Of a DNA stretch of 64,000 nt, positions 1 to 64,000 are shown piece by piece. A program made the position numbers and the translations under genes. The notes under the pieces were generated by a model. That model worked only from the letters and a program-made list of their open reading frames with translations, ran no database searches and was not told where the DNA came from. Source of the stretch: Candidatus Desulfarcum epimagneticum (GTDB lineage Bacteria > Desulfobacterota > Desulfobacteria > Desulfobacterales > CR-1); the NCBI GenBank assembly GCA_900659855.1, contig CAACVI010000034.1, forward strand, positions 1-64,000, written 5' to 3'. Positions within the stretch are counted from its first letter, which is position 1. Each line of letters begins with the position of its first letter.

Positions 1-60
1 GCCCGGGTCATTGAATCCAAAAGCGGCGTCTGGACAGGCTTATGTCATTTAAAATACTGA
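1..60 (+). CDS. possible 3' end of an upstream gene (partial)
   Basis: Frame 1 is open from the window edge to a TGA at 58-60 and would overlap the start of the response regulator by 19 bases. Overlapping ends are common in this genome, so this may be the last 19 residues of an upstream gene. The peptide is too short to recognise, and frame 2 is also open, to a TAA at 50-52. No function can be given. Confidence 0.2.
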   Translation, partial: ARVIESKSGVWTGLCHLKY

Positions 61-416
61 TTGTCGATGATGAGCCGAATATCGTCATTCCGCTCCAGTT
101 TCTCATGGAGCAGAACGGCTACGAGGTGATGACGGCCCAGAGCGGGGAAGAGGGGCTGGAAATCATTTATCGCCACAAACCCGACCTGGTCCTGCTTGAC
201 ATCATGCTCCCGGGAATTGACGGATATGAAATATGTGAAATTATTCGCTTGAAATCCGGGCTGAATCATATTAAAATCATTTTTTTGACCGCCAAGGGCC
301 GGGACATCAACATCTCCAAGGGCCTTGCCCTGGGGGCGGACGCCTACATCACCAAACCCTTTTCCAACGCGGAGCTGGTGGAAACCGTCAAAACGCTTTT
401 AAACGATGTCAAATGA
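42..416 (+). CDS. receiver-only response regulator (CheY-like)
   Basis: A 124-residue single-domain receiver. The acidic pocket D9-D10, the phospho-acceptor D53 (in LLDIMLPG), T83 and K105 (in TKPF) are all in canonical places, so it should accept a phosphoryl group from a histidine kinase. There is no output domain, so it probably acts by protein-protein contact or within a phosphorelay. Its stop codon overlaps the ATG of the next gene (ATGA at 413-416), so the two are translationally coupled. This suggests it works with the downstream membrane sensor-exonuclease, whose own kinase core looks inactive. The cognate kinase may lie upstream of the window. Confidence 0.9.
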   Translation: MSFKILIVDDEPNIVIPLQFLMEQNGYEVMTAQSGEEGLEIIYRHKPDLVLLDIMLPGIDGYEICEIIRLKSGLNHIKIIFLTAKGRDINISKGLALGADAYITKPFSNAELVETVKTLLNDVK

Positions 417-2587
417 GACCGAAACGAACGTTTGTCTGGGCCGGCGCCCTGGCATCGCTTTTTCTCATGGCCGGCGCCGCCCTTTTAGTCGCCGCCGTCA
501 TTCACAGCCTTCCCCCGGACCTGTCTGAGGCGGCGTCTGAAATCATTTACGGCCATCTCTTTTATATCGGGGCCACGGCCCTTGTGGCCATGTTCGTGGC
601 GACGTTTGTGTTCGAGGGAATGTTCCAGCGTTTTGTGCTCCCCATTTACCGCCTGGCCGAGGAAGTCTCCCTGATCAACTCCGCCAACCCTTCCTACCGG
701 ATCAAACCATCCGGAAACAAACATTACATGGGCCTCGCCAAAGCCCTCAATGACTGGGCCGATCAGTACCAGGACATGCAAAACAGCGTGGAGGAAAGAA
801 TCCTGCGCGCCGGCGAAAAACTCGAAAACGAAAAAAACATCCTGGCCTCGGTCATTTCGGAGCTGACCGAAGGCATTGTGATCTGCTCGGCCCAGGGGCG
901 GATCCTTTTGTTCAACAAGCGGGCCCGGGAATTTCTGGAAAGGGATTCGGACCCGCGCTCCCCGGACGCCCCGCCCGCCGGCCCGGTCGGGCGGATGGGC
1001 CTGGGGAGGCCCATCTTTGAGGCCATCGAGAAAAACCTCATCATCCACGGTCTGGAGGATATCGGGGAGAAAATGCGAAAAAACGCCCCGGACATCACCT
1101 CCGCCTTTGTCACGCCGGGAAAAAACCAGGAGCTTTGCCGGGTGGAGATCGTCCCCATCCTGAAACTTAAAAACCGGCTTTACGGGTTCATCCTGATCAT
1201 TGACAACATCGCCGGCCAGCTTGAGACGGAAAGGGGGCTGAGCCTGAAATTTCAATCGTTCAGGCGGGACATCCGCGCCTCCATCGCCGGGCTCAGGTCG
1301 GCCATGGAAGTGATTCTCGAATACCCGGACATGGACAAAAACCGGCTCAGCGGTTTTATGGACATCGTCAAAAACGGTTTTGACAAGATCAACGAAAACC
1401 TCGATTCTGAAATACTGGAATATTCCCGCGCCTTCCACCACCAGCGCAAGCTGGTTTACATGTCGGCGGAAAATCTACTGGAATCCCTGGCCCATAAACT
1501 GGAAAACCGCCTCCGGCTCTCCATGGAAATCCGGGGATGCGAGGACGGCTGCTGGACCCGGATCGACACCTACACGCTCATTCTGGCCCTCATGTGCCTG
1601 ATCCGCCATATTCAAAATGAGACCGGGACCGGCCGTTTTTCGTGGACCGCCCAAAACCGGGGGCGTTTTGTCAATCTGGACCTTTCCTGGAAAGGAAACC
1701 CCGTGACCATGGAAAAACTGCGCCGGTGGGAAGACGAGGCCCTGTCCCTGGACCATGACGCCATCCCCCTGACCCTGGGCGAGGTCATGGAATACCACGA
1801 AGGAAAAATATGGCCCTATTTCCCGGACCCGGAAAGCGACCAGTCCCGTCTTCGCATCGTTTTGCCCCTGGAGCATGCCCCGGACCGGGACTCTCCCGGG
1901 CACAAGCCGGTGTTGTATGAAAGCCGACCGGAATTTTACGATTTTGACCTGTTCAATCAGCCGGGGCAGACCCCGGAGCTGAACGACCATCCCCTGGCGG
2001 CCCTTAATTTCACGGTCTTTGACACCGAGACCACCGGCCTTGATCCGTCAGGGGGGGACGAGATCATCTCCATCGGGGGATTTCGAATCGTCAACTCCAG
2101 GATTCTGAAAACCGACTATTTCGACGAACTCGTGGATCCCAGGCGCCCCATTCCCTGGGAATCGGTGAAGATCCACGGCATTTACCCGGAGATGCTCAAC
2201 GGAAAGCCCACCGCCGCGAAGGTTCTGCCCCTGTTCAAAGAATTTGTGGGCGACACCATCCTCATCGCCCACAACGCCGCCTTTGACATGAAAATGCTTC
2301 AGATGAAAGAAGAGGCCACCGGCGTCAAGCTCATCAATCCCACCCTGGACACCATGCTGCTGTCGGCGGTGGTTCATCCGGCCCAGGAGGACCACACCCT
2401 GGAGGCCATCGCCGAAAGGCTGGGCGTCTCCATCGTGGGGCGCCACACGGCCCTGGGGGACGCCCTGGCCACCGGGGAGCTGTTTTTAAAGATGCTGCCC
2501 CTTCTTTCGGCCATGGGCATCCACACCTTAAAAGAGGCGCTGACCGCCTCGCGGAAAAAATATTATTCCCGTATCGACTTCTTTTAG
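413..2587 (+). CDS. membrane sensor with degenerate kinase core fused to DEDDh 3'-5' exonuclease
   Basis: A 724-residue protein. Two hydrophobic segments lie near residues 10-30 and 45-67, followed by a HAMP-like linker, a coiled stretch (about 115-145) and a PAS-like region (about 140-275). Next comes a segment resembling a histidine-kinase dimerisation and ATPase region (about 275-490). The phospho-acceptor histidine is missing there: R284-R285-D286 stands where HE is expected, and no clear glycine boxes are seen. The C-terminus (about 530-724) is a DnaQ/PolC-type exonuclease with D537-x-E539, D625 in HNAAFD, H678 and D683, a complete DEDDh set. Such sensor-exonuclease proteins occur near acetate symporter/kinase genes in other Proteobacteria. 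The role is unknown; signal-dependent nucleic acid turnover at the membrane is an inference. Confidence 0.75.
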   Translation: MRPKRTFVWAGALASLFLMAGAALLVAAVIHSLPPDLSEAASEIIYGHLFYIGATALVAMFVATFVFEGMFQRFVLPIYRLAEEVSLINSANPSYRIKPSGNKHYMGLAKALNDWADQYQDMQNSVEERILRAGEKLENEKNILASVISELTEGIVICSAQGRILLFNKRAREFLERDSDPRSPDAPPAGPVGRMGLGRPIFEAIEKNLIIHGLEDIGEKMRKNAPDITSAFVTPGKNQELCRVEIVPILKLKNRLYGFILIIDNIAGQLETERGLSLKFQSFRRDIRASIAGLRSAMEVILEYPDMDKNRLSGFMDIVKNGFDKINENLDSEILEYSRAFHHQRKLVYMSAENLLESLAHKLENRLRLSMEIRGCEDGCWTRIDTYTLILALMCLIRHIQNETGTGRFSWTAQNRGRFVNLDLSWKGNPVTMEKLRRWEDEALSLDHDAIPLTLGEVMEYHEGKIWPYFPDPESDQSRLRIVLPLEHAPDRDSPGHKPVLYESRPEFYDFDLFNQPGQTPELNDHPLAALNFTVFDTETTGLDPSGGDEIISIGGFRIVNSRILKTDYFDELVDPRRPIPWESVKIHGIYPEMLNGKPTAAKVLPLFKEFVGDTILIAHNAAFDMKMLQMKEEATGVKLINPTLDTMLLSAVVHPAQEDHTLEAIAERLGVSIVGRHTALGDALATGELFLKMLPLLSAMGIHTLKEALTASRKKYYSRIDFF

Positions 2588-2997
2588 CGTTTTTCTGTTG
2601 ACACCCGGTCCCGGGTAAGATAATGGATGAGAAGTTTCGAAAAAATTATTTCAAACCCTCCTATTTTCAAGGAATCATATTTTATGCTTTGCGATTTCGG
2701 CTTCACCTGAGGTTTCTTCCATTTGCCTAACCGGGTTTGTTAGATCAGCCTACAGCCGAAAATCGCGCCGAAAATAAGATTCATCCATCCGTTTTTCCAT
2801 CCGAAAACATTTTCACGCGAAAAATCATCGACAACAACCGTTCAGTCGGCCGACGACGCATTCCAAACGCAAAAAGCGCCTTTGCTTTTTGTGAGGAATC
2901 GCGCGCGTCCTGGCGTCTATATTTTCTTCCCGGTCCGGCTTTCCCTGTTCCCCCAAAAAAACAAAACGACAACCGCGACAAATGAAAGGAGAAAACA
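2588..2997 (+). other. 410-base leader region with small hairpins, no supported gene
   Basis: No convincing gene is present: an 82-codon frame at 2737-2985 has low-complexity composition and no recognisable motif. The region contains a candidate promoter at 2598-2626, a perfect 10-base palindrome GTCGGCCGAC at 2845-2854 and an inverted repeat CAAAAAGC/GCTTTTTG at 2870-2891 with a 6-base loop. It ends with the Shine-Dalgarno GAAAGGAG just ahead of 2998. The length and hairpins suggest a long 5' leader for the double-cubane operon. No known riboswitch fold was recognised. Confidence 0.35.
2598..2626 (+). promoter_or_regulatory. candidate sigma-70 promoter ahead of the double-cubane operon
   Basis: TTGACA at 2598-2603 is a perfect -35 hexamer. 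A 17-base spacer places TAATGG at 2621-2626 as a poor -10; with 16 bases it is ATAATG. It lies 11 bases after the exonuclease stop codon and about 370 bases before the first operon gene, which would give a long leader. Based on sequence match only. Confidence 0.35.
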
Positions 2998-4278
2998 ATG
3001 AGCGAGGATTATCGTTCCATGTGGTCGGACCTGGGGCTTGATCTTGAATCTCACGACGCCCTTCTGGAAGTTCTGGGGCAAGGCTACCAGGACATTTATT
3101 TATCTCAGAAAAACCGTCCCCAGGGCATGGAATACTTTGACTTCGTCATGAGCGAAGTCCATGGCCTCAGGATCCGGGAGCTTCTGGATGAAAAAAAATC
3201 GGGCCGGAAAATCATCGGGTCCTACTGCGTTTTTGTTCCCGAAGAAATCGTCCTGGCGGCCAACGCCACCCTGGCGGGACTTTGCGCAGGGGCCGATTTC
3301 GCCACCGAGGAAGCGGAAAAGCTCCTGCCGAGAAACACATGCGCCCTGATCAAGTCCGCCTTCGGCTTTAAACTGGGAAACGTCTGCCCCTACCTGGAAA
3401 GCGCGGATATGATTGTGGGGGAAAACACATGCGACGGCAAGAAAAAATCCTATGAGTCTTTTTCCAAACTGGTGAAAAACTTTTATGTGATGGACCTGCC
3501 CCAGGTCAAATCCGGGGAGGGAAGGGCGCTGCTCAAGACCGAATATGAGCGGTTCAAGTCCGCCGTCGAGGCGCTGACGGGGGTCCGGGTCACTCCCGAG
3601 TCGCTTAAGGAGGGCATTCAGACGGTCAACGCCAAACGCGCGGCCCTGGGTCGCCTGGCCTCCCTGAGAAATGCGGACCCGGCGCCCATATCCGGACTGG
3701 ACGCGCTTTTGGCCGCCCAGATATCCTTTTATGACAACCCCCGCCGCTTCACCGAATCCGTGAACAAAATCTGCGATGAACTGGAGAGCCGGATTCAGGA
3801 GAAACAGGGCGTTTTCCCGGTGAAAACCCCCCGCCTGCTGATCTCCGGATGCCCGCAGGCCATTCCCAACTGGAAACTGCCCTTTGTCGTGGAGACATCC
3901 GGCGCGGTGATTGTGGGCGAGGAGTCCTGCGTGGGCGAGCGCGGGTTTAGAAACCTGACAGACGATTCCGGCAAGACAGTGGAGGAGATGATGGAGGCCA
4001 TTGTGGACCGCTATTTCCAGGTGGACTGCGCCATTTTCACCCCCAATCCCCAGCGGCTGGACCATATCCGGGAAATGGCCGCCAAATACAAGGCCGACGG
4101 GGTGATCCACTACGGCTTGCAGTTCTGCCAGCCCTATCTCATGGAATCCATCCCCATTGAAAAAGCCCTGAAGGAAAGCGGACTCCCCTGCCTGACCATT
4201 GAAACCGATTACAGCATGGAGGACGCGGGGCAGCTTCAAACCCGGATCGAGGCTTTCATTGAGCAGATACGCTCATAG
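2998..4278 (+). CDS. 2-hydroxyacyl-CoA dehydratase subunit D / double-cubane cluster protein family (copy 1)
   Basis: A 426-residue member of the HgdB/BadD/YjiM superfamily, which carries [4Fe-4S] or [Fe8S9] double-cubane clusters and reduces demanding substrates at low potential. Conserved cysteines sit at C77, C115, C130, C145 (in TCDGKKK) and C311, with further ones near the C-terminus (FCQPY and PCLTIETDYS). The TETDYS-type ending is typical of the YjiM/double-cubane branch rather than of acyl-CoA dehydratases. The cysteine spacing C115-15-C130-15-C145 is identical in copy 2 (6834-7976). A strong Shine-Dalgarno precedes the ATG. It is the first gene of the operon, and no ATPase activator (HgdC/YjiL type) is seen nearby. 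The substrate is unknown. Confidence 0.8.
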   Translation: MSEDYRSMWSDLGLDLESHDALLEVLGQGYQDIYLSQKNRPQGMEYFDFVMSEVHGLRIRELLDEKKSGRKIIGSYCVFVPEEIVLAANATLAGLCAGADFATEEAEKLLPRNTCALIKSAFGFKLGNVCPYLESADMIVGENTCDGKKKSYESFSKLVKNFYVMDLPQVKSGEGRALLKTEYERFKSAVEALTGVRVTPESLKEGIQTVNAKRAALGRLASLRNADPAPISGLDALLAAQISFYDNPRRFTESVNKICDELESRIQEKQGVFPVKTPRLLISGCPQAIPNWKLPFVVETSGAVIVGEESCVGERGFRNLTDDSGKTVEEMMEAIVDRYFQVDCAIFTPNPQRLDHIREMAAKYKADGVIHYGLQFCQPYLMESIPIEKALKESGLPCLTIETDYSMEDAGQLQTRIEAFIEQIRS

Positions 4279-4335
4279 GGCCGCGAGGGGGATAAAAATG
4301 GCCCTGATACCGGACGCAAAAGGAGGACACGCGCA

Positions 4336-5205
4336 ATGCCGAAGAATAAAAAAGAAGACCTGACCCGACGGGCGTTTCTGGGGACCCTGGCCGGGGCCGC
4401 CGCCATGGGCGCGGCGTCCCCGCCGGCCCGCTCCGCTCCCGGAACGGAATCCACGGAAAACAAAAACCTTCAGGTCTGGTCCTGCGGGGGACTGGCCGAG
4501 GCTTTTGTCCCGGCCAATCAGCGATACACGGAAAAAACCGGCGCCCAAATCGCCTACACCGGCGCCTTTGCCGCGGCTTTGGGAAAATCCCTTTTGGGAA
4601 GCGCCGAGACCGAAGTCTTTGGAGGCCGGGTCCTTAAGCTCGCCAAAAAACTGCGCAAAGAGGGAAAAATGGAATATTTCAAACCCCTTTGCTTCACCCG
4701 GTATGTCATGGTGACGCCCAAAGGAAATCCGGCGAACATCTCAGACATCGCGGACATGGCCCGGCCCGGGACACGGGTGATCCTCGCCCCGGGGGCCTCC
4801 ACCCCGGGGGGAAAGGCCGTGGGCGGTCTTTTGAAAAAAGCCGGGGTCCTGGAAGGGGCCATGAAAAACAGCGTCATCCGGGGGACCTGCGTCCAGCGGA
4901 CCATGGAGGATCTCATCCATGGCAAGGGGGATGTGTCGGTGGTGGAATACCGGCTGACGCGCATGCCCCGTTTCAAGGGAAAATCGGACATCATCCCCAT
5001 CCCGGAGCGTTATTTCCCCAAACCGCCCCTGACCTTCACCATCGGGGTCATGAAAAACGCCGCGGACCGGGCCCTGGCCGATGGGTATGTGGACTTCATT
5101 TTGTCCGAAGAGGGACAGGGTTTTTTTGAATCAGCGGGGTTTGTGCCCGCCATTTCCCGAAAGGGACGGGAAATGACGGAAAGGCTGGGGGTGAAAGATG
5201 TTTGA
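4336..5205 (+). CDS. Tat-exported ModA-like periplasmic substrate-binding protein
   Basis: A 289-residue protein starting with a twin-arginine signal (TRRAFLG, residues about 10-35, followed by an alanine-rich stretch), so it is probably exported folded. The mature part resembles class II periplasmic binding proteins of the molybdate/tungstate (ModA/WtpA) type: a first lobe starting LQVWSCGGL, a hinge motif TPKGNPANISDIADM and a C-terminal segment VDFILSEEGQGFFESAGF. A good AAGGAGG lies 10 bases upstream. There is no ABC permease or ATPase beside it; instead it overlaps a membrane ferredoxin gene by 8 bases. The ligand is unknown. An oxyanion or metal supply for a metallocluster is an inference from the NifB-like neighbour. 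Confidence 0.75.
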   Translation: MPKNKKEDLTRRAFLGTLAGAAAMGAASPPARSAPGTESTENKNLQVWSCGGLAEAFVPANQRYTEKTGAQIAYTGAFAAALGKSLLGSAETEVFGGRVLKLAKKLRKEGKMEYFKPLCFTRYVMVTPKGNPANISDIADMARPGTRVILAPGASTPGGKAVGGLLKKAGVLEGAMKNSVIRGTCVQRTMEDLIHGKGDVSVVEYRLTRMPRFKGKSDIIPIPERYFPKPPLTFTIGVMKNAADRALADGYVDFILSEEGQGFFESAGFVPAISRKGREMTERLGVKDV

Positions 5206-5956
5206 AAGAGCCGAAACCATGGGGCTGAGAGTATGGCGCCGGCTGACCCAGGCCGCCTTTTTGATTTTGATAGGCCAGTGGTCTTTTTACGGCGTGTTCC
5301 GCTGCCCGTTCATTGTGCCCTATGTGAGCTGTCAGAACTGCCCGGTCCTCACCTGCCATGGACGGCTTTTTCACATGTTCTGGGGCTTTTGGATCGCGCT
5401 GCCCCTGTCCCTGCTTGTTTTCGGGAGATGCTTCTGCGGCTGGGCCTGCCCCGGGGGGCTGGCCGTCCAGCTTCTGGGCAAGCCGGCGCCGTTTAAGCTC
5501 CGGGTCAAAAACGCCTTCACCCGCCTGGCCCCCTGGCTGAAATTCGCGGCCACGGCCGGCGCGATGTATGTGTGGCTGATCTGGGGACAGCCCCGGGAAG
5601 CCATCCCCATCCGGACGGGAGGTTTTTTTTCCTCCGTGGCGCTGACCTTTGAGCACGCCGGCCTGCTGTGGCTCATCAGAACCTTTTTCGTCCTGGGCGT
5701 TCTGGCCCTGGGCCTGGTCGCGGCCGGGGCCTGGTGCCGCTTCGCCTGTCCCACGGGCGGGGCGCTGGAGGCGCTGAAGCGTTTTTCTCTTTTCAAGGTT
5801 TACAAAACCCATGAGTGCAATGACTGCGACAAATGCCTGGCCGTATGCGAAATGGGGACCCGCCCGGCGGAGCGGGACTGCGTCAACTGCTGCGACTGCC
5901 TGTCGGTCTGTCCCCAAAACGCCATCAAGACGGGCATTCCGAGGATGAAAAAATGA
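5198..5956 (+). CDS. NapH/CcoG-type polytopic membrane protein with two 4Fe-4S clusters
   Basis: A 252-residue protein with about four to five membrane segments and the CxxxCP motifs typical of NapH/NosR/CcoG quinol or membrane ferredoxin proteins (GRCFCGWACPGG around residue 75 and WCRFACPTGG around residue 180). A C-terminal bacterial ferredoxin domain follows, with two 4Fe-4S motifs (CNDCDKCLAVC and CVNCCDCLSVCP). The family passes electrons between the quinone pool and soluble or periplasmic partners. Its start overlaps the binding-protein gene and its stop overlaps the NifB-like ATG (ATGA), so the three are translated together. It may supply electrons for cluster building or to the double-cubane proteins. 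Confidence 0.85.
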   Translation: MFERAETMGLRVWRRLTQAAFLILIGQWSFYGVFRCPFIVPYVSCQNCPVLTCHGRLFHMFWGFWIALPLSLLVFGRCFCGWACPGGLAVQLLGKPAPFKLRVKNAFTRLAPWLKFAATAGAMYVWLIWGQPREAIPIRTGGFFSSVALTFEHAGLLWLIRTFFVLGVLALGLVAAGAWCRFACPTGGALEALKRFSLFKVYKTHECNDCDKCLAVCEMGTRPAERDCVNCCDCLSVCPQNAIKTGIPRMKK

Positions 5957-6816
5957 AAAAAATCGCCATCAAAAAGACCGAGCGCCGCCACCCCTGTTTT
6001 TTTTCCGAATCCCGGAAGCGTTACGGCCGCATCCATCTTCCAGTGGCGCAAAACTGCAATATCCAGTGCGTGTACTGCCGCCGGGACCATGAATGCCTCC
6101 ATGAAAACCGGCCCGGCGTGTCAAACGGCGTGGTGGGGCCGGAAGAGGCGCTGGATCGGCTGGATCGGGCGCTTGAAAAAATGCCCGAAATCGCTGTGGC
6201 GGGAATCGCCGGACCCGGGGACGCCTTCTGCGATCCCAGGCCCACCCTGCGGACCTTTGAGCTGATTCGCCGCAAATACCCGGGCATGGAGCTGTGCGTC
6301 TCGTCCAACGGCTTGAACGTGAGGGATCACATTCCGGACCTGGCGGATTTAAACGTTGGCTTTGTCACCCTCACCATCAACGCCATTGACCCGGGCGTCG
6401 GCTCCCGGCTGTGCGTTTCCGTCCGGGAAGGGAAGGGAAGGGCGCTTTCGGGAATTCCGGCCGCCCGGGCCCTCATCGCCAGACAGCTTGAAACGGTTTC
6501 GCTGTTAAAGGCCGGGGGGTTCAGGGTCAAGGTCAACACGGTGGTGGTCCCGGGCGTGAACGAAGACCACGCGGTTTTCATCGCCGGAAAAATGGGCGCG
6601 ATGGGGGTGGATTTGATGAATCTTCTGCCCCTCATTCCCGTTCCCGGCACAAAGATGGAGGGCGCGGAGCCCCCGTCCCGAGCCGAAATGCGAAAACTGC
6701 GGCGAATGGCGGGGAAATTTCTCCCCCAGATGCGGCATTGTCAAAGATGCCGGGCCGACGCGGCGGGATGTCTCGACAAGTCCCCGGACACGCCGGCGCC
6801 GCTGAAAACGGATTAA
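5953..6816 (+). CDS. NifB-class radical SAM protein (short form, no NifX-like domain)
   Basis: A 287-residue protein with nearly all hallmarks of NifB, which fuses two [4Fe-4S] clusters and inserts carbide to make the 8Fe core of nitrogenase cofactor. C35-x3-C39-x2-C42 binds the SAM cluster. The K-cluster ligand candidates C15 (in HPCF), C48 (in HECLHENRPGV), C263 and C266 (in HCQRCRADA) are all kept. The GIAGPGDAF and SSNGL strands match NifB. The ATG at 5953 overlaps the upstream stop. The NafY/NifX-type C-terminal domain is absent, as in archaeal NifB. No nifH, D, K, E or N lies in this window; its neighbours are double-cubane proteins. It is not a generic MoaA or PflA. Confidence 0.85.
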   Translation: MKKIAIKKTERRHPCFFSESRKRYGRIHLPVAQNCNIQCVYCRRDHECLHENRPGVSNGVVGPEEALDRLDRALEKMPEIAVAGIAGPGDAFCDPRPTLRTFELIRRKYPGMELCVSSNGLNVRDHIPDLADLNVGFVTLTINAIDPGVGSRLCVSVREGKGRALSGIPAARALIARQLETVSLLKAGGFRVKVNTVVVPGVNEDHAVFIAGKMGAMGVDLMNLLPLIPVPGTKMEGAEPPSRAEMRKLRRMAGKFLPQMRHCQRCRADAAGCLDKSPDTPAPLKTD

Positions 6817-6833
6817 AAGGAAAGGAAAAGAAA

Positions 6834-7976
6834 ATGAGCGCCGATATCATGAAACGCCTGCGACTCGCCTCGGATGAAAACATCACCGAGCTTAAGCGGG
6901 CCAAGTCCCGGGGCCGCGGGGTCGTGGGATTTTACTGTCTGTATTCCCCCACGGAAATGGCCATCGCCGCCAACGCCATTCCCCTTCCCCTTTGCGGAAC
7001 CCGGGAGGACCCCATTGAGGCGGCGGAGAAGATCCTTCCCCGGAACCTGTGCCCCCTGATCAAAAGCAGCTTCGGGTTCGCCGTCACCGACTCCTGCCCG
7101 TTTTTCCGTCTTTCGGACATCATCATCGGCGACACCACATGCGACGGGAAAAAAAAGATGTTCGAGCTTTTGGCCCGGGAAAAGACCCTCCATGTCCTTC
7201 AGCTGCCCCAGACCCCGGACACCGCCATGTCTCTTACTCTCTGGCGGTCCGAGCTGGAGCGTTTTAAAGGCGTCATGGAAGAATACGCCGGCGTCTCCAT
7301 CACCGAAGACAGGCTGCGCCGCGCCATCCGTCTTATGAACCGGGAGCGCGCGGCCCGAAAAGCCGTCATGGACGCGAACCGGATGGACCCCGCCCCCATC
7401 AGCGGCTCCCTTCTTTTGGAGATCCTTTTTAAAACGGGATTTTTCGCGGACAAGGAAAAGGGAATTTCTTTCATGGAAGAAGCGGCCCGCGAGGCCGCCT
7501 CCGGCGCCTTTGAAAGAAAGACGCCGGGCGCCAAAAAACCCAAACGCATTTTGCTCACAGGGGTTCCAGTGGGCATGGGAAGCGACAAGGTGGTGAAAAT
7601 CGTGGAGAAAGGCGGGGCCGACGTGGTGGCCTTTGAAAACTGCTCGGGATACAAACAGGCGTTTCAGGTGGACGAACAGGGCGATCCCATGGACGCCCTG
7701 GCCCGTCAATACCTGGCCACGCCATGCTCGGTGATGAGCCCCAACACGGCGCGTTTCGATCTGCTGGGGAAGATGATCGAAGAATTCCGTGTGGACGGCG
7801 TCATTGATCTGACCTGGCGCGCCTGCCACACCTACAACGTGGAGGCCTTTTCCGTGGAGGCGTTCACCCGAAAAAAGATGGGGGTTCCCTCCCTGCATCT
7901 GGAAACCGATTATTCCCAAAGCGATTTTGGTCAGCTTGAGGCGCGTGTGGATGCTTACCTGGAGATGCTTGGGTAA
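6834..7976 (+). CDS. 2-hydroxyacyl-CoA dehydratase subunit D / double-cubane cluster protein family (copy 2)
   Basis: A 380-residue paralogue of the first operon gene. C73, C88, C103 (TCDGKKK) and C270 have the same spacing as C115, C130, C145 and C311 of copy 1, and the ending LETDYSQSDFGQLEAR matches. It lacks about 45 N-terminal residues found in copy 1. The start was set at 6834 because AAGGAAAGG precedes it; the open frame extends further upstream into the NifB-like gene. Two unequal copies suggest a heterodimer, as in HgdA/HgdB, or separate scaffold and enzyme roles, as in NifE/NifD. The latter is an inference. Confidence 0.8.
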   Translation: MSADIMKRLRLASDENITELKRAKSRGRGVVGFYCLYSPTEMAIAANAIPLPLCGTREDPIEAAEKILPRNLCPLIKSSFGFAVTDSCPFFRLSDIIIGDTTCDGKKKMFELLAREKTLHVLQLPQTPDTAMSLTLWRSELERFKGVMEEYAGVSITEDRLRRAIRLMNRERAARKAVMDANRMDPAPISGSLLLEILFKTGFFADKEKGISFMEEAAREAASGAFERKTPGAKKPKRILLTGVPVGMGSDKVVKIVEKGGADVVAFENCSGYKQAFQVDEQGDPMDALARQYLATPCSVMSPNTARFDLLGKMIEEFRVDGVIDLTWRACHTYNVEAFSVEAFTRKKMGVPSLHLETDYSQSDFGQLEARVDAYLEMLG

Positions 7977-8001
7977 AACGAACGAAAGGAGAAATCAAAA
8001 C

Positions 8002-8616
8002 ATGGCCAAAATACTGGACGCGAATGGGCTCTCCTGCCCGGCCCCGGTTCTGATGACCCGGGACGCCGTTGAGGCGGGGGGATTTGAGGAGCTGGAAGTC
8101 ATGGTGGACAACAACGGGGCAAAGGAGAACGTGTCCCGGTTTTTGGAATCTCAAAACTTTTCCGTCAGCGTCTTTCCAAAAGACGCCGGCTACCGAATCG
8201 TGGCCCGTCCGGGGGAGGATTCGCCCGGGGAAGAGTCCCGAGCCGGCGTCATCGAACCCCTCGTCGTCTGCGGGGAGAGACAAAAAATCATGGTTCTGGC
8301 CTCCACCGACCGCATGGGGTTCGGCGATGACGGGCTGGGGAAAAAATTGATGGTCAGTTTTATCAAAACCATCAAAGAAATGGGGGAGGATCTGTGGCGG
8401 CTGGTTTTTGTCAACAACGGGGTCAAACTGACCGTCGAAGAATCCCCGGTCATCGAAGATCTTCTGGCCTATGAGGAAGAGGGCCTCCATATCCTGGTCT
8501 GCGGAACCTGCCTGGAGCATTTCGGACTTCTGGAAGCCAAAAAGGCGGGGGAGACCACCAACATGCTGGACATCGTGACGGCCATGCAGATAGCCGACAA
8601 GGTGATCAAGATATGA
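8002..8616 (+). CDS. yedF: YedF-type sulfurtransferase-like protein (TusA + DsrE domains)
   Basis: A 204-residue protein with an N-terminal TusA domain (LDANGLSCPAPV, with the persulfide cysteine C12) and a C-terminal DsrE-like domain (DRMGFGDDGLGKKLM, FVNNGVKLT, CGTCLEHFGL). This order defines the YedF family, which is linked to selenium and sulfur trafficking. The ATG at 8002 follows GAAAGGAG. As the last gene of the operon, it could carry persulfide (or selenide) sulfur for the cluster made with the NifB-like protein. That role is inferred from position. Confidence 0.85.
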   Translation: MAKILDANGLSCPAPVLMTRDAVEAGGFEELEVMVDNNGAKENVSRFLESQNFSVSVFPKDAGYRIVARPGEDSPGEESRAGVIEPLVVCGERQKIMVLASTDRMGFGDDGLGKKLMVSFIKTIKEMGEDLWRLVFVNNGVKLTVEESPVIEDLLAYEEEGLHILVCGTCLEHFGLLEAKKAGETTNMLDIVTAMQIADKVIKI

Positions 8617-8660
8617 CGCGGCTCGTAAAAAAATCGATCAACCGCGTCACGTGGGTTTTT
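8614..8660 (+). terminator. probable Rho-independent terminator of the double-cubane operon
   Basis: TGACGCGG at 8614-8621 pairs with CCGCGTCA at 8642-8649 across a 20-base loop, followed after 5 bases by TTTTTT (8655-8660). The stem begins at the YedF stop codon. The position between convergent genes fits a terminator, although the loop is long. Confidence 0.55.
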
Positions 8661-8667
8661 TATTCAT

Positions 8668-9060
8668 TCATCCTATCGTCTTAACATGCTCATAGTCGAG
8701 TATTTTACGGTCGGATGTCACAAGGGGACAGTTAAAAATTCTCGCTGTGGCCACTATGATCTGATCCGCCGGGTCCCTGTGAAAATTTCCCGGGAGTTGG
8801 GTTGATTCTATTGCTATTTCCGGCGTCAATTCGATTCGTTTTACTCCCGGGTAATTCAAGGCTTTCTCAAACCACTGTTCCAACGAATACGGGAGTTGGA
8901 TTCTTCCATATTCCACGAGTTTCGTGATCTCCCAACATGAAATATCGCTTACGCCGATCACATCCCTCTCGTAACTTTTGATCATTTCACTCTGGGAGTC
9001 GCTCAGCCCATCGTTCCCATGCGTCCACCAAACCCATATATGTGTGTCAATCACGATCAT
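8668..9060 (-). CDS. VapC-like PIN-domain toxin
   Basis: A 130-residue PIN ribonuclease with acidic residues D5 (IDTH), E44, D99 (RDPADQ) and D117 (TSDRKI) in the usual order. PIN toxins cleave RNA, often initiator tRNA or rRNA. The start was set at the ATG that overlaps the antitoxin stop (ATGA at 9057-9060); a longer frame to 9075 exists. The upstream partner gene and coupling make a type II toxin-antitoxin pair. Codon use is more AT-rich than the genes before it, consistent with transfer. Confidence 0.85.
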   Translation of the reverse strand: MIVIDTHIWVWWTHGNDGLSDSQSEMIKSYERDVIGVSDISCWEITKLVEYGRIQLPYSLEQWFEKALNYPGVKRIELTPEIAIESTQLPGNFHRDPADQIIVATARIFNCPLVTSDRKILDYEHVKTIG

Positions 9061-9275
9061 TTCAGCGCGTCCCATTCGTTTTCGGCGACGCTTCCGAAGG
9101 GATCGGGATATTGAAACGGTTTTCCTCGTAATGAATAGCGAGAAACACCCTTTTTTGTTTTATCATAACAGGTATTTATGGTTATTTCCACTGTGTCCCC
9201 GGGACTAAACGGCAACTCTTTTATGATCAGGCTTCCCTCATCGGATATGGTGGTTTTGATATGATGCTTTTGCAT
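9057..9275 (-). CDS. antitoxin partner of the PIN toxin
   Basis: A 72-residue protein directly upstream of the PIN toxin and overlapping it by 4 bases. The central motif LPFSPGDTVEITI resembles the short beta-rich antitoxins annotated DUF2281/AbrB-like, but no clear DNA-binding fold can be claimed by eye. By analogy it should neutralise the toxin through its C-terminal part and repress its own promoter. A 13-base direct repeat spans its start codon and the upstream DNA. Confidence 0.65.
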   Translation of the reverse strand: MQKHHIKTTISDEGSLIIKELPFSPGDTVEITINTCYDKTKKGVSRYSLRGKPFQYPDPFGSVAENEWDALK

Positions 9276-9302
9276 TTGATTCTTTTCCGTATGATGCTTT
9301 TG
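9260..9302 (-). repeat. two direct 13-base repeats at the antitoxin start
   Basis: TATGATGCTTTTG occurs at 9260-9272 and again at 9290-9302, exactly 30 bases apart. The first copy encodes the beginning of the antitoxin just after its ATG, and the second overlaps the candidate -10 region. The three-helical-turn spacing suits an operator bound by antitoxin dimers, but a local duplication is also possible. Confidence 0.5.
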
Positions 9303-9328
9303 TTTAAAAAATCATTAACCACTGTCAA
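9301..9328 (-). promoter_or_regulatory. candidate promoter of the PIN toxin-antitoxin pair
   Basis: On the minus strand TTGACA (9323-9328) is followed, after a 16-base spacer, by TAAACA (9301-9306), 26 bases before the antitoxin ATG. The -35 is perfect and the -10 is weak. The overlap with one of the direct repeats supports autoregulation. Confidence 0.4.
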
Positions 9329-9592
9329 TACTATATCGCATCGCCGAACGCTTTGCAAGGCGTGTTTTCATAGGGAAATATCTCAAAACGGCAATCAAAG
9401 ACCCGCTGAACATTTTTAAAACATTTGACAAGCGCCTGTTTAAATTTGTATGCTTGCGGAAAACAAAGAGATTTAGGAGCCAGTATTTTCTGCGGAAATA
9501 GTTTTTTTACTGTAGAATCGGTTTGTTCCAACTCGAATAGATATAAATTTCACTTTGAAACCGCGGATGTTTGCGTATGCAAGGAGGGGAAA

Positions 9593-9925
9593 ATGCCTGA
9601 AGCCCCTGACCCCAGAGATATCATCACGACTTTAAAAGCGGTTCTTCAAAAAAATGTCGGCGGCAATATCAAAGACGTGATTCTGTTTGGATCGCAGGCG
9701 GCTGGAACAGCGAATGAAAATTCGGACTATGATGTGCTCATCGTTTTGAATTGTCGATATGACTGGAAATTTCGGGACAAAGTGGTTGATCTTCTGTACG
9801 ATCTGGAGCTGGAATACGAAATTTTAATCAATGCGTTTATGATATCCGACCATGAACTGCGACGCTCTCCCAGGGGAGCCCAGCCTGTGTTTGTCAATGC
9901 CCTCCGGGAAGGATTGTACGCCTGA
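9593..9925 (+). CDS. MNT-type nucleotidyltransferase antitoxin
   Basis: A 110-residue minimal nucleotidyltransferase. The motif G33-S34 followed by D45-x-D47 (GSQAAGTANENSDYDV) is intact. MntA proteins AMPylate or oligoadenylate HEPN toxins to silence them. The ATG at 9593 is preceded by AAGGAGGGG, which fixes the start inside a longer open frame. Its stop codon region abuts the ATG of the HEPN gene at 9925, the standard MNT-HEPN arrangement, but that partner is broken here. The 317 bases before it (9276-9592) hold only the toxin-antitoxin promoter and no other supported gene. Confidence 0.85.
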   Translation: MPEAPDPRDIITTLKAVLQKNVGGNIKDVILFGSQAAGTANENSDYDVLIVLNCRYDWKFRDKVVDLLYDLELEYEILINAFMISDHELRRSPRGAQPVFVNALREGLYA

Positions 9926-10325
9926 TGGATGAGGAAACAAGAAACGAATTGATTTTATACCGATTGAGACAGGCGAATGAAACCATTTCAGAAGCCGGGT
10001 TGCTGATTGAGCACAAAAAATATCGGGCGCTGCCAATCGCATCTACTACGGGATGTTTTATGCCGTGTCCGCGCTTGGAACTCGACATGGCTTCGCGACA
10101 TCTAAACATGGTCAACTGATCGGCTGGTTTAACAAAGAGTTTATCAAAACCGGCGTTTTTAAACGAAATTATGGAAAAACCTTAAGAGATGCCTTTGAAA
10201 TTCGAAAACAGGGTGATTATGATGCCTTTATTGAATTTTAGAGAGAGGATATTTTAAAGCGTTTGGAAGAAATGAAAATGTTTATCGTCGCCATAGAAGA
10301 ACATCTGACGAATTTGAAATGCTGA
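9925..10325 (+). pseudogene. HEPN-domain toxin, broken by a frameshift and a nonsense codon
   Basis: Frame 1 from 9925 reads like a HEPN N-terminus (RLRQANETISEAGLLIEHKKY). It loses sense at about 10028, where frame 3 continues with the conserved HEPN core AANRIYYGMFYAVSALG and GWFNKEFIKTG. One missing base near 10027-10030 explains this. In frame 3 a TAG at 10239-10241 interrupts DYDAFIEF, after which the same frame runs on for 27 plausible codons (REDILKRLEEM) to a TGA at 10323-10325. Two independent lesions make a functional toxin unlikely, while the MNT partner stays intact. Confidence 0.75.
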
Positions 10326-10345
10326 CGCTGTCTTATTATCAAAAA

Positions 10346-10450
10346 TTAAAATGAATCTTTGCCCATATTCTCCCACCAGTTGCGAATAGTTTGAACTGCG
10401 AATTCACCCGTGTCTTTATCCACGCCCACACTCACCCATCTCTGATTTAT
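10346..10450 (-). pseudogene. remnant of an ISAzo13-family transposase
   Basis: Read on the minus strand, this stretch encodes QRWVSVGVDKDTGEFAVQTI and then RNWWENMG before a TAA at 10346-10348. It closely resembles the part of ISAzo13 transposases with VGVDHDTAEFAVESIRRWW. Nothing of the rest of the transposase was found on either side, so it is a short relic. It marks past mobile-element activity beside the toxin-antitoxin genes. Confidence 0.55.
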
Positions 10451-10506
10451 GGAAAGAGAAAAACAATCCATTTTCTCCTGAAAATATTTAGCATACAAAA
10501 TAAAAG

Positions 10507-10535
10507 TTGACAAATCAGACAAGATTTGATAAATA
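10507..10535 (+). promoter_or_regulatory. candidate promoter of the corrinoid methyltransferase operon
   Basis: TTGACA (10507-10512), a 17-base spacer and TAAATA (10530-10535) lie about 100 bases ahead of the first operon gene, in AT-rich DNA. The -10 is a weak match. No corrinoid riboswitch motif was recognised between here and 10634. Confidence 0.4.
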
Positions 10536-10633
10536 AATTTTTATGACTTACTCTCCGTATTAATTGTATTTATTGAAAATTGTTTTGATTTATGTTTAGG
10601 TCTGCGCCAAAGAAAAAAGGGAAACTGTTTTCT

Positions 10634-11362
10634 ATGCAAAATGTTATTCGTAACAGGGTGGAACATTCTCCGCACATCCACTTCAGACCCGCTGAGATTT
10701 TGTGTTCTATTTTAGAAATAAACGAAAAATTATTGGTTAAAAAGTTCAATGGATCGTTAAAAAACAAATTCTCCAATGCGACAAAGCAAAGAATTCTGAA
10801 AAATCAGGATTTTTTGCGCCGTAATATAACGCCTGAACTTTATTGCCGAATAGACAGAATCACTCATGCTGAAACCGGATATATAAAATGTGAGACCGGG
10901 GTTGTGTTCAACAGTGTAAAACTGTCGAATATGTTGAAAAACGCCCGGTTTCTATTTTCTTTTATAGCGACTGTCGGCCCGGAGATTGATCGTGAAATGA
11001 AGCGGCAGACAAAACAGCGCCGTTTGTCAGACGCATTTGTTCTGGATGTCATGGCATCTTTGGCCATCGAGAACATGGTTGACTATATTTGGAAAAGCGT
11101 TAAAGCCTTTTGCCGTGAAAAAGGGTTGTATACAACCCTGCGGCTCAGTCCTGGCTATTGCGACTGGCCCCTTGAGGAACAGCAAAAACTTTTTTTTCTT
11201 TTTAAGTCCCGACAAAGCGCCATCACCCTTTCCCCCTCCCATTTAATGACGCCGCGAAAAACAATTTCGGGCATCTTCGGCATCTCACAACATGCCCAGG
11301 ACGCCGAGCATAATCCTTGTCGACGCTGCCACAAATCCAAATGCCCCACACGACGTGTTTAA
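10634..11362 (+). CDS. vitamin B12-dependent methionine synthase activation-domain-like protein
   Basis: About 242 residues resembling the SAM-binding reactivation domain of MetH: FIATVGPEIDREMKR, a central LDVMASLAIENMVDYIW and the signature RLSPGYCDWPLEEQQKLF. Such stand-alone proteins are thought to help reduce cob(II)alamin back to cob(I)alamin in corrinoid methyltransferase systems. The C-terminus carries three cysteines (CRRCHKSKC) that could bind a metal. The ATG at 10634 follows AAAGGGA; an ATG at 10592 in the same frame lacks a ribosome site. It precedes the MttB gene by 67 bases. Confidence 0.75.
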   Translation: MQNVIRNRVEHSPHIHFRPAEILCSILEINEKLLVKKFNGSLKNKFSNATKQRILKNQDFLRRNITPELYCRIDRITHAETGYIKCETGVVFNSVKLSNMLKNARFLFSFIATVGPEIDREMKRQTKQRRLSDAFVLDVMASLAIENMVDYIWKSVKAFCREKGLYTTLRLSPGYCDWPLEEQQKLFFLFKSRQSAITLSPSHLMTPRKTISGIFGISQHAQDAEHNPCRRCHKSKCPTRRV

Positions 11363-11365
11363 TAA

Positions 11366-11382
11366 AGTGACAAAAAGTCACT
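11366..11382 (+). promoter_or_regulatory. small inverted repeat upstream of the first mttB homologue
   Basis: AGTGAC at 11366-11371 and GTCACT at 11377-11382 flank AAAAA. The perfect dyad lies in the 67-base AT-rich gap between the activation gene and the first MttB gene. It could be a regulator site (for instance for the MarR protein at 20300) or a weak hairpin. No T-run follows. Confidence 0.35.
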
Positions 11383-11429
11383 ATGATCCAATTCGATATT
11401 AAATTATTTTAACTGTGAAAAGGTATAAA

Positions 11430-12893
11430 ATGAAAAACAAAAAAGGTCTGCCGGGGGGGCGGTACAAGCCGCTTTTGAAGCAGGATATTGAAAAAATTCA
11501 TCAAAAAACTTTAGAAGTCTTTTCTGAGATCGGTATCCGGGTCAATGCGCCGGCGGCTTTCGAATTGTTTCAAGAGGCCGGCGCCACGGGTGATAAAAGC
11601 AGTCACATCATCAAAATACCGCCCGAGCTTGTCGAAAAAATAATGGGGACAGCCCCTTCAGAAGTGATTCTCTACGGCCGGGAAGAGCATGGCGCCGCGG
11701 ATTTAAGGCTTTGCGGCGCAAATGTTCATATGGGAACCGGCGGCACCGCATTGAATGTGCAGGATCCCGGGGCTTCCGACATTCGTCCGTCCGAGCTTAA
11801 GGATATTGTCGATATGGCCAGGGTTGTGGATCAATTGGATCAGATTCATTTCTATATGCTCAATGTATATCCGAATGAACTGGAAATGGATGAAGTCGAT
11901 GTGAATCGATTCGGCGCGGCCCTGAATTACACGCAAAAGCATGTCATGGGCGGTGTGTATACGGCGGAAGGCGTTGAGAATGTCATCAAAATGGCAAGGC
12001 TCATCGCCGGCTCCGACAAGGCTTTGAAAGAAAAGCCTTTCATTTCTATGGTCACTTGTGTCATCAGTCCGTTTGTCATTGACGAAAATTACGGACGACT
12101 CACTATGAATGTGGCTGAAAACGGCATTCCCCTGGTGGTTCCGGCCGAACCCCTTTGCGGCGCCACGGCGCCTGTCACTTTGGCGGGCAACCTGCTGGTT
12201 CTCAACGTGGACACACTGGCGGGCGTCATGCTTGCGCAGCTGACCAACCCCGGGACACCTGTGTTATATGGGTGTGTCTCTTCGGTGACCGATTTACGGG
12301 ACATGAAATACCTGGCCGGCGCTGTGGAAATGGGATTGCTGAACGCTTCGGCCGCCCAGCTGGCTCAATTCTATAACATCCCCATTTACGCGACCGCGGG
12401 CATGTCGGACGCCAAAACAAATGACGCCCAGGCCGGCTATGAATCGGCCATCAGCAGTCTGCTGACCGCGCTGGCCGGTGGCAATTTTATTCATGACGCC
12501 GCGGGATTTATCGAATTTTGCATGACGGCTTCTTATGACAAATTGATTATTGACAATGAAATTATCGGCATGGTGATGCGGGCGGTGGAAGGGATACGGG
12601 TGGATGATGAAACCCTTGCCTTTGACCTGATGAAAAAAATCGGCCCGGGCGGTCATTTTGTGTCAGAGCGGCACACACGACGATTGATGCGGTCCGAACA
12701 TTACGCGCCGAGGCTCAGTGATCGGAATCATCGGGATAAATGGCGGGAAAACGGCGCCCGGGACGCGGGGCAAAGAGCCGCGCAAAAGGCCGCCGCTTTT
12801 TTGCGGGCCCCCAAAAAACCATACCTGCCGGAGGAAGTAAGGGCGGAAATACTGAGGGCCATTCCCGGAATACGCCCGATGGTGATGTCCTGA
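11430..12893 (+). CDS. MttB-family corrinoid methyltransferase (copy 1, long form)
   Basis: About 487 residues of the trimethylamine methyltransferase (MttB) superfamily, whose non-pyrrolysine members demethylate quaternary amines such as glycine betaine onto a corrinoid protein. Recognisable blocks are GTGGTALNVQDP, KPFISMVTCVISPF, a mid-barrel TNPGTPVLYGCVSS and ATAGMSDAKTNDAQAGYESA. The frame has no internal TAG, so it does not use pyrrolysine. The ATG at 11430 has AAAGG six bases upstream; a GTG 15 bases earlier is in frame but less likely. It lies 13 bases before the pterin methyltransferase, so it probably donates methyl groups into that pathway. The substrate is unknown. Confidence 0.85.
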   Translation: MKNKKGLPGGRYKPLLKQDIEKIHQKTLEVFSEIGIRVNAPAAFELFQEAGATGDKSSHIIKIPPELVEKIMGTAPSEVILYGREEHGAADLRLCGANVHMGTGGTALNVQDPGASDIRPSELKDIVDMARVVDQLDQIHFYMLNVYPNELEMDEVDVNRFGAALNYTQKHVMGGVYTAEGVENVIKMARLIAGSDKALKEKPFISMVTCVISPFVIDENYGRLTMNVAENGIPLVVPAEPLCGATAPVTLAGNLLVLNVDTLAGVMLAQLTNPGTPVLYGCVSSVTDLRDMKYLAGAVEMGLLNASAAQLAQFYNIPIYATAGMSDAKTNDAQAGYESAISSLLTALAGGNFIHDAAGFIEFCMTASYDKLIIDNEIIGMVMRAVEGIRVDDETLAFDLMKKIGPGGHFVSERHTRRLMRSEHYAPRLSDRNHRDKWRENGARDAGQRAAQKAAAFLRAPKKPYLPEEVRAEILRAIPGIRPMVMS

Positions 12894-12906
12894 AAGGGGT
12901 TTTGAC

Positions 12907-13716
12907 ATGCTGCTTATCGGTGAAAAAATTAACGGCTCAATTCCAAAAACCCGAGATATTATTTTGCGGCGGGACACAGGCGCCCTGGTTGAGCTGGCGA
13001 AAACCCAGGCGCGGGCCGGGGCGGATTACGTGGATGTCAATGTCGCCACCGGCGCCGGGAGCCTGTCCGATGAAAGCGCCGCCATGTCGTGGGCGGTCGA
13101 CGCGCTGCGCCGGGAAACAGATTTCGGTCTTTGTATCGACAGCTCTGATCCGGATGTGATGAGAGCGGGGCTTGAAAAAACAGATCACAGGCCCGTGATG
13201 ATCAATTCCGTGAATGCGGAAACCGACCGGTTGAGAAATATCATCCCCCTGGCCGTCCAATACCGCGCGACGCTCATCGCTTTGCTGATGGACGACGACG
13301 GAATCCCCAAAAACCCGGACGGGAGAATCCGTTCGCTGGATCATATATTGACGGCCTGCGGCAACGCCGGCCTGGAGACGGAAAAGCTGTATATTGACCC
13401 CCTGGCGATTCCGATCAGCACGGATCAAAGACAGGCCGCGGTCACCCTTGACACCATAAAGCTCATCAAAAAACGGTATCCCGATCTCAAGATGGTTCTC
13501 GGGCTTTCCAATATTTCTTTCGGCCTTCCCGGCCGCGCGCGGATCAACGCGTCTTTTTTAACCATGGCCATCTGTCATGGGGTGGAAGCCGCCATTCTGG
13601 ACACACTGGAGCCGGAATTGATGAGCGCGATAAGAACCGCGGAAGCCATTATGGGAAAGGACAGACATTTTAGACGGTATGCCCGCTCTTTCCGCAACAA
13701 AAACAAATCAAAGTAA
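12907..13716 (+). CDS. methyltetrahydrofolate:corrinoid methyltransferase (MtgA/AcsE/DHPS-like)
   Basis: A 269-residue TIM barrel of the pterin-binding family. It shows LLIGEKINGS at the N-terminus, GADYVDVNVATGAG, CIDSSDPDVMRAGL, MINSVNAE and KMVLGLSNISFGLP, the usual pattern in MtgA, AcsE and MtvA. It moves a methyl group between a methyl-corrinoid protein and tetrahydrofolate. Downstream of an MttB gene and directly ahead of the corrinoid protein, it would feed methyl groups to the folate (Wood-Ljungdahl) pool. Confidence 0.88.
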   Translation: MLLIGEKINGSIPKTRDIILRRDTGALVELAKTQARAGADYVDVNVATGAGSLSDESAAMSWAVDALRRETDFGLCIDSSDPDVMRAGLEKTDHRPVMINSVNAETDRLRNIIPLAVQYRATLIALLMDDDGIPKNPDGRIRSLDHILTACGNAGLETEKLYIDPLAIPISTDQRQAAVTLDTIKLIKKRYPDLKMVLGLSNISFGLPGRARINASFLTMAICHGVEAAILDTLEPELMSAIRTAEAIMGKDRHFRRYARSFRNKNKSK

Positions 13717-13728
13717 AAGGACAACCCA

Positions 13729-14412
13729 ATGGAACAGCAAGCCGATATATTGAAACATATCTTGTCCAACGTGATTCAGGGACGCGTAAGCCAGGAGGAT
13801 GAAGGGGTGGATGAAGGGCTCGTGGGGCAGCCCGCTGTGACAGAGCGCATACGGCATGCCGTGGAACTCGGCATTCCTCCCCGGGAAATTATAATAAAAG
13901 CCTTGTCTCCCGCAATGGAGCGGGTGGGGGAAAATTTCGAAAACGGCGAGTATCTGATTCCGGATATGCTGGCCGCCGCGGAATGCGTGGAAAAAGCGAT
14001 GGATATTCTGAAACCGCATCTTTCTCCCGCGGATATAAAGGAAAAAGGGAAATTTGTCCTTGCCACGGTCCAGGGCGATCTGCACGATATCGGAAAAAAC
14101 ATCGCGGGTCTGATGATCAAAAGCGAAGGGTATCAGGTGATCGATCTGGGACATGATGTGGTGAGCGATGCCATCATTCAAAAAATTAAGGAGACCGGCG
14201 CCGCCTTTGTGGGTTTGTCGGCCCTTCTGACCACCACCATGCGGGCCATGGCCGAAGTGGTTGAAAAAATCAGCGACGCCGGCATCCGGGACCAGGTGAC
14301 GATTTTTATTGGCGGCGCGCCGACATCGCAGGAGTTTGCGGACCAAATCGGGGCGGATGTCTATTGCCGGGACGCTTTTCATGCGATTCAAAAATTAAGG
14401 GAATTCGAATAA
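13729..14412 (+). CDS. corrinoid (B12-binding) methyl-carrier protein
   Basis: A 227-residue protein of the MtbC/MttC/MtgC family: an N-terminal four-helix B12-binding cap (about 1-110, with FENGEYLIPDMLAAAECVEKA) and a Rossmann domain with the DLHDIGKN motif, whose histidine is the lower cobalt ligand (DxHxxG). The segments GLSALLTTTMRAM and IFIGGAP complete the fold. It should shuttle methyl groups between the MttB homologues and the pterin methyltransferase just upstream. An N-terminal insertion (QEDEGVDEGLVGQ) is slightly unusual. Confidence 0.92.
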   Translation: MEQQADILKHILSNVIQGRVSQEDEGVDEGLVGQPAVTERIRHAVELGIPPREIIIKALSPAMERVGENFENGEYLIPDMLAAAECVEKAMDILKPHLSPADIKEKGKFVLATVQGDLHDIGKNIAGLMIKSEGYQVIDLGHDVVSDAIIQKIKETGAAFVGLSALLTTTMRAMAEVVEKISDAGIRDQVTIFIGGAPTSQEFADQIGADVYCRDAFHAIQKLREFE

Positions 14413-14414
14413 GA

Positions 14415-15629
14415 ATGAACAGACAGCAAAAACAAGTTTCAACCGAACTTTTTGGAAAAAACACAGTGGCCATGCTGACGCAGACGCACGAGGATGCCAA
14501 GTGGATTTTAGAAAATCTGGGCGTCGCCTGTAAACACCCGAAAATCCATTCTGTTTTTGAGGCGTTTGCCCCGGTGGGAAAAGCGGTTGTCTATGATGAC
14601 CGTGTCTACATCACGCCGGATTTGGTGGAAGCCTGTTTAAAAGACGTTCCCGGCGTGACGGATTTCTTTGCGCCGAGAAACAGTTTTTTTGTCGGCGGGA
14701 CCGCGCCGTATGTCTATGACGATGAAAATGGAACGGGCGGTGTCATGCCGACCCCGGACCATGCCGGACGGATCGCTCAAATCGTCCAGCGCAATCCCGG
14801 GGTCGCGGGTATGGGAAGAGGCGTCAAACTGAAAGACAGCGCGCTTCAAATGAGAATCATTTGCGAACATACGGACAAACCGGTTTATGTCAGCGTGGCG
14901 GATGAGGCGGCGCTGAAACAGGCTGTGGATTTGTATGAAAAACGAAAAAACATGATGATCGTCTTTTGTTTGACCCGTCCGCCGCTGACCGTGAATGAAA
15001 ATTTTTCCGATTATTTTGTCCGGGTGGTGGAGGCCGGCCTGCCGGTTTTTATTTCCGCCATGCCCATGGCCGGCATCAGCGCGCCTTACTGCTACAACGG
15101 CGTCCTTGCCATGACCCATGCGGAGGTTTTATTCGGCATTTGCGCCGCCCAGCTCTTAAATCCCGGCGTCACGTGTGTTCATGCCGGATATCCGACCATT
15201 GCGGATCCGCGGTTGGAATACAATCCGAACTACGGCCTGATGAGTCATAACCTGCTGAACATTCTGATGAGCCACTTAAATCTGATTCTCGATTTGCCGA
15301 CCTGCCAAAGCGCCGGAACCACCCATGAGGAACATCCGACAAAAAGAGCGTATGACGACATGCGAAAAGGCCAGGCCATGTGCCTGAAATATGGATTTCA
15401 TATGATGCGCCACCCGTTTGCGTTTTTACGATATCTGATCGATTTTTCGTTTGAGAAACTTGAAAAAGGGATACAAATCGCCATGGACAATCATCCGGGA
15501 AACGCCCCTGAAATCGAAATGCCGGAATATGATGAGCGCGGCATGGAATCCATACGGAACAACGGATTGCGAATGTACATGGAAGACCCGTTGACCACCG
15601 CAAATCTGGATAAAATTTTTACATATTAA
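14415..15629 (+). CDS. MttB-family methyltransferase homologue (copy 2, short form)
   Basis: A 404-residue MttB-superfamily protein. Recognisable parts are THEDAKWILENLGV, FVGGTAPYVYDDENG, TPDHAGRIAQIV, ISAMPMAGISAPY and AAQLLNPGVTCVHAGYPTIAD. It is about 80 residues shorter than copy 1 and much more like copy 3 (18097), so it belongs to a different branch. No TAG codon lies inside. The start at 14415 follows the corrinoid gene stop by two bases; a longer frame to 14364 overlaps that gene. Whether this branch is catalytic on a methylamine is not known. Confidence 0.8.
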   Translation: MNRQQKQVSTELFGKNTVAMLTQTHEDAKWILENLGVACKHPKIHSVFEAFAPVGKAVVYDDRVYITPDLVEACLKDVPGVTDFFAPRNSFFVGGTAPYVYDDENGTGGVMPTPDHAGRIAQIVQRNPGVAGMGRGVKLKDSALQMRIICEHTDKPVYVSVADEAALKQAVDLYEKRKNMMIVFCLTRPPLTVNENFSDYFVRVVEAGLPVFISAMPMAGISAPYCYNGVLAMTHAEVLFGICAAQLLNPGVTCVHAGYPTIADPRLEYNPNYGLMSHNLLNILMSHLNLILDLPTCQSAGTTHEEHPTKRAYDDMRKGQAMCLKYGFHMMRHPFAFLRYLIDFSFEKLEKGIQIAMDNHPGNAPEIEMPEYDERGMESIRNNGLRMYMEDPLTTANLDKIFTY

Positions 15630-15641
15630 GGAGAGACGCCT

Positions 15642-17225
15642 ATGTGCGGCATCGCGGGTTGCTTCGGAACAAAAGATGAGGCGACCATTCAAAAAATGTT
15701 GGATACACTGGGCCATCGCGGACCCAATAACAGATCGATTCATGCCCATGACAATTATGTGCTGGGCCATACACGGCTTTCCATCGTGGATGTGGCCGGG
15801 GGGGATCAGCCGATCTGGCGCAAAGGTGGCCGGCAGGGCATTATCGCCAACGGCGAGATCTATAATTTCCAAAAAATAAGAGACGCTCTGTCATCGAAAT
15901 ACCATTTTCGCACGCGTTCCGACACGGAAACCATTTTACATTTATACCGGGAAAAAGGGCCTTCCTGCGCCGCTGATCTGGATGGCATGTTTGCCTTTGC
16001 CATTGTGGATGACGACACCTTCATGCTGGCCAGGGACCCCATCGGTATCAAACCGATGTATTACGGTTTTAAGAACGACAATCTGTACTTCAGTTCGGAA
16101 CTGGGGGCCATGAGTCTTGCCGGTCTGTCGGAAGCGCATGAGTTCCCCAGCGGACATTATTACACGCCGGAAGAAGGTTTTGTTCCGTATTACCAGACGC
16201 CGGAAATACAAGATCATGTATTGACGGATATAGAGGAAACATGTCAAAAAATCCGGGAGTCTTTTATTTTCGCGGTCAAAAAAAGACTTCTGGCCGATCC
16301 TGAGGTGCCGGTGGGGTCCTTTTGCAGCGGCGGGCTTGACAGCAGCCTGGTGGCGGCCATTGCCGCTGAAGAAATTCCCCATTTGCATACGTTTGTGGTC
16401 GGCATGAAAGATGAAACGGGAGAGGTCAGCGATGATATCAAGGCGGCGCGAATCGCCGCGGCCCATATCGGCTCTTCACACCATGAATTGATTTTCACCG
16501 AAAGTGATTATTATGAAGCGTTGCCGCAGGTCATCCATAAACTGGAGTCGTATGACCCGTCATTGGTAAGATGCGCGGTCCCATGCTTTTTTACCTGTAA
16601 ACTGGCCGCGGATTATGTCACGGTGGCGCTGACCGGAGAAGGCGCGGATGAGCTTTTCGCCGGTTATCACTATATGAAACATTTTCCCATGGACAAGCTG
16701 AACCTGGAAGCCAGACGCTGCATCGGCAATCTGCACAATATCAATCTGCAGCGGGCGGATCGCATGGGGATGTGGTTCAGCCTTGAATTGCGGGTTCCTT
16801 TTTTGGATGTGGACATGATTGATCTGTCCATGAAAATCCCGTCGGAATTGAAAATCCGGGAACATAACGGCGCCAAAATCGAAAAATGGATTTTGCGAAA
16901 GGCGTTTGAAAAGACCGATTATTTGCCGCCGGAAATTTTATGGCGCTACAAAGTGCAATACACCCAGGGGGCCGGTTGTGAAAGCCTTGGGGAAAGCCTG
17001 GCCGAACAGGAAATGAGTATTGATGAATATGAGCGAATCAAGGCGGAAAACCCCCAAGCCGTTATTAACAGCCGGGAAGCCGCGTACTATTTCAAAATAT
17101 TTCGAAAATACCATCCCCAGGATTCGATTTTAGGCTCCATTGGCATCTGGACGGGATTTGATTTTGACGAAGAGCGGGAACAGGTGAAAGGAACAGTGGA
17201 CGGCGATCGGAAACATGATATATAA
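15642..17225 (+). CDS. asnB: asparagine synthetase B-type (glutamine-hydrolysing) amidotransferase
   Basis: A 527-residue protein with an N-terminal Ntn glutaminase domain (C2 nucleophile, GHRGPN, NGEIYNF) and a C-terminal ATP-dependent synthetase domain with the PP-loop SGGLDSS at 229-235 and LTGEGADELFAGYHY. The size matches E. coli AsnB. It sits 13 bases from its neighbours inside a methyltransferase operon, so it may amidate a carboxylate substrate of the pathway rather than make free asparagine. That is an inference; ordinary asparagine synthesis remains possible. Confidence 0.85.
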   Translation: MCGIAGCFGTKDEATIQKMLDTLGHRGPNNRSIHAHDNYVLGHTRLSIVDVAGGDQPIWRKGGRQGIIANGEIYNFQKIRDALSSKYHFRTRSDTETILHLYREKGPSCAADLDGMFAFAIVDDDTFMLARDPIGIKPMYYGFKNDNLYFSSELGAMSLAGLSEAHEFPSGHYYTPEEGFVPYYQTPEIQDHVLTDIEETCQKIRESFIFAVKKRLLADPEVPVGSFCSGGLDSSLVAAIAAEEIPHLHTFVVGMKDETGEVSDDIKAARIAAAHIGSSHHELIFTESDYYEALPQVIHKLESYDPSLVRCAVPCFFTCKLAADYVTVALTGEGADELFAGYHYMKHFPMDKLNLEARRCIGNLHNINLQRADRMGMWFSLELRVPFLDVDMIDLSMKIPSELKIREHNGAKIEKWILRKAFEKTDYLPPEILWRYKVQYTQGAGCESLGESLAEQEMSIDEYERIKAENPQAVINSREAAYYFKIFRKYHPQDSILGSIGIWTGFDFDEEREQVKGTVDGDRKHDI

Positions 17226-17237
17226 TCCGGCCCAAAA

Positions 17238-18086
17238 ATGCGAATAACAATCCTGGGCTCCGGCGGATGCATGGTCATCCCCAAACCTTTATGCCGATGC
17301 GCGGTTTGCGTGGAGGCGCGTCAAAAAGGAATTCCGTACGCCAGAACCGGCCCCGCTGTTTTTATTCATGATATTGATCTGCTGATCGACACCCCCGCCG
17401 AAATTATATCCCAGCTGAATCGGGAACGAATCAAACGGATTGACGCCTTGCTTTTTACCCATGCGGACCCGGATCATGTGGAAGGATTTCGTGTGGTGGA
17501 GCAAATCGCGCTTGATTTTCGCACATGGCGGGCATACCCCAAAAAAGAGACACGGATTTTAATGCCCAGGCGGTTATACCCGTCTTTACAAAGAATCAAA
17601 ACCACATATGGCCCGGCGCTCGATTATTATGAGCGGCAGGGTTTTGCGCGTATTCTTTTTTTCGACCAGAACATTAACGTCGGAAATGGCGCGCTGTGGG
17701 CGGTTCCCGTAACCTGTGGGGAGGAGTCGGTTTTTATCTATGTGTTCGAGTATCGCGGGAAAAAAATGGTTTATGCGCCATGTGATATCAAACCGTTCCC
17801 GGAAGAACACGCCATCGTCCAGGCGCCGGATGTGCTGATCATACAGCCCGGGATATTTGAAACCGGGCTGGCGCATGAATTTGAATATCCCGAAGATCAT
17901 ATCTCCCGAAACACGTTGTATACCTTTGAAGAAACACTTTCTTTGGCCCATCGAATTCAAGCCGCGCGTGTTGTGTGTGTTCATCTTGAGGAATACTGGA
18001 ACCGGGGCTATGACGACTATCGCGTGCTGGAAAAAAAATATTCGAATGTCCAATTCGCATACGATGGCATGGAAATCACGTTATAA
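17238..18086 (+). CDS. PhnP-like metallo-beta-lactamase-fold hydrolase
   Basis: A 282-residue protein resembling PhnP phosphodiesterases: GSGGCMVIPKPLCRCAVC holds the structural zinc cysteines (C19, C21, C24) and the active-site loop reads TH-A-D-P-D-H-VEG (H75, D77, D79, H80). The second histidine of the usual HxHxDH is an aspartate, so the metal site differs. The residues PGIFETGL and CVHLEEY toward the C-terminus could supply further ligands. PhnP acts on cyclic phosphates; other members cleave esters or lactones. Its place between AsnB and an MttB homologue suggests work on a pathway intermediate. Confidence 0.7.
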   Translation: MRITILGSGGCMVIPKPLCRCAVCVEARQKGIPYARTGPAVFIHDIDLLIDTPAEIISQLNRERIKRIDALLFTHADPDHVEGFRVVEQIALDFRTWRAYPKKETRILMPRRLYPSLQRIKTTYGPALDYYERQGFARILFFDQNINVGNGALWAVPVTCGEESVFIYVFEYRGKKMVYAPCDIKPFPEEHAIVQAPDVLIIQPGIFETGLAHEFEYPEDHISRNTLYTFEETLSLAHRIQAARVVCVHLEEYWNRGYDDYRVLEKKYSNVQFAYDGMEITL

Positions 18087-18096
18087 GGAGCCGCAT

Positions 18097-19275
18097 ATGG
18101 ATATCGTAGAGCAGAATTTTTTAACAAGAATTCATGAGGATGCAAAACGGACGCTGGAAGAGGTGGGGGTTCGTTTGGATTCCCCTGAAATACGGGCTAT
18201 TTTTGAAGACACCGGTTTGGCGGCATATGATGAGACCCTGGGGCATCTTCATATTTTACCCGAGTTGATTGACCAGGTTTTGGCCGTCACCCCCAAACGA
18301 GAGGATTTTTTTATTCCGGAAAACGCGTTTGGTGTCGGAGGAACAGCGCCGTTTGTTTATGATAGTCAAACCGGCGAACTGATTCAGCCCACCCTGGACC
18401 ATGTCATCAGGATCGCAAAGATCGTCAATGAAGCGGATGTGACACAGTTCATGGCCCGGGGGGTTTTGATCCCCAATCAGGAAGTCACGGTGATGGACGC
18501 CATCACAGCGCACTGTAAAAAACCGATTTATGTCGCCGCCCTGACTCCGGAAGGCATTGATCACGCCCATGAAATTCATTGCAAAAGAGGCGGGATTACG
18601 GTTCAGTTTTCGATCCTGAACAGTCCGCTGAACTTAATTGAAAGCATGGCTGATCCGTTTATTGAATGTGTCCGGAAAAAAACACCCGTTTATGTTTCCT
18701 CCATGCCCATGGCCGGTCTTTCCGGGCCATACAGCATGTCCGGCCTCCTCACATTGACCCATGCCGAAGCCTTATTCGGCATTGCCTTGACACAACTGAT
18801 CAGTCCCGGGAACTGGGTGGTGCACGCCGGGCTGCCATCCATCGCCAATATCCAAAAAAACTATGCCGTTGATTTGGGGCTGGTCTCCCACAATATCGCC
18901 AATTTATTGCTGGAAAAAGTAAACAAGGGATTGAATATTCCATCTATTCAAACGGCGTGCGCGACGAGTCAGGACAAGCCGAACAAAAAATCTGAACAAG
19001 AGGCCATTGCCGGGTACGCATTGATGAAAAAATACGGATTTCATCAAATGCGCCATGCATTCGGTTTTTTAAAAGAGCTGGTCTCTTTTTCTATTGAAAA
19101 ACTTGAAAAACATATTGATCTATGCGAAATAACCGGAGCGGAAAGCGCTCCGGAAATCGAAAAAATTTCTTATGATGAAAAAGGCTATGAGGCGATTGTG
19201 AGAAACGGCGCGCAGGCCAATTATATGCGAGATCAACATACGCTTGAAAATATTGACAAAGCGTTTGTCTTTTAG
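18097..19275 (+). CDS. MttB-family methyltransferase homologue (copy 3, short form)
   Basis: A 392-residue MttB-superfamily protein closely similar in layout to copy 2: HEDAKRTLEEVGVRLDSP, VGGTAPFVYDSQTGEL, DHVIRIAKIVNEAD, SSMPMAGLSGPYSMSG and LISPGNWVVHAGLPSIAN. The ATG at 18097 follows AAGGAG. No internal TAG. Copies 2 and 3 may form a hetero-oligomer or handle successive methyl groups. They are separated by AsnB and the metallo-hydrolase, so they were not produced by a recent tandem duplication in place. Confidence 0.8.
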   Translation: MDIVEQNFLTRIHEDAKRTLEEVGVRLDSPEIRAIFEDTGLAAYDETLGHLHILPELIDQVLAVTPKREDFFIPENAFGVGGTAPFVYDSQTGELIQPTLDHVIRIAKIVNEADVTQFMARGVLIPNQEVTVMDAITAHCKKPIYVAALTPEGIDHAHEIHCKRGGITVQFSILNSPLNLIESMADPFIECVRKKTPVYVSSMPMAGLSGPYSMSGLLTLTHAEALFGIALTQLISPGNWVVHAGLPSIANIQKNYAVDLGLVSHNIANLLLEKVNKGLNIPSIQTACATSQDKPNKKSEQEAIAGYALMKKYGFHQMRHAFGFLKELVSFSIEKLEKHIDLCEITGAESAPEIEKISYDEKGYEAIVRNGAQANYMRDQHTLENIDKAFVF

Positions 19276-19295
19276 CTCAGGCAGGGGGGAAATCT

Positions 19296-20156
19296 ATGAG
19301 AATTGCCGTATTTCAAACTTCTCCGGCTTTTTTAGATATACCGGCGAATCTTGAGGCCATCATTGAAAAAATTCGTTATGGCGCGGAAAAAGGGACGCAT
19401 CTCAATGTTTTTCCCGAATTGGCGCTGACCGGTTATTTTGTGGGGGAAAAATACCCTGACGCCGCGTTGATGTTGACATCCAGTGAAATCAAACGACTGG
19501 CAAAAGCGACGAAAAACACAGCGGCGGTCGTCGGTTTTATCGAAGAGTCCCCTTCCATGAATTTCTATAACGCGGCGCTTGTCGCCATTGACGGCGAGAT
19601 TCGTTTCGCATATCGGAAGTTAAACCTGCCCAATTATGGCGTGTTTGAAGAAGGCAAATACTTTTCAACCGGCAAGCAGGTCAAAGTATTCCGCCACAGG
19701 GGTCTGAACATCGCGCTTTTTATCTGCAACGATACCTGGCATCCCTCACTGCCGTACCTGGCCGTTTGTCAGAAAGCGGACATTTTTATCAGTATGACCA
19801 ATTCCTCGAAAGAGGCCATGGGCTCGGAATTCAGCAATATCGAAAACTGGCATATCATTAATACTTTTTATTCCAGAGTGTTCGGGATATATAATGTGTT
19901 TGTGAATCGTTGCGGAAAAGAATCGGTTCAAAAAACAGATCAACAAACACAAACCTATCAATTTTGGGGAGGAAGCGAAATCGTCAATCCCTTCGGCAAA
20001 ACCGTATACAAAGCGGCTTATGACGCGCCGGACACAATAATCGGAGAAATAGATAAAACTGTTTTGCGCCAAAAAAAGATTGTTCTTCCATATCTTAAAA
20101 ATGACAATCCGTATTTTACCTATCGAGAGCTTAAACGCATACTTCATAAGCGTTAA
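19296..20156 (+). CDS. nitrilase-superfamily carbon-nitrogen hydrolase (amidase)
   Basis: A 286-residue member with the complete catalytic triad E41 (FPELALTGY), K108 (YRKLNLPNYGVF) and C144 (FICNDTWHP). These enzymes hydrolyse amides, carbamoyl groups or transfer acyl groups from glutamine. It is the last structural gene of the corrinoid operon. Together with AsnB it gives the operon both an amide-forming and an amide-cleaving enzyme. The natural amide is unknown. Confidence 0.88.
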   Translation: MRIAVFQTSPAFLDIPANLEAIIEKIRYGAEKGTHLNVFPELALTGYFVGEKYPDAALMLTSSEIKRLAKATKNTAAVVGFIEESPSMNFYNAALVAIDGEIRFAYRKLNLPNYGVFEEGKYFSTGKQVKVFRHRGLNIALFICNDTWHPSLPYLAVCQKADIFISMTNSSKEAMGSEFSNIENWHIINTFYSRVFGIYNVFVNRCGKESVQKTDQQTQTYQFWGGSEIVNPFGKTVYKAAYDAPDTIIGEIDKTVLRQKKIVLPYLKNDNPYFTYRELKRILHKR

Positions 20157-20175
20157 TGTTTTTCACCCCGAGCCA

Positions 20176-20206
20176 TTCGCTCAAAAATAACCCATTTTTG
20201 AGCGAA
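20176..20206. repeat. perfect 13-base inverted repeat, short member of a palindromic repeat family
   Basis: TTCGCTCAAAAAT (20176-20188), loop AACCC, then ATTTTTGAGCGAA (20194-20206). It would form a stable hairpin just after the nitrilase stop codon and could act as a terminator or processing site, although no T-run follows. The same end sequence, GGTTCGCTCAAAAAT, occurs at 57486-57500, so it is probably a short form of that element. Confidence 0.6.
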
Positions 20207-20299
20207 CCCACAGGACTGCCCGGTAAAACTTTTCCGGCGGCGCCTGGACCGCGGGCCATACAAAGACCTTCTTATGATCTGTAAGAGGGAGACGAGAAA

Positions 20300-20788
20300 A
20301 TGAAAACAGACCAAATATTGTCCAATGATGTTTTAATCGCGTTAAGAAAAATAATCCAGGCCATTGACCTGCATTCCCGGGAGCTTGTTCGTCGATATGG
20401 ACTGACCGGTCCTCAACTCGTAGTGCTGCAGGAAATTTTTAACAATCACACATTATCGGTGGGGAATCTGTCACGCGCGGTGAGTTTGAAGCATGCGACG
20501 GTCACAGGAATTTTGAAGCGATTAGAGAAACAAGGCTATATTCTCAGGAAAAAAGATATCACGGATAAGCGTTGTGTAAATGTTTATATTACCGAAAAAG
20601 GGAAAAAAATCATTGAATCCGCCCCCACCCCTTTGCAGGAGCATTTTGTGGAGAACTACAACAAATTAAAATCCTGGGAAAAACATATGGTTTTGTCTTC
20701 ACTGCAGCGCATCGTGGAAATGATGGAAGCGCGATCTATTGACGCCTCTCCCTTTCTGGCCACCGGTCCTATCAAAATTTCAAAATAG
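20300..20788 (+). CDS. MarR-family transcriptional regulator
   Basis: A 162-residue winged-helix protein with the MarR pattern: RRYGLTGPQLVVLQEI, a recognition region SVGNLSRAVSLKHATVTGI and the wing KKDITDKRCVNVYITEKGKK. It follows the corrinoid operon by 143 bases with its own ribosome site (GAGGGAGA). The context suggests it controls that operon in response to its substrate. Its own operator was not identified. Confidence 0.88.
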   Translation: MKTDQILSNDVLIALRKIIQAIDLHSRELVRRYGLTGPQLVVLQEIFNNHTLSVGNLSRAVSLKHATVTGILKRLEKQGYILRKKDITDKRCVNVYITEKGKKIIESAPTPLQEHFVENYNKLKSWEKHMVLSSLQRIVEMMEARSIDASPFLATGPIKISK

Positions 20789-20855
20789 CGCCTCGGTAAA
20801 AAATCCATGACATAATCAGAATAGAAGAACATCCTGGTGGTTGAGCCCACAACAT

Positions 20856-23594
20856 TCAATGCGAAGCCCCCACGCTGTCCGCGGGAATGGAAAATGAAAA
20901 AACCGATCCCCGGCCCGGCTCGCTTTCCACCCGGACCTCGCCGCCGTGGGATTCGATGATCCGTTTGGTAATGGCCAGACCCAGGCCGCTTCCGGTGGGA
21001 CGGCCCAGGGAAGAGTCCTTGACCTGGTGAAATTTTCTGAACACTTTCTCATGGTTTGAGGCGTCAATGCCGATCCCGTTGTCCTTGACAAACACGTTCC
21101 ATTCATTCCCCGCCGCCTTCAGATGGATGTCGATCCTGCCTTCCTCGGCGGGACAGAATTTGACGGCGTTTGAAATGAAATTGATCATCGCCTGGATGAG
21201 CTTGTCCCGGTCTCCAAACGCCGGGGCCGGGGCGTCGGGAAGCCTCGCGGACATGCGGACATTTTTGCTCTCCACCAGACTGGAGGTGGCGCAAACCGCC
21301 TCTTTGACAATCTCTTTCATGTCCAGCCGGGACTTTTCCCACAGCATGACGCCGGACTCGATTTTCTGGAAATCCAGGACCTGGACGATCAGGCGGCTTA
21401 ATCGTTTGCTTTCGTTAATGATAATGGATATGAAATTCTCATGCTTTTCCGAGTCCAGATCGGGGTTATCGTAAAGGATCTCCGCCACGGATCGGATGGA
21501 TGTGAGCGGCGTTCTCAGCTCATGGGTCACGGTGGAGATGAAGTCGTCTTTGAGCCGGTCCAGCTCTTTGAGACGCTCATTGGCGGCTTTCAGGTCATTG
21601 CTGACCCGTTCCAGCTCCTGGCTGTGGGCGATGGCATGACGGGTCTCATCCAGAATGTCCATGACTTCGCCAAGCCCCAGGGGCTCTTCCTTGACCACCG
21701 AGGATACGACAATGCGGGCGGAGGCCGAGCCGATGGCCCCGGCCAGGAGTTTCTCCGCGTAAATCACCAGGCCCGCGTCCGTGGTCAGCGCCTGTCCCCG
21801 CGTGATTCGGCCTTTTCCGGTGTATTCGGCCATGGCCTCCTCGGCCCGCCTTTTGCCTAAAAACCGTCTCAGGAGGGATTCGATATCCCGAATGGAGGCC
21901 GTGCCGCGCCAGAATGTGGACTCGCTGGTTTCTCTGGAGTTTTTAAATATATCGGTGAACAAGGTGGCCTGGGCATGCTCCATGGCGCTGGGTTTGCTGA
22001 AAAGAGACACGCCGATATACACCCCCACGTTGGCCAGCATGGTCCAGAAAACCGAATGCTCGATTCGATTCAAGTCCTGAAGCCCGAAAAGTTGAAACGG
22101 TTTCAAAATTTCGATTCCAAAGGGACCGCTGGTGATAAAATCCTGGGAGATCAGGCCCGCCTGGGCCAGGGAAGGAAGAAAAAGGGTGTATGTCCATAAC
22201 GCGAAACCCGCCATCAGGCCGCATATGGCGCCGGATTTGGAGGCCCTTTTCCAGAAAATGCCGCCCAGGATCGCCGGGGCGAACTGGGCCACCGCGGCAA
22301 AGGACACCAGGCCGATGGACACCAGGGCGTAAAATTCCCCGATGATTCGGAAGTAGCCGTAGGCCAGAAGAAGAATCACCAAAATGATGGCCCGTCGGAT
22401 GAGCAGAAGCGGGGCGGTTAAATCCTTGCCCTGGGTAAACCGGGAAGACCATCCCCTGATCAGCGCCGGCATGACGATTTCATTGCTGAGCATGGTGGAC
22501 AGGGCCACCGTTTCCACGATCACCATGCTGGTGGAGGCCGAAAGCCCGCCGATGAAGACAAACAGGGCCAGCCCCTCTTTGTTTTTGAGCATGGGAAGGG
22601 TCAGCACAAAGGTGTCGGCGTCCACTTCGCCGCCGGGAAAAGCGATGACGCCTCCAAAGGCCACCGGCAGCACAAAAAGATTGATGACAAACAGGTAAAG
22701 GGGAAAGAGCCATATGGCTTTTTTCAAATGCTTTTCATCCACATTTTCCACCACAGCGGCCTGGAACTGCCGGGGAAGAAACAAAACGGCCATCATGGAA
22801 AGAAAAATGGAGATGGCCCAGCCGGAATACACCCCGGCGCTTTGCCCCGCTGTGTGTCTTTCAATGGTGAAAAGCCTGCTCACCTCATAAAGGGAGCTGA
22901 ATCCCTGGGAAAAACCCCCTGGGGTCTGATAGATCATGTGGGTGACAAACACCCCCACCGACAGAAAGGCCACAAGTTTGACGATGGATTCAAAGGCGAT
23001 GGCCACCACCAGGCCCTCGTGCCGCTCCGTGGTCTCCAGGCTCCGGGTCCCGAATAAAATGGCGAAGGCGGCCAGGATCAGGGCCACATAAAAGGTGGTG
23101 TCCTGGAAGATAGGGGCTTTTGAGAAATGAAGCAGGGTGATGTCCGGATAATGGCTGATAAGAAGAAAACTGGTGGAAATGGCTTTGAGCTGGAGGGAAA
23201 TATAGGGCGCCACGCCGATAAGCGCGATGATGGTGACAATGCCGCCCAAAGCCGAGCTTTTCCCATAGCGCGACGCGATGAAATCGGCGATGGAGGTGAT
23301 TCGGTAGGTTTTGCTGATCCGTATGATCTTTAAAATCACCGGATAGGCCAGGGCAAACATCAGGGTGGGGCCGATATAAACCGTCAGGAATTCAGGTCCG
23401 GTTCTCACCGCGTGCCCCACGCTGCCGTAGAATGTCCACGCGGTGCAGTAAATGGCCAGGGAAAGGGTGTAAATATAGGGGTTGCCCACCATGCTTCTTC
23501 CCTGGTCGCAGCGTTTGTCTCCGTAATAGGCCAGGCCGAAAAGAACCGCCATATAAATGGTGGAGACAAAAATAATGTTGCCGGTTTGAAGCAT
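20856..23594 (-). CDS. SLC5 transporter-STAC-histidine kinase fusion (CbrA-like)
   Basis: A 912-residue protein. Residues about 1-560 form a sodium/solute symporter (SLC5) domain with about 13 membrane spans. A STAC-type linker follows (about 585-650, [14 protein letters not shown] onward). The C-terminal kinase has the H-box [11 protein letters not shown] with H691, an N-box (NFISNAVKF) and glycine boxes (DNGIGID and GSGLGL). CbrA family proteins couple solute transport or binding to phosphorylation of a response regulator controlling carbon use. No regulator gene is adjacent. A tiny membrane gene lies 43 bases upstream on the same strand. Confidence 0.88.
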
Positions 23595-23637
23595 GACGTC
23601 CTTATCGGGTCGGGGGGAAAACCTTTGTTTAACCCAT

Positions 23638-23826
23638 CTACATGATGGCGATGGCCATCAAAGCGATGATCAGGGCCCACACAAAAAAAAGATACAGATA
23701 TAAAAGAGGCATGCCGGATATGATCAGGCTCAGGTTGAACAGCGATAAAATGGGGTAGTTGAACAGGACGAACCCCAGAAGGAAAATGGAGATGAGCAGT
23801 CTTTTTCTTTGGTTGTCGGGAGTCAA
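23638..23826 (-). CDS. small two-span membrane protein upstream of the symporter-kinase
   Basis: A 62-residue protein with two predicted membrane helices (about 9-28 and 38-60). The pattern NYPILSLFN then GMPLLYLYLFFVWAL resembles the small DUF3311-like proteins found before sodium:solute symporter genes. It probably assembles with the symporter domain of the kinase. The region 23827-24248 upstream contains no gene but has the palindromic element at 24005-24136. Confidence 0.7.
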   Translation of the reverse strand: MTPDNQRKRLLISIFLLGFVLFNYPILSLFNLSLIISGMPLLYLYLFFVWALIIALMAIAIM

Positions 23827-24004
23827 AACGCCGTTTTCCTCGCCCCAGGGAATGAATAATGGTATATCCGGGTCAAAAAAACCTCAAGCTTGCCATGTGA
23901 ATTTTTAAAGAAAACAGCCCCCCATGTCAACAATAAAATGACGGGCGCAAGGCCGCCCCGGGATATCGCGACATGCGAAATATGATAAACCCGTAAAAAA
24001 TTGA

Positions 24005-24136
24005 TTAGACGACATCGTAAAAATTCGATATACAAGGCGTGGCGTTTTTTTGAGAGTAAGGCCATACATATAGTATGCCGAACGAACAAAAAAACGCCGC
24101 AACGCAGTAGATCGGACTTTTTACGATGTCGTCTAA
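24005..24136. repeat. 132-base palindromic element with 19-base terminal inverted repeats
   Basis: TTAGACGACATCGTAAAAA (24005-24023) is perfectly repeated in inverse at 24118-24136. Inside, a second inverted pair (GGCGTTTTTTT / AAAAAAACGCC) flanks a centre with CATAC/GTATG. The whole element can fold into one long branched hairpin. It has no coding capacity. It resembles a miniature inverted-repeat element or a dispersed intergenic palindrome. It sits in the promoter gap between divergent genes. Confidence 0.75.
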
Positions 24137-24248
24137 TATGATGAAAAACAGTTGCCTTTTCCCTTAAACTTGATTAAGTTAGACAAGCTTGGTTCAAAAT
24201 AGCGGGAGAATATGCCGAAAAAACGCGGCGGATGGGGGTAAAAAAAAC

Positions 24249-26171
24249 ATGCAAACCAAGATGGTCTTTCAAAAAACCCAGGCGGTGGCCTTTTTATCCG
24301 ATATGGCGCCTTTTTCTTTTATTCCCGAAAACGTCCTGGAGGACATGGCGGGAAAAATCAAACCGGCGCATTTCCCGGCGGGCGCCTTTATTTTGCGACA
24401 GGGAAAATCCAGTGTCCGCCACCTGTATATTATCTTAAAAGGGTCCATTGAAATTTATTATGAAAAGGACAACGAAAAGACCCTGAGGGGGTTTCTGGGC
24501 GAAAAAGACACCTATGGCGGAATCTCCATGCTGCTGAACAACGAGATTTCCGTGCGCACCCTGGAGGCCCGGGAAGATTCTTTTTTCTACCTGCTTCCCC
24601 GGGATGTCTTTTTAAAAACCTGCGGGGATCATAAAGAATTTTCAGAATATTTCACCAGCGCCTTCGGAAGAAGAATGCTGGACCGCTCCTACTCGAACAT
24701 GATGATCAAATCCGCCGGGACCCTGGATGACTCGCTTCAGTTTTTCAACCGTCCCGTCTCGGATTTTTTCACGCCCCATGTGGTGTCCTGCGACATGGGC
24801 CGCTCCATACGCGAGACCGCCGTTGAGATGACCCGCCAAAAGAGCGGGGTGGTCCTGGTGAAAAACGCCGGGGGGGAATACGTGGGCATTGTCACGGACA
24901 ATGACCTCCGCTCCAGGGTCATCGCCAAAGGGCACGACATCGACCGCCCCATTCATGAGATCATGTCCCCATCCGTGCGCGCCGTGCCGGCCACCGCGCT
25001 GGTGTTTGAGGCCCTGATCAAAATGATGAAGCGAAACATCAAGCGCCTGGCGGTGACGGATCACAAAGACCGGGTCTGCGGCGTGGTCACCAACCAGAAT
25101 CTTCTGGCGGCCCAGACCGAATCGCCCCTTATGCTCATGCGGCAGATCAATGAGGCCGATGACATCCGCCTCATATTCGATAAGCACGCCCGTCTTCCCG
25201 GGATGATCAGCAGCCTGATTAAAAGCGGCGCCGAGCCTGAAAACATCAACCGGCTCATCACCACCCTGTCCGACGCCATTTTGGAAAAATGCATCCAGTT
25301 CGCCATAGACGAGCTGGGAGAGCCCCCCGCGAGATTCGTTTTTATGATCATGGGCAGCGAGGGGAGAAAAGAGCAGACCCTTAAAACCGACCAGGACAAC
25401 GCCATTATTTACGAAGATGTGCCCAGGGAGTCCGAAGAAAGGGTCCGGGACTACTTTTTAACACTGGGGGAAAAGGTGTGCGGATGGCTGGATCAGGCCG
25501 GCTATGACTTCTGCCCCGGGGGCATCATGGCCCAAAACCCCAAATGGAACGCCCCCATGTCCACGTGGAAAGAGTATTTTTCCAAATGGATATACACCGC
25601 CAAGCCCGAGGCGCTTCTTCTGGCCAGCATTTTCTTCGATTTCCGTTCGGGATACGGAGACGCGGATTTAATCGCCGAGTTGAGAAAGTTCCTTTTTCAT
25701 TCTCTCAAGGGATGGGCGGGTTTTTTCAGGCACCTGACCGAAAACGCCCTTCATTTCAAACCCCCGCTGGGATTTTTCAGAAATTTTGTGGTGGAATCCA
25801 AAGGCGAGCATCGAAACAAGTTCGACATCAAAGGCGCCATGATGCCCATTGTGGATTTTGCCCGGGTGTACGCGCTGAAAAACGGGATTGAGGAGACCAA
25901 CACCCTGGGGCGTCTGGAGGAGCTGTTTAAAAAAAAGGTCCTGTCCCGGCATGATTACAACGAGATATCCAAGTCATACCGCTTTTTGATGCGGCTTCGT
26001 TTTGTCACCCAGATTAAAACCATCATGGACGAGGGAAAAAAACCCCATAATTATATCAACCCCAAAGAGATTTCCCGCATTGAGCAGACCATGCTCAAGG
26101 AAATATTCAAGCGCATTGTCCAGTGCCAGTCCACCCTTGGAATGGATTTTATGGGAACCAACATGATATGA
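24249..26171 (+). CDS. cNMP-binding, CBS-pair and DUF294 nucleotidyltransferase protein
   Basis: A 640-residue protein: a cyclic-nucleotide-binding-like domain (about 15-140), two CBS domains (about 165-290), a DUF294 nucleotidyltransferase domain with the GSEGRKEQTLKTDQDNAI motif (about 390-410) and a DUF294 C-terminal helical domain (about 470-630). The GlnD-like motif G-S then D-x-D is present in spirit as GSEGR...DQDNA. Such proteins often lie near acetate symporter or sensor genes and may modify a partner protein. The ATG at 24249 follows a weak GGGGG; an upstream ATG at 24189 lacks one. Confidence 0.85.
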   Translation: MQTKMVFQKTQAVAFLSDMAPFSFIPENVLEDMAGKIKPAHFPAGAFILRQGKSSVRHLYIILKGSIEIYYEKDNEKTLRGFLGEKDTYGGISMLLNNEISVRTLEAREDSFFYLLPRDVFLKTCGDHKEFSEYFTSAFGRRMLDRSYSNMMIKSAGTLDDSLQFFNRPVSDFFTPHVVSCDMGRSIRETAVEMTRQKSGVVLVKNAGGEYVGIVTDNDLRSRVIAKGHDIDRPIHEIMSPSVRAVPATALVFEALIKMMKRNIKRLAVTDHKDRVCGVVTNQNLLAAQTESPLMLMRQINEADDIRLIFDKHARLPGMISSLIKSGAEPENINRLITTLSDAILEKCIQFAIDELGEPPARFVFMIMGSEGRKEQTLKTDQDNAIIYEDVPRESEERVRDYFLTLGEKVCGWLDQAGYDFCPGGIMAQNPKWNAPMSTWKEYFSKWIYTAKPEALLLASIFFDFRSGYGDADLIAELRKFLFHSLKGWAGFFRHLTENALHFKPPLGFFRNFVVESKGEHRNKFDIKGAMMPIVDFARVYALKNGIEETNTLGRLEELFKKKVLSRHDYNEISKSYRFLMRLRFVTQIKTIMDEGKKPHNYINPKEISRIEQTMLKEIFKRIVQCQSTLGMDFMGTNMI

Positions 26172-26187
26172 AAAAAGGAAGGGGACT

Positions 26188-27288
26188 GTGGGCGTAATCA
26201 AGCGCGCGCGCGTGGAAGAAAGCGCGGCCGTCGAGCCGGAGACGGCGTCGATTCTTTCAAAAATCGGCGCCCCCCATCAAACCATCGGCGACGCGGGGCG
26301 GTTTTTTGATGAATTGTCCCGATTCCCGGGGGACCGCGTTCTGGAGGGAAAAAGGCGTCTTCTGCTTTCGAAAAACAAAGGCGCCTTTATCAAAGAATGC
26401 CCCGGCACAAGCCATTACACCTGCTGCGGATACCAAATCCTGCACATCGGCTCCTATTGTGTGATGGATTGCGCCTACTGCATCCTTCAGGCCTATTTTC
26501 ACCCCCCGGCCCTGACTTATTTTGTCAACCATCGCGACCTCTTTGACGAGCTGGACCGTTTTTTCGCCCAAAAAAAAAGCCGCCGCCTGGGAACCGGGGA
26601 GTTCACCGACAGCCTGATATGGGACAAATGGACGAATATCTCCGCCCGGCTTTCAAAGGCCTTTTCCAGCCAGTCCCACGCGGTTTTGGAGCTGAAAACC
26701 AAGACCGCCTCGGTGGAGGGGCTCAAAGACGTCCGCCACAACCAAAAAACCATCATGGCGTGGTCCTTGAACGCCGAGCCGGTCATCCGGTCCGAGGAAA
26801 GGGGGACCGCCCCTTTGGACGCGAGGCTTGAGGCGGCGGCGAAATGCCGCTCCTGGGGATATCCCGTCGCCTTTCATTTTGACCCCATGATCATTTACGA
26901 CGGATGGGAAAAGGACTACCGGGACGTGGTGAAAAAAATGTTTGACCGCGTTCCGCCGGACAGCGTGGTGTGGATCAGCGTGGGCGCCTTTCGATTCATG
27001 CCGTCTTTGAAAAAAATCATTCAAACACGGTTTCCGGAATCCAAAATAGTCTATGGGGAATTTGTGACGGGAATGGACGGCAAGATGCGGTATTTCAAAC
27101 CGCTCCGGATGGAAATGTATCGAAAGATGGTCGGATGGATCAAAGAAAGGGCCCCCGGCGTTCAGGTGTATTTCTGCATGGAGGACGACGAGGTGTGGGA
27201 AAACGCGCTGGGGTTTGTTCCGGGGGAGAGGGGAGGGCTTTCAAAAATGCTGGATGACAGCGCCGTTTTTCACTGCGGGCTGGATTGA
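26188..27288 (+). CDS. SplB-like radical SAM protein (spore photoproduct lyase family)
   Basis: A 366-residue radical SAM protein. The cluster motif CVMDCAYC is embedded in CCGYQILHIGSYCVMDCAYC, as in SplB homologues, and LELKTKTASVEGL, WSLNAEPVIRSEE and VAFHFDPMIIYDGWEKDY follow. SplB repairs spore photoproduct in endospores. In a Gram-negative background the homologue may repair another thymine lesion or have a different task. It starts with GTG after AAGGAAGGGG, 17 bases after the preceding gene, so both are probably cotranscribed. Confidence 0.8.
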   Translation: MGVIKRARVEESAAVEPETASILSKIGAPHQTIGDAGRFFDELSRFPGDRVLEGKRRLLLSKNKGAFIKECPGTSHYTCCGYQILHIGSYCVMDCAYCILQAYFHPPALTYFVNHRDLFDELDRFFAQKKSRRLGTGEFTDSLIWDKWTNISARLSKAFSSQSHAVLELKTKTASVEGLKDVRHNQKTIMAWSLNAEPVIRSEERGTAPLDARLEAAAKCRSWGYPVAFHFDPMIIYDGWEKDYRDVVKKMFDRVPPDSVVWISVGAFRFMPSLKKIIQTRFPESKIVYGEFVTGMDGKMRYFKPLRMEMYRKMVGWIKERAPGVQVYFCMEDDEVWENALGFVPGERGGLSKMLDDSAVFHCGLD

Positions 27289-27289
27289 T

Positions 27290-27341
27290 GACGGCGCCGC
27301 AAAATTTCGATCCGCCCGTGTCGGGCTTTTGCGACGCCGTC
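27290..27341. terminator. hairpin between convergent genes, probable bidirectional terminator
   Basis: GACGGCG-C-CGCAAAA (27290-27304) pairs with TTTTGCG-A-CGCCGTC (27327-27341), a 14-base-pair stem with one mismatch, and the loop has a smaller CCCG/CGGG stem. It separates the SplB-like gene (plus) from the EF-G-like gene (minus). The A-run and T-run lie within the stem, as in two-way terminators. Confidence 0.65.
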
Positions 27342-27362
27342 CAAAGATTTTTCACACGCGGG

Positions 27363-29441
27363 TTATGACGATTCTTTTTCCTTTTGAATCTCTTCCACGA
27401 TTTTTTCAGCGATCTGGGCCGGGGTTTCGTCATAACGGGCGAATTCCATGGTGAACGAGCCCCGTCCGCCTGTCATGGAGTTGAGGTCCGGCGCGTATGT
27501 GAGAAACTCCGACATGGGCACATGGGCGTTGATCACCTGTTTTTTTCCCTTGGTGTCCATTCCCAGCACCCGGCCCCGCCGGCTGTTGAGATCTCCCATG
27601 ATGTCGCCCATGAACTCATCCGGGGTGGTGATGGCCACTTTCATGATGGGCTCCAGAAGAACCGGCGAGGCATCCAGGGCCGCCTTTTTAAAGGCCAGGG
27701 ACCCTGCGATTTTAAAAGCCATTTCAGATGAGTCCACCGCGTGAAAGGTGCCGTCGTCCAGGGTGACTTTGAAGTCGATGCATTTGAAACCCGCCAGCAC
27801 GCCCTTGCTTGACGCTTCCAGGATGCCTTTTTCCACGGCCGGTATATAGGTCCGGGGTATGGCGCCGCCCACAATGGCGTCCACGAATTCAAACCCTTTT
27901 CCCCGGGCCATGGGTTCCATCTGGATCCAGCAGTCCCCATACTGTCCATGTCCGCCGGACTGTTTTTTATGTTTTCCCTGGACCCGGACCTTTTTCTTAA
28001 TGGTTTCCCGGTAGGGAATCTTCGGGGTGTTGAGATTCACATCCACATTGTATTTTCGTCTCAGCTTTTCAATGGTGGCCTCAATGTGAACCTGCCCCAG
28101 CCCGGAAAGAAGGATTTCCTTGGTTTCGGAGTTCCGGGTGAGTTTCAAAGAGGCGTCCTCTTCCAGAAGCTTGGTGAGGGAGATAAAAATCTTGTCCTCG
28201 TCCCCCGAAGCCTTGGACTCCAGGGAGAAGGAAATGAGACTCGGAAGAGGCTCGGGGCTTTGGTAAATGATTTTGGCGCCCTCATCGCACAGGGTGTCCC
28301 CGGTGGCGGTTTTTTTCAGTTTCGCCACCGCCACAATGGCCCCCGGCCCGGCGCCCTGGGCGGGCTTCTGCTCTTTTCCTGCGATGGTCAGAAGCTGGTT
28401 GAAACGCTCCCTGGCTTCCTTGTTTGGGTTGTAAAAACCGCCGTCGCTGTTTAAGCTTCCGGAAACGACCCTGAATATGGACAGACGCCCCGCGTAAGGG
28501 TCGGCCACTGTTTTGAACACAAAGGCCGAAAACGGCTCGTCGGGGTCCGGGCTTCGCTCAAGCGCGTCTTCGGAATCCGGATCGGCGCCCTTCATGCCCC
28601 CTCTTTCGATGGGGGAGGGCATGCAGGCCGCGATGAAATCGGCGAACACATCCACGCCGATGTTTTTCGTGGCCGAGCCGCACAGCACAGGGGCGAAAAC
28701 CCGGGACAAAATGCCGTTTTTCAGGGCCGAGTGAATCTCCTCATCGGAAAGAGACTCGCCCTCGAGATATTTTTCCATCAAATCATCGTCGGCCTCGGTG
28801 ACGTTCTCAATGAAATTTTCCCGCTCTGTTTCCGCCGTTTCCATCATGTCGGCGGGGATGTCGCCGGCGGAGGCGTTTCCATCGGCGTCATACACATAGG
28901 CCTTCATGGAGATAAGATCCACAATGCCCTTGAAATCCTGCTCGGCGCCGATGGGAAGCTGGACGATGATGGGTTTGGGCTTGAATAATTCCACCGCCTC
29001 ATTAAGCGCGCGCGTGAAATCGGCCCGCTCCCGGTCAAGCTTGTTGATGAAGATCAGGCGCGGCAGCCCGAATTCGTCGGCGAATTCCCATGCCTGCTCC
29101 GTCTGCACCTTGATTCCATCAACCGCGTCGATGACCACCACGACGCTGTCGGCCGCCTGGAGGCAATTTTTGGTGTCTGAAAAAAAATTCTGGTCTCCCG
29201 GGGTGTCGATGACGCTGATGGAGCGGTTTTTCCATTCATATTGAAAAAATCCGCTGCTCAAACTGGAAAGCCGTTTCAGCTCCTCCGGCTCAAAATCCAT
29301 CACGGTGTTGCCATCCTCAACGCGTCCCAGCCGATTGGTGGCCCCGGCCTTGTAGAACATGGCCTCAGCCAATGATGTTTTTCCCGATCCCCCATGTCCA
29401 ACCAGAGCAATGTTTCTTAATTCTTTAGTTTTTTCAGTCAT
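27363..29441 (-). CDS. elongation factor G-like GTPase (EF-G paralogue)
   Basis: A 692-residue translational GTPase: P-loop GHGGSGKTS (about 15-23), DTPGD switch II, INKLDRE for G4, then domains II-V (RGSFTMEFARYDETP near the end). The N-terminal GHGGSGKT differs from GHIDAGKT of canonical EF-G and matches the second, stand-alone EF-G group found outside the str operon. Its function is not established; it may act in ribosome recycling. The gene is solitary with a 132-base upstream gap holding an iron-box-like palindrome. Confidence 0.88.
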   Translation of the reverse strand: MTEKTKELRNIALVGHGGSGKTSLAEAMFYKAGATNRLGRVEDGNTVMDFEPEELKRLSSLSSGFFQYEWKNRSISVIDTPGDQNFFSDTKNCLQAADSVVVVIDAVDGIKVQTEQAWEFADEFGLPRLIFINKLDRERADFTRALNEAVELFKPKPIIVQLPIGAEQDFKGIVDLISMKAYVYDADGNASAGDIPADMMETAETERENFIENVTEADDDLMEKYLEGESLSDEEIHSALKNGILSRVFAPVLCGSATKNIGVDVFADFIAACMPSPIERGGMKGADPDSEDALERSPDPDEPFSAFVFKTVADPYAGRLSIFRVVSGSLNSDGGFYNPNKEARERFNQLLTIAGKEQKPAQGAGPGAIVAVAKLKKTATGDTLCDEGAKIIYQSPEPLPSLISFSLESKASGDEDKIFISLTKLLEEDASLKLTRNSETKEILLSGLGQVHIEATIEKLRRKYNVDVNLNTPKIPYRETIKKKVRVQGKHKKQSGGHGQYGDCWIQMEPMARGKGFEFVDAIVGGAIPRTYIPAVEKGILEASSKGVLAGFKCIDFKVTLDDGTFHAVDSSEMAFKIAGSLAFKKAALDASPVLLEPIMKVAITTPDEFMGDIMGDLNSRRGRVLGMDTKGKKQVINAHVPMSEFLTYAPDLNSMTGGRGSFTMEFARYDETPAQIAEKIVEEIQKEKESS

Positions 29442-29528
29442 TTAAAATTCCTTGCGCCATTCCTTTTCCCCGAGGCCGGGGAAACGTCTGTTGTTTGGTT
29501 AATGGAAAAATCACTGTGGCCAAATTGA

Positions 29529-29546
29529 TAATCATTACAATGATTA
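29529..29546 (-). promoter_or_regulatory. Fur-box-like palindrome upstream of the EF-G paralogue
   Basis: TAATCATT (29529-29536) and AATGATTA (29539-29546) form a perfect dyad. The overlapping TGATAATCATTACAA differs from the 7-1-7 Fur consensus at two positions. It lies 88 bases ahead of the EF-G-like start. A nearby inverted repeat TTTCCCC/GGGGAAA (29465-29484) precedes the ribosome site. Confidence 0.35.
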
Positions 29547-29573
29547 AAGACAAAAATCAAGAAAAAAAGAAAA

Positions 29574-30308
29574 TCATCCGGGCTTTTTCATGAGCGCCAA
29601 AAATTCTTTGTTCCCCTTGGGGCCGAGTATCGGGGAATCCGTCACGGGCAGGCATGAAAGGTTTTTTTCTTTAAAAAAATCAAGAAGATCTTGTATCACT
29701 TGGTCATGGACGGCCGGGTCTCTCACCACCCCGCCTTTGCCCACATTTTTCCTTCCCGCCTCAAACTGGGGTTTGATCAAAGCGATGATCCGGCCTTCAT
29801 CCTTCAGGAATTTCAGCGCCGCCGGAACCACGATTTTAAGGGAAATAAAAGACACGTCAATCACAGCCAGGTCCGCGGGGGAGGGGAGGGCGTCCGGGGC
29901 CATGTGGCGGATATTGGTCCGCTCAATCACCACGACCCGGGGATCCTGTCTCAGTTTCCAGGCGAGCTGTCCATAGCCCACATCCACCGCGAACACCCGC
30001 GACGCGCCGTTTTGAAGCAGACAGTCGGTGAACCCCCCGGTGGAGGCGCCCACATCCAGGCACACGGCCTCCGAAACGTCCATTTTGAAATGTTTCAGGG
30101 CCTTTTCGAGTTTGACGCCCCCGCGGCCCACGTATGGAAAATCCTTCTCTTTGACGACAATAGACGCGCCGGCGTCCACAGACGCCCCGGGTTTATCCGC
30201 CGGGCGGTCGTTGACCCGAACTTTCCCGGCCATGATCAGGGACTGGGCCCGCCGCCGGGTCCCGGCCAGACCTTTTTCCAGGATGAGCAGGTCCAGGCGT
30301 TTTTTCAT
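29574..30308 (-). CDS. tlyA: TlyA-type rRNA 2'-O-methyltransferase / hemolysin A family
   Basis: A 244-residue protein with an N-terminal S4 RNA-binding domain (residues about 1-60, LDLLILEKGL and RRRAQSLIMAGKVRVN) and an FtsJ-like SAM methyltransferase domain (CLDVGASTGGFTDCLLQNGA). The lysine-aspartate-lysine-glutamate layout is consistent with 2'-O-methylation of rRNA. Its ATG overlaps the dxs stop by 4 bases, an arrangement seen in many bacteria. Confidence 0.92.
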   Translation of the reverse strand: MKKRLDLLILEKGLAGTRRRAQSLIMAGKVRVNDRPADKPGASVDAGASIVVKEKDFPYVGRGGVKLEKALKHFKMDVSEAVCLDVGASTGGFTDCLLQNGASRVFAVDVGYGQLAWKLRQDPRVVVIERTNIRHMAPDALPSPADLAVIDVSFISLKIVVPAALKFLKDEGRIIALIKPQFEAGRKNVGKGGVVRDPAVHDQVIQDLLDFFKEKNLSCLPVTDSPILGPKGNKEFLALMKKPG

Positions 30309-32275
30309 TTTTTCATCAGACGCATGGCCGCGTTCGCGATCCCGTCCGTGTCAAGCCCGTATTTGGCCCTTAAAACGGATTGGGAGCCGTGCTCCACAAA
30401 CACGTCCCGGATGCCTAATGCCGTAAAGGCGCGGGGCCGGATTCCCTCATGGGCCAGGAACTCCAGAACGGCGCTTCCGAAGCCCCCATGAATCATGTGT
30501 TCTTCCACGGTCATGACCCGGGGAATTTTTTCGGCCAGGGCCCCGATGAGTCGGGAATCCAGGGGTTTGACAAAGCGGCAGTTGACCACGGTCACGGAAA
30601 CCCCCTGTTTTAAAAGGACTTCCCACGCCGCGACAGCGGCGGGAACCATGTGTCCAATGGCCAGAATCAGAAGGTCGTCTCCTTCTTTTAGAATTTCCCC
30701 TTTTCCCATGGGAACCGGGGAAGGGCTCTCATCCAGGGGGACGCCGATCCCGGGCCCCCGGGGGTATCGAATGGCGACGGGGCCGTCATGGGCCAGGGCG
30801 GCGGCCATCATGCGCCGCAGCTCGTTTTCATCCTTGGGCGCCATCAGAACCATATTCGGAAGGGTTCTTAAATACGAGATATCGAACAGACCGTGATGGG
30901 TGGGGCCGTCTTCCCCCACAATTCCCCCCCGGTCCAGGGCGAACACAACGCCAAGGCCCTCCAGGCAGACGTCATGAAGAATCTGGTCATAGGAACGCTG
31001 GAGAAAGGTGGAATAAATGGCCACCACCGGCTTAAGGCCCCGGGCGGCCATGCCGGCGGCAAAGGTCACGCAGTGCTGCTCGGCGATGCCCACATCGAAA
31101 AAGCGGTCCGGATGGGTTTCGGCGAATTCGGACAAACCGGTTCCCTCGGGCATGGCCGCCGTGAGGGCCACAATGCGCCGGTCCTTTTCCGCCATTTCCG
31201 AAAGGGTCTTTCCAAACACATCCGTGTAAGAGGGGGGCTCATCCTTTGGACACAATGAGTTCCCCGTTTCCACATCAAAGCATCCCACCCCATGGTAATA
31301 GACGGGGTTTTTTTCAGACGGCGGGTACCCTTTTCCTTTTTTGGTCAGCACATGCAGCAGAACGGGCCGGTCCAGGTCCTTGATGTTTTTTAAAATCTCA
31401 ATGAGACGCTTCAGGTTGTGGCCTTTGACAGGGCCGAAATAATCAAAATTAAACGCCTGGAAAATCATGCCCGGCGTGACAAAGGTTTTAAAGGCGTCCT
31501 CGCTTCTTTTGACCATCTGGTAAATATCGTCCCCGATTTTGGGAACGGATTTTAAAAGATCCCCCATGTTTTTTTTCAACGACTGAAGGCTTTTTTTGGA
31601 AAAAGCGCGGCTCAGGATGGAGGACAGCGCCCCGACATTGTGGGCGATGGACATCTCATTGTCGTTTAAAATCACGGTGAAGGGTTTGTCCTGATGGATG
31701 TCGCCGGCCTGGTTCAGGGCCTCGTAGGCCATGCCGGCGGTCATGGATCCGTCGCCGATCACCGCCACCGTCCTGGAGTCGCTTCCATTCAGGCTGTCGG
31801 CCACCGCCATCCCTAACCCCGCCGATATGGATGTGCTGCTGTGTCCCGTGGAAAAGGCGTCGTAGGGGCTTTCGCTCATCCGGGTGAAACCGCTCAAACC
31901 TCCAAAGGTCCGGATGGTGTCGAATCGGTCTTTTCGTCCGGTCAAAATTTTATGGGCATAGGTCTGATGCCCCACGTCCCAGACAATCCGGTCGTTCGGG
32001 GTGTCAAACACATAATGAATGGCGATGGCAAGCTCCACGGCGCCCAGGCTGGAGGCCAGGTGGCCGCCGTTTTTGGACACCACATGGATGATGACATCGC
32101 GAATCTCTTCGGCCAGGAGGGGAAGCTCCTTTTCCGAAAGGGCCTTCAAATCTTTCGGAGAATGGATGGTTTTAAGCAGGCTCAATTTTTGTTTTATCCG
32201 TTTTTGTTTTATGCGTGTTAAAATGCAGGGTTCAGGGGACTTTAAACAGGGGGCGCCCTCATTTGTTTCGTTCAA
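30305..32275 (-). CDS. dxs: 1-deoxy-D-xylulose-5-phosphate synthase
   Basis: A 656-codon frame encoding the thiamine-diphosphate enzyme that condenses pyruvate and glyceraldehyde 3-phosphate, the first step of the MEP isoprenoid pathway. The blocks GHQTYAHKILTGR, GHSSTSISAGLGMA, the ThDP motif GDGSMTAGMAYEALN, GEDGPTHHG and MTVEEH are all present. The first possible start is a TTG at 32275, which overlaps ispA by 17 bases; a second TTG at 32185 would remove about 30 non-conserved residues, so the start is uncertain. It follows ispA and precedes tlyA in one operon. Confidence 0.93.
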   Translation of the reverse strand: MNETNEGAPCLKSPEPCILTRIKQKRIKQKLSLLKTIHSPKDLKALSEKELPLLAEEIRDVIIHVVSKNGGHLASSLGAVELAIAIHYVFDTPNDRIVWDVGHQTYAHKILTGRKDRFDTIRTFGGLSGFTRMSESPYDAFSTGHSSTSISAGLGMAVADSLNGSDSRTVAVIGDGSMTAGMAYEALNQAGDIHQDKPFTVILNDNEMSIAHNVGALSSILSRAFSKKSLQSLKKNMGDLLKSVPKIGDDIYQMVKRSEDAFKTFVTPGMIFQAFNFDYFGPVKGHNLKRLIEILKNIKDLDRPVLLHVLTKKGKGYPPSEKNPVYYHGVGCFDVETGNSLCPKDEPPSYTDVFGKTLSEMAEKDRRIVALTAAMPEGTGLSEFAETHPDRFFDVGIAEQHCVTFAAGMAARGLKPVVAIYSTFLQRSYDQILHDVCLEGLGVVFALDRGGIVGEDGPTHHGLFDISYLRTLPNMVLMAPKDENELRRMMAAALAHDGPVAIRYPRGPGIGVPLDESPSPVPMGKGEILKEGDDLLILAIGHMVPAAVAAWEVLLKQGVSVTVVNCRFVKPLDSRLIGALAEKIPRVMTVEEHMIHGGFGSAVLEFLAHEGIRPRAFTALGIRDVFVEHGSQSVLRAKYGLDTDGIANAAMRLMKK

Positions 32276-33185
32276 TGACGCGCCGGGCCACCGCCCTCAA
32301 AGGGTCTGATCGGGCGTCAAAATCGCGAATCGCCCCAAGCGCGTCGTCCACCAGACGGCGGGAGAGGTCTTTGGCTTTTTCAATTCCCATCAAAGACGGG
32401 TAGGCGCTTTTGTTCCGTTTTTCATCGGATCCGGCAGGTTTGCCCATTTCACAGGGGTCCCCCGTCACATTCAGTATATCATCCGTCACCTGAAAGGCAA
32501 GCCCGATTTTTGACGCGTAACGTCTCAAACGCGCCCGCTCACCGGCGCTCCCCCCCCCAAGCAGGGCGCCGCAGCCCACCGCCGCCTCGATCATGGCGCC
32601 GGTTTTCAGGCGGTGAACGCGCTCTGTCTCATCCAGGGAAAGGGTTCGGCTCTCCCCCTGGATGTCCAGAATCTGGCCCTGGATCATCCCCCTTGAGCCG
32701 GCGGCCCGGGCCATGAGGCGAATGATCTCCAGGCGAATCTCCCCCGGGGCGCCGTTCGCCGAAGACAGGACCTCGAAGGCATGGGTCAAAAGCGCGTCCC
32801 CGGCCAGGATGGCCGCGGCCTCGCCGAATGCCGCGTGGCACGACGGCTTTCCCCTTCTCAAATCATCATCGTCCATGGCCGGGAGGTCGTCATGAACCAG
32901 GGAATAGGTGTGGATCATTTCAATGGCGCACGCCGTGTCCAGAAGGGCCGGATGACGCCCAAGGAGGTCCGGAACGTTTTCTTCGGCCACCGCCTCAAAG
33001 GCGGCGACGCATAAAATGGGCCGGAGTCGCTTTCCCCCGGCCGTCACAGAGTGCTCCATGGCCGAGCGCGCCAGCCCCGGTCCGGAAATTTCCTTAAGGA
33101 TCAAAATGAGTCTTTTATCGATAACTTTTTTATTTTTATCGATATAAGCGTCTAAATCAAAGGCCAAATCAATCCTGGGAGTCAT
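32259..33185 (-). CDS. ispA: polyprenyl (farnesyl/geranylgeranyl) diphosphate synthase
   Basis: A 308-residue class I prenyltransferase with GGKRLRP, the first aspartate motif DDLPAMDDDDLRRG and the second TDDILNVTGD. It elongates dimethylallyl and isopentenyl diphosphate to C15 or C20 chains. The ATG at 33185 overlaps the xseB stop by 17 bases; a longer frame (to 33263) would run deep into xseB and is not conserved. The order xseA-xseB-ispA-dxs-tlyA is classical. Confidence 0.93.
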   Translation of the reverse strand: MTPRIDLAFDLDAYIDKNKKVIDKRLILILKEISGPGLARSAMEHSVTAGGKRLRPILCVAAFEAVAEENVPDLLGRHPALLDTACAIEMIHTYSLVHDDLPAMDDDDLRRGKPSCHAAFGEAAAILAGDALLTHAFEVLSSANGAPGEIRLEIIRLMARAAGSRGMIQGQILDIQGESRTLSLDETERVHRLKTGAMIEAAVGCGALLGGGSAGERARLRRYASKIGLAFQVTDDILNVTGDPCEMGKPAGSDEKRNKSAYPSLMGIEKAKDLSRRLVDDALGAIRDFDARSDPLRAVARRVIERNK

Positions 33186-33444
33186 GGCGCTCCGAAGGCG
33201 TTTGAAAAATGTCCCGGTCAGTCCCCGGGCCAAAGGGTTTTTCAGACACGCCGCCCGCCTCATCTTTTAAAAGGGCCGTCACTTTTTGTTCCGTTTCATC
33301 CAGTTTCTGTGAGCAGAACTTGGACAGTTTGACGCCTTCCTCAAATTTTTTCAAGGCCTTTTCAAGGGGAATGTCCCCATTTTCCAGTTCGGCGACGATT
33401 TGCTCCAGCCGCTCCATGGATTTCTCAAAGGTTTTCTGGGCCAT
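33169..33444 (-). CDS. xseB: exodeoxyribonuclease VII small subunit
   Basis: A 91-residue protein with the XseB core FEKSMERLEQIVAELENGDI and PLEKALKKFEEGVKL. The usual length is about 80 residues; here a hydrophilic C-terminal tail is added. The ATG at 33444 follows AAAGGA and the xseA stop by one base. It partners XseA in degrading single-stranded DNA. Confidence 0.92.
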   Translation of the reverse strand: MAQKTFEKSMERLEQIVAELENGDIPLEKALKKFEEGVKLSKFCSQKLDETEQKVTALLKDEAGGVSEKPFGPGTDRDIFQTPSERHDSQD

Positions 33445-33445
33445 T

Positions 33446-34807
33446 TCAATCGATCCTTTCTGATTTTGAGGTTTTGAGAACCCGGGACACAAGAACGCCT
33501 TTTTCCACAATCACCTCAATGTCCCGGCCGGGCGCCGTCCGGGACGGGTCTTTGATAATCTCCCCATCGGGGACGGTTCGCGCGATGCTGTATCCCCGCC
33601 GCAAAATCCCCAAAGGGTCCAGCGCCCCCAGCCGGGCCGACATTTCCCCGAAACCGGATTTTTTTCGCGCCTGGATGGTTTCAAAAGCGTGGGAGAGGCC
33701 GGCTGTCAATCGCTCAATTTCGAGTCGAAGTTTTTCCACATAACCCAATGGATTTTTTGCGTATAAAATTTTTTTCAAAAATAAAAAACGCTCTTTTTTT
33801 CCATGGATCGACAGCCGGGCGCCCCGGATCAGACGCCGGGTCGTCTCGTCTGTTCTCAAACGCCGGTCCTGAACCTTTTTTTCAGGGCTTGACAGCCGTT
33901 TGCCCAGCTCCCCCAATCGCCGGGCGTCCCGGTCGAGCCGGTCGAGCATGACGGATTTCAAATCAAAATAAGATTGATCCAGCGCCTGTTTTAAATGGTC
34001 TTTGACCGGGACGATCATCTCGGCGGCGGCCGACGGGGTGGGGGCCCTCAGATCGGCGGCCATATCCGCGATGGTGAAATCGGTCTCATGCCCGACGGCG
34101 GACGCCACCGGAATGTCAGAGGCGTGAATGGCCCGGGCCAGCTCCTCGGAATTGAAGGGAAACAGATCCTCCAAAGAGCCGCCCCCCCGGGCGATGATGA
34201 TGACATCCGAATCCCCCCTTTGATTGACCATGGAAATGGCCGAGACCATATCCCCCGCGGCCCCGTGGCCCTGGACCCGGACCGGGACGATTTCCACGTG
34301 GAGATTGGGAAAGCGCCTGAATGCGACTTTCAAAATATCATGGACCACGGCGCCGGAAGGCGAGGTGATGACGCTGACTTTGCGGGGCAGGAAGGGAAGG
34401 TTTTTTTTGCGCGCTTCGTCAAACAGGCCCTCTTTGAACAATTTTTCCTTAAGCTGCTCAAAGGCTTTCTGCAAGGCCCCGAAACCCTCGGGCTCCAGGT
34501 ATTCAAAAATGATCTGGTAAACGCCGCGGGGCTCATACACGCTGACTCGCCCCATGCCCACCACGCTCATGCCGTCTTCCGGCATGAATTTCAGGCCCCG
34601 GCCCCGGCCTTTGAACATCACGGCGCCGATGCGGGCGGCGGAGTCTTTCAGGGTGAAATAAAAATGCCCTGAGGGCGGCCGGGCGAAATTGGAGATTTCG
34701 CCGGTCACCCAGACCACGTCAAACTCCCGCTCCAAAATTCCCTTGATCCCGGAGGTGAGCTGGGAAACCGTTAAAATCCCGGCCGGCGTCGATGTCGCGG
34801 AACTCAT
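33446..34807 (-). CDS. xseA: exodeoxyribonuclease VII large subunit
   Basis: A 453-residue protein: OB-fold domain (LTVSQLTSGIKGILEREF, then VWVTGEISNFARPPSGHFYF), the catalytic domain (VITSPSGAVVHDIL, IIARGGGSLEDLFPFNSE, VGHETDFTIADMAADLRAPTP) and a coiled-coil C-terminus. It is the nuclease subunit of ExoVII and the first gene of the run with xseB, ispA, dxs and tlyA. Confidence 0.94.
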   Translation of the reverse strand: MSSATSTPAGILTVSQLTSGIKGILEREFDVVWVTGEISNFARPPSGHFYFTLKDSAARIGAVMFKGRGRGLKFMPEDGMSVVGMGRVSVYEPRGVYQIIFEYLEPEGFGALQKAFEQLKEKLFKEGLFDEARKKNLPFLPRKVSVITSPSGAVVHDILKVAFRRFPNLHVEIVPVRVQGHGAAGDMVSAISMVNQRGDSDVIIIARGGGSLEDLFPFNSEELARAIHASDIPVASAVGHETDFTIADMAADLRAPTPSAAAEMIVPVKDHLKQALDQSYFDLKSVMLDRLDRDARRLGELGKRLSSPEKKVQDRRLRTDETTRRLIRGARLSIHGKKERFLFLKKILYAKNPLGYVEKLRLEIERLTAGLSHAFETIQARKKSGFGEMSARLGALDPLGILRRGYSIARTVPDGEIIKDPSRTAPGRDIEVIVEKGVLVSRVLKTSKSERID

Positions 34808-34873
34808 TTCGCCGCCCTTGCTTTTTTATTATTCTTTGTCCGATAAGACATATTATGTAAACTTTATAAAATC

Positions 34874-35146
34874 TCAGCCGCCGGAGCGATGTTTATTTAA
34901 AAACTCCCGGACTGCGGGGCGCGCATACACCGAGTCGCAGTCCTTCTCAGACAGAAGCCGGGCCATGACGGCGTTTTTTTTGCTCAGCGTCAAAAACTTG
35001 TCAATGATGATATGCTCCCGGCCCTTGATGACGCACAGCCCGCTTTTGACCCGGACCCCGGCTTTCCCGAGGTTGCGCTCGGCGACCGTGACGCCCAGCT
35101 TTTCGGCGAGTTCCTTCAAACTTTCAAACAGTGGCTCCGCTTTCAT
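34874..35146 (-). CDS. small conserved hypothetical protein
   Basis: A 90-residue acidic-basic mixed protein with no membrane segment. The central part, VKSGLCVIKGREHIIIDKF followed by LTLSKKNAVMARLL, looks conserved in character, with alternating hydrophobic residues. I do not recognise a domain. It sits 66 bases upstream of xseA on the same strand and diverges from the Bax-inhibitor gene, so it may be the first gene of the xseA operon. Confidence 0.6.
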   Translation of the reverse strand: MKAEPLFESLKELAEKLGVTVAERNLGKAGVRVKSGLCVIKGREHIIIDKFLTLSKKNAVMARLLSEKDCDSVYARPAVREFLNKHRSGG

Positions 35147-35170
35147 TTGTTTTTTATTTTTTTATTTCGC

Positions 35171-35198
35171 TTGAAATTCCGTCCGGCGGCGTTATATT
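35171..35198 (+). promoter_or_regulatory. candidate promoter of the Bax-inhibitor-like gene
   Basis: TTGAAA (35171-35176), 16-base spacer, TATATT (35193-35198), 40 bases before the ATG, which has a perfect AAGGAGG. The -10 overlaps an imperfect palindrome GTTATATTATTGAATAAC (35191-35208) that could bind a regulator. Confidence 0.5.
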
Positions 35199-35237
35199 AT
35201 TGAATAACAATCCATTTAAATCACAAGGAGGTTTTCC

Positions 35238-35945
35238 ATGCAGCGCATGCCGGCCCAACTGTCTCAAACCCAGGCGTCCCTTTTGGTGAACGGATTTATC
35301 CGAAGCGTCTACAACTGGATGGCTGTGGGACTGGCCCTCACAGGTTTGGTCGCTCTTTATGTGGCGCAAAGCGAATATCTTATGCGTTTGATCCACGGCA
35401 ACTCGATTCTTTTTTTCGGGCTTGTCATCGGCGAGCTTATTCTTGTCTTCAGCCTTGCGTCAAAGGCCCACAGAATGAGCCCTTCCGCGGCCACGGGCCT
35501 TTTTGTTCTTTACGCGGGTTTAAACGGCTTGACGTTGTCATTTATATTTTTGATTTACACGGCTTCTTCAATCGCCTCCACCTTTTTTATATGCGCCGCC
35601 ACATTCGCTGTTTCCAGCGTCTTCGGGATGTCCACGAAGCGGGATCTCACCAGCATGGGCCATTTCATGATGATGGGGCTGATCGGAATCATTATCGCGT
35701 CGGTGGTGAACATGTTTGTCCGAAGCTCCGGAATGGGGATCATCATCAGCTATGTGGGCGTGTTGGTCTTTGTGGGGCTGACGGCTTACGACACCCAGAA
35801 AATCAAGGAAATGGCCCTTTCACAGCCCCATGGCCTGGAGGCCGGGGTGGTTCGGAAAGGCGCCATCGTCGGGGCGCTGACCCTGTACCTGGATTTTATA
35901 AACCTGTTTTTGATGCTTCTTCACATTTTTGGAGACAGGGATTAG
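35238..35945 (+). CDS. Bax inhibitor-1 / YccA family membrane protein
   Basis: A 235-residue protein with seven hydrophobic segments and the family ending VGLTAYDTQKIKEMA and GALTLYLDFINLFLMLLHIFG. E. coli YccA restrains the FtsH protease, while other members act as calcium leak channels. The two conserved aspartates (in TAYDTQ and YLDF) are present. It stands alone and converges with glmM, which ends only 5 bases away. Confidence 0.93.
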   Translation: MQRMPAQLSQTQASLLVNGFIRSVYNWMAVGLALTGLVALYVAQSEYLMRLIHGNSILFFGLVIGELILVFSLASKAHRMSPSAATGLFVLYAGLNGLTLSFIFLIYTASSIASTFFICAATFAVSSVFGMSTKRDLTSMGHFMMMGLIGIIIASVVNMFVRSSGMGIIISYVGVLVFVGLTAYDTQKIKEMALSQPHGLEAGVVRKGAIVGALTLYLDFINLFLMLLHIFGDRD

Positions 35946-35950
35946 AGACA

Positions 35951-37345
35951 TTATTTCCCAATCTCTTTTTTAACGATATCCGCTATTTCCCGGCAGCGCA
36001 TGTCGGTTTCTTCTTTGGAAGGCCCCTGGGCCATAATTCGCATGCATGGCTCGGTTCCGGAATAACGAACCAGGATTCGTCCCTCCGGGCCGAGCTTTTT
36101 TTTAATTTTCTCAATGATATCGGCGATGGCGGGAACGTTTTCAACAGGAATTTTTTCCCTCACCTCCACATTGACCATGGACTGGGGGTAGATCCTCATG
36201 CCCCCGGCCAGCTCGGACAGGGGACGTCCGGCGTTTGACATGGCCTTCAAAAGCCGCGCCCCCGCCAGGATGCCGTCGCCGGTGGTGTGTCGGTCCAAAA
36301 AAATGATATGCCCCGAATCCTCGCCTCCCAGAACCGCCCCCTGTCTTCGCATTTCCTCAAGCACATGGCGGTCTCCGACTTTCGACGCCACATGCCGGAC
36401 GCCCATGCCTTCCAGGGCCCTGCCAAGGCCCGCGTTGCTCATGACGGTGGTGACCACGACTTTATTTTTTTGAAGGGCGCTTTTTTTTGAGGGGTCCTTT
36501 TTTGAAACCGCCTGTTTAAAAAGGTCCCGGGCGCATATCCAGATGACCTGATCCCCGCTGAGGACATTCCCCTTTTCATCCACGGCCACCACCCGGTCCC
36601 CGTCTCCGTCAAAGGCGAGGCCCGCGTCGGCTTTTTTTTCCACCACGGCGCGCGCCAGACGCCCGGGGCTCTGGGACCCGCATCCCTCATTGATATTTTT
36701 CCCGTCCGGATGAACGCCCAGGATATCGACCACCTCGGCCCCCAGTCTGGAAAAAACCCGCCCGGCGCTTTGAAAGGCGGCCCCGTTGGCGCAATCCAGA
36801 ACGATTCGGGTTTGTTTCAAAGACAGTTTTGGGTCGCCGCAAATAAAGTCCGCGTATTTTTCAACCGCGTCGTCCATATAAAAGACCCGGCCCGGGTCCG
36901 TTTTTTCTTCTAAAGACCGGCCCGCGTGTTTATCCAGAATCTTTTTTTCAATTTCAAACTCGACTTCATCCGTGAGCTTGAATCCATCCTGATCAAAAAA
37001 TTTAAATCCATTGTCCGAATAAACGTTGTGGGAGGCGGAAATCACGATTCCGGCCCCCGCCTCTTTCATGGACGCGGTCATGAGCGCCACCCCCGGGGTG
37101 GGCAGCGCCCCGACAAGCCCGGCGTGGACCCCCATGGCGCAAATGCCCGCCGCCAGAGCGTGTTCCAGCATCCGGCCCGAGAGCCGGGTGTCCCGCCCCA
37201 CCACAATCATGGGGGGCTCTTCCGGGTTTTCGCGCTCCAGAACCCACAAGGCCGCCGCCATGCCGATTTTCACCCCCATTTCAGCGGTGACGGGATATCG
37301 GCCGGAGGGGCCCCGAATGCCGTCGGTTCCAAACAGGCGTCTCAT
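35951..37345 (-). CDS. glmM: phosphoglucosamine mutase
   Basis: A 464-residue alpha-D-phosphohexomutase starting FGTDGIRG, with the phosphoserine loop ISASHN (S105), the metal loop DGDGDR and the phosphate-binding loop RYSGTEP. It converts glucosamine-6-phosphate to glucosamine-1-phosphate for UDP-GlcNAc. Its start overlaps the stop of the beta-helix gene upstream (ATGA), and that gene probably works on the same sugar route. Confidence 0.95.
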   Translation of the reverse strand: MRRLFGTDGIRGPSGRYPVTAEMGVKIGMAAALWVLERENPEEPPMIVVGRDTRLSGRMLEHALAAGICAMGVHAGLVGALPTPGVALMTASMKEAGAGIVISASHNVYSDNGFKFFDQDGFKLTDEVEFEIEKKILDKHAGRSLEEKTDPGRVFYMDDAVEKYADFICGDPKLSLKQTRIVLDCANGAAFQSAGRVFSRLGAEVVDILGVHPDGKNINEGCGSQSPGRLARAVVEKKADAGLAFDGDGDRVVAVDEKGNVLSGDQVIWICARDLFKQAVSKKDPSKKSALQKNKVVVTTVMSNAGLGRALEGMGVRHVASKVGDRHVLEEMRRQGAVLGGEDSGHIIFLDRHTTGDGILAGARLLKAMSNAGRPLSELAGGMRIYPQSMVNVEVREKIPVENVPAIADIIEKIKKKLGPEGRILVRYSGTEPCMRIMAQGPSKEETDMRCREIADIVKKEIGK

Positions 37346-38592
37346 ATGAGCCCCGGAAGCGTCTCAGACATTTTGTTTTGAATCATGTCGATAATGCCTT
37401 GAAGCCAGCCCGTTCCCTGCCGCGAGACATGGACGGGCAGGTTTTGGATGACCCGGATGTAGTCTTTGCCCCATTGGCCGATCAAAGGCGCCACTCTTTC
37501 AAGGAAAGGGTCCCGCTGACGCCTCGTCTCCCCGGGGGTTTTAAAATGTATAAAAAAACCCTCAATCTCTTCCCATTCGGGGAGGTGTTTTTTGAGCGGG
37601 GGCGCCTTTTCAAACAGTTCCCGCAACCGTTTCAATCTCTCCTCAACGGCCATATGAAGGATCAGCGCGGCCCCGGAAAAAAGCGGCCGGGGGAAAGCGT
37701 CGTCTGAGACAAACAAAGACCGGACATGCCTGTGCCATTGCGTCAAAGCGATGAGATTGGCCAAGTAGATAAAATTGTTTTCGACCACACCCCCTATGCC
37801 GGGATAAAGGCCGGGGCGTCTTTTGATTCGCCTCCCCTTCCCTTTTTCCCCTGTGAATAAAAAATGGGGCTCAAGCGCGTCCACCCGATGCACACAGCCC
37901 GCCGCGACCACGGTTCCAAAGGCGACGCGGCGCGGCCCCACAAGCCCGCCCTGCCCTCCCAGGAAAATCGGGGGCTGATTCAGCATGACCCCCCGGGGCG
38001 CGTCCCCCAGAAGCGACGGGGTGGCCTTGTCCTGGTTGGGGGTGTAATTGAAATGAATATAGGCGCTGCCCACCTCGCTGTGGTCACGGGGGCCGGTTCC
38101 CCCGGACATCAGGCAGTCGCAGAAATTGATCAGACTCCCCAGGGTGACAAACGGGAAAAGGATGGTCTGCTTCAAGCCCACGGCATGCGCGGTTTTGACG
38201 CCTTCCTCCAGGAGGCATCCCTTTCGGACATGGGACCCCCATCCCATGGACACATCTTTGAAAAAAACGGATTTTTCATAAAACCCGCTTTTCAGCTCGA
38301 CATTGGCGCCCAATTGGCAGTCTTGAATCATGGCCGGGCCCTCGGTCCCGATCCCGGCTCCTTTGTCGATGAAAGTCTTCTCGCCACAGATCCGTGTCCC
38401 GGGCCACAAAACCACCCCTTGACCGGATATGCGCGTCACATCCACCTCATCGGAAATAAAAACGCTTTCAGGATGGGGAATCAAAACCCCCCGGTCAAGC
38501 AGCGCCTCGATTTTTGAAACGCCCCCCCGGGCGCCTCTCCTGGATTTTTTTTCAGGGTCCATGCGTTTCAAACCCGAGGTCTCCGTTTCCAT
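37342..38592 (-). CDS. left-handed beta-helix protein related to UDP-GlcNAc pyrophosphorylase (GlmU-like)
   Basis: A 416-residue protein. Residues about 40-210 show hexapeptide repeats of a left-handed beta-helix (GQGVVLWPGTRICGEKTFI, GTEGPAMIQDCQLGANVEL). The C-terminal third is helical and has no recognisable domain. No nucleotidyltransferase motif (such as LAAGxGxR) is present. Homologues in this bacterial group are annotated as UDP-N-acetylglucosamine pyrophosphorylase, and it is coupled to glmM by a 4-base overlap. A role as acetyltransferase or scaffold in UDP-GlcNAc formation is an inference. The alternative start is ATG at 38562. Confidence 0.6.
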   Translation of the reverse strand: METETSGLKRMDPEKKSRRGARGGVSKIEALLDRGVLIPHPESVFISDEVDVTRISGQGVVLWPGTRICGEKTFIDKGAGIGTEGPAMIQDCQLGANVELKSGFYEKSVFFKDVSMGWGSHVRKGCLLEEGVKTAHAVGLKQTILFPFVTLGSLINFCDCLMSGGTGPRDHSEVGSAYIHFNYTPNQDKATPSLLGDAPRGVMLNQPPIFLGGQGGLVGPRRVAFGTVVAAGCVHRVDALEPHFLFTGEKGKGRRIKRRPGLYPGIGGVVENNFIYLANLIALTQWHRHVRSLFVSDDAFPRPLFSGAALILHMAVEERLKRLRELFEKAPPLKKHLPEWEEIEGFFIHFKTPGETRRQRDPFLERVAPLIGQWGKDYIRVIQNLPVHVSRQGTGWLQGIIDMIQNKMSETLPGLI

Positions 38593-39866
38593 TCGCCGCT
38601 TTCAAGGCCGCAGCCGATCATCGCCACAAGATAGGCGAACAGCGCCTGATACCAGCTGTGATAAATATTGAAACCGGTGAGGCCGATCAGAAAAAACACC
38701 CCGGGCCACACCACAAACCCGACCCGATGCCCGGCCGTGTTTTTTAAAACACCCCGGATGATATTGACAAAAAGAAACGCAAAGGCGGCCACCCCCAAAA
38801 TTCCCGTGCCGGCGGCCAGCATCAGGAAAAGATTGTGGGCGTGGGTCTGCTCGGTCATTCCGGCGGCCATGCCCTCCGGGATATTCAGCCCGGACAGAAC
38901 CATGGACGCCGTTTCGCGATACACGTCCTGAAACGAGGATATCCCCACCCCGAAGACGGGATTTTCCAGCCACATGGCCAGCGTGACCTGCCAGATATAA
39001 GAACGGATGCGCAGCGAAGATAGATTCGTGGATAAAACCGGGTGTCCGGGATCTTGCATATGGGCCAAATAAGAAAAAAAGCTCCCTGCGAAAAAAAAGC
39101 AGATGGTCACAAACAAAACGAGTGAAACGCCCCAGAAAACGGAAGACGGGGTAAAACGCTTCCGGCCGATATAGGCCATGGCGAACATCATGCCGAAGCC
39201 CGCCGCGAGAATGGAGGTTCGGATATGGGTCTGAAGCAGAAGCAAAAGCGCCGCGCATCCCACGATCGCCGCGATTTTTCTGGTTTTAGATCCCGTCTCC
39301 CGGTCAAAGACCGTCCATGACAGAAAAAAGGTGGAGGCGTAGGCCGAAAAGGCCGAAATCCTGGAGGCCTCCTTAAGCTTGAGCGAGTACCGAACCAAAT
39401 CCCGTCCCAGGAAGTCGAATCCCAGGGCATAGGCCAGAAGGGTGTTTAAGGCGCCCCAGATCACCCCGGCCCCAAGCCCGTAGATCAGATATTTCGCGAC
39501 CGGACGCCTTCCGGACACATCGAGGACGGCGATTAGAAAGAGCGGATAGCGAATCAAAGCGATATCGTGCATATATCCCTTATGTCCCGGGCCGTTGATC
39601 CCCAGACTGATGAAAATCGCCCCCAGCCACAGCAGCCACGGAAGAACCAGGGGATGTCCGGCCATCCGGGAAACAGGATTTTCCCGGGCCGTCACAGAAC
39701 GGGCGATCCAAAACAAACCGGTGAGCGCCACCATGGCCTCAAAGGCGATGTTTCCCGTGACAATGCCCAAAGGGACCAGCGCCCCTGACACCAGGCACGC
39801 GGCGTCCAGGCGCTCCGGCCATTTTTGATGAACAGCGGCGGCCGCTGTCTGGATATCCTCGCTCAT
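38568..39866 (-). CDS. O-antigen ligase / polymerase family membrane protein
   Basis: A 432-residue protein with about eleven membrane spans. The periplasmic loop has the WaaL/Wzy-like elements NPVFGVGISSFQDVYRE and TEQTHAHNLFLMLAAGTGILG, where the histidine is expected to act in glycan transfer. The ATG at 39866 overlaps the glycosyltransferase stop (ATGA). It probably joins polymerised glycan to lipid A core or another acceptor. Confidence 0.85.
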   Translation of the reverse strand: MSEDIQTAAAAVHQKWPERLDAACLVSGALVPLGIVTGNIAFEAMVALTGLFWIARSVTARENPVSRMAGHPLVLPWLLWLGAIFISLGINGPGHKGYMHDIALIRYPLFLIAVLDVSGRRPVAKYLIYGLGAGVIWGALNTLLAYALGFDFLGRDLVRYSLKLKEASRISAFSAYASTFFLSWTVFDRETGSKTRKIAAIVGCAALLLLLQTHIRTSILAAGFGMMFAMAYIGRKRFTPSSVFWGVSLVLFVTICFFFAGSFFSYLAHMQDPGHPVLSTNLSSLRIRSYIWQVTLAMWLENPVFGVGISSFQDVYRETASMVLSGLNIPEGMAAGMTEQTHAHNLFLMLAAGTGILGVAAFAFLFVNIIRGVLKNTAGHRVGFVVWPGVFFLIGLTGFNIYHSWYQALFAYLVAMIGCGLESGEWKRRPRV

Positions 39867-40615
39867 CGTTTCTCTCTCTCGTCTAAAAGGTTGGACATAA
39901 AAAAACGGCACGCGCTTGACGTATGCCATTTTAAAAACCGCGGATGGCGGTGGCTGTCATACCGGGCGTCATGAACCGCTGAAACCTGCGGGAGGAAAAG
40001 GACCCGAAATCCCATACGCCAAAGACGGCGGCATAAATCCACATCCTCATAGTACAGGAAGTATCTTTCATCAAACCCGCCGGCGCGCCGATAAACGCTT
40101 CGCGGGAACAGCATGAACGCCCCGGACACCCAGTCCGGGCGGATCGTTTTTGAGCGAAGAGAGTAATCGGCTTTGGGGTCCCCCGCCATCATTTTTTTCA
40201 AAAGCGTCCACGGGGTGGGAAATTTCCGGGCGTTTTGATCCCATTCCCCTTTCCTGTTTTTTAAAAGCGGCGCCGCGACGCCGTCCCCCGGGTCGTTAAG
40301 CGCGTCCATGAGATCCGGAAAGGGATTTTGGTCAAGCCGGATGTCCGGATTCAGCGCGCAGAAAAAGAAGCCCCGGGCATGGCAAAACGCCTGGTTGTGA
40401 TTGGCGCCGAATCCTTTGGGCCTTTCATTGGCGATCAGAGTCACGGGGAAGCTGAAATCCTTCGGGGAAAAGGACAGGGTTTCCTGGACGTTAAGGGTTA
40501 AAATTACCTCAATGGATGGGGGGGCGCATGCTTCCAGATCGCCCAAAAGCGCCGCGACCATGACGCCATGTCCGTGACTGACAATGGATATGGATATGAC
40601 GGGATCGGAGTCCAT
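39863..40615 (-). CDS. family 2 glycosyltransferase (rhamnosyltransferase-like)
   Basis: A 250-residue GT-A fold enzyme starting ISIVSHGHG, with FGANHNQAF, the donor-site strand CALNPDI and WVSGAFMLFPRSVYRRAGG followed by FDERYFLYYEDVDLCRRL, typical of WbbL-type rhamnosyltransferases. It shares TGATG with the upstream dehydratase stop. Sugar specificity cannot be read from sequence. Confidence 0.88.
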   Translation of the reverse strand: MDSDPVISISIVSHGHGVMVAALLGDLEACAPPSIEVILTLNVQETLSFSPKDFSFPVTLIANERPKGFGANHNQAFCHARGFFFCALNPDIRLDQNPFPDLMDALNDPGDGVAAPLLKNRKGEWDQNARKFPTPWTLLKKMMAGDPKADYSLRSKTIRPDWVSGAFMLFPRSVYRRAGGFDERYFLYYEDVDLCRRLWRMGFRVLFLPQVSAVHDARYDSHRHPRFLKWHTSSACRFFMSNLLDEREKR

Positions 40616-42522
40616 CAACGCGAATCCCGGCCGTTTGGAATATATTCCGGAACCACTTCCCGGAGCTTTCGCCGGATCTCATCCGATTCATGGCTCTTCG
40701 CCAGATCGGACAATTCTTTGATATGGCCGGCGATCTCCTCCATATCCGGGGCCTTTCCCTTTAAGACCATGATTTTATCGTGGTAGGTGGGCAGGACCCC
40801 CTCTCCATCGGTGATCAGCTCCTCGTAGAGCTTCTCCCCTGGCCTTAACCCCGTGTATTCGATTTTGATGTCCACATCAGGTTCGAATCCCGAGAGTGAA
40901 ATCAGGTCCCTGGCCATGTCGGCGATTTTAATGGGGCGTCCCATTTCCAGAAGGAATATCTCCCCCTCCCTTCCCATGGCGCCGGCTTGAAGAATTAACT
41001 GCGCGGCCTCAGGGATGGTCATGAAAAAACGGGTGACGTCGGGATGGGTCACCGTGACCGGACCGCCATTTTGGATCTGTTTTTTAAAAAGAGGAATGAC
41101 GCTGCCCACACTTCCCGCCACATTGCCGAATCGAACCGTGATAAACTGGGCGCTCATGCCCTTTTGGGCGCCCAGGGACTCCACATACATCTCCGCGATC
41201 CGTTTGGAGGCCCCCATGATATTGGCGGGGCGAACGGCCTTGTCGGTGGACACCAGGACAAAACGCTCGATTTTATGCCGGGCCGCCGCCTCAGACACAT
41301 TCCGGGTGCCCATGATATTGTTTTCAACCGCTTTGAAGGGATGGCGCTCCAGCATGGGGACGTGTTTGTAGGCGGCGGCGTGAAAAACCGCCCGGGGTCT
41401 CATCAGTGAAAACACCCTGTCCAGGTGATCCGGATCCCGGACATCCCCCAGCTCCGGGATAATTTGAATGTCATTATGTCCCAGGAAATGGGTCAGCTCC
41501 ATCTCGATTTCATACAAAGGGGTTTCGGCTCTTTCATACAGGATGATCCTGGCGGGTTTGAAACGGCAGATCTGGCGGCACAGCTCAGATCCGATGGAGC
41601 CCCCGGCGCCCGTGACCAGAATGGTCTTGTTTTTGAGATACGCCCCGATTTTATCGGTTTCCATCTCAATGATATCCCGTCCCAGAAGGTCCCGGTATTC
41701 CACTTCCCGGATGGCGTCCACGGTCACCCGGCCATTGATCAGCTCGCCGTAGCCGGGCACGGTTTTAAACTCAATGCCGCTTTCTTTGCACAATTTCACC
41801 GTTTTCCTGATCTGGGCGGCGTCGGCCGACGACAGGGCGATGAGCGCTTCCTCGGCCCGGGTTTTCCGGATGACGGAGAGGATGTCGTCTGTTTTTCCGA
41901 TAACCGGGATGCCATGGATGGTCATGCCGATTTTGCCCGGGTCGTCATCCAGAAAACCCGCCACATTGTAATTCAAAGACGGGTTGTTGCGTATTTCCCG
42001 GCATATCTTCTCCCCGTAATCGCCGGCCCCGATGATAATAAGGTTTTTCCCTTCCCGCTTTTTCCTTCTTTGAAGCCATCCAAACCCGGACAGGGAATTT
42101 TTTCGTGAATCGGAATCCGCGTTTTCATAATAAAACCGAATGGACAGGCGAAAGGCGGAAATGAGAAAAATGGTGAAAAAAAGGTCAATGATGAAAACGG
42201 AGCGGGAGAACCCTTCGAAACGGGCGCTGAACAAAATAAAAGCGATGACAATCAAAGAACTGACGCCGGAGGCTTTGATAATGTTGAGCATGTCCGAGAT
42301 GCTGGTGTAGCGCCACATGCCCCGGTAGAGATTAAAAAAATAAAAGCAGAGCGTTTTGATGGCGATGACCGGGGGCAGTATTTGAAAAAACAGGGTGCGG
42401 TACGGCTCCGGGACATGGAAATCAAAACGAACCATGTGGGCGATGAACAGCGAGGCCGACACCAGAAAGATATCCATGGCCAGCACCACCCAAAAATTAT
42501 GGCGGAAAATTTTTTTTCTCAT
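40615..42522 (-). CDS. membrane-anchored nucleotide-sugar 4,6-dehydratase (CapD/WbpM/PglF-like)
   Basis: A 635-residue protein: four N-terminal membrane spans (about 10-130), a first Rossmann fold (IGAGDYGEKICREI) and a second SDR domain (VTGAGGSIGSELCRQI) with the S-M-K catalytic pattern (VSTDKAVRPANIMGASK). The methionine replacing tyrosine is a hallmark of this subgroup, which converts UDP-GlcNAc to the 4-keto-6-deoxy sugar. It could supply UDP-QuiNAc together with the epimerase/reductase-like gene at 43123. Confidence 0.9.
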   Translation of the reverse strand: MRKKIFRHNFWVVLAMDIFLVSASLFIAHMVRFDFHVPEPYRTLFFQILPPVIAIKTLCFYFFNLYRGMWRYTSISDMLNIIKASGVSSLIVIAFILFSARFEGFSRSVFIIDLFFTIFLISAFRLSIRFYYENADSDSRKNSLSGFGWLQRRKKREGKNLIIIGAGDYGEKICREIRNNPSLNYNVAGFLDDDPGKIGMTIHGIPVIGKTDDILSVIRKTRAEEALIALSSADAAQIRKTVKLCKESGIEFKTVPGYGELINGRVTVDAIREVEYRDLLGRDIIEMETDKIGAYLKNKTILVTGAGGSIGSELCRQICRFKPARIILYERAETPLYEIEMELTHFLGHNDIQIIPELGDVRDPDHLDRVFSLMRPRAVFHAAAYKHVPMLERHPFKAVENNIMGTRNVSEAAARHKIERFVLVSTDKAVRPANIMGASKRIAEMYVESLGAQKGMSAQFITVRFGNVAGSVGSVIPLFKKQIQNGGPVTVTHPDVTRFFMTIPEAAQLILQAGAMGREGEIFLLEMGRPIKIADMARDLISLSGFEPDVDIKIEYTGLRPGEKLYEELITDGEGVLPTYHDKIMVLKGKAPDMEEIAGHIKELSDLAKSHESDEIRRKLREVVPEYIPNGRDSR

Positions 42523-42565
42523 CTTATCGCTCTAAAACCTCCCCATAGGATCGCTTTTCCGGACG

Positions 42566-43126
42566 TCAGTGGGAAACGTCCTGCCTGTTCGCCACCTTTT
42601 TAAAAGTCTCCAAAAAAATTTTCACATCAAACCCGAAGGACCGCCGCCTGAGGTAATCGTTGTCCAACTCCACCTTTTCCGGAATGGGAAGATCATCCCG
42701 GCCGTTGATCTGGGCCCAGCCGGTGATCCCTGGAAGCAGTCGATGGATCCCTTTTCGGGTTCTGAGCCCGATGAGATCATACTGGTTGAAAAGAGCCGGC
42801 CTTGGCCCCACCATGCTCATATCGCCCTTTAACACGCTGTAGAGTTGGGGCAGCTCGTCCAGGCTGGTTCTTCGCAAAAAAGATCCGGCGGGCGTGAAGT
42901 ATCGGTCCGGGTCCGTCATAAGATGGGTGGCCACCACCGGGGCGTCCACCCTCATGGTCCTGAATTTGGGCATCCTGAAAATCCGATTGTCTTTTCCCAC
43001 CCGATCCGACCAGTACAGAACGGGGCCCCGGGAGGAGGCCTTCACCACCATGGCGATGACCAGGATGGGAAAGGAGCCCAAAATCCAAAACGCCCCGGAC
43101 ACCGCGACGTCAAAGGCTTTTTTCAT
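42566..43126 (-). CDS. initiating phosphoglycosyl transferase (monotopic, PglC/WcaJ-type)
   Basis: A 186-residue enzyme with one N-terminal hydrophobic segment, then FRMPKFRTMRVDA, SLDELPQLYSVLKGDMSMV followed by GPRPA, and PGITGWAQINGRDDL. It transfers a sugar phosphate from UDP-sugar to undecaprenyl phosphate and starts repeat-unit assembly. The ATG at 43126 overlaps the epimerase stop (ATGA). Short monotopic forms use UDP-di-N-acetylbacillosamine, QuiNAc or similar sugars. Confidence 0.9.
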   Translation of the reverse strand: MKKAFDVAVSGAFWILGSFPILVIAMVVKASSRGPVLYWSDRVGKDNRIFRMPKFRTMRVDAPVVATHLMTDPDRYFTPAGSFLRRTSLDELPQLYSVLKGDMSMVGPRPALFNQYDLIGLRTRKGIHRLLPGITGWAQINGRDDLPIPEKVELDNDYLRRRSFGFDVKIFLETFKKVANRQDVSH

Positions 43127-44133
43127 CTCATCCACCCATTCAAAAGAGCGTGGAATTTTCCGCCCGGACGTTTTTTTCCCCCCGAGCTCAGATGCCAGAT
43201 AGCGGTTTGCCGGATTCCCTCTTCCATATCATGCGGCGGGCGCCATCCCAGCTCTTTTCGTATTTTGGAACTGTCGACGGAAAGGGATCCGCAGAGCTTT
43301 TCAATGGCTTCGGACTTTCCCAAAATTCCCGCCACCCATCGGATGAAAGAGACCGGGAACGGAAACAAACGGGCCGGCTTCCCCAGGGCCGAAGCCATCA
43401 TTTTCATCAGACCGGGCGTTGAGACATCGCGGCCGTCGCATATCAAAAACGTTTTTCCGGCGGCTTTGGGGCTTTTCAGACATGTTAGAAGACCATCCAC
43501 CAGGTTGCCCACATAGATCAGGCTTCGCCTGTTTTGAACATTTTTAAACGGTATGGGAATCTTTGAGTCCAGCGCCTTTAAAAGATTTAGAAAATTGGCT
43601 TTGACCCCGGGCCCATACACCAAAGGAGTGCGGAGAATCACCGTTTCCATGCCGCTTCGACGCCCGATTTTTTTCAGCTCACGCTCCGCCTCCCATTTGC
43701 TGACGCCGTAAGGGTCCAGTGGGTTCGCCGGGTCTTTTTCCGTATAGGGGGCCGACCGGCCCTCCCCATTGACTTTGATGGAGCTGAGAAACACGATTCG
43801 TCTGACTCCGGCGGAGGCCGCGTCTTCCGCCATTTTCCTGGCGCCCGCGACATTTGTTTTCCGGAATTCCATGAGAGAATCTTTATCCTGATCGTCCATG
43901 ACATGGACCCTGGCGGCCAGATGGAACACTGCGTCTATGCCATCCATAACCTCGGACCAATCAGTGGTGTGGTCAATTGATCCGACATCAAAAATATCCA
44001 CATCCCCTGATTCGTTTTTTAATTTTTTTACAGATCTTGTGGTTCCCCTGACCCGAAATCCTTTTTCCAGGAGCTTTTCGCAAAGAGGCCGGCCAATAAA
44101 ACCAGTGGCGCCTGTCACAAGAATATGACGCAT
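43123..44133 (-). CDS. NAD-dependent sugar epimerase/reductase (SDR, WbpV-like)
   Basis: A 336-residue extended SDR: GATGFIGRPLCEKL cofactor motif, FHLAARVHVMDDQ, the catalytic serine in SSIKVNGE and YGVSK with Y-x3-K. The layout resembles WbpV/WbcG-type 4-keto reductases or UDP-GlcNAc 4-epimerases, which sit next to phosphoglycosyl transferases. The ATG at 44133 lies 5 bases after the polymerase stop; an upstream frame is not conserved. Together with the CapD-like dehydratase it may make UDP-QuiNAc. Confidence 0.82.
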   Translation of the reverse strand: MRHILVTGATGFIGRPLCEKLLEKGFRVRGTTRSVKKLKNESGDVDIFDVGSIDHTTDWSEVMDGIDAVFHLAARVHVMDDQDKDSLMEFRKTNVAGARKMAEDAASAGVRRIVFLSSIKVNGEGRSAPYTEKDPANPLDPYGVSKWEAERELKKIGRRSGMETVILRTPLVYGPGVKANFLNLLKALDSKIPIPFKNVQNRRSLIYVGNLVDGLLTCLKSPKAAGKTFLICDGRDVSTPGLMKMMASALGKPARLFPFPVSFIRWVAGILGKSEAIEKLCGSLSVDSSKIRKELGWRPPHDMEEGIRQTAIWHLSSGGKKRPGGKFHALLNGWMR

Positions 44134-44138
44134 ATGGG

Positions 44139-46589
44139 TCAAAGGGCGATCTTTCTTTTCAAGGTCATCAAGCGGTTTAAAAGAAGTCCCCAAAGGAAAA
44201 AAATCAAAATTCCGGGATAAGGCTGCCTGAATGTGGCTTTGAAATTGTTGTCCACCAATATCAAAAAAAAGACCACCATGCATAGGCCGAGAAGTCTTTG
44301 CGATTTAAAAATATGCCCCCTGAGCTTAAATGCCAGGAGCAATGAATACCCGACCAGGAAAAATATCGGGAGAATAGCTAAAAAACCGAAATTATAAATA
44401 AAATCAAGAAAAAAATTGTGAGCGCTGGTGGCCAGGGCGCGATCAAACGGTTTGTTATTCCCCAGTAAAAAAGTTTTGCCATCAGTCATGATTGAATCGC
44501 TGTATAATTCCCAGTCTCTAAAACGGTCATTGAGGTTGGTTGGCAAAATTTTTTTATTTAAAGATATTTTATTGCCGGAAAAAAAATTTTCTTTTACTTC
44601 CTTTAAAAAGCCATATTTTTGAGTAAAGTGGAAGTCGCTTCTAGCGGAATAAAAATAACCGGCTACGGGGATAAGAAAACACAATAGCGCCACAATTATT
44701 TTTTTGTCTCCATATCTTATAAAACGAAACAAGATAAATGTGGTCAAACCGGCGGTTGCAATAAAAAATGCCAACATGGAACAACTTGCGGCGGCATATA
44801 TTTCAACCAAAGGAATCATGATAAAAAACCCTTTGCGATAACCCGGATATTCCCAAAGGGAGAACAATGAGACTAAAAAACAACTAACCAATATCACGGG
44901 AACAAACTCCCAGTGCTGGTAAATGCTGAAAAAAAATACCGAGTGATCCAGTCTGATTGTTCCTGAAATCCAGGTTGACAAAAGCTGCAAAGGGACAATG
45001 ATCAAAATAGTGAAAAAAAAAGCCTTTTCCACAATCAGTTTTCCGTTTTTTTCGCTTTCGAAGAGCTGCCCAAGAGGCAAAGCAAAACAAGGGAGCATAT
45101 ATTGAAAAAGCAAAAGAAACTTATAACGCTCCACAGCTATTTGCCCGTTGGACGCAATGATGGTTGTCAAAACAGTTAAGACAAACAACAGAAAAATAAC
45201 CGTCATAGACATGTATGCTTTTTTGTACCGCCCCAGCGCCAAAAGCCCTGCATAGCAAGCAATGATTGAAATAGGCAATGGCACCTGGGTAATGATCGCA
45301 TCGGAATTCAGCACAAGTTCGGAAGTGTGAAAAATACGCCCGGATAACTGGAAAAAAAGAGGAAAAATCAACAAAAACGAGATTCCAAATTTTATATGAG
45401 CGTCGGAAACCCCCAGAAGCATGGCGCTTTCATTGTCTTTAATAAAACGTTTTGCGCTCATATAAAAAAGCAGAGATAAAACGGAGTTGATCAAATACAA
45501 TAAGGAAAAAGACTTGACCCCGCCTGTAAAATAGAGACATGGGATGGATGCCACAAGAAGGATATGGATCAGCATATCCGGCCCGAAAATATCCGCATTT
45601 TCGTAATGCTTTAATAACGCCAGTTTTATGCTTTGCGCCTTTATCATGATCACGCCCCCGACCAGAGAAAAACCGGCTGTCGTCCAGAAAAAATATTTTT
45701 TCCCCGTCAATTCAAGAAAAGAGAGCTGGAAAAATGAGGCGGTCACAAGAAAAAGGCCGATGAAAAGAATAAAGCAGATGGCGGTTTTAATAAATGGCGG
45801 AAAATATCTGGCGCCGGTGCGTTCTTCATGCAATGCGATGCTTGGGCCCAAAACATTGGCAAAGGATGACCCCATAAAACTTCCCACAGCGATGGCGCCA
45901 AAAATATCCCCGGCCATTGTTTTGTCCGTAAGCAAAAAAATAATAAGACGAAACATGAACAGTGAAAATCCGATAATCGCGGTGGACCCGAAATGCGGAA
46001 GCGTCGTGGATAATGCCTTTCCGATTTCTTTCAACGGAGGCATCTTTTCAAAAACAATAAAACGAAGGCTGAATAAGAGAGGGAGAAACGCCCAGACACT
46101 CAACGCGGCTATGGCGTATTTTTCATCTATTAATATTAATCCAAAAGCGGTTAACAGTGAAACCGCCTGAAGCGTTAAAAATATCAAGGCGAACTTTTCA
46201 TCTTTTTGAACTTCAACGCGGCATAAATGGACTTCATTGATCCATTCAACGCATCTTCTGACAACCAAAACCAGCGCCAGGGCATGATCAATGCCTGCCA
46301 GAAACATGCACATGAAATAAGCCAGGGCCGCCAGAGGAATCAGAATGATCAATCTGGAAAACAGCATCATCGGCAAGGAGACTTGTCCTTTTCCATAAAG
46401 GATGATATTTCTGAAATTCCCTGAAAAAGCGTAAAAAGTCGCGAGAGTCGCGCCGTGCACAACCGCGATTTCAGCGGCCAGCTCTGATTTTCCGAATATG
46501 CTTAAGCCTATCACCATGGCGATCATGGATTGGGTGATGGACATATATGAAATTGGGAAGATATAATTTATTGATTTCTGGTTGCTCAT
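44139..46589 (-). CDS. fused flippase-like and O-antigen polymerase-like membrane protein
   Basis: An 816-residue protein with some 20 or more hydrophobic spans. Residues about 1-415 look like a polysaccharide flippase of the Wzx/MATE type (GSFMGSSFANVLGPSIALHEE). Residues about 430-816 look like an O-antigen polymerase or ligase, with TSAHNFFLDFIYNFGFLAI as in WaaL/Wzy and a preceding large loop. The two halves together match the sum of two normal proteins, and no internal stop or restart is evident. Base composition is much more AT-rich than the sugar-core genes around it. Confidence 0.7.
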   Translation of the reverse strand: MSNQKSINYIFPISYMSITQSMIAMVIGLSIFGKSELAAEIAVVHGATLATFYAFSGNFRNIILYGKGQVSLPMMLFSRLIILIPLAALAYFMCMFLAGIDHALALVLVVRRCVEWINEVHLCRVEVQKDEKFALIFLTLQAVSLLTAFGLILIDEKYAIAALSVWAFLPLLFSLRFIVFEKMPPLKEIGKALSTTLPHFGSTAIIGFSLFMFRLIIFLLTDKTMAGDIFGAIAVGSFMGSSFANVLGPSIALHEERTGARYFPPFIKTAICFILFIGLFLVTASFFQLSFLELTGKKYFFWTTAGFSLVGGVIMIKAQSIKLALLKHYENADIFGPDMLIHILLVASIPCLYFTGGVKSFSLLYLINSVLSLLFYMSAKRFIKDNESAMLLGVSDAHIKFGISFLLIFPLFFQLSGRIFHTSELVLNSDAIITQVPLPISIIACYAGLLALGRYKKAYMSMTVIFLLFVLTVLTTIIASNGQIAVERYKFLLLFQYMLPCFALPLGQLFESEKNGKLIVEKAFFFTILIIVPLQLLSTWISGTIRLDHSVFFFSIYQHWEFVPVILVSCFLVSLFSLWEYPGYRKGFFIMIPLVEIYAAASCSMLAFFIATAGLTTFILFRFIRYGDKKIIVALLCFLIPVAGYFYSARSDFHFTQKYGFLKEVKENFFSGNKISLNKKILPTNLNDRFRDWELYSDSIMTDGKTFLLGNNKPFDRALATSAHNFFLDFIYNFGFLAILPIFFLVGYSLLLAFKLRGHIFKSQRLLGLCMVVFFLILVDNNFKATFRQPYPGILIFFLWGLLLNRLMTLKRKIAL

Positions 46590-46651
46590 GAATCCTTTTG
46601 GTTAAATTTGGTTCTTATCAATTTGAGAATTTGAGGCGAATGGTGTAAATG

Positions 46652-47869
46652 TCATCTTTTTAATTCACTCATCCAAGTTTCCAATCGTTTTAACAGATTG
46701 TTTGGCTCAAAATGTTCATTAAAATATTTTCTTCCCTTTCGCCCCATTTTTTTTCGCTCAACATCACTCAAATTAGACATTTTTAAAACCGCCATGGCCA
46801 AGGATTTCGGATTCTCGGGAGGACATGCAAAACCGGCCCCGGATTCTGTTACTATCCGCGCGCCCTCTCCTTCCATGGCGACTATCACTGGTTTCGCGCA
46901 GGCAAGATAGGACTGAATTTTTCCAGGAATGGTAAAAGCAAAAATAGGCTCCTTTTTGAGTATCGCCAAAAGAGCGTCTGACAGCGCAAAAAATTCGGGC
47001 ATTGTCTCCATAGGGCGTCTTCCCAGAAGACGCACATTTTTTTCCAGCCCCCGCTTTTCCACCTGGGACTCAACCCATGAAAACATCCGGCCCATCCCGA
47101 GAATCACCCAGTTGATTTGATCGTTGTTTTTCAAAATCTCCGCCGCGCCTAAAATGGTTTCAAAATCCTGGGCCGCGCCGATATTCCCCGCGAATGTGAC
47201 GCAAAATCCCCCGGGCATTAGTTTTCGTTTTTCAGAATCTTTCTTCACGACAACCGGCTGATAAAGTTTTTCAGCGCTGTTGGGAAAATAGGACACAATA
47301 TCCGGTTCGGCTCCCTGGTTGATTATCTCTTTAATAAAAGCGTGAGACTGGGCCAATATGAGATCACACCGGCTATATATAAGCCTGATGAACATATCGA
47401 TAATTTTTAAAACTTTCTTTGAACGGATATTGCCGGTGGCGGAAAGGGTTCGGGGCCACAGATCCTGAGCCCAGTAAATCAACTTGGCTTTTGTGAATAT
47501 TTTTAAAAAAATCGCGGGCATCCCTTCTGAGAAAGGAGATTGGTTGAAAAAAATGATATCAATTTTTTTCCGGGAAAAAAGCAGAACGGAAAAACAGGCG
47601 AAAAACATAAAAGAAAGATAATTAATAATAAGCTCCCACCATCTCCCTTTTCTCCTGGGGAAAAGAGGCGCCCGAAAAATTTTTATGCCGTTAAAATCCT
47701 CCCGTCTCTTTTTCCAGAGACCATATCCTTCATAATAATGTCCATAGGGATAGTTGGGTATCCCCGTTAAGACGGTGACCTCGTGTCCCCTTTTTTTCAA
47801 AGAGATGGCAATATCGTTGATTCGAAAATCTTCAGGCCAGAAAAATTGAGAAAGAAATAAAATTTTCAT
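46652..47869 (-). CDS. family 4 glycosyltransferase, probable FucNAc transferase (WbuB-like)
   Basis: A 405-residue GT-B enzyme: ILFLSQFFWPEDFRINDIA at the N-terminus, GHEVTVLTGIPNYPYG, FAGNIGAAQDFETIL and PGKIQSYLACAKPVI in the donor half. This pattern is typical of WbuB, which transfers N-acetyl-L-fucosamine, and the gene directly follows the three candidate FucNAc synthesis genes, as in E. coli O26. Substrate assignment is by context. Confidence 0.82.
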   Translation of the reverse strand: MKILFLSQFFWPEDFRINDIAISLKKRGHEVTVLTGIPNYPYGHYYEGYGLWKKRREDFNGIKIFRAPLFPRRKGRWWELIINYLSFMFFACFSVLLFSRKKIDIIFFNQSPFSEGMPAIFLKIFTKAKLIYWAQDLWPRTLSATGNIRSKKVLKIIDMFIRLIYSRCDLILAQSHAFIKEIINQGAEPDIVSYFPNSAEKLYQPVVVKKDSEKRKLMPGGFCVTFAGNIGAAQDFETILGAAEILKNNDQINWVILGMGRMFSWVESQVEKRGLEKNVRLLGRRPMETMPEFFALSDALLAILKKEPIFAFTIPGKIQSYLACAKPVIVAMEGEGARIVTESGAGFACPPENPKSLAMAVLKMSNLSDVERKKMGRKGRKYFNEHFEPNNLLKRLETWMSELKR

Positions 47870-47877
47870 ATGGAATC

Positions 47878-49008
47878 TTAAGGCTTGCGCCAGACCGTTC
47901 TGTTTATGTAATCCGTATAGCTCAAAATGATTCTCAAAACTTTTTTCGACACATTGTCCACGTCATAATCCCCGACCAGCTTAAAGGAGCGCTTTCCTTT
48001 GGAATGATGGGCCGCGACCACATCAATCGAGTCCATGACCCGGCCGGGCTTTAAACCGCACATAATAAGCGTCCCCTCGTCCATGCCCTCCGGGCGCTCA
48101 TGGGCGTTTCGGATCGTGACTGCGGGAAAATTAAGTATGGACGATTCCTCGGTGATGGTTCCGCTGTCTGAAATCACGCAAAACGCCTTCATCTGAAGTC
48201 TCACATAATCGAAAAATCCCAGCGGCTTTAAAAAACGGACGCGCTCATCGGAATGAAAATCGCCATGTCCTTCTATTTTTTTTCGGGTCCTGGGATGGGT
48301 GGACACGATGACGGGCAGGCCGTATTTTTCGGCCATGGCGTTTAATGTGTCCAGGAAATCCAGAAAATTGACCTCGCTGTCCACATTTTCTTCCCGATGG
48401 GCGCTGACCACAAGATACTTTTCAGGCTCAAGGCCCAGACGGTCATGAACATCGGACGCCGATATCTTCGGCATGTAATAGTCCAGAACCTCTTTCATGG
48501 GCGAGCCGGTCTTGATCACGGTCTCGGGTTTGAGCCCCTCGGCCAGTAGATAATGCCGGGCATGCTCAGTCAGGGGCATATTGATATCGCTTAAATGATC
48601 CAGTATTTTCCGGTTGATCTCCTCGGGAACCCGCTGGTCGAAACAGCGGTTTCCGGCCTCCATATGAAACACCGGGATTTTTCTTCGTTTGGCCGAAATC
48701 ACCGAAAGACAGCTATTGGTGTCCCCATAAAGCAAAACGGCGTCCGGCCGGACCTTTTCCATGAGGTCGTCCGAGCGCGAGATCACCTCGCCGATGGTCC
48801 CGGCGGCGGTCTCTTTGGCGGCGTTCAAAAAGAAATCCGGCTTTCGGATTTCAAGATCCTTGAAAAAAATTTCATTTAACTCGTAATCATAATTCTGACC
48901 CGAATGAGCCAGGGTATGATCGGTGTGGGCGTCGAGTTCATGGATCACCCGGGACAGTTTGATGATTTCAGGCCGGGTGCCCACGATGGTCATGACTTTG
49001 AGGGTCAA
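47878..49008 (-). CDS. UDP-N-acetylglucosamine 2-epimerase family (FnlC/WbjD-like)
   Basis: A 376-residue non-hydrolysing epimerase: TIVGTRPEIIKLSRVI, AHSGQNYDYELNEIFF, HMEAGNRCFDQRVPEEINR, SAHREENVDS and SDSGTITEESSIL. The residues around NRCFDQRVPEE match the FnlC/Cap5G subgroup making UDP-L-FucNAc rather than WecB. Translation probably starts at TTG 49008, which has AAAGGAG six bases upstream; the first ATG (48993) is too far from it. Confidence 0.85.
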   Translation of the reverse strand: MTLKVMTIVGTRPEIIKLSRVIHELDAHTDHTLAHSGQNYDYELNEIFFKDLEIRKPDFFLNAAKETAAGTIGEVISRSDDLMEKVRPDAVLLYGDTNSCLSVISAKRRKIPVFHMEAGNRCFDQRVPEEINRKILDHLSDINMPLTEHARHYLLAEGLKPETVIKTGSPMKEVLDYYMPKISASDVHDRLGLEPEKYLVVSAHREENVDSEVNFLDFLDTLNAMAEKYGLPVIVSTHPRTRKKIEGHGDFHSDERVRFLKPLGFFDYVRLQMKAFCVISDSGTITEESSILNFPAVTIRNAHERPEGMDEGTLIMCGLKPGRVMDSIDVVAAHHSKGKRSFKLVGDYDVDNVSKKVLRIILSYTDYINRTVWRKP

Positions 49009-49041
49009 AGCGCTCTCCTTTTGCCTGTGAAAATGGCTTGT

Positions 49042-50109
49042 TTATCTTAACAACTCGCCGTTTGGCCTCTTTTCCAGATCATCGGCCATGAGTTGATTTT
49101 TTTTAAGCAAATCGATGGTTTCATCGAAGTTCAAAGGATGATCGCTTGAGCTGAATTCCTTTTTGAACGCCCGGGGGCTTGGGTCCGATTCATCCTGAAG
49201 CTCCGGAAGCATGGATTGAATGGCGTAATAATCCCCGGCGCTCACGCATCGATGGGCCTCCTCTTCCGAAACCATGATCTCATGCATTTTCTCGCCGGGC
49301 CGGATCCCCGTGATTTGAATCTCGATGTCACGCTCTTGGATCAATGCCTTCGCGATGTTCAGGGCCGTGGCCGAGGGGGCGTCGGGAACATAGATTTCCC
49401 CGGGCCTCGCGCTTTTGATCGCCGCGAACACCGTGTTTACCGCCTGGTCCAGACTTAATAAAAACCGGGTCATCTCCGGAACCGTCACCGTCACCGGACC
49501 GCCATTTTGAATCTGGTCATGAAACAGCGGAATCACAGAGCCCCTTGAAGCCAGCACATTTCCATACCTCACACAAATAAACCTCACGTCGGGATTCAAT
49601 ATATTGGCGGCTAAAAAAATGCGCTCCTGAATCGCCTTGGTCATGCCCATCACATTGACCGGTTTGCATGCCTTGTCCGTGCTGACGCCCACCACGGTCT
49701 GGACGGGCAAATGATTCTCTCCAATGGCGCGCACAATGTTCGCGGCGCCCATGCAATTTGTCAGCATGGCCTGCTCCGGAAAATACTCGCAGGACGGCAC
49801 CTGTTTCAACGCTGCGGCGTTCACCACTATGTCCGCGTCTCCAAGGACAGAGCAGACATCGGCGAAATTTCGGACATCTCCTATTCTGAATTCCAGAACA
49901 TCCATAAAATTGCGATAAATCACCTCGTCCGTGGCCACCAGTCGGCGCTGATAACTCATTCGCATCTCATGCTGCTTGGCCTCGTCCCGTGAAAACACGA
50001 TCACTTTTTTCGGAACGCCCAAGTCCCCGGTCAAAATGCGCCTCACCAATGTTTTTCCCAGGGACCCGGTTCCCCCGGTCACCACAACGGATTTATCCTC
50101 AAAAATCAT
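49042..50109 (-). CDS. UDP-GlcNAc 4,6-dehydratase/5-epimerase (FnlA/CapE-like)
   Basis: A 355-residue soluble SDR: VTGGTGSLGKTLV, SRDEAKQHEMRMSY, NAAALKQVPSCEYFPEQA, the S-M-K pattern in GVSTDKACKPVNVMGMTK, and GNVLASRGSVIPLF. The set is characteristic of FnlA/WbjB/CapE, which makes the 4-keto-L-talose precursor of UDP-L-FucNAc. The ATG at 50109 follows AAAGAGAG. It neighbours a reductase upstream and the 2-epimerase downstream. Confidence 0.9.
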   Translation of the reverse strand: MIFEDKSVVVTGGTGSLGKTLVRRILTGDLGVPKKVIVFSRDEAKQHEMRMSYQRRLVATDEVIYRNFMDVLEFRIGDVRNFADVCSVLGDADIVVNAAALKQVPSCEYFPEQAMLTNCMGAANIVRAIGENHLPVQTVVGVSTDKACKPVNVMGMTKAIQERIFLAANILNPDVRFICVRYGNVLASRGSVIPLFHDQIQNGGPVTVTVPEMTRFLLSLDQAVNTVFAAIKSARPGEIYVPDAPSATALNIAKALIQERDIEIQITGIRPGEKMHEIMVSEEEAHRCVSAGDYYAIQSMLPELQDESDPSPRAFKKEFSSSDHPLNFDETIDLLKKNQLMADDLEKRPNGELLR

Positions 50110-50128
50110 TTTTTCTCTCTTTGTTTTA

Positions 50129-50971
50129 TCAGGCAAGTTCTTCTATCATGGCTTCCCATGCGGGAGGCGTATAGTTGAATGTTTGCCTGAATCGAGTTGA
50201 ATCCAGGCTCCGGTCACACGCAAATCTATAATCCGGAACAATTTCAATATCTAAATTTAATTTTTCTTTAATCAATGACAGCAAATCGTATTTGGTGATG
50301 GGTTCGCTCGAGACATTGTAGATTCCAGAACATCTTGGTCTCTCAGTTATGATTTTTTCAACAATACGGTTCAGCTCCATGGTTGTGAAGCCGGTGTAAA
50401 TCGCCTTTGCAAATCCATTTATTCTACCGGTCTGCGAAAGGAACCATTCCAGAAGCTCCGTCCCATGTTCCAGCTCGTGACCTATGAATGAAGATCTTAA
50501 GGTAAGGGCATATTTCCCGGAAACCTCTCCAAGGCCCTTTGTCCGTCCATATAAATCTTCGGCGTTCGGCGGGCTGTCATCGGCATATTGGCCGTCTATT
50601 CCGTCAAACACACAATCAGTGCTGAAATGGATAATTCCGGCCTTATTTTTTTCTCCCCACAGGGCCAGTTCATGGGGGAGCAGTGAATTAAGCTTTATAA
50701 TCTCTATCATGCTGCTGTCATGCTCTTTTCTTTTGGTTATTCCGACACAGTTCAAGACGAACTCGGGCTGGATACGATCCAGTATATTTTTGATACTATT
50801 GAAATCAACGGCGTCAATGGAATCAATTACATTAGAGACTGCAAACAGATCAGTATGGTATTCATCCTTTTTCTTTCTGAGCGTGGCGTAGATGTGTGTA
50901 TGCCTGGATGACAGATAACGCCATAACTCATGGCCAAGCATTCCGCTTCCGCCTAGTATTAAAACGCGCAT
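50129..50971 (-). CDS. RmlD-like SDR reductase, probable third enzyme of the FucNAc set
   Basis: A 280-residue SDR: LILGGSGMLGHELWRYL, NCVGITKRK, HFSTDCVFDGIDG and YGRTKGLGEV, closest in layout to dTDP-4-dehydrorhamnose reductases. In classical FucNAc loci the 4-keto reductase (FnlB/WbjC/CapF) is about 370 residues with a C-terminal cupin; that cupin is missing here. Position next to the FnlA-like gene argues that it does the same reduction. Confidence 0.8.
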   Translation of the reverse strand: MRVLILGGSGMLGHELWRYLSSRHTHIYATLRKKKDEYHTDLFAVSNVIDSIDAVDFNSIKNILDRIQPEFVLNCVGITKRKEHDSSMIEIIKLNSLLPHELALWGEKNKAGIIHFSTDCVFDGIDGQYADDSPPNAEDLYGRTKGLGEVSGKYALTLRSSFIGHELEHGTELLEWFLSQTGRINGFAKAIYTGFTTMELNRIVEKIITERPRCSGIYNVSSEPITKYDLLSLIKEKLNLDIEIVPDYRFACDRSLDSTRFRQTFNYTPPAWEAMIEELA

Positions 50972-50988
50972 TATGTCATTCCCGCAAA

Positions 50989-52410
50989 TTATCTTGATTT
51001 GTAAAAAAATAACAAAAATTTATTGGCATAATAAATTAATAACATATTTAAAAAAAGCGCCCCAAAAAGCAAATAGCTTTGTCCGGGAACATAACCGAAA
51101 TGAGCATACCGATATGCCACCACCTGGGCGAAAAGAGAGCATAAGATAAGATTTGATTCTCCCAGCTTATGTACAAATATCTCTATTCCGGCGCCGATCA
51201 AACCGATTAAAAACATTGAGAAAAACAAAAAAAAGAGCGATCCTGGGTAATAGAAAAAAGCTAAGATTCCAGGTGTTGAAATATGATGAAGTTTTGATGT
51301 GTCAATTTCAGCATAAGAAGATGTGGCTATTATATCCAAATCATATAAAGAAGTTCCATAATCAAAATATTTTTCATTCCAGGCTTTTTTCCATAAATCC
51401 CATCCTAATTTGTCTGAACTGGAAACCGCCATTACACCTTCAATCCCCACCCATCGATCAAGGACAAGAACTCTTGTGGTTCCCGGAATATATTTTAAGC
51501 TGAAATCAGAATGGCTATAATTGCCTTTGCTAAAATAGAAACCCCGCAAATGGGTGGCTATTATAATTGAACAGGAAAATAATATAAAAAACATAACCAA
51601 AGAAAACGCCATTAATCGGAATTTTGAAGCCAAAATACTATTTTTAAACCCTTCATAGGCTCCAAGGGCTAAGGAACTGACATTTATTACCATTCCACGG
51701 CTTAACATGGACACGCTTGAAAAAAAACTTTCCAATAAGCTGAAAAACACCACAAGATACGAACTTTTTTTCAGATTGAAATCAAAATTTAACAATATCG
51801 CCGAGATTGAAGTGGCGCCAAATAATAAAAGCCAGGAGTAAATTCCTCTAAGCCCAAATGGCAATATCGTGCGTGACACCATGCCTTTTTGATAGATTCC
51901 GAAATACATATTTGTCAGTGAAATTGCAAGAAACAAGCCGACAAATCCGATCAGAATTAATTTCCGATGCGTTTTGTAAAATATAAACAGCCCTTCCAGG
52001 CCAATATTCTCTTTATTCTCTTTGCGATCCGGGTATCTGAAAATCCACTTTTCACGAATGATTGACGCCGCTAAAAGAGCCGCCACGCCGCAAGTGGTTA
52101 CGACCAAGGCATGATCATAAGATGTTCCCGAAAAATCAAAAGAACCAAACCGTTCACAAAACTTGCCCTCCAAAAAACCAACTCGTACAGAAAGTTTCAA
52201 CCAGAATCCAAGCCAAAACAAAATTCCTATAAAAGTGTCGAAAAACAGTCTGTTTTTTCTGAATCCGAAAAACAAAAGCGCGTTTAACGCTATTGTAAAT
52301 AAAATATAAACATACCATTTCCCCGGGTAATTTTTAAACGCCGCGCATGATATAAAGAGCACAATAACACAAAACATATAACAAAAATATTTTTGAACTT
52401 TATTTTCCAT
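50989..52410 (-). CDS. Wzy-like oligosaccharide repeat-unit polymerase (predicted)
   Basis: A 473-residue protein with 11 or more membrane spans and one long hydrophilic loop (about 300-380, GFYFSKGNYSHSDFSL to HHISTPGILAFFYYPG). The topology and strong AT bias are typical of Wzy polymerases, which rarely share motifs. It is a second polymerase candidate beside the fused protein at 44139, so the region may assemble more than one glycan. Confidence 0.65.
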   Translation of the reverse strand: MENKVQKYFCYMFCVIVLFISCAAFKNYPGKWYVYILFTIALNALLFFGFRKNRLFFDTFIGILFWLGFWLKLSVRVGFLEGKFCERFGSFDFSGTSYDHALVVTTCGVAALLAASIIREKWIFRYPDRKENKENIGLEGLFIFYKTHRKLILIGFVGLFLAISLTNMYFGIYQKGMVSRTILPFGLRGIYSWLLLFGATSISAILLNFDFNLKKSSYLVVFFSLLESFFSSVSMLSRGMVINVSSLALGAYEGFKNSILASKFRLMAFSLVMFFILFSCSIIIATHLRGFYFSKGNYSHSDFSLKYIPGTTRVLVLDRWVGIEGVMAVSSSDKLGWDLWKKAWNEKYFDYGTSLYDLDIIATSSYAEIDTSKLHHISTPGILAFFYYPGSLFFLFFSMFLIGLIGAGIEIFVHKLGESNLILCSLFAQVVAYRYAHFGYVPGQSYLLFGALFLNMLLIYYANKFLLFFYKSR

Positions 52411-52454
52411 TATTTTTATCTTTCAATAGGATATAAAATCATACCACAGTGTTT

Positions 52455-53417
52455 CTATTTATTAAAGTACCTGATAAATGGAACAATTCCCAAAAAATTA
52501 AAAATATAAGAAAATGCAAAAAACAATAAAAACACATCAGCGCCGTTTGTAATGCCATATATCCCGAGGAGTTGTGAAAACGCCATATTTCCAACACCCA
52601 ACCCGCCAAAGGAAATGGGGAGCATCATAGTTAAAATTCCGATTGGAATAACAGATGCGATTTTAAAAATATCAATATCCACCATGGGATTTATGGATAC
52701 AATAATGTAAAGAAAGGAAATGGTGTTTAAAATCTGAATGCAAAGGCTCAAAAGAATAATATAAAACAAATTTTTCTTGTCACCAAACAATTCTAAGCAA
52801 TAGACTTTTAAATTTTCAACCCTTCTATGAAGAAACCCGGGGTGAATTTTTTTTAAAACCATATTTAAAATTGCATTTAAAACACGGGTAAAAAAATCTA
52901 TATAGAAATATAGAAGGGCAACAAAAGCCAAAACGCCGTATAGGGCATAGAAAAGCCAATTAATTTCAGGGGGATGGTTCCGTGAAATAGCGCTTACAAA
53001 AACCGTTATTAGAATAAGACCCAATATGGAAAAAAATTTAGGGCTAACAGACGCATAAAACGCGTTATCCTTCCTTACATTTGAATCTATCCCCATCATT
53101 TTTTTTATCCTGAATATATCTGAAAAAAGCGATATGGGGGCAATACAAGTCACAAAGCTGGAGGCCCACGATATTGAAAGAACTTTTTTAAAATTATCCG
53201 CGCTGTCCACTTTAAATTGCATTAAAATATGGGTTCGGATAGACGCTAAAATGAGTTTAATAAAAGTCAATAACAAAAATACAATGACCAAATTAAAATT
53301 GGAAATGCCTATTGTGAAATTCTGATAACTAAGTTCTCCATTCATCACCAGCCATACAATTAAAATGATGCTTATCGATAATTTGACCAGGAAAACAATT
53401 TTTGGTTTTAAGTTCAT
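52455..53417 (-). CDS. AglD/UPF0104-type integral membrane protein (lysylphosphatidylglycerol synthase-like TM)
   Basis: A 320-residue protein with about eight membrane spans. The pattern IRTHILMQFKVDS, SWASSFVTCIAPISLFSDIFR, and the late LPISFGGLGVGNMAFSQLLG matches the LPG_synthase_TM (UPF0104) family. Members occur in polysaccharide loci and may flip or transfer lipid-linked sugars. No catalytic partner domain is present. Confidence 0.8.
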   Translation of the reverse strand: MNLKPKIVFLVKLSISIILIVWLVMNGELSYQNFTIGISNFNLVIVFLLLTFIKLILASIRTHILMQFKVDSADNFKKVLSISWASSFVTCIAPISLFSDIFRIKKMMGIDSNVRKDNAFYASVSPKFFSILGLILITVFVSAISRNHPPEINWLFYALYGVLAFVALLYFYIDFFTRVLNAILNMVLKKIHPGFLHRRVENLKVYCLELFGDKKNLFYIILLSLCIQILNTISFLYIIVSINPMVDIDIFKIASVIPIGILTMMLPISFGGLGVGNMAFSQLLGIYGITNGADVFLLFFAFSYIFNFLGIVPFIRYFNK

Positions 53418-53478
53418 GCCGTTGTTCTACTCTGTTTTAAATTGGTTATAAGAAACCGGATGAAACGTCATTTCAATA

Positions 53479-54192
53479 TCAGTAAAGATTTTTAATGCCG
53501 TTAACGTATTTAGAATTTCTTGTGACCCTAAAAGGAAAGGAATTGATTATTCTGTCAGCATTATTGTCGTGCCTGCTTTCATATTTTAATTCAATAACAA
53601 TTTTTGATTTGCTCTGAATACTTGATAAAAAAGAATTGTTATGGCGCTTTATCTTGTAAAATGAAAGGTTGGTGTCAAGAGTTATTCGGTACTTTTTATT
53701 CGCTGACAGAAAATATTTTCGGCTGTAACGGTTTAAAAGAACCGGATTAAAGAAGTGAAGGTCCTGTTTTAAAAAATCCGGTATTCCGGATTCCAGGGCG
53801 GCGCTTAAAAATGTTCCGATATTAAAGTCCGAATCCAAAACAAAACCGTGGATGGGATAAGATTTTTTCTTTCCCACGAAACCTTTTTTTATTTTGATCT
53901 CCAGCGTAGGTTTGTCAATTTTTCCAAAAAGACTCCCATACCAGCGGAGGCGAATTTTCTTTCTGTCAGCAAACCCATATACATTGTCGAAATAGTTTCC
54001 CATACTGTTTGTGTCTAAGTAAATGCTATTAACAAACCTAGAATAAAATATTTCAGAAAATATGGCGGGATGAATTTTTATTATGGATTCAGCTTCTCCG
54101 GGGGCAAGCCCGTCTGAAATGTCAAATTTTCTTTCATAGCGGTATTCGTCTTGTATGTTAATCACCGCTTTTTCTGCCGAACTTGGCCCCAT
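53479..54192 (-). CDS. VTC-domain protein (polyphosphate polymerase-like)
   Basis: A 237-residue protein: YRYERKFDI, SIYLDTNSMGNYFDN, RKKIRLRWYG and LEIKIKKG match the VTC tunnel domain, whose basic and acidic residues bind nucleotide triphosphate and metals. The ATG at 54192 has AAGGA eight bases upstream and overlaps the CotH gene end by 35 bases; a longer frame to 54240 lacks a ribosome site. In yeast Vtc4 makes polyphosphate; bacterial copies beside CotH and DUF4956 genes have no assigned product. Confidence 0.82.
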   Translation of the reverse strand: MGPSSAEKAVINIQDEYRYERKFDISDGLAPGEAESIIKIHPAIFSEIFYSRFVNSIYLDTNSMGNYFDNVYGFADRKKIRLRWYGSLFGKIDKPTLEIKIKKGFVGKKKSYPIHGFVLDSDFNIGTFLSAALESGIPDFLKQDLHFFNPVLLNRYSRKYFLSANKKYRITLDTNLSFYKIKRHNNSFLSSIQSKSKIVIELKYESRHDNNADRIINSFPFRVTRNSKYVNGIKNLY

Positions 54193-56782
54193 ATAGCAAA
54201 TCCTTGATCTTTCCTTTGTAGGGTTCAACTTCTTTCCCATCTATCTCCAACTTGGAACCTTTTTCAAGCAAATAAGGAAGCGCGACCTTATTCATGGATA
54301 AATTAAACGCCTTCATGGTCGAAGGGCCGAATTCGGATTTTTTTTGATACACACTAAAACCCACTTTGCTGTTTTGCAACCTGATATGATCAATGTCAAT
54401 CTCAGAAAGATCTTTCCCGGCCACAGCAATCTCAGTGTTCAGGATGTTTGCCTGAGAAATCACAGCTTTGGTTTTTTCTCCAAAGCTCATTCCCTTATCC
54501 CCAGCTCTGTTAATAAAAACATTTCTCACTTTGACAACGCTTCCGGAAAAATCCAGAGCATCGTTGCCAGAGCTAACGAAGAGCGAATCCAAAATTTCTC
54601 CCTTTACAAAATCCCCGTCAAAGGCGTCAGACTTATTTTCCTGAAAATGGGAATCGGATATCGTAAAATCTGACCGGATAATATTTAACGCGTCTTCCGC
54701 GCGACTGGCGGAGAAAGCGCAACGATTTATTGAAACAGGAGATTCATAAAAAGTAACAGCCCCGGTCAGCGCCCATCCCTTTTGGGAAGGGGGGCCAAGG
54801 TTTTGAAAGTTAACGTATTTCAAAATGGATTTCTTCCTGGCCTTTAAAATCAGAACCCCCTGTCCAGAGGAATTTTCGGAGTAAAATCTGATTGGCTTTT
54901 TTTCTGATCCCAAAAAATTAAGCGCGGAATAAGAAAGAATTTTTGCTGAATTGATCAGATTAATTTCAAGTCCCTCATTTGCCAGGACCATGTAGCCCTT
55001 CGGCAATATCAAGTCCCTCGCAAGCGTCCATTCTCCCGATTTAAAAGTAATGGTTTTCTTTTCTTCATTAACATTAAGGAAATCAAAACTCAGGGCATTG
55101 GGCGGTTTTCTTATGAAATCATTGTTTATAAAACCCGGGTCAAAATGAGGGCCGGGTATAATTTTGTCATCCTTTGCCATAGAGGAGCCGAGTAGCCGGG
55201 AACGCACTCTAAGCTCTTCCGGCATGTCGTCCAACCAGCCGATTTTCTCAGGAATAAAAAAATCCACTTTCATGTATATCGCCGGTTTCCCAGGTATTTT
55301 CCCGGGAAACACAACCTTTTCAACGGGCTTGAAAATATAAGAGTTTCCGTATACAACTTCAACGACTTCAGCAGGCAATCGCTGGACGTTGCCGAGGAAA
55401 AGCGTAATCTTATCTTTAGATTTTTTGGAAAAATAGGCGCCCATAATTTTTTTAGGGGTTAAAAAATTTCGAATGTATTCACGGTTTTCAAAGAACACAT
55501 CCATGGAGGATTTGCTCCACGGAAAATCGCGGTAAATAATCGCCATGTTTTTTTTAAAGTCTTCTTTTAAATCCGACAGCAGGGATTCAAGATATAAGTC
55601 TTCAGTGATTCTTTCCAGCTGGCGTATGTACTCGCCAAAAACTATTTCATCACTTAATATTGAGTTAATAAGACCGGGCACAGGTCTCTCAAATCCGGCG
55701 CTTAATAAACTCCCGGACGAAACCCCGATGAGTTTCTTTGTCACCTGTCCAGTGTCTCCGTCAAATCCGATTGGCTCAAATAAAGACGTGACGGGGTTGT
55801 AGTAAAACCTCAAATTGTTTGTTCTTAAAGCGTGTTCCGCCCCAAGAATATCCGCAAGAGCCAGGAAAGTGGCAAGCCTCTTTATATCAAATATTTCGCT
55901 GGGCTTTAGAAAACCGAGTCTGAACCCTTCAAACAGGTTATATGCCATCTGATAGGTTGAATATTTTTTTGGATCTGTTAAATTATTTTTATTAAACGAT
56001 GATATGGCACTTGAAAAATAAGATCCATAGCCGCTTCTAGTTTTTGATGGGAACACTCTTCCCTCATGCCAGCTTAAATCTTCTTCAAGCCGCAAAATAG
56101 GACCCTCTCTTCTCCTCCGGTATTCGACGAGTCTTTTTTCGAAATGTTCTTCAAGGGCGTAAATCCCGAGATCCCTGCCATTGATTATGACGTTTACGAA
56201 TTTATATCTTAAGTTGAGTATGTCTTCCCGTCTAAGCGCCTGGTGAAATATCCATTCAAAAATATAGTTTCTTGTTTTAGGATGCTGGATTGAAAAAATT
56301 TTCATCCCGAAAATGGTTTGATCGCCTTTTACCTTGATTCTATATGACCATTTGGCGCCGTGAAGATGGTCGATGTTGTCTCCCTTCAGGCGCATTTTGA
56401 CTCGGATTTTTTTATTTCCATGTCGAATTGTGGCGGAAACATATTCACCTTTATTTAAAAACCTCTGCGCAAGCGCCACTTCCCTCTCATACGCCAGCTT
56501 TTGAAAATTCTTGTGCTTGATATCAATAATTAATTTTTCAGGACTGGACCAAAGTCCCTTAAAGTAATTGAAGGGGGTTGTGTAATTTTTATAAATAACC
56601 CCTAATCCAATATCTTTTATAATAGATGTGAAACCATATTTATACATGATGCCGCTGACGCCGATCAGGGCCACGGAATATATTAGAAACAACGACAAAA
56701 AAACTATAACCTTAAACTTAATGGCTACGGATAAAAATCTGGCGAAGCGTCGGCGCCCTATAACAGAATCCTTTAATATCAT
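54158..56782 (-). CDS. CotH-kinase-domain protein with C-terminal right-handed beta-helix
   Basis: An 874-residue protein with an N-terminal membrane anchor (about 25-50) and a CotH domain (about 95-420: MRLKGDNIDHLHGAKWSYR, NYIFEWIFHQALRRED, LGIYALEEHFEK, a late GFDGDTG). Repetitive segments at about 590-840 (NIIRSDFTISDSHF, DALDFSGSVVKVRN) look like a parallel beta-helix. CotH kinases phosphorylate secreted proteins. The stop overlaps the VTC gene and it directly follows the DUF4956 gene, so the three form one unit. Confidence 0.82.
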   Translation of the reverse strand: MILKDSVIGRRRFARFLSVAIKFKVIVFLSLFLIYSVALIGVSGIMYKYGFTSIIKDIGLGVIYKNYTTPFNYFKGLWSSPEKLIIDIKHKNFQKLAYEREVALAQRFLNKGEYVSATIRHGNKKIRVKMRLKGDNIDHLHGAKWSYRIKVKGDQTIFGMKIFSIQHPKTRNYIFEWIFHQALRREDILNLRYKFVNVIINGRDLGIYALEEHFEKRLVEYRRRREGPILRLEEDLSWHEGRVFPSKTRSGYGSYFSSAISSFNKNNLTDPKKYSTYQMAYNLFEGFRLGFLKPSEIFDIKRLATFLALADILGAEHALRTNNLRFYYNPVTSLFEPIGFDGDTGQVTKKLIGVSSGSLLSAGFERPVPGLINSILSDEIVFGEYIRQLERITEDLYLESLLSDLKEDFKKNMAIIYRDFPWSKSSMDVFFENREYIRNFLTPKKIMGAYFSKKSKDKITLFLGNVQRLPAEVVEVVYGNSYIFKPVEKVVFPGKIPGKPAIYMKVDFFIPEKIGWLDDMPEELRVRSRLLGSSMAKDDKIIPGPHFDPGFINNDFIRKPPNALSFDFLNVNEEKKTITFKSGEWTLARDLILPKGYMVLANEGLEINLINSAKILSYSALNFLGSEKKPIRFYSENSSGQGVLILKARKKSILKYVNFQNLGPPSQKGWALTGAVTFYESPVSINRCAFSASRAEDALNIIRSDFTISDSHFQENKSDAFDGDFVKGEILDSLFVSSGNDALDFSGSVVKVRNVFINRAGDKGMSFGEKTKAVISQANILNTEIAVAGKDLSEIDIDHIRLQNSKVGFSVYQKKSEFGPSTMKAFNLSMNKVALPYLLEKGSKLEIDGKEVEPYKGKIKDLLYGAKFGRKSGD

Positions 56783-57466
56783 CTAATATACTCCGGCGTT
56801 ATCCAGAAAACTTATTTTTATTGTATCGTCTAAACTTTGCAAACCCCGCTTAATCGCATAGAGCTGGTCAATGTCTTCGCATTCAATATAAAAAAAAGAT
56901 TCCAAACTTTCCTTGTTTTCATCAAACCGTTTCATATTGACGGCGTTGCAATTCTCCTTAAGAATTTCCGTTATCTTTTTTAAATCCACTTTGCCGGGGA
57001 ATGCGCTGTAAACAGTCAGATGAAGATTTTTATTCTCATCTTTTCGCGCGTTCCATCTTATTGCGATAATAATCATAACGATAACGAAAAACGCCACTGT
57101 CGTAATCACCCTCTGATCCGCCCCAAAGCCCAAGCCAAGGGCGATTGAAATAAACATGTACGCAAGTTCTTCAGGCTCTTTAATCGCGGTTCTGAATCTT
57201 ACAATGGACAATGCTCCCACAAGGCCCAGAGAAAGAGCGAGGGAGGATTTAACCACTGAAATAATCAGCATCGTCGTTACGGTCATCAATATAAAATTTC
57301 TGGAAAAAGATTTTCTGTTTGAAAGGGCTTTGGCATATCTGATGTAAACAATACCTAAAATATAGGCAAGGATTGCGGCGATGATCATATTCAGCAGGAA
57401 GGACATCAGAGGAACATGGGCGCTTGAAGTTGCCATAAACTTCTCAAATGTCTCGATTTTATTCAT
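56783..57466 (-). CDS. DUF4956 membrane protein
   Basis: A 227-residue protein with about four membrane helices, then a cytosolic domain. The core GLVGALSIVRFRTAIKEPEE is the DUF4956 hallmark. It ends directly against the CotH-like ATG. DUF4956, CotH and VTC-domain genes recur together in unrelated bacteria, so they probably act jointly, perhaps in making or modifying a phosphorylated surface polymer. That last point is inference. Confidence 0.88.
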   Translation of the reverse strand: MNKIETFEKFMATSSAHVPLMSFLLNMIIAAILAYILGIVYIRYAKALSNRKSFSRNFILMTVTTMLIISVVKSSLALSLGLVGALSIVRFRTAIKEPEELAYMFISIALGLGFGADQRVITTVAFFVIVMIIIAIRWNARKDENKNLHLTVYSAFPGKVDLKKITEILKENCNAVNMKRFDENKESLESFFYIECEDIDQLYAIKRGLQSLDDTIKISFLDNAGVY

Positions 57467-57487
57467 TTTTATATTTTTCCTTTAGGG

Positions 57488-57626
57488 TTCGCTCAAAAAT
57501 TAGTTTACAATTTTGGGAGTTAAGTCGCCTCTCTGGCAAGGTATAAAAACTTGAGACATATCAGGATACGTCGGGTTTTTATAACGTAGCCAGACAGGAT
57601 GAATGGGCCCCCAATTTTTCAGCGAA
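57488..57626. repeat. 139-base palindromic element with 14-base imperfect terminal inverted repeats
   Basis: TTCGCTCAAAAATT (57488-57501) matches the inverse of AATTTTTCAGCGAA (57613-57626) at 13 of 14 positions. Inside, CTGGC..TATAAAAAC (57533-57550) faces GTTTTTATA..GCCAG (57575-57593), giving a nested hairpin. The element is non-coding. Its end matches the repeat at 20176 and resembles sequence near 58715-58734. It fills the gap between the DUF4956 gene and the SDR gene. Confidence 0.65.
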
Positions 57627-57650
57627 CATTTAGCAGCTATTTGACTGATT

Positions 57651-58562
57651 TTAATTATTTCTTATAGTTTTCGATTCTAAATATTCCTTAACTTCATTTA
57701 CAATTCCTTTCTCAAAGGCCATTGGAAAATAGGCAAAATCACGACTTGCATCATCATGAGAAAAAGTACGCGGTTCAACCAGTCTCTGTACCCTTTCTCG
57801 ATAATCAATTTTTTTAAACGAGATTAAGTAAAGAAGATATGAGCCAAGGTATGCAATAGGAAATGGAATTGAAACATATAAATTTCTTTTCTCTAGAAGT
57901 TTGGCAATTGTTTTAAATATGTCTATCAACATTATCGGGGATTTGCCTGATAAAATATATTTCTTTCCCTTGGTCGTTTTTTCATTTAACAACACTTGAT
58001 AATAGGCATTACCAAGGTCTTTTTCATGTACAGGTTGTAAGGGGAATTTTGCATGGCTTACAACTGGGAATATCCTTAATTTGTCTACCATTCTTATAAA
58101 GATGGCAACATTTCTATCATTAATACTGCCATAAATCATGGTTGGTCTTAAAATAGTTACAGGAATATTTGAATCTTTCGTTATTTGTTCTATTTCTTTT
58201 TCAATGCTTATATATTCTTCACTGGCCGATTTATATTTTGAATATATACCCGTTGTGTGAACAAGAACAATCCAATCGACGCTGTTTTTTATGGCGGCAT
58301 TAACCACTTTCATTGAAGTGTGTATTCCAGCGATATGAAAAACTATACTTATATCTTTCAAAGCATCCTCTAAGAATGTTTCATCATTCAAATCACCATA
58401 AGCTTTCTCAATACATAATCTACTTTGGTCTATCAATTCAACATTTGATGTTGTTCTTATAATTGCCCGGTAACTTTTTTTATTTAGGGGGCTGTTATCA
58501 TCGTTTAAATTTTTCAAGAACCACTTCCCGCTTTTTCCCGCTATTCCTGTAAGTAATATCAT
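57651..58562 (-). CDS. NAD(P)-dependent epimerase/SDR-family protein
   Basis: A 303-residue extended SDR-like protein. GIAGKSGKWFLKNL replaces the usual TGATGFIG loop, so the cofactor motif is atypical (G-x-x-G-x-x-G shape kept). FHIAGIHTSMKVV, VLVHTTGIYSK, LRPTMIYG and LQPVHEKDLGNAY follow the atypical epimerase pattern. The catalytic tyrosine motif Y-x3-K is YSKYK at best, so activity is uncertain. It is AT-rich and belongs to the polysaccharide region. Confidence 0.7.
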   Translation of the reverse strand: MILLTGIAGKSGKWFLKNLNDDNSPLNKKSYRAIIRTTSNVELIDQSRLCIEKAYGDLNDETFLEDALKDISIVFHIAGIHTSMKVVNAAIKNSVDWIVLVHTTGIYSKYKSASEEYISIEKEIEQITKDSNIPVTILRPTMIYGSINDRNVAIFIRMVDKLRIFPVVSHAKFPLQPVHEKDLGNAYYQVLLNEKTTKGKKYILSGKSPIMLIDIFKTIAKLLEKRNLYVSIPFPIAYLGSYLLYLISFKKIDYRERVQRLVEPRTFSHDDASRDFAYFPMAFEKGIVNEVKEYLESKTIRNN

Positions 58563-58621
58563 TGTTTTTCTTTATATTTTTAATGTGTTTAAATTTTGGA
58601 AAAATACAATCATGCCTTTTT

Positions 58622-58763
58622 GTGTCAGACCTTTATCATGGGTGTTTCATTTACCCAAATTTTTTTGAGAAGTTACGAAAGGATGAATTGGACTCCAAAA
58701 TGTAAAGTTATTTTTCGACGAACCCTTACTGTGATTCCAAGCGTTTCACATATGGTCTGACAC
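58622..58763. repeat. 142-base interval bounded by a 10-base inverted repeat
   Basis: GTGTCAGACC (58622-58631) and GGTCTGACAC (58754-58763) are exact inverse copies. The interior includes AGGATGAATTGG and TTATTTTTCGACGAACCC, which resemble the right half of the element at 57488-57626 (AGGATGAATGGG and AATTTTTCAGCGAAC). It may be a decayed, composite palindromic element. The remaining gap (58563-58924) contains only the left end of the IS630 element. Confidence 0.45.
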
Positions 58764-58876
58764 CAAATGTCATTGGCTGTCAAAAATAACTTGTCTGTGT
58801 GACTCGCTTTGTTAAATTTTCACACAACGCGTTTAAACAGAGATGCATAAATATCTATAAAATATGTTGAATTTTT

Positions 58877-58917
58877 CCTTGGATTGTGGTTTACATTTAA
58901 AGAACCACAATCCAAGG
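58877..58917 (+). promoter_or_regulatory. hairpin masking the transposase ribosome-binding site
   Basis: CCTTGGATTGTGGTT (58877-58891) and AACCACAATCCAAGG (58903-58917) form a perfect 15-base-pair stem with an 11-base loop. The right arm contains part of the AAGGGGG ribosome site just before the ATG at 58925. In a transcript entering from outside, the stem would hide the ribosome site and limit transposase synthesis. Confidence 0.6.
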
Positions 58918-58924
58918 GGGAATA

Positions 58925-59987
58925 ATGATAAAGATCAATTTAACGCGACGTGACCGGATTGAGCTGGAAAGTTTCCGACGTCTGGCATCATCCAAAGATT
59001 CAGAAAAAGCATTAATGGTTCTCATGAGCGCTGATAGGCGCAGTGTATCTGAAATTTCACGTTTGCTGAGGCGCCATCCCCATACGGTCAGGGATTGGCT
59101 TAAACGCTATAAAAATAAAGGTCTTCCGGGTTTGTCCAGAAAGTTTTCACCCGGAAGACCTGATGAAAAGAGGCAAAAAGTCAAAGAGCGCATCAAAGAG
59201 ATACTTGCTGATCCTCCTTTGTCATATGGATATGTGGATAATGTCTGGACCGTGGCCCTTATCGCCTTTGAAATCAAAAAAAGCCTAAAACTTAAAGTAA
59301 GCGGGGACACTGTAAAAAGAGCGTTAAAAAATTTGGGTTACAGTTATAAGCGGCCATCAAAAAGTCCGCCCGCCAAAGCCCCGTCGCGTGAGGAAAAAGT
59401 GGCCCGGATCAACAAAATGGTTGAAAAAATCAAAAGTATTGCGATCCAGAAAGACTGCGAAATATTTGCTCTCGATGAATCACATTTTTCAACGGAGCCT
59501 TATCTCGTTCAAGGGTGGTTTTTAAAAAGGTGGCCGCCACAAGATATGCTCGAGTTCCAAAAGAGAAAGTCTCACATACTTTGGATGCTTGAATTTAAAA
59601 ACACAAAAATTTTACTGGAAGAAGTCAGCCAAGGCCAACAGCCTTGAATTTAATATTTTTTTAACGCAACTGCGCCAACGGATTCCAGATAAAACGATAG
59701 CGATTATTTTGGATAACGCCAGCATTCATAAATCAAAAAAAGTCAAGGAGTATCTCAAACGGCACAGAAATATTCATTTGTTTTATTTGCCGCCATATTC
59801 GCCGGAATACAATCCGGTTGAACTTTTCTGGAAATGGATCAAACCCAAAGTGTATGGATTTTCTTCCACATTGGGAGGAACCATGGAATTAATCAAAAAA
59901 TTTCGGAGATATGTCTGGCATTATAACCGCAATCGTTTGATTAATCCGATCCGCTTTACCTTTAAGGCTTACGAAAGTTTGTTATGA
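58925..59987 (+). pseudogene. IS630-family transposase, two frames (frameshifted or recoded)
   Basis: The first frame (58925-59647, 240 codons) has the helix-turn-helix SISEISRLLRRHPHTVRDWL-like region, KAPSREEKVARINKM and the first catalytic aspartate in FALDESHFS. The second frame (59589-59987) has ILDNASIHKSKKVKEYL with the second aspartate, and LPPYSPEYNPVELFWKWIK with the catalytic glutamate. They must be joined by a +1 shift between about 59620 and 59647. The first frame ends with CCT TGA. Either a one-base insertion has inactivated the gene or a +1 shift at the stop produces the full protein. Confidence 0.75.
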
Positions 59988-60005
59988 ATATTTATGCGCT
60001 TATGT

Positions 60006-61040
60006 TTAAGATATTTTTAAAATTTCTTTTATAAATGAATGGGGTTCTTTTATATCCAGCTTTTCCATTGGCGCCCCCAAAAATCTTTTAACAGCCCGCC
60101 CCATTGAAATCTCGGACACAGGATCAAAAGATTGCTCCGGTTCCACCACATCGCGCACATAGTCCAATTCGGAAGCAAGAATGGGCAGTCCCTCAGATCG
60201 GGCTTCTATAAGAGGAAGGCCGATTGTTTCACAAAGAGATGGATATATCAATGCCCCTGCGTTCCTGTACAATTCAATGACACTTTTATACGGTTTTTTT
60301 CCTGAATTATAAATATTTAATCCATATGCTTTTTTAATGTTTTCTATCCATGCGCACAATTTATGATATTTTTTTTTATCAATAGTTAAGCAAAGGGTTG
60401 GGGTTATGCCCTCTTCTGCCAAGTATATCCAGGCTTTGATAAGGCGATGGTGGTTTTTATGGGGATCCCCTGATGCGACATAAATAAAATCCCATTTTTT
60501 ATTTTCCAGCTGGTTACTTTTTTTGAAAAATCTTTGATAATTCGTCACATCAGTATGAAAAGGGATTATTTTTGATTCATTACCAAAATTATTTTTCATT
60601 ATGCGTTGCATCGACGGGGTTTGCACAAGAAATATATCGACATTTTTTTCTCTCCATGACAACCATCTCCTTTCCAAGGTAATTTTGAGACGAGTTGACG
60701 GGCTGAATCCTTTCAGCATACCACTTTCCAGAAGATGTCTGTTCTGAAGATATACACAAGTTTTTCCTTTTAACCTGAACAATGGAGGGAGATTTCCGAA
60801 ACAAAAAACCAAATCTTTTTTATTAACCAGACTTTTTAGCTTTAATTCACCGGATAATCTGCCCCTTAATGTAGGGGCCACCCTATGCACTGTAAAGCTT
60901 CGAGGTATACTGAAATCTAAATAAAAACGCTTATCCAGAAAGATAAAACCTGTTATACTATTATCTAAAGCCTTTAAAAGTCCACGAAGAAGCGTGTACC
61001 CACCACCACTGTGAACATTTGGCGCATTGATAATCAACAT
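60006..61040 (-). CDS. family 1/4 glycosyltransferase
   Basis: A 344-residue GT-B enzyme: IINAPNVHSGGGYTLLRGLL acceptor-side start, FIYVASGDPHKNHHRLIKAW hinge, and the donor-site block YPSLCETIGLPLIEARSEGLPI. The TAA stop at 60006-60008 lies exactly at the IS630 junction, and the sequence across the empty site would also have given TAA, so the protein is unchanged. It is part of the minus-strand polysaccharide gene run. Confidence 0.87.
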   Translation of the reverse strand: MLIINAPNVHSGGGYTLLRGLLKALDNSITGFIFLDKRFYLDFSIPRSFTVHRVAPTLRGRLSGELKLKSLVNKKDLVFCFGNLPPLFRLKGKTCVYLQNRHLLESGMLKGFSPSTRLKITLERRWLSWREKNVDIFLVQTPSMQRIMKNNFGNESKIIPFHTDVTNYQRFFKKSNQLENKKWDFIYVASGDPHKNHHRLIKAWIYLAEEGITPTLCLTIDKKKYHKLCAWIENIKKAYGLNIYNSGKKPYKSVIELYRNAGALIYPSLCETIGLPLIEARSEGLPILASELDYVRDVVEPEQSFDPVSEISMGRAVKRFLGAPMEKLDIKEPHSFIKEILKIS

Positions 61041-61097
61041 TTAATATCCTTGGGAACAATTATATTTTTATTCTTTTGTTTTGCAGGGCTCCATCAG

Positions 61098-62045
61098 TCA
61101 AGAATGGTCTTCAAGCATATTTTTTATGTCTATTGCCCCAAAAACATAGAATAAAGATTCGAAGAATCCGTAAAAAAGCCCGACAGACTCATCAATGCCG
61201 TTTTTCTGGCCCGTTATACAGGCTTTAACACATTTTCCCATCGCAAGGAAAAATAGCATCCAGTAACAGGCAAAAACAGAAAGCTCTTTATGGCTCAAAA
61301 CGAAATAAACAAAAGCCATCGCCACCTTGCGCCCTCTGTATCTATACAATTTTGCGGGGGTGGCCTGATCATAAACATGATGATGGCGAACTTTTGCCTT
61401 ACCGGAAACATATAAAGGATATTTTTTGCCTATAGGATAGCTGAATCTGATATCCTCTCCAACCGCCCATTTTGTATTCAAGGCTTTTTGGGGGAACTCT
61501 TTTAAAACTTCATGGCGCCACACCGTATATCCCCCTCCCAGCCATTGGGTTTTCATATCAGTTGATATGTTGTTGATGCTTGTGTTCATTCCTGATGACA
61601 GGACCCTGCCCATATCGATATGATCCATGCAAAAAAAAGATTTTAATTTCGAATGACGATGAACCGGCGCATTCACAATATTAAAACCGATGCCCGCAAT
61701 TTGAATATCGAGAGAATTCCATAAAAAAATCATCTCCTCAATTGCATTTTCCTCCAACACAAGATCATCATCAAGAAAACCGACGAGTCTGTTTTCAGCT
61801 TTTAATTTGTCGATTCCAATATTTCTTTGACGGATTTGCCCTGGCATCAAGCTTTTAAAGTATTCAACCGGCAATTTTTTATGAAAGTTGTCGATCACAG
61901 GTTTTGCGCTTTCCGCCCCATCTATCACAATAATTCGTCCGCAGGAAACGGTTTGGCGGGTGATGCTAAAAAGAAGTTCCTGTAATTTGGATGGCCTGTT
62001 CATAGTCGGAATGATCAGCGCCAAGTGTTCAGGCTCGTATTTCAC
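61098..62045 (-). CDS. family 2 glycosyltransferase
   Basis: A 315-residue GT-A enzyme: LALIIPTMNRPSKLQELLFS, the DxD-like FLDDDLVLEENAI, WLGGGYTVWRHEV and GEDIRFSYPIGKK. A hydrophobic C-terminal stretch (about 250-300) could anchor it in the membrane. It starts with GTG, which overlaps the dehydrogenase stop (GTGA). Sugar specificity is unknown. Confidence 0.87.
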   Translation of the reverse strand: MKYEPEHLALIIPTMNRPSKLQELLFSITRQTVSCGRIIVIDGAESAKPVIDNFHKKLPVEYFKSLMPGQIRQRNIGIDKLKAENRLVGFLDDDLVLEENAIEEMIFLWNSLDIQIAGIGFNIVNAPVHRHSKLKSFFCMDHIDMGRVLSSGMNTSINNISTDMKTQWLGGGYTVWRHEVLKEFPQKALNTKWAVGEDIRFSYPIGKKYPLYVSGKAKVRHHHVYDQATPAKLYRYRGRKVAMAFVYFVLSHKELSVFACYWMLFFLAMGKCVKACITGQKNGIDESVGLFYGFFESLFYVFGAIDIKNMLEDHS

Positions 62046-63004
62046 TTTTTAAAATTGATGCCGAAATGTTCAGATGGAAGAATCGCCGAATCCAATCCCG
62101 CTATCGCAGACCGCCCCATGGCAAGAATAGCCTCCTCGGAACTTCCTCCTATATGAGGTGTGACAATGACGTTCGGCAGATTTATAAGTTCGTTGTCATC
62201 CGGCGGCTCTTGTGCAAAAACATCAAAAGCGGCGCCGCCAAGCCTTTTTTCTTTAAGCATTCCTGTTATTTTTATTTCGTCCAGAAGTCCCCCTCGAGCC
62301 AGGTTCATAACGATTGCGCTTGGCTTTAAAAGTTCTAAACGATCGGCGTTGAGAATATTTTTTGTCGTAGGGTCCAAAGGCAGATGCAAGGTCACGATGT
62401 CAGATCGTTTCAGCAGCTCCTCCAGGCCAACAGCCTCCACGCCGTATTCCGAATAAAATTCCGGAAAATCCAGAATATCATGGGCAAGAATCTTGCAATG
62501 GAAAGCGCGGGACAAGCGGGCCACATCTTTTCCTATATGGCCGCATCCGACTATCCCCAACGTTTTTTCGGTAAATAAATTTCCCTTTATCTGTCGCCAT
62601 TTTCCCGCTTTTACTTCTGCGGACGCAACAGGAGCCCGATGCAGCAATGCGATGGCGGACGAAATGACAAGTTCGGAAACCGAGCGCTTATTTACTCCTC
62701 CCGTCCATCCCAGCGATACCCCATGACGCTCCATTGCCTCAAGGTCTATCATGTCCATGCCCACGCCGTATTTGCCTATGACTCTTAACTCCGGCAAACT
62801 TGAAAACAGCGTTTCATCCAAACTCTCAAGAGCGGTGATCGCTTTGGTGTGCCCGCGTAAAAATTCTATTAGCTCCTTGCCATGCAGGGATTCCCCCTTT
62901 TCATTAAAAGTGACGTTCTCATATTTTTTAAGAAGCTCCTCGCGAAGAACAGGGTGTTTGGAGAATGATCTCGAAGCGACTGCCACCGGCGTGTTATTTT
63001 TCAT
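62042..63004 (-). CDS. D-2-hydroxyacid dehydrogenase family protein (SerA-like)
   Basis: A 320-residue NAD-dependent dehydrogenase: GKYGVGMDMIDLEAMERHG, the Rossmann motif GIVGCGHIGKDVARL, catalytic arginine in LARGGLLDE, the glutamate region EPPDDNELI and histidine in TPHIGGSS. It lies between a glycosyltransferase and a 3-dehydroquinate-synthase-like gene with 4-base overlaps on each side, so it probably makes or reduces a keto-acid building block for a surface glycan. Phosphoglycerate dehydrogenase activity cannot be excluded. Confidence 0.85.
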   Translation of the reverse strand: MKNNTPVAVASRSFSKHPVLREELLKKYENVTFNEKGESLHGKELIEFLRGHTKAITALESLDETLFSSLPELRVIGKYGVGMDMIDLEAMERHGVSLGWTGGVNKRSVSELVISSAIALLHRAPVASAEVKAGKWRQIKGNLFTEKTLGIVGCGHIGKDVARLSRAFHCKILAHDILDFPEFYSEYGVEAVGLEELLKRSDIVTLHLPLDPTTKNILNADRLELLKPSAIVMNLARGGLLDEIKITGMLKEKRLGGAAFDVFAQEPPDDNELINLPNVIVTPHIGGSSEEAILAMGRSAIAGLDSAILPSEHFGINFKK

Positions 63005-64000
63005 TTATAACGGTCCTTTTCCAAATAGTTCGCACAAATTTCAACAAATTTTTGATTATTCTCAAACAAACCCACCGATATTCGCCCTTGAGAGTCAGGA
63101 AGAGCCAGACGAAGTCGCGTGTCAATATTTTTCTTGTCTTTGGATATGGCGTTCAGGAAAGCCGCGGTGTCTATTTCCGTATTGATGAAATCGGAAAAAT
63201 TGGAAGCCAATGCGGTATGCATACGATTATAATGATCAGAATGGGTTAAACCCAAAGCAACGGCGGTGTAATTCGCCATATCCATTCCGATAGTCACCGC
63301 CACGCCGTGTGGAATTCCAAAAGAGGTCGCCGACTCTATGGCATGCCCAAAACTATGTCCATAGTTCATCACATTGCGCGCTCCTTTATCAAATTCGTCT
63401 TCCTCAATGATTCTTTTTTTTATTTCCAGAGAGCGAAAGATATAATCCGTCATAATTTCAGACCCTGTTGAGAGTCTCTCATAATCTTTTGAAATCCGGT
63501 CGAAAGAGTCAGGGCCTTCAATCGCGTGGACTTTCAGCATCTCACCGATTCCGGATTGAATATCCCGTTCTTCCAAGGTGGATAGAAAATCCGTGTCAAT
63601 CGTTATCAGTTCCGGAGGATTAAAAGTGCCAAGAATATTTTTGACTTTTCCAACATTAACAGAACTTTTTGATCCGATACAGGAGTCGGCCTGGGCTAGA
63701 AGGGTTGTGGGATAAAAACTCCACTTAATCCCGCGAAGCAATGTGGAAGCTAAAAAACAGGTGATATCCTGAATAATTCCACCGCCTATGGCGACAAGAG
63801 TATCTTCCCTCCTTATGCCATGCGACACTAAATGTTCAACATATTCGGTGAATTCTTTTAAAGTTTTGTTGTTTTCCGTGGCCTCAATCCGCAAAGTTGA
63901 GGGGGCATCCAGAATATCTCTCAACTTTCGAGAATAAATATCCGCCACTTTTTTATCAATGATGAAACGTTTTTTTTCGAGCGTCTTTTCATTTAAAGAG
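63001..64000 (-). CDS. 3-dehydroquinate synthase / sugar-phosphate cyclase family (5' end outside window)
   Basis: At least 332 residues; the frame stays open to the window edge, so the true start lies beyond 64000 (a GTG at 63948 is internal, since KKRFIIDKKVADIY upstream fits the family). Motifs are GGGIIQDITCFLAS, YPTTLLAQADSCIGSKSSVN, KNILGTFNPPEL, and metal ligands in MNYGHSFGHAIE. DCIGSKSSVN-type loops differ from SSVGGKTAVN of classical AroB, so it may be a cyclase acting on another sugar phosphate. Ligands E and H for zinc appear intact. Confidence 0.8.
   Translation of the reverse strand, partial: SLNEKTLEKKRFIIDKKVADIYSRKLRDILDAPSTLRIEATENNKTLKEFTEYVEHLVSHGIRREDTLVAIGGGIIQDITCFLASTLLRGIKWSFYPTTLLAQADSCIGSKSSVNVGKVKNILGTFNPPELITIDTDFLSTLEERDIQSGIGEMLKVHAIEGPDSFDRISKDYERLSTGSEIMTDYIFRSLEIKKRIIEEDEFDKGARNVMNYGHSFGHAIESATSFGIPHGVAVTIGMDMANYTAVALGLTHSDHYNRMHTALASNFSDFINTEIDTAAFLNAISKDKKNIDTRLRLALPDSQGRISVGLFENNQKFVEICANYLEKDRYK

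Follow-up and report, generated by a model that had tools for sequence, protein, structure and literature searches.

A short NifB in a conserved gene module with a Tat-signal binding protein and a NapH-like membrane protein

NifB, the enzyme that builds nitrogenase's metal core, is usually treated as a nitrogenase gene. In the window analysed here, a 64,000-nucleotide stretch of DNA from Candidatus Desulfarcum epimagneticum, a short NifB is encoded beside a substrate-binding protein (SBP) with a Tat signal and a NapH-like membrane protein. These three genes form a module that is conserved across several phyla and is probably the functional core, and its link to NifB is strong. The coupling of NifB to a binding protein and a membrane carrier suggests an undescribed use of nitrogenase-type metal clusters, and our literature search found no description of SBP-NapH-NifB. 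Our best explanation, to which we give a probability of about one half, is that the NifB core is loaded into the SBP, exported by the Tat pathway and fed with electrons by the NapH-like protein.

The operon and its NifB

By open reading frame (ORF) analysis of the window, six + strand ORFs make up an operon (2998-8616), in the order double-cubane-cluster protein 1 (DCCP1), SBP, NapH-like protein, NifB, DCCP2 and YedF. Two genes of this series, SBP and the NapH-like one, went unmentioned in the preliminary description of this DNA. SBP overlaps the NapH-like gene by 8 bases, and the latter overlaps NifB by 4 bases. A pattern scan alone picked out a candidate intrinsic terminator closing the operon (8642..8664, + strand); the call is weak, as the region holds 14 such sites against 10.0 +/- 3.5 in shuffles. 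The promoter scan found 2 sites, with 2.4 expected.

The NifB gene (5953..6816, + strand) encodes 287 aa comprising the radical SAM domain only. Its TIGR01290 match (268.9 bits, E 6.7e-80) falls under the curated cut-off of 343.65 and stops short of the profile's NifX-like part, while in two strains of Campylobacter concisus the module NifB scores above that cut-off (351.5 and 351.3 bits). A profile built from 10 module NifBs matches the NifB 6y1x at E 6e-105. Short NifB without the NifX domain is active, according to an extract of PMC5715403.

The window NifB carries C15, H28, C35, C39, C42, C48, C115, C263 and C266, with C35/C39/C42 forming the radical SAM CX3CX2C motif. The preliminary description had named all of these cysteines but C115, which it overlooked. 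All nine residues except C48 are conserved in 113/113 cores, although C15, C266, R267 and D269 were already set by the pattern used to extract the cores. The reference K1 and K2 ligands are those of Methanosarcina acetivorans (Ma) NifB (Ma C30, C63, C129 and H43; C274 and C277). C115 corresponds to a K1 ligand by comparison with this protein as given in part of PMC6053413. H28 is the counterpart of Ma H43, the K1 histidine, which an excerpt of PMC7145814 describes as required for L-cluster formation. At the site of the third K2 cysteine (Ma C264) the window NifB has A253. We rejected this absence as a mark of altered chemistry: the site is non-Cys in 47/56 long NifBs of our set and in the solved NifBs aligned, so the third K2 cysteine is not a general NifB feature. 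Judging from ligand conservation, the module NifB would make the L-cluster.

The source genome is 99.7% complete, and a profile search of it found a single NifB. No match to PF00148, the family of NifDKEN and their kin, was found in it. The absence of nifDKEN, which the preliminary description had stated for the window, thus holds genome-wide as judged on this family alone, and the gene context points towards the non-nitrogenase use of the NifB product that it had proposed.

Conservation of the three-gene module

NifB adjoins SBP in 47/76 loci from several phyla, with hosts in Thermodesulfobacteriota, Negativicutes (Sporomusa, Megasphaera), Campylobacter concisus and Planctomycetota. Sporomusa ovata DSM 2662 has additional NifBs besides the module. 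We drew 395 genomes evenly from the source's phylum, with thresholds of E<=1e-60 for NifB and E<=1e-50 for SBP. SBP occurred in 15 genomes and NifB in all 15: in 13 at the threshold, versus 82/380 of the others (p 3e-7), and in the remaining 2 by direct reading. Ten of the 15 hold loci also among the 76. Within Negativicutes (the class of genome G556), SBP was found in 22/380 genomes and NifB, read in the SBP genomes only, in 22/22 of these. The 22 comprise 10 that are among the 50 SBP genomes considered below and 12 further ones; all 12 further loci read SBP-NapH-NifB, 8 being new and 4 already among the 76.

NifB was found in 46/50 SBP genomes, and in the other four (G542, G544, G547, G548) SBP or SBP-NapH lies within ~300 bases of a contig end. 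Half of the 50 show no NifB adjacent to SBP, and in 21 of these 25 it is encoded at another site. In 15 of the 25, SBP-NapH is flanked on either side by >=1 kb of sequence, and all 15 encode NifB and PF00148 proteins. The other half of the 50, where NifB is adjacent, includes 10 genomes that lack PF00148 proteins. The comparison of adjacency with nif gives p 0.0009-0.004 with kinship ignored. A tree-based independent-pairs test, its tree leaving out 5/40 rows (L071, L079, L116, L126, L130), yielded 3 pairs and p 1 and has no power.

The SBP-linked NifBs fall into two groups with different gene orders, A (38) and B (8, support 99). C48 is present in 38/38 of group A and missing from clade B. 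In three genomes a single reading frame covers both NifB and SBP. An apparent NapH-NifB fusion in loci L081 and L086 was rejected, the long frame being a spurious upstream extension off the NapH frame. In 29 other NifB loci of the source's order, module genes were absent within flanks of <=1.5 kb; two more NifBs from that search, in G047 and G081, do have them, in order B. Among 20 NifB regions, SBP and NapH adjoin NifB in 9 and not in 11, the latter including eight short NifBs (~40-44% identity) and one at 49%.

Genomics thus supports a dependence of SBP-NapH on NifB. That the genes go together only through an anaerobic way of life or as passengers on a mobile island, with no functional link between them, seems to us highly improbable. 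Many module hosts are anaerobes, and the tree-based test is without power, both of which leave room for it; against it stand the fixed order of the genes and the overlap of their starts and stops in the window, the two NifB groups, the three shared frames and the presence of NifB in 15/15 and 22/22 SBP genomes, although both samples overlap the 76. Plasmid spread in particular was rejected, as a plasmid collection gave no SBP or NapH match at E<=1e-10.

The shared reading frames and the absence of C48 from clade B could also be taken to mean that NifB-co is not the product of the module NifB, which might instead build, say, an 8Fe cluster without carbide, or act on the SBP by radical SAM modification of a cysteine or peptide. 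We think this unlikely: the L-cluster ligands are conserved, the counterpart of H28 among them, and many SBP-NapH genomes have NifB only at another site, usually in the long nif form, so that the ordinary NifB product seems sufficient.

The double-cubane proteins

The two double-cubane-family proteins recognized in the operon by the preliminary description are confirmed as such. DCCP1 (2998..4278, + strand, 426 aa; HgdB/YjiM family) and DCCP2 (6834..7976, + strand, 380 aa) score 468.7 and 476.5 bits with NF040772, both passing its cut-off of 350, and match PDB 7yyl at E 5.6e-134 and 1.1e-66. Six cysteines of the solved double-cubane protein, which we take to be its cluster ligands, recur in both on alignment.

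That a NifB-made 8Fe core goes into these proteins, as had been proposed, is suggested by their position on both sides of the module here, by the six common cysteines and by enrichment in the 395-genome sample: DCCP is commoner in SBP genomes (13/15 vs 118/380) and in NifB genomes (55/95 vs 76/300), and NifB occurs in 55/131 DCCP genomes vs 40/264 others. We nevertheless consider this route very unlikely. In the same sample a search at E<=1e-60 left 76/131 DCCP genomes without a NifB, a figure that is an upper bound because weaker NifBs escape this threshold, and the E. coli control genome has a DCCP match and no NifB match. Moreover, DCCP lies near the module in only 7/76 loci, with flanks of <=8 kb and many clipped by contig ends. 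To our knowledge the double-cubane [Fe8S9] cluster has no carbide, which also counts against the route. DCCP1 and DCCP2 are members of the double-cubane family (6eno, 7yyl), but DCCP is not a constant partner of the module NifB.

L043 (= L087) and L049 (= L135) have DCCP1 copies of 59-64% identity close to the module, and a DCCP is near it in 1/12 further loci (L181). Among the loci read, a pair of DCCPs enclosing the module occurs in this window only. Uniqueness to one strain, a case raised in the preliminary description, therefore applies to the six-gene order among these loci and does not apply to the three-gene core. No ATPase activator gene lies beside the DCCP genes; both BcrAD_BadFG genes of the genome (n=2) are on other contigs. 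The last gene of the operon, YedF (8002..8616, + strand, 204 aa), is a TusA-DsrE selenium-metabolism-associated protein (TIGR03527 202 bits, cut-off 110) of a family that part of PMC5322559 links to selenium. The window's DCCP and YedF genes are an occasional add-on, probably linked to selenium or low-potential redox.

A candidate acceptor and its membrane partner

The SBP (4336..5205, + strand, 289 aa; SBP_bac_11 E 5e-44) has an R11-R12 twin-arginine motif and cysteines C50, C119 and C185. In an alignment of 76 sequences C119 and C185 are present in 76/76, and the RR motif and C50 each in 75/76 (one gap each), C50 having been part of one of the two search patterns used. Its predicted structure (m3696cca666f4) resembles ModA/PEB3 folds, with Foldseek matches to 4kd5 (E 1.3e-15), PEB3 3fj7 (4.8e-15) and AcfC 4jb7 (2.5e-13), and in this model C50 and C185 sit immediately before predicted helices 51-68 and 186-194. 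The match to TIGR01256 (35.8 bits) is below the 62.5 cut-off. While the fold is common to ModA, PEB3 and AcfC, the module SBP differs from them in its Tat signal, its three near-invariant cysteines and its want of a constant permease partner; the ModA hydroxyl ligands, as far as we can judge, seem not to be kept. SBP paralogues in the source genome, by appearance one ThiB-like protein and one MoeA-type fusion, were uninformative as a control for the Tat signal and cysteines.

The NapH-like protein (5198..5956, + strand, 252 aa) resembles the NapH/MauN membrane ferredoxins in its four predicted helices and its TIGR02163 match (E 1.9e-12), yet its 47.3 bits are below the 213.05 cut-off. Sixteen cysteines are invariant in 73/73 sequences. 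By hydropathy and loop charges, four of these are placed in the first outside loop or next to it, an extra set that E. coli NapH is not known to have. The C-terminal ferredoxin part is predicted to lie inside.

In the explanation that we prefer, NifB would fuse two [4Fe-4S] clusters and add a SAM-derived carbide, giving the [Fe8S9C] core (L-cluster/NifB-co). This core would pass in the cytoplasm to the SBP, the putative acceptor of the NifB product, and be bound through the three invariant cysteines; the folded holo-SBP would leave by the Tat pathway, and the four-helix NapH-like protein would conduct electrons to it across the membrane. The outcome would be a periplasmic low-potential redox enzyme. 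Genomes with nitrogenase could draw the core from the nif NifB and dispense with the module's own copy. Where NifB and SBP are read as one frame, in the three genomes mentioned, the Tat motif lies inside the protein, which is a poor fit with simple export.

A bolder form of this reading, which we put forward only tentatively, is that several bacterial phyla have a periplasmic enzyme whose [Fe8S9C] active site comes from a dedicated NifB, is held by three cysteines in a binding-protein cleft, is exported by Tat and is served by a transmembrane iron-sulfur wire. It would add a further, unrelated family to the proteins that carry L-type clusters, and no earlier one would lie beyond the cytoplasm. 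If the SBP does hold such a cluster, it would offer a small soluble protein for studying these clusters, and a lone nifB would be no indicator of nitrogen fixation.

The module has the same NifB class and ligand set as the nitrogenase NifB-NifEN/NifDK pathway, but NifB is here partnered by a Tat-signal protein of SBP fold and by an iron-sulfur protein of the membrane, in a genome without PF00148. Genomic dependence ties NifB here to an export-signal protein and a membrane electron carrier. Methylthio-alkane reductase subunits belong to the Nif family (PF00148), and such subunits are missing from the source genome. In that enzyme, an excerpt of PMC12552129 indicates, nitrogenase metalloclusters serve another reduction. 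Beyond the Nif family our one precedent for such clusters, and the sole assigned use found for a NifB product, is the activation of methyl-coenzyme M reductase (MCR) in methanogens, as far as portions of PMC12176620 describe it: the activation complex (McrC, Mmp7) carries L-cluster-like clusters, and NifB, their probable maker, occurs in methanogens without nitrogenase. That system is archaeal with other acceptor proteins, and those portions name no Tat-signal SBP or NapH-like partner.

Alternatively, the NapH-like protein might power the radical SAM NifB and the SBP sense or import a metal or oxyanion, the product going to another cytoplasmic acceptor, here perhaps DCCP. The predicted inside position of the ferredoxin part would suit this, as would the fold of the SBP, shared with proteins that bind molybdate and iron, and the ABC-ATPase family found in 18/82 clustered loci, with transporter genes close to SBP in a few. 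We regard it as unlikely. In the 395-genome sample 82/95 NifB genomes have no SBP at E<=1e-50, so NifB is not generally in need of SBP, and a Tat signal with three invariant cysteines is odd for a plain transporter protein. The window operon contains no permease or ATPase partner for the SBP. Across the clustered loci, the permease families annotated are in <=5/82, and the nearby transporters vary in type. Those near SBP are of the nitrate/taurine type in L090, L098 and L122 and of the phosphate type in L048, L094 and L123; their presence would suit a transport role and counts against the acceptor reading.

The operon and its host genome

Six genes on the + strand form an operon-like run. It opens with a double-cubane-cluster protein, DCCP1 (2998-4278), followed by a substrate-binding protein with a Tat signal, SBP (4336-5205), a NapH-like iron-sulfur protein of the membrane (5198-5956), a short NifB (5953-6816), a second double-cubane protein, DCCP2 (6834-7976), and YedF (8002-8616). 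The SBP and NapH-like genes overlap by 8 bases and the NapH-like and NifB genes by 4; the gaps at DCCP1-SBP (57 bases), NifB-DCCP2 (17) and DCCP2-YedF (25) each hold a purine run that by eye resembles a ribosome site. Against TIGR01290 the NifB reaches 268.9 bits (E 6.7e-80), short of the 343.65-bit cut-off, and both DCCPs pass NF040772 in a profile search. The open reading frames and these profiles bear out the preliminary description of a short NifB with two DCCPs in one operon-like run. Its non-nitrogenase setting holds as well: the source genome, 99.7% complete at 3.26 Mb over 52 contigs, encodes a single NifB and no member of PF00148, the family of NifDKEN and kin. Its two BcrAD_BadFG genes both lie away from the contig of the module.

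A module of SBP, NapH-like protein and NifB

The closest NifBs found in NifB searches reach 58% identity. Among 20 NifB regions read, SBP and NapH adjoin NifB in nine, seven as SBP-NapH-NifB (order A) and two as NifB-SBP-NapH (order B); in the other 11 they do not adjoin it. An SBP alignment of 10 rows, searched against a collection of 84,980 genomes, gave 88 stretches fitting a pattern and 76 loci, from Thermodesulfobacteriota, Bacillota (Negativicutes), Campylobacterota, Planctomycetota, Acidobacteriota, Fibrobacterota and other phyla. NifB adjoins SBP in 47 of the 76: 39 in order A, including a few cut by contig ends and one with a truncated NifB, and eight in order B. The six-gene order of the window occurs in no other locus read. 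In Negativicutes, the class of genome G556, SBP is found in 22 of 380 genomes; NifB came from the genome search in 10, and the other 12, all read, have SBP-NapH-NifB (eight new loci, four identical to L103, L107, L120 and L122).

Dependence on NifB was assessed in 395 genomes drawn evenly from the phylum (SBP at E<=1e-50, NifB at E<=1e-60), where SBP occurs in 15 and NifB in 95. NifB is listed in 13 of the 15 SBP genomes versus 82 of the 380 others (p 3e-7, counting listing at E<=1e-60 only, the level at which the 380 were read). The two SBP genomes excluded by that count, G275 and G429, have NifB-SBP-NapH with NifB of 35-36% identity. Ten of the 15 hold loci also among the 76, so the samples overlap.

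Of the 76 locus genomes, 50 were surveyed, with NifB in 46 and PF00148 proteins in 36. NifB was not found in four, where SBP or SBP-NapH lies less than about 300 bases from a contig end (L069, L070, L115, L119). Where no NifB was seen beside SBP (25 genomes), 21 have one elsewhere; at L073, L092, L095 and L108 a long NifB lies 5-6 kb off on the opposite strand. Fifteen of these 25 have at least 1 kb flanking SBP-NapH on each side, and all 15 encode both NifB and PF00148 proteins. Ten of the 25 genomes with adjacent NifB (one truncated) have no PF00148 protein, a difference with p from 0.0009 to 0.004, varying with two weak-PF00148 genomes and drawn from related genomes that are not independent. 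On the SBP tree adjacency changes five times, at least four on supported branches; a test on independent pairs lacks power. Sporomusa silvacetica has intact SBP and NapH genes but a module NifB (L100:9627-9884) that stops after about 86 residues, and it encodes three longer NifBs elsewhere. There is good support for a NifB-dependent module that pairs a Tat-signal SBP with a membrane iron-sulfur protein.

In Anaeroglobus geminatus (G559, L129) and Megasphaera micronuciformis (G561, L131) the module NifB is the sole NifB match; each has three weaker PF00148 matches (best E about 1e-31), possibly another Nif-like protein.

The NifB product and its candidate carrier

NifB searches gave 143 hits, 138 cores and 113 unique cores: 38 SBP-linked in order A, eight in order B, 56 long and 11 other short. 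In the NifB tree a branch with support 99 separates the B sequences from all others; those of A are compatible with a single origin, without branch support. C15, H28, C35, C39, C42, C115, C263 and C266 are conserved in all 113, the extraction pattern having preset C15, C266, R267 and D269. C48 is present in all A and all long NifBs and absent from B. Ligands were assigned by reference to Methanosarcina acetivorans NifB, as treated in portions of PMC6053413 and PMC7145814. Their conservation, together with the activity of short NifB without NifX described in part of PMC5715403, makes the normal L-cluster, [Fe8S9C], the likely product of the module NifB.

NifB and SBP share a single open frame, with a twin-arginine motif between them, in L096 and L105 (Planctomycetota) and L133 (Fibrobacterota); these frames may have an internal SBP start or encode a fusion kept in the cytoplasm. 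Single frames of about 900-1000 aa joining NifB to a PF00148 domain, like a NifN-NifB fusion, occur at L138, L145 and L164, in Megasphaera cerevisiae (G551), a Deltaproteobacteria bacterium (G545) and a Desulfovibrio sp. (G546). At L047 (G497) a 304-aa short NifB, near long NifBs in the tree, adjoins four genes of 452-538 aa that resemble one another; the locus is probably a nif cluster whose NifB is short.

In the NapH-like protein 16 of 18 cysteines are invariant across all 73 unique copies. Two CX3CP pairs account for four of them and the C-terminal ferredoxin part for eight; the rest are C36, C45, C48 and C53. These last four lie in or beside the first loop, which is predicted to face outward on the premise that loops with positive charge lie inside. 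Such a layout would permit a cluster chain across the membrane.

SBP searches gave 102 hits, 89 complete and 76 unique. Among the 76, the twin arginine (RR) and C50 are each present in 75 (one gap each) and C119 and C185 in all; C50 is part of one of the two search patterns, the others outside both. These three are the only cysteines of the window SBP. With the signal removed by a rough cut, the mature part has three cysteines in 28 of the 76 and four in 40. An AlphaFold model (mean pLDDT 80) matches ModA, PEB3 and AcfC folds in Foldseek. ModA holds its ligands at helix starts, and C50 and C185 are predicted to sit at helix starts of this kind, immediately before helix 51-68 and before helix 186-194, respectively; profile alignments concur. 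A Tat route, where proteins of this type normally take Sec, would fit a cofactor put in before export. Three cysteines would suffice, since NifX and NifE bind NifB-co through one or two Cys or His, according to a section of PMC13128457. At present the observations are best explained by the SBP as carrier of the cluster, a reading to which we give a probability of about one half. L-type clusters outside the Nif family, with NifB the probable maker, are described for the archaeal MCR activation complex in part of PMC12176620. Our literature searches, whose coverage left out most subscription journals, found no description of SBP-NapH-NifB.

Double-cubane proteins and genomic context

The preliminary description had suggested that a NifB-made core goes to a non-nitrogenase reductase, here the double-cubane proteins. 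DCCPs are indeed commoner in SBP genomes (13 of 15 versus 118 of 380 in the 395-genome draw). Near the module, in flanks of up to 8 kb that contig ends often shorten, a DCCP occurs in seven of the 76 loci (L069, L077, L080, L087, L094, L135, L136). We consider that destination unlikely.

Among 82 clustered loci, three present twice, the module has no constant single neighbour. The families seen are ABC-ATPase (18), TusA/YedF-like (15), YedE (11), molybdopterin-oxidoreductase-type (10), DCCP (eight, the window counted), HdrA2-like, SelD and selenocysteine-lyase-like (six each) and BadF-type activator (five). The ABC genes are of mixed type, nitrate/taurine-like by the module in L090, L098 and L122 and phosphate-like in L048, L094 and L123, and lie kilobases from it in several loci. 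In Solidesulfovibrio loci another SBP-type gene, on the opposite strand, served as the anchor of the clustering, and distances there are unrelated to the module. An association with selenium genes is already known from PMC5322559 for YedF, YedE, Sec lyase, an activase and a gene of the 2-hydroxyglutaryl-CoA-dehydratase type. The module may belong to a selenium or formate/low-potential context.

Elsewhere in the window, a 724-aa protein (413-2587) adjoining a CheY-like receiver (42-416) has a C-terminal exonuclease domain (PF00929, residues 535-691) and an N-terminal part that by eye is sensor-kinase-like. A 492-aa MTTB-family gene (11415-12893) contains an Rfam PYLIS_3 match (12402-12501, 60.7 bits), yet its frame is uninterrupted by any amber codon; genes for pterin-binding and B12-binding proteins (12907-14412) adjoin it in a one-carbon methyltransferase-type cluster.
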